A DNA stretch of 10,975 nt, taken from positions 2,982-13,956 of the forward strand of contig QHXL01000261.1 of NCBI GenBank assembly GCA_003222935.1, written 5' to 3'. Source of the DNA: Acidobacteriota bacterium (GTDB taxonomy: Bacteria > Acidobacteriota > Blastocatellia > Pyrinomonadales > Pyrinomonadaceae). Numbering within the stretch: position 1 is the stretch's first letter; the number at the start of each line of letters is the position of its first letter. Made by a program: the position numbers and the translations under genes. Below are positions 1 through 10,975 of this stretch, piece after piece. The notes under the pieces were generated by a model. It was not told the DNA's origin and ran no database searches. It was given only the letters and a program-made list of their open reading frames with translations.

Positions 1-482
1 TCACAATCAACGTCACGGATTGGCAGGCGAAAGAGTAAGCGAGCCAAACGATTGTAGACAGAACCGAGAATTACCCGGTGAACAGGGTCTTCTCGTTTGA
101 CCTTGTAGCCATTTACCACGTCGCAATCCGCGGTCATAAGCGGAAGCAGACTACTTAACTCGCGCACATCATACTGTCCATCACCGTCAGTGTAGAAAAC
201 CAGGTCGTTCGTCGCATGCCGAAATCCGCTGCGCAGCGCGGCTCCATATCCCTGGTTCAGGTGGTGTGAAATCAATCGGACATGAGGTGCGACGCGAGCT
301 ATCTCAGCCACCACATTACCTGTTGAATCCATACTGCCGTCGTTAATTACAATGACCTCGTAGGTGTCGGAAAGTGTTGGAAGAAGATCCGACGCTTCTT
401 TGACCATCAAACCGATAATGTTCTCATCATTGAAGGCTGGGAAAAAAACACTGATTCCGCCAGCGCGTTGGTGCATTGTCAT
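1..482 (-). CDS. GT2 glycosyltransferase, DPM1-like (3' end cut by window edge)
   Basis: The 5' part of a family 2 glycosyltransferase; about 160 residues are visible and the rest lies left of the window. The product opens with a GT-A core: VFFPAFNDE at residues 12-20, the nucleotide-binding INDGS at 46-50, LNQGYGAAL at 76-83, the metal/sugar-nucleotide motif TDGDGQYD at 98-105, and VYNRLARLLFRLPIRDVDC at 142-160. The last stretch is typical of the dolichyl/polyprenyl-phosphate sugar transferase branch (DPM1-like), which moves a sugar from a nucleotide donor to a lipid carrier at the cytoplasmic membrane. The ATG at 480-482 is chosen; a second ATG two codons on (474-476) is possible, and neither has a clear Shine-Dalgarno. 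It diverges from the nucleotidyltransferase gene across only 46 bp. Such enzymes often supply lipid-linked sugars to GT39/GT-C type enzymes, and one is encoded at 2764-4332; that link is inference. Donor and acceptor cannot be read from the sequence. Confidence 0.9.
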   Translation of the reverse strand, partial: MTMHQRAGGISVFFPAFNDENIIGLMVKEASDLLPTLSDTYEVIVINDGSMDSTGNVVAEIARVAPHVRLISHHLNQGYGAALRSGFRHATNDLVFYTDGDGQYDVRELSSLLPLMTADCDVVNGYKVKREDPVHRVILGSVYNRLARLLFRLPIRDVDC

Positions 483-528
483 TAGGTGGTTAGATAAATA
501 TCATGATTAAGCTCTTAAGATAAATACT

Positions 529-1689
529 ATGTCGACAAGCTTTTGGCCCAGTGAAAATCAGGAACTACTCCTTCGTGCCTGCCTAAGTAGTGGTCATAAT
601 GCATTGACGGCGTGGCAGGAATGGCAGGTAATTTTTGAGTCGGGATCGTTTGACGAAGGATCCCGACGCTTACTTCCACTACTTTATAGGAATCTTCAGA
701 CGCAAAAGATATCAGGTCCTCTCGTTTCCTTGTTAAAGGAAGAGTATTTTCAGACTTGGAGTGAGAACCAGTTTTGTTTGCGGGGAATTGCGAGTCTGAT
801 CGCCGAGTTTAACCAGCAGGGAATACCGAATGTCCTTTTGAAGGGTTCTGCATTAGGTGTTCTCTATTATGAAGACGTCGGCCTCCGACCGATGAAGGAC
901 ATTGACCTGATGGTTTCACGAGATCAGGCAAATCGTGCAATGCAGCTATTGATAAGCTCTGGTTGGATACCCACATACTCCTCGCCGGAAGCCCTCATAC
1001 CGTTTGAACAGGCCACGGAATTCACCGATGCGAACAATCAGAAACTAGATCTCCATTGGCGGTTGATGTGGGAAGGAAGACCTTCTTTGGGCGATACGGA
1101 TTTTTGGCAGGCAAGTATTCCAATGCAACTCAATGGAGTGCAGACGAGGTCATTATGTCCTGCGGACCAGTTGCTGCACGTTTGTGTGCACGGTGCGAAA
1201 TGGAACGATACTTCACCGTTGCGTTGGATACCTGACGCTCTGATGATCATTCGTTCTCGGAAAATGAAAATTGATTGGACGAGATTGGTTCACCAAGCCC
1301 AGAAGCGTCAGCTAACTCTGCCTATGAGGGAGACGCTCAGTTATCTGGACAGGTTATTTGAAGCCGGGATACCGACAGAAGTTTTGAGTCAGTTAGAAGG
1401 TTCACGGACTACAAGATTGGAACGCTGGTCCTATCGAACAAGGTTAGGCAGTAACGACTCGCTCAAGATGACGACTGTCCTTTGGCATTGGATGAATTCT
1501 TTGGTAGTGAATTGTGAAGGAACACTACCTCAACGACTCGTTCAGCTTTCACAGTATCTCCAGAGCCTTTGGTCCATAACAGGTAGCTGGAAGATCCCGA
1601 TCTATCTGGTCATGAAACCAATAAAAAGGCTCTATTCCACAATCAAGTTAACTTTAAGGAACGCCTCAGCTTCTGAATCACGCAATTAA
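529..1689 (+). CDS. Nucleotidyltransferase family protein (PF14907-like)
   Basis: A 386-residue soluble protein of the uncharacterised nucleotidyltransferase family NTP_transf_5 (PF14907). Visible signatures are LLKGSA at 103-108, the catalytic carboxylate pair in RPMKDIDLMV (D124 and D126), and a third likely carboxylate in LDLHW (D174), as expected for a pol-beta-type nucleotidyltransferase fold. The remaining C-terminal half is mostly helical with no recognised motif. The family's substrate is not firmly established. Members recur in lasso-peptide clusters with an HPr-kinase-like enzyme (PadeN beside PadeK in the paeninodin cluster) and in polysaccharide loci. Here the kinase-like gene (8933-9949) and a PqqD gene (7277-7525) are about 6-7 kb away in the same locus, so a functional link is plausible but inferred. 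The ATG at 529 lacks a strong Shine-Dalgarno. The stop is 14 bp before the acyltransferase gene, so the two are probably co-transcribed. Confidence 0.85.
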   Translation: MSTSFWPSENQELLLRACLSSGHNALTAWQEWQVIFESGSFDEGSRRLLPLLYRNLQTQKISGPLVSLLKEEYFQTWSENQFCLRGIASLIAEFNQQGIPNVLLKGSALGVLYYEDVGLRPMKDIDLMVSRDQANRAMQLLISSGWIPTYSSPEALIPFEQATEFTDANNQKLDLHWRLMWEGRPSLGDTDFWQASIPMQLNGVQTRSLCPADQLLHVCVHGAKWNDTSPLRWIPDALMIIRSRKMKIDWTRLVHQAQKRQLTLPMRETLSYLDRLFEAGIPTEVLSQLEGSRTTRLERWSYRTRLGSNDSLKMTTVLWHWMNSLVVNCEGTLPQRLVQLSQYLQSLWSITGSWKIPIYLVMKPIKRLYSTIKLTLRNASASESRN

Positions 1690-1703
1690 ACCAGCACTCT
1701 CTA

Positions 1704-2804
1704 ATGCCGGTATTAATGCCAACTAAATTCCAGACTCTTCAGTTTTGTCGCGGGCTCGCTGCCGTCCTGGTTCTGCTCTTTCACGCGACTTTCGTCAGTG
1801 AGTCTTTTCTCAATTACGATCTGTTGCATGGGGTTTTTCTGTTTGGCTCCAGCGGCGTGGATTTCTTTTTTGTCCTGAGCGGTTTCATTATCTTTTGGGT
1901 TCATGGCGAAGATCTGGGCCATCCAGAGGCGTTGAGACCTTACTTAAGAAAGCGCTTCATCCGGATTTATCCATTGTACTGGGTTGTATTTTTCCTACTT
2001 CTGCCCATCTATTTCGGAGTACCAGGCAATCTTCACGAGTGCCTGGTACTCCTGAAGTCGTTCCTGCTTCTGCCTCAAGTTAGCAACCCGGTGGTGACAG
2101 TCGCATGGAGTCTCTCATCGGAATTATTCTTTTACGGTTTATTTGGATTGGCGATCTACTTGTCATGGAGAGGCATGCGCGTAGTCGTTATCCTGTGGTT
2201 ATTAGTCACAACATTCTTCTGGCTTGCGAAACTGTTGACCTACGGGACGTTCCAAATGCCGTCGCATACAGGCTTCGTGTTTTCTTCGTATAACCTCGAA
2301 TTCGCAATGGGCTGTTTGGCGGCAATCCTGGCGGGAAGTATTCGTCCATCTCGTTGCTGGTGGTTAGCGCCAATTGGGCTGACCCTCTTTCTAATTTCTG
2401 GATTGAACGAGCCGTTTTTGCACTCCCTCTTTGGCCGGCGCCACTCCGTTCTGGCCTATGGACTGCCGTCAATGCTCATGGTCCTGGGAGCTGTTCAATG
2501 GGAGCGACGCAGTATCAGGACCATTCCGTCCTATCTTTTGTTGCCGGGTGAAGCCTCCTACTCCATTTATCTAACCCATTATGCGTTACTGGATCTTTTT
2601 GTGAGAGGAAGTATTGCTTCAGGACTCGTTGCTTTAATTGGGCCAGGGCTCGTTATAGCACTGATCATAGCGGCCACTTTTACCATCGGCGTTATGGTTC
2701 ACTTATTCATCGAAAACCCGATGCTTGCGCGTTTGCGAAAGAAAAGCAGCGGGATCGACCCGGCTAATCATCAACAACCCGCTCCCGTCGAAGCATTACC
2801 GTAG
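1704..2804 (+). CDS. Acyltransferase 3 family membrane protein (OafA-like)
   Basis: A 366-residue polytopic membrane acyltransferase (PF01757), the family that O-acetylates or otherwise acylates exported sugars and polysaccharides. Key features in order: R16-x10-H27 in the first membrane helix (family catalytic motif), GVDFFFVLSGF at 51-61, RFIRIYPLYW at 84-93, SLSSELFFYG at 136-145, SYSIYLTHY at 285-293 and FIENP at 335-339. About ten hydrophobic segments are visible, and the length matches the short forms without a periplasmic SGNH domain. The first ATG at 1704 is used; an ATG at 1716 would remove four residues and neither has a clear ribosome site. The gene follows the nucleotidyltransferase by 14 bp. 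Its last 41 bp overlap the 3' end of the opposite-strand gene. A perfect 13-bp inverted repeat sits inside it at 2016-2052. Acetylation of the polysaccharide made by this locus is the likely role; the acceptor is unknown. Confidence 0.93.
   Translation: MPVLMPTKFQTLQFCRGLAAVLVLLFHATFVSESFLNYDLLHGVFLFGSSGVDFFFVLSGFIIFWVHGEDLGHPEALRPYLRKRFIRIYPLYWVVFFLLLPIYFGVPGNLHECLVLLKSFLLLPQVSNPVVTVAWSLSSELFFYGLFGLAIYLSWRGMRVVVILWLLVTTFFWLAKLLTYGTFQMPSHTGFVFSSYNLEFAMGCLAAILAGSIRPSRCWWLAPIGLTLFLISGLNEPFLHSLFGRRHSVLAYGLPSMLMVLGAVQWERRSIRTIPSYLLLPGEASYSIYLTHYALLDLFVRGSIASGLVALIGPGLVIALIIAATFTIGVMVHLFIENPMLARLRKKSSGIDPANHQQPAPVEALP
2016..2052. repeat. Perfect 13-bp inverted repeat inside the acyltransferase gene
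   Basis: GGAGTACCAGGCA at 2016-2028 is exactly complementary to TGCCTGGTACTCC at 2040-2052, with an 11-nt loop between. It would form a strong hairpin in the mRNA. It is in frame and codes for ordinary residues in the loop after the third membrane segment, so it may be coincidental. Confidence 0.8.
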
Positions 2805-4332
2805 AACTTGTCCGCCAGGCGAAAAGATTTCTTCGTCGCACGGGGATAAGAATGTGCCGCTCAGGATACTCACCTCGATACAGTCGCTCGCCGAGATCGT
2901 AAAGTTGACCTGATGAAAGCTGCGTCACGCGGGCCATGGCAATTGGGTCGTGTTCCGCGACAGCCAACCAGAAATAGTCATCTGAAAGCGTCACATCCGG
3001 AGCGCATTGTTTAGTTTGGAATCGTCGTTCACCCGTGAGGTTAAGGGCTAGACGGAGCCCCTGTTCTACGTAGGGTGATAAACCATAGATATTGATAGGC
3101 CCAACGTTACGAGGTTCTTTTTGCGATAGATCTCGCGCGAGCAATAAGGAGGGGCCATCGGGACCATGTAGAACCTCCGCCAGGTTATCGGTAAACCCGG
3201 CAATGGAACTCCAGGCGAGCAAGAAGACTATCGCCAGCGCTCGCAGGTAGTGGTTCCGTAAGCTAAAAGCGGAAGCTGAAACCAGGAGTAAGTATGAACC
3301 CGTCACCAGGATTAAGTAACGTGGCTCCCACTTCCAGGTGAAAATTCTGCCGACAACCTCACTGGAAATAATGGGGAAGGCGGAAAGCCACAATAGCAAA
3401 GTATATGGATTCAAGTTGCGTTCACGATTGGGATCTTTTGAGTCTGATCCTGAAAAGTTTTTTAACGCTGCTAGGACAATGACCAGCACGATGAAGCTTC
3501 CAGTAAGCGTCAATGCCGTAGAGTTGAATCCACCCTGAAAACAGCGAAACAGCAGCAAGAGACTGCGGACACCAGGTGGGTAATACCAGGTAAGCTTATC
3601 GAGAAAAGTATAGGAAACCTGCGTCGAAACATAGACGATAACTCCAATCCAAGGCAGGTAACTCAGAACGATGATTGCCGTTGCGAATGTGAGCGAGCGC
3701 AAGTGCTTTCGATCCCTGACGAGAATCCATAGGTACTCGCCGACGATCATGAACCAGGCGAAATAATGCGTATAAACGAACACTATGTTTACTAGCGTCA
3801 GCGCAACGAGTGTCTGCTTTTGATTTGTTGACCGGCTGCGCAGGAGCATCACAAACACTGCTTGCGAACTCAGTGAAAGCAGCAGCAGCAAACTATTTGA
3901 CCGCAGATAGTAGCTGTAAAGAATTAAATAGTTATTGACTGCCGCGAGAGCGAGTGTGAGGACGATGACCGGCATCTGAAAACTGAGTTTGCGACCTAAT
4001 ATGATCAAGGGCACGATAGAGACGATCGAAAACATAACCGGCAGGATTCGCAGTCCAGGCACTGAACTACCCGTAACGTAGATCCACAGCTTGAGAGGAA
4101 AATAGAAAAGCGGCGGGTGGATCATATCGAGTCCCGCTCGTTTAAAGAGAGTAAGCCATGATCCTTGCGAGAGAGAAAAACTAAAAACCTCATCACCCCA
4201 GAGGTGAGGGGTCCACAACGACCAAATCCGCAACCCGATGTAAAGCCCGATCACTGCAACCATTATTGCAATCAACAGCCAATTTCGAGAGATGTGTTCT
4301 TCGTTAAGTTTAGCGGATATTTGAGCTGTCAT
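2764..4332 (-). CDS. GT39-like (ArnT/PMT-type) membrane glycosyltransferase
   Basis: A 522-residue polytopic protein resembling family 39 / GT-C glycosyltransferases, which transfer a sugar from a polyprenyl-phosphate carrier on the outer face of the cytoplasmic membrane. After the first membrane helix (about residues 18-37) comes LWGDEVFSFS with the acidic pair D47-E48, the catalytic-loop signature of the superfamily, then IHPPLFY at 71-77 and VPGLRILPV at 91-99. About ten more hydrophobic helices follow, ending near residue 385. The last 130 residues are soluble and presumably periplasmic. The start at 4332 overlaps the 3' end of the DUF4091 gene by 23 bp, which suggests translational coupling; no good ribosome site is seen. 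The 3' end is convergent with, and overlaps, the acyltransferase gene by 41 bp. The donor may be a lipid-linked sugar made by the DPM1-like enzyme at 1-482, by inference. The acceptor (lipid, polysaccharide or protein) cannot be assigned. Confidence 0.85.
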   Translation of the reverse strand: MTAQISAKLNEEHISRNWLLIAIMVAVIGLYIGLRIWSLWTPHLWGDEVFSFSLSQGSWLTLFKRAGLDMIHPPLFYFPLKLWIYVTGSSVPGLRILPVMFSIVSIVPLIILGRKLSFQMPVIVLTLALAAVNNYLILYSYYLRSNSLLLLLSLSSQAVFVMLLRSRSTNQKQTLVALTLVNIVFVYTHYFAWFMIVGEYLWILVRDRKHLRSLTFATAIIVLSYLPWIGVIVYVSTQVSYTFLDKLTWYYPPGVRSLLLLFRCFQGGFNSTALTLTGSFIVLVIVLAALKNFSGSDSKDPNRERNLNPYTLLLWLSAFPIISSEVVGRIFTWKWEPRYLILVTGSYLLLVSASAFSLRNHYLRALAIVFLLAWSSIAGFTDNLAEVLHGPDGPSLLLARDLSQKEPRNVGPINIYGLSPYVEQGLRLALNLTGERRFQTKQCAPDVTLSDDYFWLAVAEHDPIAMARVTQLSSGQLYDLGERLYRGEYPERHILIPVRRRNLFAWRTSSTVMLRRERVVDD

Positions 4333-5980
4333 TGGTGATCGTTGTGTTTAGACCCTCACTAGCTGCAATGGCATCTAACGACACTATGTCTCGAGCCACT
4401 TGCTCACGAAAACATGAGTATTCCTCGGCCGCGATTTCGCCATACGGAACTGGATTCGTCTCGGAGAGGATATCGATCTGAGTAAGAGAAATTCGGCTCA
4501 GGAAGCTTTCAACTCTACGCCATGATTCGCTAATGGAGTTGTGGACCGCGAGTGAGTTACAGGTTTTGTATTTCTTAATCGTTGCCGCCAGCGTGGTCAG
4601 GTATCTCAAATCGTTAATTCCATCAGCCAGGCCCTTCCATTGTCGCGTCGGGATACTGGCGAACTTAGCCGGATAAGTCGTCATGTGATCTTTGAATGGG
4701 CGATTCACCGGGCCAAGTTGGAAGTCGGGTTCCCATTCATCGAAATCGTCGAATGGTGAGAACGGAGCGCTCGGCAGATGTTGATAACAATAGGGCGCAA
4801 TGCCGTCAGCCTTACTCTTCCAAAGATACAGACCGGCAAGCACTCGATGAACGGCCGGTTTTTCCATGTGACTATGCCAGTAATAATAGGTTTTTCGTTC
4901 CCTGAGTTGTGAAAATTCCGAGTGAGCTAGAAAGTAAGTCAAGTTTGACGACAGGTAATAACTAAGTATTTCAGGTAGGCAACCGATGTCTGAGTTGTCG
5001 AGTAACCGTTTGGTAAAGGATTGTTGGACCAGCGAGGCCATGGTTTGTCCGCCTGCATCTTTTACCCGGTGCCACTGCTCGATGTGATCGCGCACGAAAG
5101 GTTCACCCCGGAGATCCATTTCATCGCTGACGTAATAGATTGGACTGAGTCCTCGAAAGTTAATCTTTGAGAACCAGTCAGAATAAGGACCAGTAAGTAC
5201 AAGATTACGATCGAAACCAATATCGTCGGCTATATCTACTGCCCTTTGCAGTCGGTCCGAACTGCATTCGTTCAGAGAAATGCTGCGAAATCCGTGAGTG
5301 TAGATGTCTTGTAAGTGTGAACGGAATCTCTTCTCACTCAGATAATGCTGAGGCCAGTTACAATCCAAAGTGCCTTTGAACCAGATGAAGAGATCCTGGT
5401 CTGCCTCGAGTAGCTTAATGGGCAGCACCTCGACTTGCAGATCCAGTCTTTGAACACTTCGCTGATTGCGTTCTTGCAGGTCAATATGGCCGCGATAAAT
5501 TCCAGGTACGGTGTCTCCCGGTACATGTACAGACACCCAGATTTGTTTTGATTGGTTCGCATCCAAAGACGTCAATACGTCGCCGGCAAGTCGAATGTCA
5601 GGTGGCTGGTAGAGCGGAGACCTGCGTAAAAGGTGTCTCCAATGCTGACATCTTCCTCTTCTCGTGTAACCGTCGCGGAGCGGAACGCGGTCGTCCTTTA
5701 GCAGGAGCTCCGCGACTCGTACTGGTGAGGATTGGTAGATCCCGATACCGGCCTGTTCCCAGACCTTGACGACAAATAGGTCAATGCAACTTTTTGGGAT
5801 GAGGTTGTTCGAACTCCTTAGATTACTTGGCGATAACAGAAGTTCGGTAGTCGATTCAGTTGCAGAGATTGAAAAAGAGAGCGAAAGCATTTCGCCAGCT
5901 GTTCCGACACCTTCTACGCTGCTGATCTTTTCATTCTCGGCGCATGTTGAGTAAGGCGAGTTCTTGAAAAATGACAGCAT
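4310..5980 (-). CDS. DUF4091 domain protein, glycoside-hydrolase-like
   Basis: A 556-residue protein with the architecture of DUF4091 proteins, which resemble glycoside hydrolases. A beta-rich N-terminal module (about 25-190) ends in WVSVHVPGDTVPGIYRGHI (148-166), the PGxYxG pattern of these proteins. A barrel-like region follows, with YYVSDEMDL at 282-290 where relatives have an acidic DE pair (D286-E287). The family-typical C-terminal LADGINDLRYLTTL is at 451-464. The function is not biochemically known; relatives are assumed to cleave or bind polysaccharide. Oddly, no signal peptide is visible at the ATG at 5978-5980 and no Shine-Dalgarno precedes it. The frame stays open upstream to a stop at 6056-6058, beside the palindrome, and those codons look protein-like, so the 5' end may have been altered. 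The gene overlaps the downstream GT39-like gene by 23 bp and probably forms one unit with it. Confidence 0.8.
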   Translation of the reverse strand: MLSFFKNSPYSTCAENEKISSVEGVGTAGEMLSLSFSISATESTTELLLSPSNLRSSNNLIPKSCIDLFVVKVWEQAGIGIYQSSPVRVAELLLKDDRVPLRDGYTRRGRCQHWRHLLRRSPLYQPPDIRLAGDVLTSLDANQSKQIWVSVHVPGDTVPGIYRGHIDLQERNQRSVQRLDLQVEVLPIKLLEADQDLFIWFKGTLDCNWPQHYLSEKRFRSHLQDIYTHGFRSISLNECSSDRLQRAVDIADDIGFDRNLVLTGPYSDWFSKINFRGLSPIYYVSDEMDLRGEPFVRDHIEQWHRVKDAGGQTMASLVQQSFTKRLLDNSDIGCLPEILSYYLSSNLTYFLAHSEFSQLRERKTYYYWHSHMEKPAVHRVLAGLYLWKSKADGIAPYCYQHLPSAPFSPFDDFDEWEPDFQLGPVNRPFKDHMTTYPAKFASIPTRQWKGLADGINDLRYLTTLAATIKKYKTCNSLAVHNSISESWRRVESFLSRISLTQIDILSETNPVPYGEIAAEEYSCFREQVARDIVSLDAIAASEGLNTTITNDSSNIR

Positions 5981-6059
5981 GTATTTGATAGTAACAAAAT
6001 CCGTCTCGCTGAATCCCAGGTGTCCAATTGCATTACTAGTTGACTCTGGATCTCCTCAG

Positions 6060-6144
6060 CGCACTCTCAGCCTCCTCTGCATCTTTGCAGTTGCGAAGGG
6101 GAATAACTCTTTAACGCGGAGACGCAGAGGACGCTGAGATTGCG
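6060..6144. repeat. Long imperfect palindrome (REP/MITE-like) in a divergent intergenic region
   Basis: The left arm, 6060-6092, and the right arm, 6112-6144, are inverted copies of about 33 bp with six or seven mismatches and a 19-nt loop. The conserved cores are TCTCAGC and TCCTCTGC on the left, and GCAGAGGA and GCTGAGA on the right. Transcribed from either strand it would fold into a long hairpin. The purine-rich sequence with repeated GCAGAG and GACGC units resembles short dispersed palindromes seen many times in some bacterial genomes; that is recalled, not tested. It lies between the divergent genes starting at 5980 and 6159, exactly where regulatory signals would be expected. Confidence 0.75.
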
Positions 6145-6158
6145 TCGAGAAGGAAGAA

Positions 6159-7215
6159 TTGACAAGCACCCAGGTGCCTAAAATGCAAATGCAAGATCAA
6201 AAGGTTCGTCCCCGGATTATCGTGCTCGTACCAGTACGCAATGAAGCATGGATTCTGAAAACGTTTCTAGAGTGTGCAAGTCTCTGGGCCGATCACATCA
6301 TCGTCGCCGATCAGTCATCGACAGATGGCTCCACAGAAATCGCAGCCGCTTTTCCGAAAGTCACGGTGATAGAAAACCCTTTACCCCACTACAGCGAAGT
6401 CGAACGGCAACAGTTGCTAATTTGTGCTGATTGCGATTGATGCTGACGAAATCGTGTCGGCTAATATTCTTACCAGCGCGGATTGGGAGAACGCGATTCA
6501 CCAACCACCTGGCACAGTTTTAGGTTTCGCGAAAGTTGAACTCTACGGATCCGCAAAAGAATACTTCCTACACTCGGTGGAGGATAAGAGTTCATTTATT
6601 CCATTCGGGTTTGTCGATGATGGCACAACTCATAACGGAGAGGTCCTACACACCTGCCGGATCCCGGAACGGGCTGACTCGCCCCGCTTTAACTTAAAGG
6701 AGGTGGTAGTTCTTCACCTTACGCGCTTCAATACGCTTCGTGCTGAAAGTAAGGATCGCTGGTACCGGTGCTTCGAGCGCATTTCAAAGCCCGAAAAGAA
6801 CATCTTAACGATCCATCGTTTGTATGACTTTTTTGAACGGCTAAAAGATCAATTCAACATTCGTAACACCCGGCCCGACTGGTTCAGCAATTACGACAAG
6901 AGCGGGGTCGACCTCACATTTAGCGACACAGAAACAATCTTTTGGTGGGATTGGGAGATTCTGCGCTTCTTTAAGCAGCACGGAACCGCGCCATTTCGTC
7001 ATTTGGATATCTGGGATGTCGATTGGGAAGCGTTGCGCCGGCAGGGCTTAGCACAGGGAATTGAGGGACTGCCAGAAAAGCCACTCGAGCTTCCACTCAG
7101 CCTGCAAGATCGATTGATTCGTGCTGTGCTAAAGCTCCCGTATGCTCGCGGTCTGGTGAATAGAATCATGTCGCGCATGTTTCGTTACGGAATCATTAGA
7201 ACTGTTACCCCCTAA
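6159..7215 (+). pseudogene. GT2 glycosyltransferase, frameshifted with a small internal deletion
   Basis: A family 2 glycosyltransferase now in two frames. The first part (6159-6440) carries IVLVPVRNEAWIL (21-33), IIVADQSSTDGS (47-58) and VERQQLLI (81-88), then runs into an early stop. The second frame resumes at 6424 with LIAIDADEIVSAN, containing the DxD-type motif, and continues to 7215 through FGFVDDG and the conserved C-terminal half. In intact relatives, as I recall them, about 11 residues separate RQQLL from the leucine-rich strand before the ALDADE motif. Here they are missing, so the lesion looks like a deletion of about 30-35 bp that is not a multiple of three, rather than a one-base error. 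Starts TTG 6159 (AGGA just upstream), GTG 6174 or ATG 6183 are all possible; 6183 fits the domain best. Without frameshifting the product would lack its catalytic motif. The gene ends 61 bp before the PqqD gene, which has its own promoter. Confidence 0.8.
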
Positions 7216-7225
7216 GTAACCACGC

Positions 7226-7253
7226 TTGACTTCCTTAAGTCGAAACCTAAAAT
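7226..7253 (+). promoter_or_regulatory. Sigma70-type promoter for the PqqD and peptide genes
   Basis: A TTGACT -35 box at 7226-7231 and a TAAAAT -10 box at 7248-7253 are separated by 16 bp; each matches five of six consensus bases. Transcription would start near 7260, leaving a short leader before the ATG at 7277. A small inverted repeat, GACTT / AAGTC (7228-7232 and 7237-7241), overlaps the -35 box and spacer and could be an operator. The promoter falls in the 61-bp gap after the broken GT2 gene, so the two downstream genes do not depend on it. Confidence 0.6.
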
Positions 7254-7276
7254 GAAAATGCACTTGAGGAGACTTC

Positions 7277-7525
7277 ATGGTCGACAGCAGCAACATTATC
7301 TGGTCAGTCGTGGATGGCGAAGCCGTTCTACTCGACACTTCTTCGGGGCACTATTTCTCTATGAATCCACTTGCTACGGAGATCTGGTCGCATTTGCAAA
7401 CGGGTAATTCTGTACCGCAAATCGTCCGCACGATTGCCGATAAGTACCGTATTGAGGAAGAGATCGTAAGAAGTGACGTGAGCGAACTAATTGGGGAACT
7501 ACAGTCCGCGAGATTGTGGAGCTAA
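7277..7525 (+). CDS. Stand-alone PqqD-family protein (RiPP recognition element)
   Basis: An 82-residue PqqD-like protein. The beta hairpin IIWSVVDGEAVLLDTSSG (7-24) is followed by HYFSMNPLATEIWSHL (25-40), the characteristic turn and helix, and by two helices holding VPQIVRTIADKY (46-57) and the terminal DVSELIGELQSARLW. PqqD-family domains act as RiPP recognition elements: they bind the leader of a ribosomal peptide and present it to a modifying enzyme. In split lasso systems such a protein is called B1. A clear GAGGAG ribosome site at 7266-7271 sets the ATG at 7277. The gene is expressed from the promoter at 7226-7253 and lies 17 bp upstream of a 56-codon peptide gene with an RRE-type leader motif, its most likely partner. 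It also resembles the PqqD proteins that accompany HPr-kinase-like proteins, one of which is encoded at 8933-9949. Family assignment is firm; the partner is inferred. Confidence 0.88.
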   Translation: MVDSSNIIWSVVDGEAVLLDTSSGHYFSMNPLATEIWSHLQTGNSVPQIVRTIADKYRIEEEIVRSDVSELIGELQSARLWS

Positions 7526-7542
7526 GCTAGTACCGAGGGAAA

Positions 7543-7713
7543 ATGTCAGTTAACAAAGAAGCCGATACCACAAACGATCATCAAACCGCCGCCCCCGCCG
7601 CAACAGGTAATGATCAGACGGGTACCCCGATCTATCAAAAGCCGATCCTGCGCAAATACGATCAAATAGAGCAGGTCAAGCCTTACGGTCCTAGTGAGTT
7701 TGAGGCAGGATAA
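7543..7713 (+). CDS. Putative RiPP precursor peptide, 56 aa, lasso-type leader motif
   Basis: A small gene of 56 codons starting at ATG 7543 with GAGG at 7535-7538, 17 bp after the PqqD gene and probably co-transcribed with it. The N-terminal half (residues 1-29) is a low-complexity Ala/Thr/Asn/Gln/Asp segment. Residues 31-45, YQKPILRKYDQIEQV, match the leader pattern Y-x-x-P-x-L-x-x-Y-(G)-x-I-x-x-(L/V) that B1/PqqD domains recognise in lasso-type precursors, with Asp40 in place of the usual Gly. The tail is KPYGPSEFEAG. There is no Cys. The Thr normally two residues before a lasso core is Lys46 here, and only 8-10 residues remain, too few for a ring plus threaded tail. Ser51 is the only Ser after position 2, so it is a candidate site for phosphorylation or glycosylation, by inference. 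The stop is 3 bp from the convergent GT2-PqqD gene. Alternatively it could be a degenerate precursor. Confidence 0.7.
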   Translation: MSVNKEADTTNDHQTAAPAATGNDQTGTPIYQKPILRKYDQIEQVKPYGPSEFEAG

Positions 7714-7716
7714 ACA

Positions 7717-8907
7717 TCAACCGCTGACCTTCATCAGAATTTCCGCTTCGATAAGTTCTTCAATCAGCTCATCCAAATCCGTTGCTGCAGTTACTGCGGC
7801 CACGCCGTAGTAAGACACCAGTTCCTGCACCAGCCCATCCCGATTTGTCTTTCCAACAATACGCCGCCAAATAAAGTCCCCCACTCCATCGAGAACGATT
7901 CGTTGTTTCGTCGGAATGTGAACGATGACTGACGTGGGATGTTTTTCATTCCGGAACCAGAAAATAGCGTCTTCCGAAATTCGCAACGTCAGCTGCGAAG
8001 TCCATTGGAACGAACCGCGAAACCTTTTCTGTACTTGCGCACGGGGTCGGACTTCCGGCTGCGCGTCCAGGTTAAGGCGTAACCGCCATTCCTGTTTTCT
8101 ATATCCGGCCCAGTAGTACAGCCCTGCCAGGAACTTTTCTGGTTTAGTGCTCCAGATTTGTGCCGGCAAAAATTTCTCATGTCCCCCGTGTTGTCGATAG
8201 GTAGCTGAAAGCATCGCGGCGCCCTGCCCTTTAGTCATGTACTTGCTAAAAAATCCGAGCCACGAATCGCAATTGTAATGAGTGAGTTGCGCTTGAGGGA
8301 CATACGAGAGTTGGTAACCGAGCAGGACTACCCGCCAGGCAAGGTCAACGTCTTCACAAGCCTGAAGTTTAGGGTTAAACGATCCAGCGTCAGTCACCGC
8401 TTCCCGCCGGTACATGCAATTGCCCGATAGAATCCAGGGATAGATATTGCGTTTTCCGCTAACCGTGTCTTCCAGGGTGCGTTCGTTGGAAAGCACACCG
8501 GAACTATCAAGGTATTTCTGGACTCGGGCGTTGATTGACCTGTTATCGATGCTGCCCTGGCAGCCACCCAACTCAGCTGCTTTGAACTGTTCTGACATCA
8601 AACGAACCCAGTTCTTTGCGGGAACACAATGAGCATCAAGGAAACCAATTAACTCGCCACTACTTTGTGCGATTGCTGCGTTTCGAGCTGCCGCTGGACC
8701 CGGTTTCGGTTCAGCCAAAACATTAATTCCGTATTCTTCGGCGATCCTTACGGTGCCATCCGTTGAGCCATTATCGACCAGGTAGATCTGTAGCAGTTCG
8801 CCGGGATAATCCTGCGCTCTTAGGGCATCCAGGCAATGCGCGAGGTACCGCTCTTCATTCCTGGCGGCAATGATGATGTCCACACGAGGCTGATTATTCT
8901 CGCCCAT
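7717..8907 (-). CDS. GT2 glycosyltransferase with C-terminal PqqD-like (RRE) domain
   Basis: A 396-residue fusion. Residues 8-240 are a GT-A family 2 glycosyltransferase: VDIIIAARNEERYL (9-22), LVDNGSTDGT (43-52), GPAAARNAAI (70-79), the DxD-like FLDAHC (89-94), SGNCMYRREA (161-170) and ACEDVDLAWR (183-192). After a linker of about 60 residues, 310-393 is a PqqD-like domain: VIVHIPTKQRIVLDGVGDFIW (327-347), then VQELVSYYGV and the closing DLDELIEELIEAEIL. No long membrane segment is seen, so it should be cytoplasmic. A PqqD domain suggests the enzyme is delivered to a leader peptide, making it a candidate peptide glycosyltransferase; the convergent precursor-like gene is 3 bp away. It could instead be a polysaccharide enzyme using the domain for another contact. 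The ATG at 8905-8907 follows the kinase-like gene by 25 bp, with AGGAAGG rather far upstream and a 6-bp hairpin (8910-8924) in between. Confidence 0.87.
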   Translation of the reverse strand: MGENNQPRVDIIIAARNEERYLAHCLDALRAQDYPGELLQIYLVDNGSTDGTVRIAEEYGINVLAEPKPGPAAARNAAIAQSSGELIGFLDAHCVPAKNWVRLMSEQFKAAELGGCQGSIDNRSINARVQKYLDSSGVLSNERTLEDTVSGKRNIYPWILSGNCMYRREAVTDAGSFNPKLQACEDVDLAWRVVLLGYQLSYVPQAQLTHYNCDSWLGFFSKYMTKGQGAAMLSATYRQHGGHEKFLPAQIWSTKPEKFLAGLYYWAGYRKQEWRLRLNLDAQPEVRPRAQVQKRFRGSFQWTSQLTLRISEDAIFWFRNEKHPTSVIVHIPTKQRIVLDGVGDFIWRRIVGKTNRDGLVQELVSYYGVAAVTAATDLDELIEELIEAEILMKVSG

Positions 8908-8932
8908 TCAGGTTCGAGGAACCTTCCTGCAG

Positions 8933-9949
8933 TTACAGTTGACTGATGAGTTCCGGTATTTCTTCAAGGTGCTGATCCGCGTACTCCAATTCATAAGTTT
9001 CCGCGCCGTGAATAACTTTTGTAAGCAAGTCGAAGACAAATTCAGTGTAGTCATTGAACGGGTGCGTCTTTTTGCGAAACGATGGCTGGCGGAAAATGAT
9101 CATGCTCTCATTAATAAGGTCTCGGTGGACCAGGTTGCGATTGAGGGGCTTGACAAGTGGCACACTCAGATCGGATTGTCGCCGCAGTTGAATGTAGTGA
9201 GTGACCCGATGAGGTTGGGTCCATGCGTTACTATTTTGCAGGTGACTCATTCCTACAGCGAATTTCTCCCGGTGGTCTTTCTGTCCCACCACGTACGGGT
9301 TCAATTCAGGGAAGAGCCTTAACGTGTTCTCAGTTACATGTAAAAAATCAAGTGAGGAAAGGGCATATGCTGATCCATTCTCGGTGATAAAGAGTGGACC
9401 ATCCTCAGATAATAGATCGTAACCGGCGCGCATCAATTGAACAGCACTGGTTGTCTTTCCCGCTCCACCTTGACCACTTAGAAAGACTGTTCGTCCTGAC
9501 TTCGTTAGAACTGCGCCGTGAAGAGTCTTGATACGGTAGAACGGCAGAATGAAACTCTGCAGGATCGGTCGAATCATGTGGGAGAGGAAAGCCTGGTTGT
9601 TAGACAAGTACTTACCGGCGACGTTGGCCCGAATCGTATGAGTCTGAAGGTCATACTCAATTTCGTGCCAGTAATCTCCGTGATGTGAAGCGAAGAATCG
9701 TCCCTCTTCGTAGTAGCAACGCCCGGTGCAGAGATTTGTCTCCGCAAACACACCCTTTGCGGGTGGCTTTATGATCGAAGCCTCATGAGAGTCTTTACTC
9801 TCGACGATCAACTTGAGCGATGCACATTTATCGGGGAATGTCTGCGTCAAATCGTTTGAGACGTAAAGCAGGTCGATCCAGCGCTTGAAGTCGAGGCTAT
9901 TGGACTGAATATCGAATTTCAGAAAATGAAGCAGCAGTTCGAGGTTCAC
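8933..9949 (-). CDS. HPr-kinase-like (HprK-related) P-loop protein
   Basis: A 338-residue relative of the HPr kinase/phosphorylase C-terminal domain. The core is LHGAVL (143-148), FLSGQGGAGKTTSAV (156-170) with the Walker A lysine K165, and LLSEDGPLFI (179-188), whose acidic residues correspond to the acid after the P-loop strand in HprK. The first 130 residues lack recognised motifs and are unlike the N-terminal domain of true HprK; no HPr or PTS gene is nearby. Relatives occur as lasso-peptide kinases (PadeK, which phosphorylates the C-terminal Ser of paeninodin) and as HprK-related proteins next to PqqD proteins in polysaccharide loci. A role in phosphorylating the peptide encoded at 7543-7713 is therefore plausible but inferred. 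The GTG start at 9949 is supported by GGAGA seven bases upstream and overlaps the GT4 gene by 53 bp. The GT2-PqqD gene follows after 25 bp, so the three form one minus-strand unit. Confidence 0.85.
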   Translation of the reverse strand: MNLELLLHFLKFDIQSNSLDFKRWIDLLYVSNDLTQTFPDKCASLKLIVESKDSHEASIIKPPAKGVFAETNLCTGRCYYEEGRFFASHHGDYWHEIEYDLQTHTIRANVAGKYLSNNQAFLSHMIRPILQSFILPFYRIKTLHGAVLTKSGRTVFLSGQGGAGKTTSAVQLMRAGYDLLSEDGPLFITENGSAYALSSLDFLHVTENTLRLFPELNPYVVGQKDHREKFAVGMSHLQNSNAWTQPHRVTHYIQLRRQSDLSVPLVKPLNRNLVHRDLINESMIIFRQPSFRKKTHPFNDYTEFVFDLLTKVIHGAETYELEYADQHLEEIPELISQL

Positions 9950-10975
9950 GCTCTTGTCTCCGCGTCAGCATCAGCTCCAGACACTCGCTGAACCGCACAT
10001 TGTCCTTAAGACTTAAAATTAGCTGACACCAATCATACTTAGCTTTGAAAGCGTCGTAGTATTCAGCCTTCTCATTCGCAAGATATGGACGGAACTCATC
10101 ACGCAAGCCGGACAATTCCTTCAACATCTCGGAATCTGGATGTTTTTCAGTTCTGAGCCTTTCCGCAAGGGTTTTCAGAGCAGTAGCCAATTCTTGAAAG
10201 CGCCTGTAGACCGCGATAGGGGTCAAATTACCTTCTCGTTCCAGGTCGTCCAGTAGCAACTGCATCTCCCCGCGATCAATTCTACCGGCGCCTTCATAGG
10301 TCCGATCAATTTCATCGAGATGCTCCATAAAGATCTTTGCGGAAGTACTCCAATCGTAACGTTCTTCTGTCGACTTGAATGCTTCCCGGCGCAGTCTTTC
10401 AGCAAGCGATTCATCGGACAACACTCGCTGCAGTTTCAGATAAATGTCATGTGGATCGTTAGGCTGCGCCAGGAGCATATTGACATTGTCGATACCATAA
10501 TCCGAAACTCCGAAAGTTCGCGTTGACACCACGGGAACTCCGCAGCGAAACGCCTCGATAGCGGGAAGCCCCAGCCCTTCATACCAGGAGGTGCAGCAAT
10601 ATGTATCGCAACTGGAAATAATTGCCGGCATCTGTTCTTCGGTCGGGCAGTAGTGCAACTCAATTGGAAATTTTAGGTTCTCGAAAATAGCGCGCCCCCT
10701 GGATTCCTGAGTTGCCATCACCAACTGAACAGGCATCTCAGTTGAAAGCTTAGCCAGCGCTTCAAAGCCATCTTTCATTCCTTTGTAAGGCATCAGGTAA
10801 TTACCCACCATCAACACCCGCTTGAATTCAGTAGGCGCCTTTTGTTTCTGCGGAGCAAAGACTTCTTTGTTGAGTCCCATTGGAAGATAGAAGGATTCGC
10901 TGCCAGCTCGCTCTTTAAGCAAGCTCTGGACTGCTCTTGAAATTGATATCTTCGGAACAGGAAGTTCATAGATTT
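9897..10975 (-). CDS. GT4 (GT-B) glycosyltransferase, 5' end cut by window edge
   Basis: The C-terminal part of a retaining GT-B glycosyltransferase of family 4. The frame is open to the right edge, so the TTG at 10922 is not the true start; the visible upstream residues (ELPVPKISISRAVQSLL) read as the end of the N-terminal domain. The donor-binding domain shows LPMGLNKEVF, VLMVGNYLMPYKGMKDGFEAL, LHYCPTEEQMPAIISSCD and the E-x7-E signature in YEGLGLPAIEAF, followed by GVPVVSTRTFG. The Rossmann domain is followed by an unusual tail of about 120 residues, rich in charge and helix-forming residues, with no recognised motif. Such enzymes add sugars from nucleotide donors to lipid-linked glycans on the cytoplasmic side. 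The 3' end overlaps the HprK-like gene by 53 bp, so it heads the minus-strand unit visible here. Sugar specificity cannot be read. Confidence 0.9.
   Translation of the reverse strand, partial: IYELPVPKISISRAVQSLLKERAGSESFYLPMGLNKEVFAPQKQKAPTEFKRVLMVGNYLMPYKGMKDGFEALAKLSTEMPVQLVMATQESRGRAIFENLKFPIELHYCPTEEQMPAIISSCDTYCCTSWYEGLGLPAIEAFRCGVPVVSTRTFGVSDYGIDNVNMLLAQPNDPHDIYLKLQRVLSDESLAERLRREAFKSTEERYDWSTSAKIFMEHLDEIDRTYEGAGRIDRGEMQLLLDDLEREGNLTPIAVYRRFQELATALKTLAERLRTEKHPDSEMLKELSGLRDEFRPYLANEKAEYYDAFKAKYDWCQLILSLKDNVRFSECLELMLTRRQEREPRTAASFSEIRYSVQ
9957..9961 (-). promoter_or_regulatory. Ribosome binding site deciding the GTG start of the HprK-like gene
   Basis: On the minus strand GGAGA is followed by a 7-nt spacer and the GTG at 9947-9949. 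It lies inside the upstream GT4 coding region and supports a 53-bp gene overlap rather than a later start; no Met codon occurs near the N-terminus to offer an alternative. Confidence 0.6.

Follow-up and report, generated by a model that had tools for sequence, protein, structure and literature searches.

A conserved, cysteine-free RiPP-like peptide family tied to an RRE-glycosyltransferase, probably a new kind of modified peptide

The locus and its genomic setting

The window considered here is a stretch of 10,975 nucleotides from an Acidobacteriota bacterium of the family Pyrinomonadaceae, and it extends to the right end of a contig of 13,956 bases in total. Within it lies a 56-aa ORF with an ATG start that follows a stand-alone PqqD gene on the same strand (Table 1). 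The PqqD gene ends 17 bases upstream of the ORF, GAGGG is present at 7535-7539 with 3 bases between it and the ATG, and three bases separate the stop from that of a convergent gene for a GT2 glycosyltransferase with a fused PqqD/RRE domain (hereafter GT2-PqqD). Together with the PF05402 match of the upstream product, this arrangement bears out an earlier note, made from the letters of the DNA alone, that had placed a peptide gene with a ribosome site directly behind a PqqD/RRE gene. Y31, P34, L36, Y39, I42 and V45, in which the note had recognised the spacing of leader residues bound by RRE proteins, are all present, and Lys46 and Asp40 occupy the positions of the Thr and Gly of lasso leaders.

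Table 1. Positions of the peptide gene, its segments and the genes around it in the window
Feature	Position	Strand	Evidence
NTP_transf_5 nucleotidyltransferase	529..1689	+	PF14907, E 3.8e-46
GT2-type gene upstream of PqqD, split in two frames	6159..7215	+	6159-6440 and 6424-7215
Stand-alone PqqD/RRE protein, 82 aa	7277..7525	+	PF05402, E 3.7e-17
Precursor-like peptide, 56 aa	7543..7713	+	Homologue searches and alignment
Peptide, variable N-terminus	residues 1-30		
Peptide, leader motif YxKPx[LIV]R[KR]YDQI	residues 31-42		
Peptide, near-invariant QVKPYGPSE	residues 44-52		
Peptide, looser end	residues 53-56		
GT2 glycosyltransferase with C-terminal PqqD/RRE domain, 396 aa	7717..8907	-	PF00535, E 1e-29; PF05402, E 2.1e-10
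HprK-like protein, P-loop GQGGAGKTT, candidate Ser kinase	8933..9949	-	Weak matches
GT4 glycosyltransferase, truncated by window/contig end	9897..10975	-	PF00534, E 2.1e-23

The stand-alone PqqD protein obtained its best NCBIfam scores with lasso PqqD models, below their cut-offs, and reached 61.7 bits with NF033530 (cut-off 70). Its closest natural relative among solved RREs is TbiB1, a lasso B1 protein (5v1u, E 1.9e-07); eight de novo designed chains outrank TbiB1, with no stretch of these passing alone. The matches of the HprK-like protein are weak (TIGR04352, 36.7 bits against a cut-off of 200; PF07475, 18.6 bits against 33.3), and the NTP_transf_5 gene is only loosely linked because 5.6 kb separates it from the PqqD gene. 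The upstream GT2-type gene runs through two overlapping frames, reflecting either a true frame break or an assembly error; its first piece matches PF13704 (E 1.9e-07) and PF00535 (E 3.5e-06), while the piece at 6424-7215 and the ORF at 2764-4332 are without a Pfam match. Further neighbours in the window are mostly of sugar or surface type (an acyltransferase and a GH123-like protein), and the contig also carries GT2, NAD-dependent epimerase, DegT-type aminotransferase and methyltransferase genes. Because polysaccharide loci abound in glycosyltransferases, the other members of this group at the locus may be unrelated to the peptide. Among the main ORFs of the 14-kb contig, which is cut at both ends and includes the two ORFs lacking a Pfam match, we recognised no leader peptidase, exporter, radical SAM protein, B2 protein or lasso cyclase.

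Mis-binning of the contig was considered and set aside, as its mean tetranucleotide correlation with 11 other stretches of the genome (six stretches under 7 kb were excluded) is 0.84, inside their own range of 0.77-0.89. Five genomes of the same genus correlate equally (0.79-0.88), so this comparison weighs little, and we conclude only that composition offers no ground to suspect mis-binning.

The same genome (G000) contains other PqqD loci. On contig C456 lies a distinct, more complete lasso-type cluster (L017, 673-10653) with genes for an ABC exporter, NTP_transf_5, B2, an HprK-like protein, a sulfotransferase, PqqD, a JmjC/cupin protein, a candidate precursor and Asn synthase; the sulfotransferase and JmjC/cupin genes may be of interest in a cluster of lasso type. 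Its candidate precursor (8595-8810, + strand) reads WETPKL...TQGGAGDKDDQDD, and TQGG is also present. On contig C370 (L018, 6850-12896) we found PqqD, a weakly matching sulfotransferase-like ORF, a radical SAM protein and a P-loop protein, with NTP_transf_5 nearby and a precursor candidate at 10223-10405 (- strand), a 60-aa ORF with FIEPEV. Both candidate precursors were chosen by eye and neither matched an NCBIfam model; homology of the peptide to them was rejected, as profile comparison gave probabilities of 0.4% and 0.1%. The NTP_transf_5 and HprK types recur in these other PqqD loci and in one locus without a recognised PqqD, and are therefore not specific to the peptide. The leader motifs of the three loci begin with Trp, Phe and Tyr. 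Trp versus Tyr is reported as a key factor in RRE selection between paeninodin and linear polyphosphorylated peptide (LPP) systems (PMC13381572), and by analogy we infer that the three loci avoid crosstalk through the first residue of the leader motif.

The peptide family and its fused glycosyltransferase

A search with the single peptide sequence returned 52 related proteins, and a profile built from those 52 returned 240 at E up to 10. We aligned the best 120 of these 240 (weakest E 8.4e-14), anchored on KPYGP; all counts out of 120 given for the peptide refer to this set, and the other 120 may vary more. Y31, K33, P34, R37, Y39, Q41 and I42 are identical in 120/120, as is each residue of QVKPYGP (Q44, V45, K46, P47, Y48, G49 and P50). 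D40 is found in 118/120 and E52 in 119/120, Ser51 is replaced once by Thr (119/120), and QVKPYGPSE is whole in 118/120. The features of an RRE-type leader are thus present, with Y31 and P34 in every listed relative and Leu, Ile or Val at position 36 in all except one, which has Phe. Mean pairwise identity is 88% over residues 31-52 and 17% over the preceding 24 residues (ungapped, 120 listed clusters), and Cys is absent from 119/120. Relatives vary more beyond residue 52, and 8/120 stop after residue 53. These eight (P0100, P0108, P0110, P0112, P0114, P0118, P0119 and P0120) end in GPSE plus Ile, Leu or Val and lack the terminal three residues (usually EAG); P0110 lies on a 3.8-Mb contig.

The peptide of the window matches no Pfam or NCBIfam model, two of its relatives match no NCBIfam model, and the listed relatives (the 52, and the best 120 of 240) have no precomputed Pfam domain. 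AlphaFold2 predicted no regular structure for the free peptide, with low confidence (pTM 0.20), as could be the case for a leader. Since the search requires short exact words common to query and candidate, some conserved word is expected by construction; this design does not explain 22 nearly fixed positions in the alignment. Judged by its homologues, the peptide gene is real and is conserved far above chance. The earlier note had named beforehand a lack of conservation in relatives as grounds for giving up its reading; 52 and 240 homologues were found, the listed ones in one register. It had also regarded KPYGPSE(FEAG) as a mere leftover available as core; the sequence is as it gave it, but conservation extends past the leader and KPYGPSE lies within the most conserved stretch of all.

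Within its phylum the peptide is rare among the sampled genomes, and only the genome of the window has it. No relative was found in 15 other genomes of the genus (two matches near E 0.8), 98 of the family, 161 of the class or 395 of the phylum, where a single match at E 0.004 was rejected as a 257-aa ORF of another kind having only KPVLxKYDQI in common with the peptide. That ORF (L003, G241:C22, 997-1770, + strand, with KPVLAKYDQI) is the sole sizeable resemblance outside the peptide family and looks by eye like an unrelated coiled-coil protein with paired Cys. There was likewise no relative in viral contigs, plasmids or phages (one phage match at E 7), nor in a scan of genome contigs, the sole scan reaching other phyla. 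Among the best 120 of 240 protein matches, P0107 comes from a Solirubrobacterales MAG. A GT2-PqqD profile at E 1e-60 matched only the window's own genome among 396, with 4 candidates scored for each genome listed. The kinase was matched in 2/118 other genomes of the family (32% identity along some 100-110 residues). Of the two loci, one (L020) carries NTP_transf_5, Asn synthase and GT4 and has no short ORF with the leader pattern Y..P.[LVI]; the other (L021) carries an acyltransferase, and a short ORF with this pattern (2238-2375) was discarded there as antisense within the acyltransferase ORF.

The search with GT2-PqqD scored the 7998 candidates that had most words in common with the query and yielded 556 proteins; the best 120 of 556 are considered here, with a longest-contig size given for 119. 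PF05402 is annotated in 114/120 of these (eye count of the Pfam column), which include a Pyrinomonadaceae protein at 72% identity (P0125) and a Gemmatimonadaceae protein of a far group (P0212). In the 112 listed matches of at least 372 aa, which were aligned, D45, D91, E185, D186 and H210 are retained in 112/112 and H93 in 111/112; because these residues are kept, the enzyme looks active. Its AlphaFold2 model has a mean pLDDT of 93.8 and a pTM of 0.92, and in fold searches it matched GT-A enzymes of diverse types. The near-invariant D-x-H (D91, H93) presumably resembles the DXH of polypeptide GalNAc-transferases; the same D-x-H may occur in GT2 enzymes acting on lipid-linked sugars. The fused RRE of the window alone retrieved no relative among solved structures with phmmer; its family profile matched TbiB1.

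Co-location was assessed by comparing the exact longest-contig sizes of the 119 GT2-PqqD homologues with those of the 120 peptide clusters, so that shared contigs are deduced indirectly, from size. Among those listed there were 26 exact matches, 24 of them on contigs of at least 2 kb (94 GT homologues and 56 peptide clusters have contigs of that size); the 2 under 2 kb were left unused. When sizes were moved by 1 to 50 bases either way, the mean number of matches was 0.27 and the maximum 2. Data source, compared by eye, agrees in 22/24 matched pairs, and the two that disagree (P0158/P0093 and P0186/P0087) were taken as chance matches. All 24 fall among 57 closer GT homologues and 0/37 among farther ones (counting listed homologues whose contigs reach 2 kb), so that the enzyme family extends beyond the peptide family; the far group (P0189 to P0240, one from Gemmatimonadaceae) may use another precursor. 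From the peptide side, matches cover 22/56 clusters in the same size range. The listed GT homologues offer no partner for roughly half, or more, of the larger peptide contigs, including the large ones of P0007, P0019, P0050, P0101 and P0110, and this may reflect the extent of the list, a different longest contig or true absence.

On a shared contig of 2063 bases the two coding regions are at most 701 bases apart, if both lie whole on it. Across the 22 source-concordant pairs the distance matrices of the two families are correlated (Mantel r 0.606, reached by 0/9999 permutations), a correlation that shared ancestry alone can yield, and the glycosyltransferase diverges to 45% identity with QVKPYGPSE unchanged in 22/22. 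These 22 size matches indirectly place an RRE-bearing protein, the fused GT2-PqqD, beside the precursor in relatives, and on this comparison it is the best-supported partner of the peptide, a fusion on which the earlier note had not drawn. Only in this window was the peptide observed together with the stand-alone PqqD, the kinase and the nucleotidyltransferase.

Proposed function and alternative readings

We consider it reasonably probable that the peptide is a RiPP-like precursor without Cys and that the RRE-glycosyltransferase glycosylates its fixed core, to which the HprK-like kinase possibly adds a phosphate at Ser51. RREs recognise leaders and deliver substrates to enzymes (PMC12710340), and the presence of a fused RRE suggests that this glycosyltransferase acts on the peptide. 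The YxKPxL leader motif would be bound by the RRE domains of the stand-alone PqqD and of the GT2 fusion, binding would place the fixed segment QVKPYGPSE at the catalytic domain, and that domain would transfer a sugar onto the hydroxyl of Ser51, or of Tyr48 or Tyr39. Phosphorylation of Ser51 by the HprK-like protein may come first, in line with the action of related kinases on phosphorylated lasso peptides and LPPs, and extending the modification may fall to the NTP_transf_5 protein. LPP kinases phosphorylate Ser3 of the core (PMC13381572), as does the BsfA kinase (PMC10368454), Ser51 being core residue 4 in the lasso register, and the nucleotidyltransferase homologue PsmN has been linked to hexoses on phosphorylated Ser (PMC9266682); these kinase and PsmN parallels are analogies. 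Binding, glycosylation, phosphorylation, the modified site, cleavage and the role of the peptide are what we infer beside the conserved gene, its YxxPx[LIV] pattern, the fused RRE-glycosyltransferase and the contigs common to both families by size match.

As it would be chemically constant across lineages, the product should act as a fixed tool, such as a signal, a cofactor-like molecule or a glycan primer for the surrounding polysaccharide pathway, and not as a diversifying antibiotic. An invariant core beside an enzyme that diverges so far likewise points to a conserved role and not to an antibiotic arms race. The suggestion of the earlier note that this could be a new class of short, Cys-free modified peptide stands as far as sequence can carry it (Cys absent from all listed relatives except one, a near-invariant tail, contigs in common with the RRE-glycosyltransferase), and we regard the family as probably a new kind of modified peptide. 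More tentatively, it may define a new RiPP class in which an RRE-glycosyltransferase is paired with a precursor that keeps its core, QVKPYGPSE, unchanged in diverged lineages; the product would be a fixed glycopeptide (cofactor-like, a signal, or a protein primer of surface polysaccharide), possibly with the leader retained.

It is conceivable, but in our view unlikely, that the peptide is left unmodified and serves as a docking adaptor, its tail being a ligand by which the RRE-bearing glycosyltransferase, perhaps along with further polysaccharide enzymes, is held in a complex or activated. Residues 31-52 are nearly fixed throughout, beyond what a leader needs, the contig has no recognised peptidase or exporter, and polysaccharide-type genes are many at the locus, all of which would suit an adaptor. 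RREs are, however, described as leader binders that deliver substrates (PMC12710340), and Ser (Thr in 1/120) is kept at position 51 in the best 120 of 240.

Rather improbable is an LPP-like peptide, in which the HprK-like kinase would make the main modification on Ser51 and GT2-PqqD would add a later sugar. The RRE, HprK-like protein and NTP_transf_5 of the window, with no recognised lasso enzymes, correspond to the LPP set minus the SpI peptidase and exporter (PMC13381572). However, the LPP motif YxxPxVLxHQxIxFETxxS is unmatched here apart from YxxP and Ile, LPP precursors are described as having highly variable C-termini (PMC13381572) where these are nearly fixed, the kinase match is weak, and the link between kinase and peptide comes from one locus only.

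A lasso precursor, still working or decayed, is very improbable, and the decayed form offered by the earlier note is ruled out by conservation, Lys at -2 and KPYGP being fixed in 120/120 listed relatives. The YxxPxL residues do stand in the lasso register of Tyr(-17), Pro(-14) and Leu(-12) (PMC10368454), and the stand-alone PqqD leans towards lasso models (under their cut-offs) and towards TbiB1. Against this, position -2 carries Lys46 throughout the best 120 of 240 instead of Thr (or Ile/Val), and the in-register core from Tyr48 is YGPSE plus 1-4 residues (9 residues left here, 6 in 8/120), too short for a ring-forming acid at 7-9 and a threading tail. No B2 protein or macrolactam cyclase was recognised on the 14-kb contig, which is cut at both ends; PF13471 was found on C456 and C488, the former holding the fuller lasso-type cluster of this genome. 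That the ORF arose by chance between its neighbours, as its shortness and its position between convergent genes might suggest, is dismissed by the 52 and 240 homologues, 120 of them listed with one register and one tail.

Comparison with known systems

The phosphorylated lasso peptides (paeninodin, Bsf and pseudomycoidin) resemble the present system in their leader spacing, B1-type RRE and HprK-like kinase, and in PsmN, annotated as a nucleotidyltransferase, with its hexoses on phosphorylated Ser (PMC9266682). The peptide described here differs from them in having no Thr, Ile or Val at -2, no ring-forming core and no recognised B2 protein or cyclase.

LPPs, described mainly from Bacillota, share with it a discrete RRE, an HprK-like kinase, an NTP transferase, a YxxP leader and a polysaccharide locus, and they have no lasso cyclase (PMC13381572), an enzyme also not recognised on our contig, which is cut; the combination of RRE, kinase (a weak match) and NTP transferase (5.6 kb away) was found in this window only. 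LPP systems have a SpI-like peptidase and an MsbA-like exporter, neither of which was recognised on our contig, which is cut, and their precursors span 35-200 residues with highly variable C-termini (PMC13381572). Their leader motif is also different, the present one reading YxKPx[LIV]R[KR]YDQIxQVKPYGPSE with Ser two positions later than in LPPs, and unlike this locus the part of PMC13381572 covered here describes no fused RRE-glycosyltransferase.

Glycocins combine nested disulfides with glycosylation, whereas 119/120 listed relatives of the peptide are without Cys. PQQ and mycofactocin pair a short precursor with a PqqD-type RRE (PqqA/PqqD, MftA/MftF), and the glycosyltransferase domain here resembles MftF (134 bits, cut-off 280). 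No radical SAM gene was recognised on the present contig, which is cut, and to our knowledge the core is unrelated in sequence to the PQQ and mycofactocin precursors.

The fusion of an RRE to a glycosyltransferase, seen here as PF00535 and an RRE-type PqqD domain within one protein, is already in print (RRE-Finder, 2020, PMC7470986; 2025 update, with PF00535, PMC12710340), where, in the text covered here, it is termed absent from, or not previously known in, described RiPP classes and is given no precursor sequence. Nine candidate clusters are given in Fig. S7 of the former, three with probable precursors and four with predicted candidates (PMC7470986). Within open-licence PMC text, supplements (e.g., the figures of PMC7470986) being outside this scope, no precursor of the present sequence is printed for such fusions and no paper contains KPYGPSE or YDQIEQVKPYG. 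KPYGPSE offers a sequence handle for ORFs some 42 to 69 residues long. Compared with the published RRE-glycosyltransferase fusions, named as unusual RiPP-type enzymes (PMC7470986, PMC12710340), the present case is distinguished by a defined peptide family tied to one fusion subgroup. This family is a concrete substrate candidate, with known positions for mutation, through which the function of these enzymes becomes directly testable.
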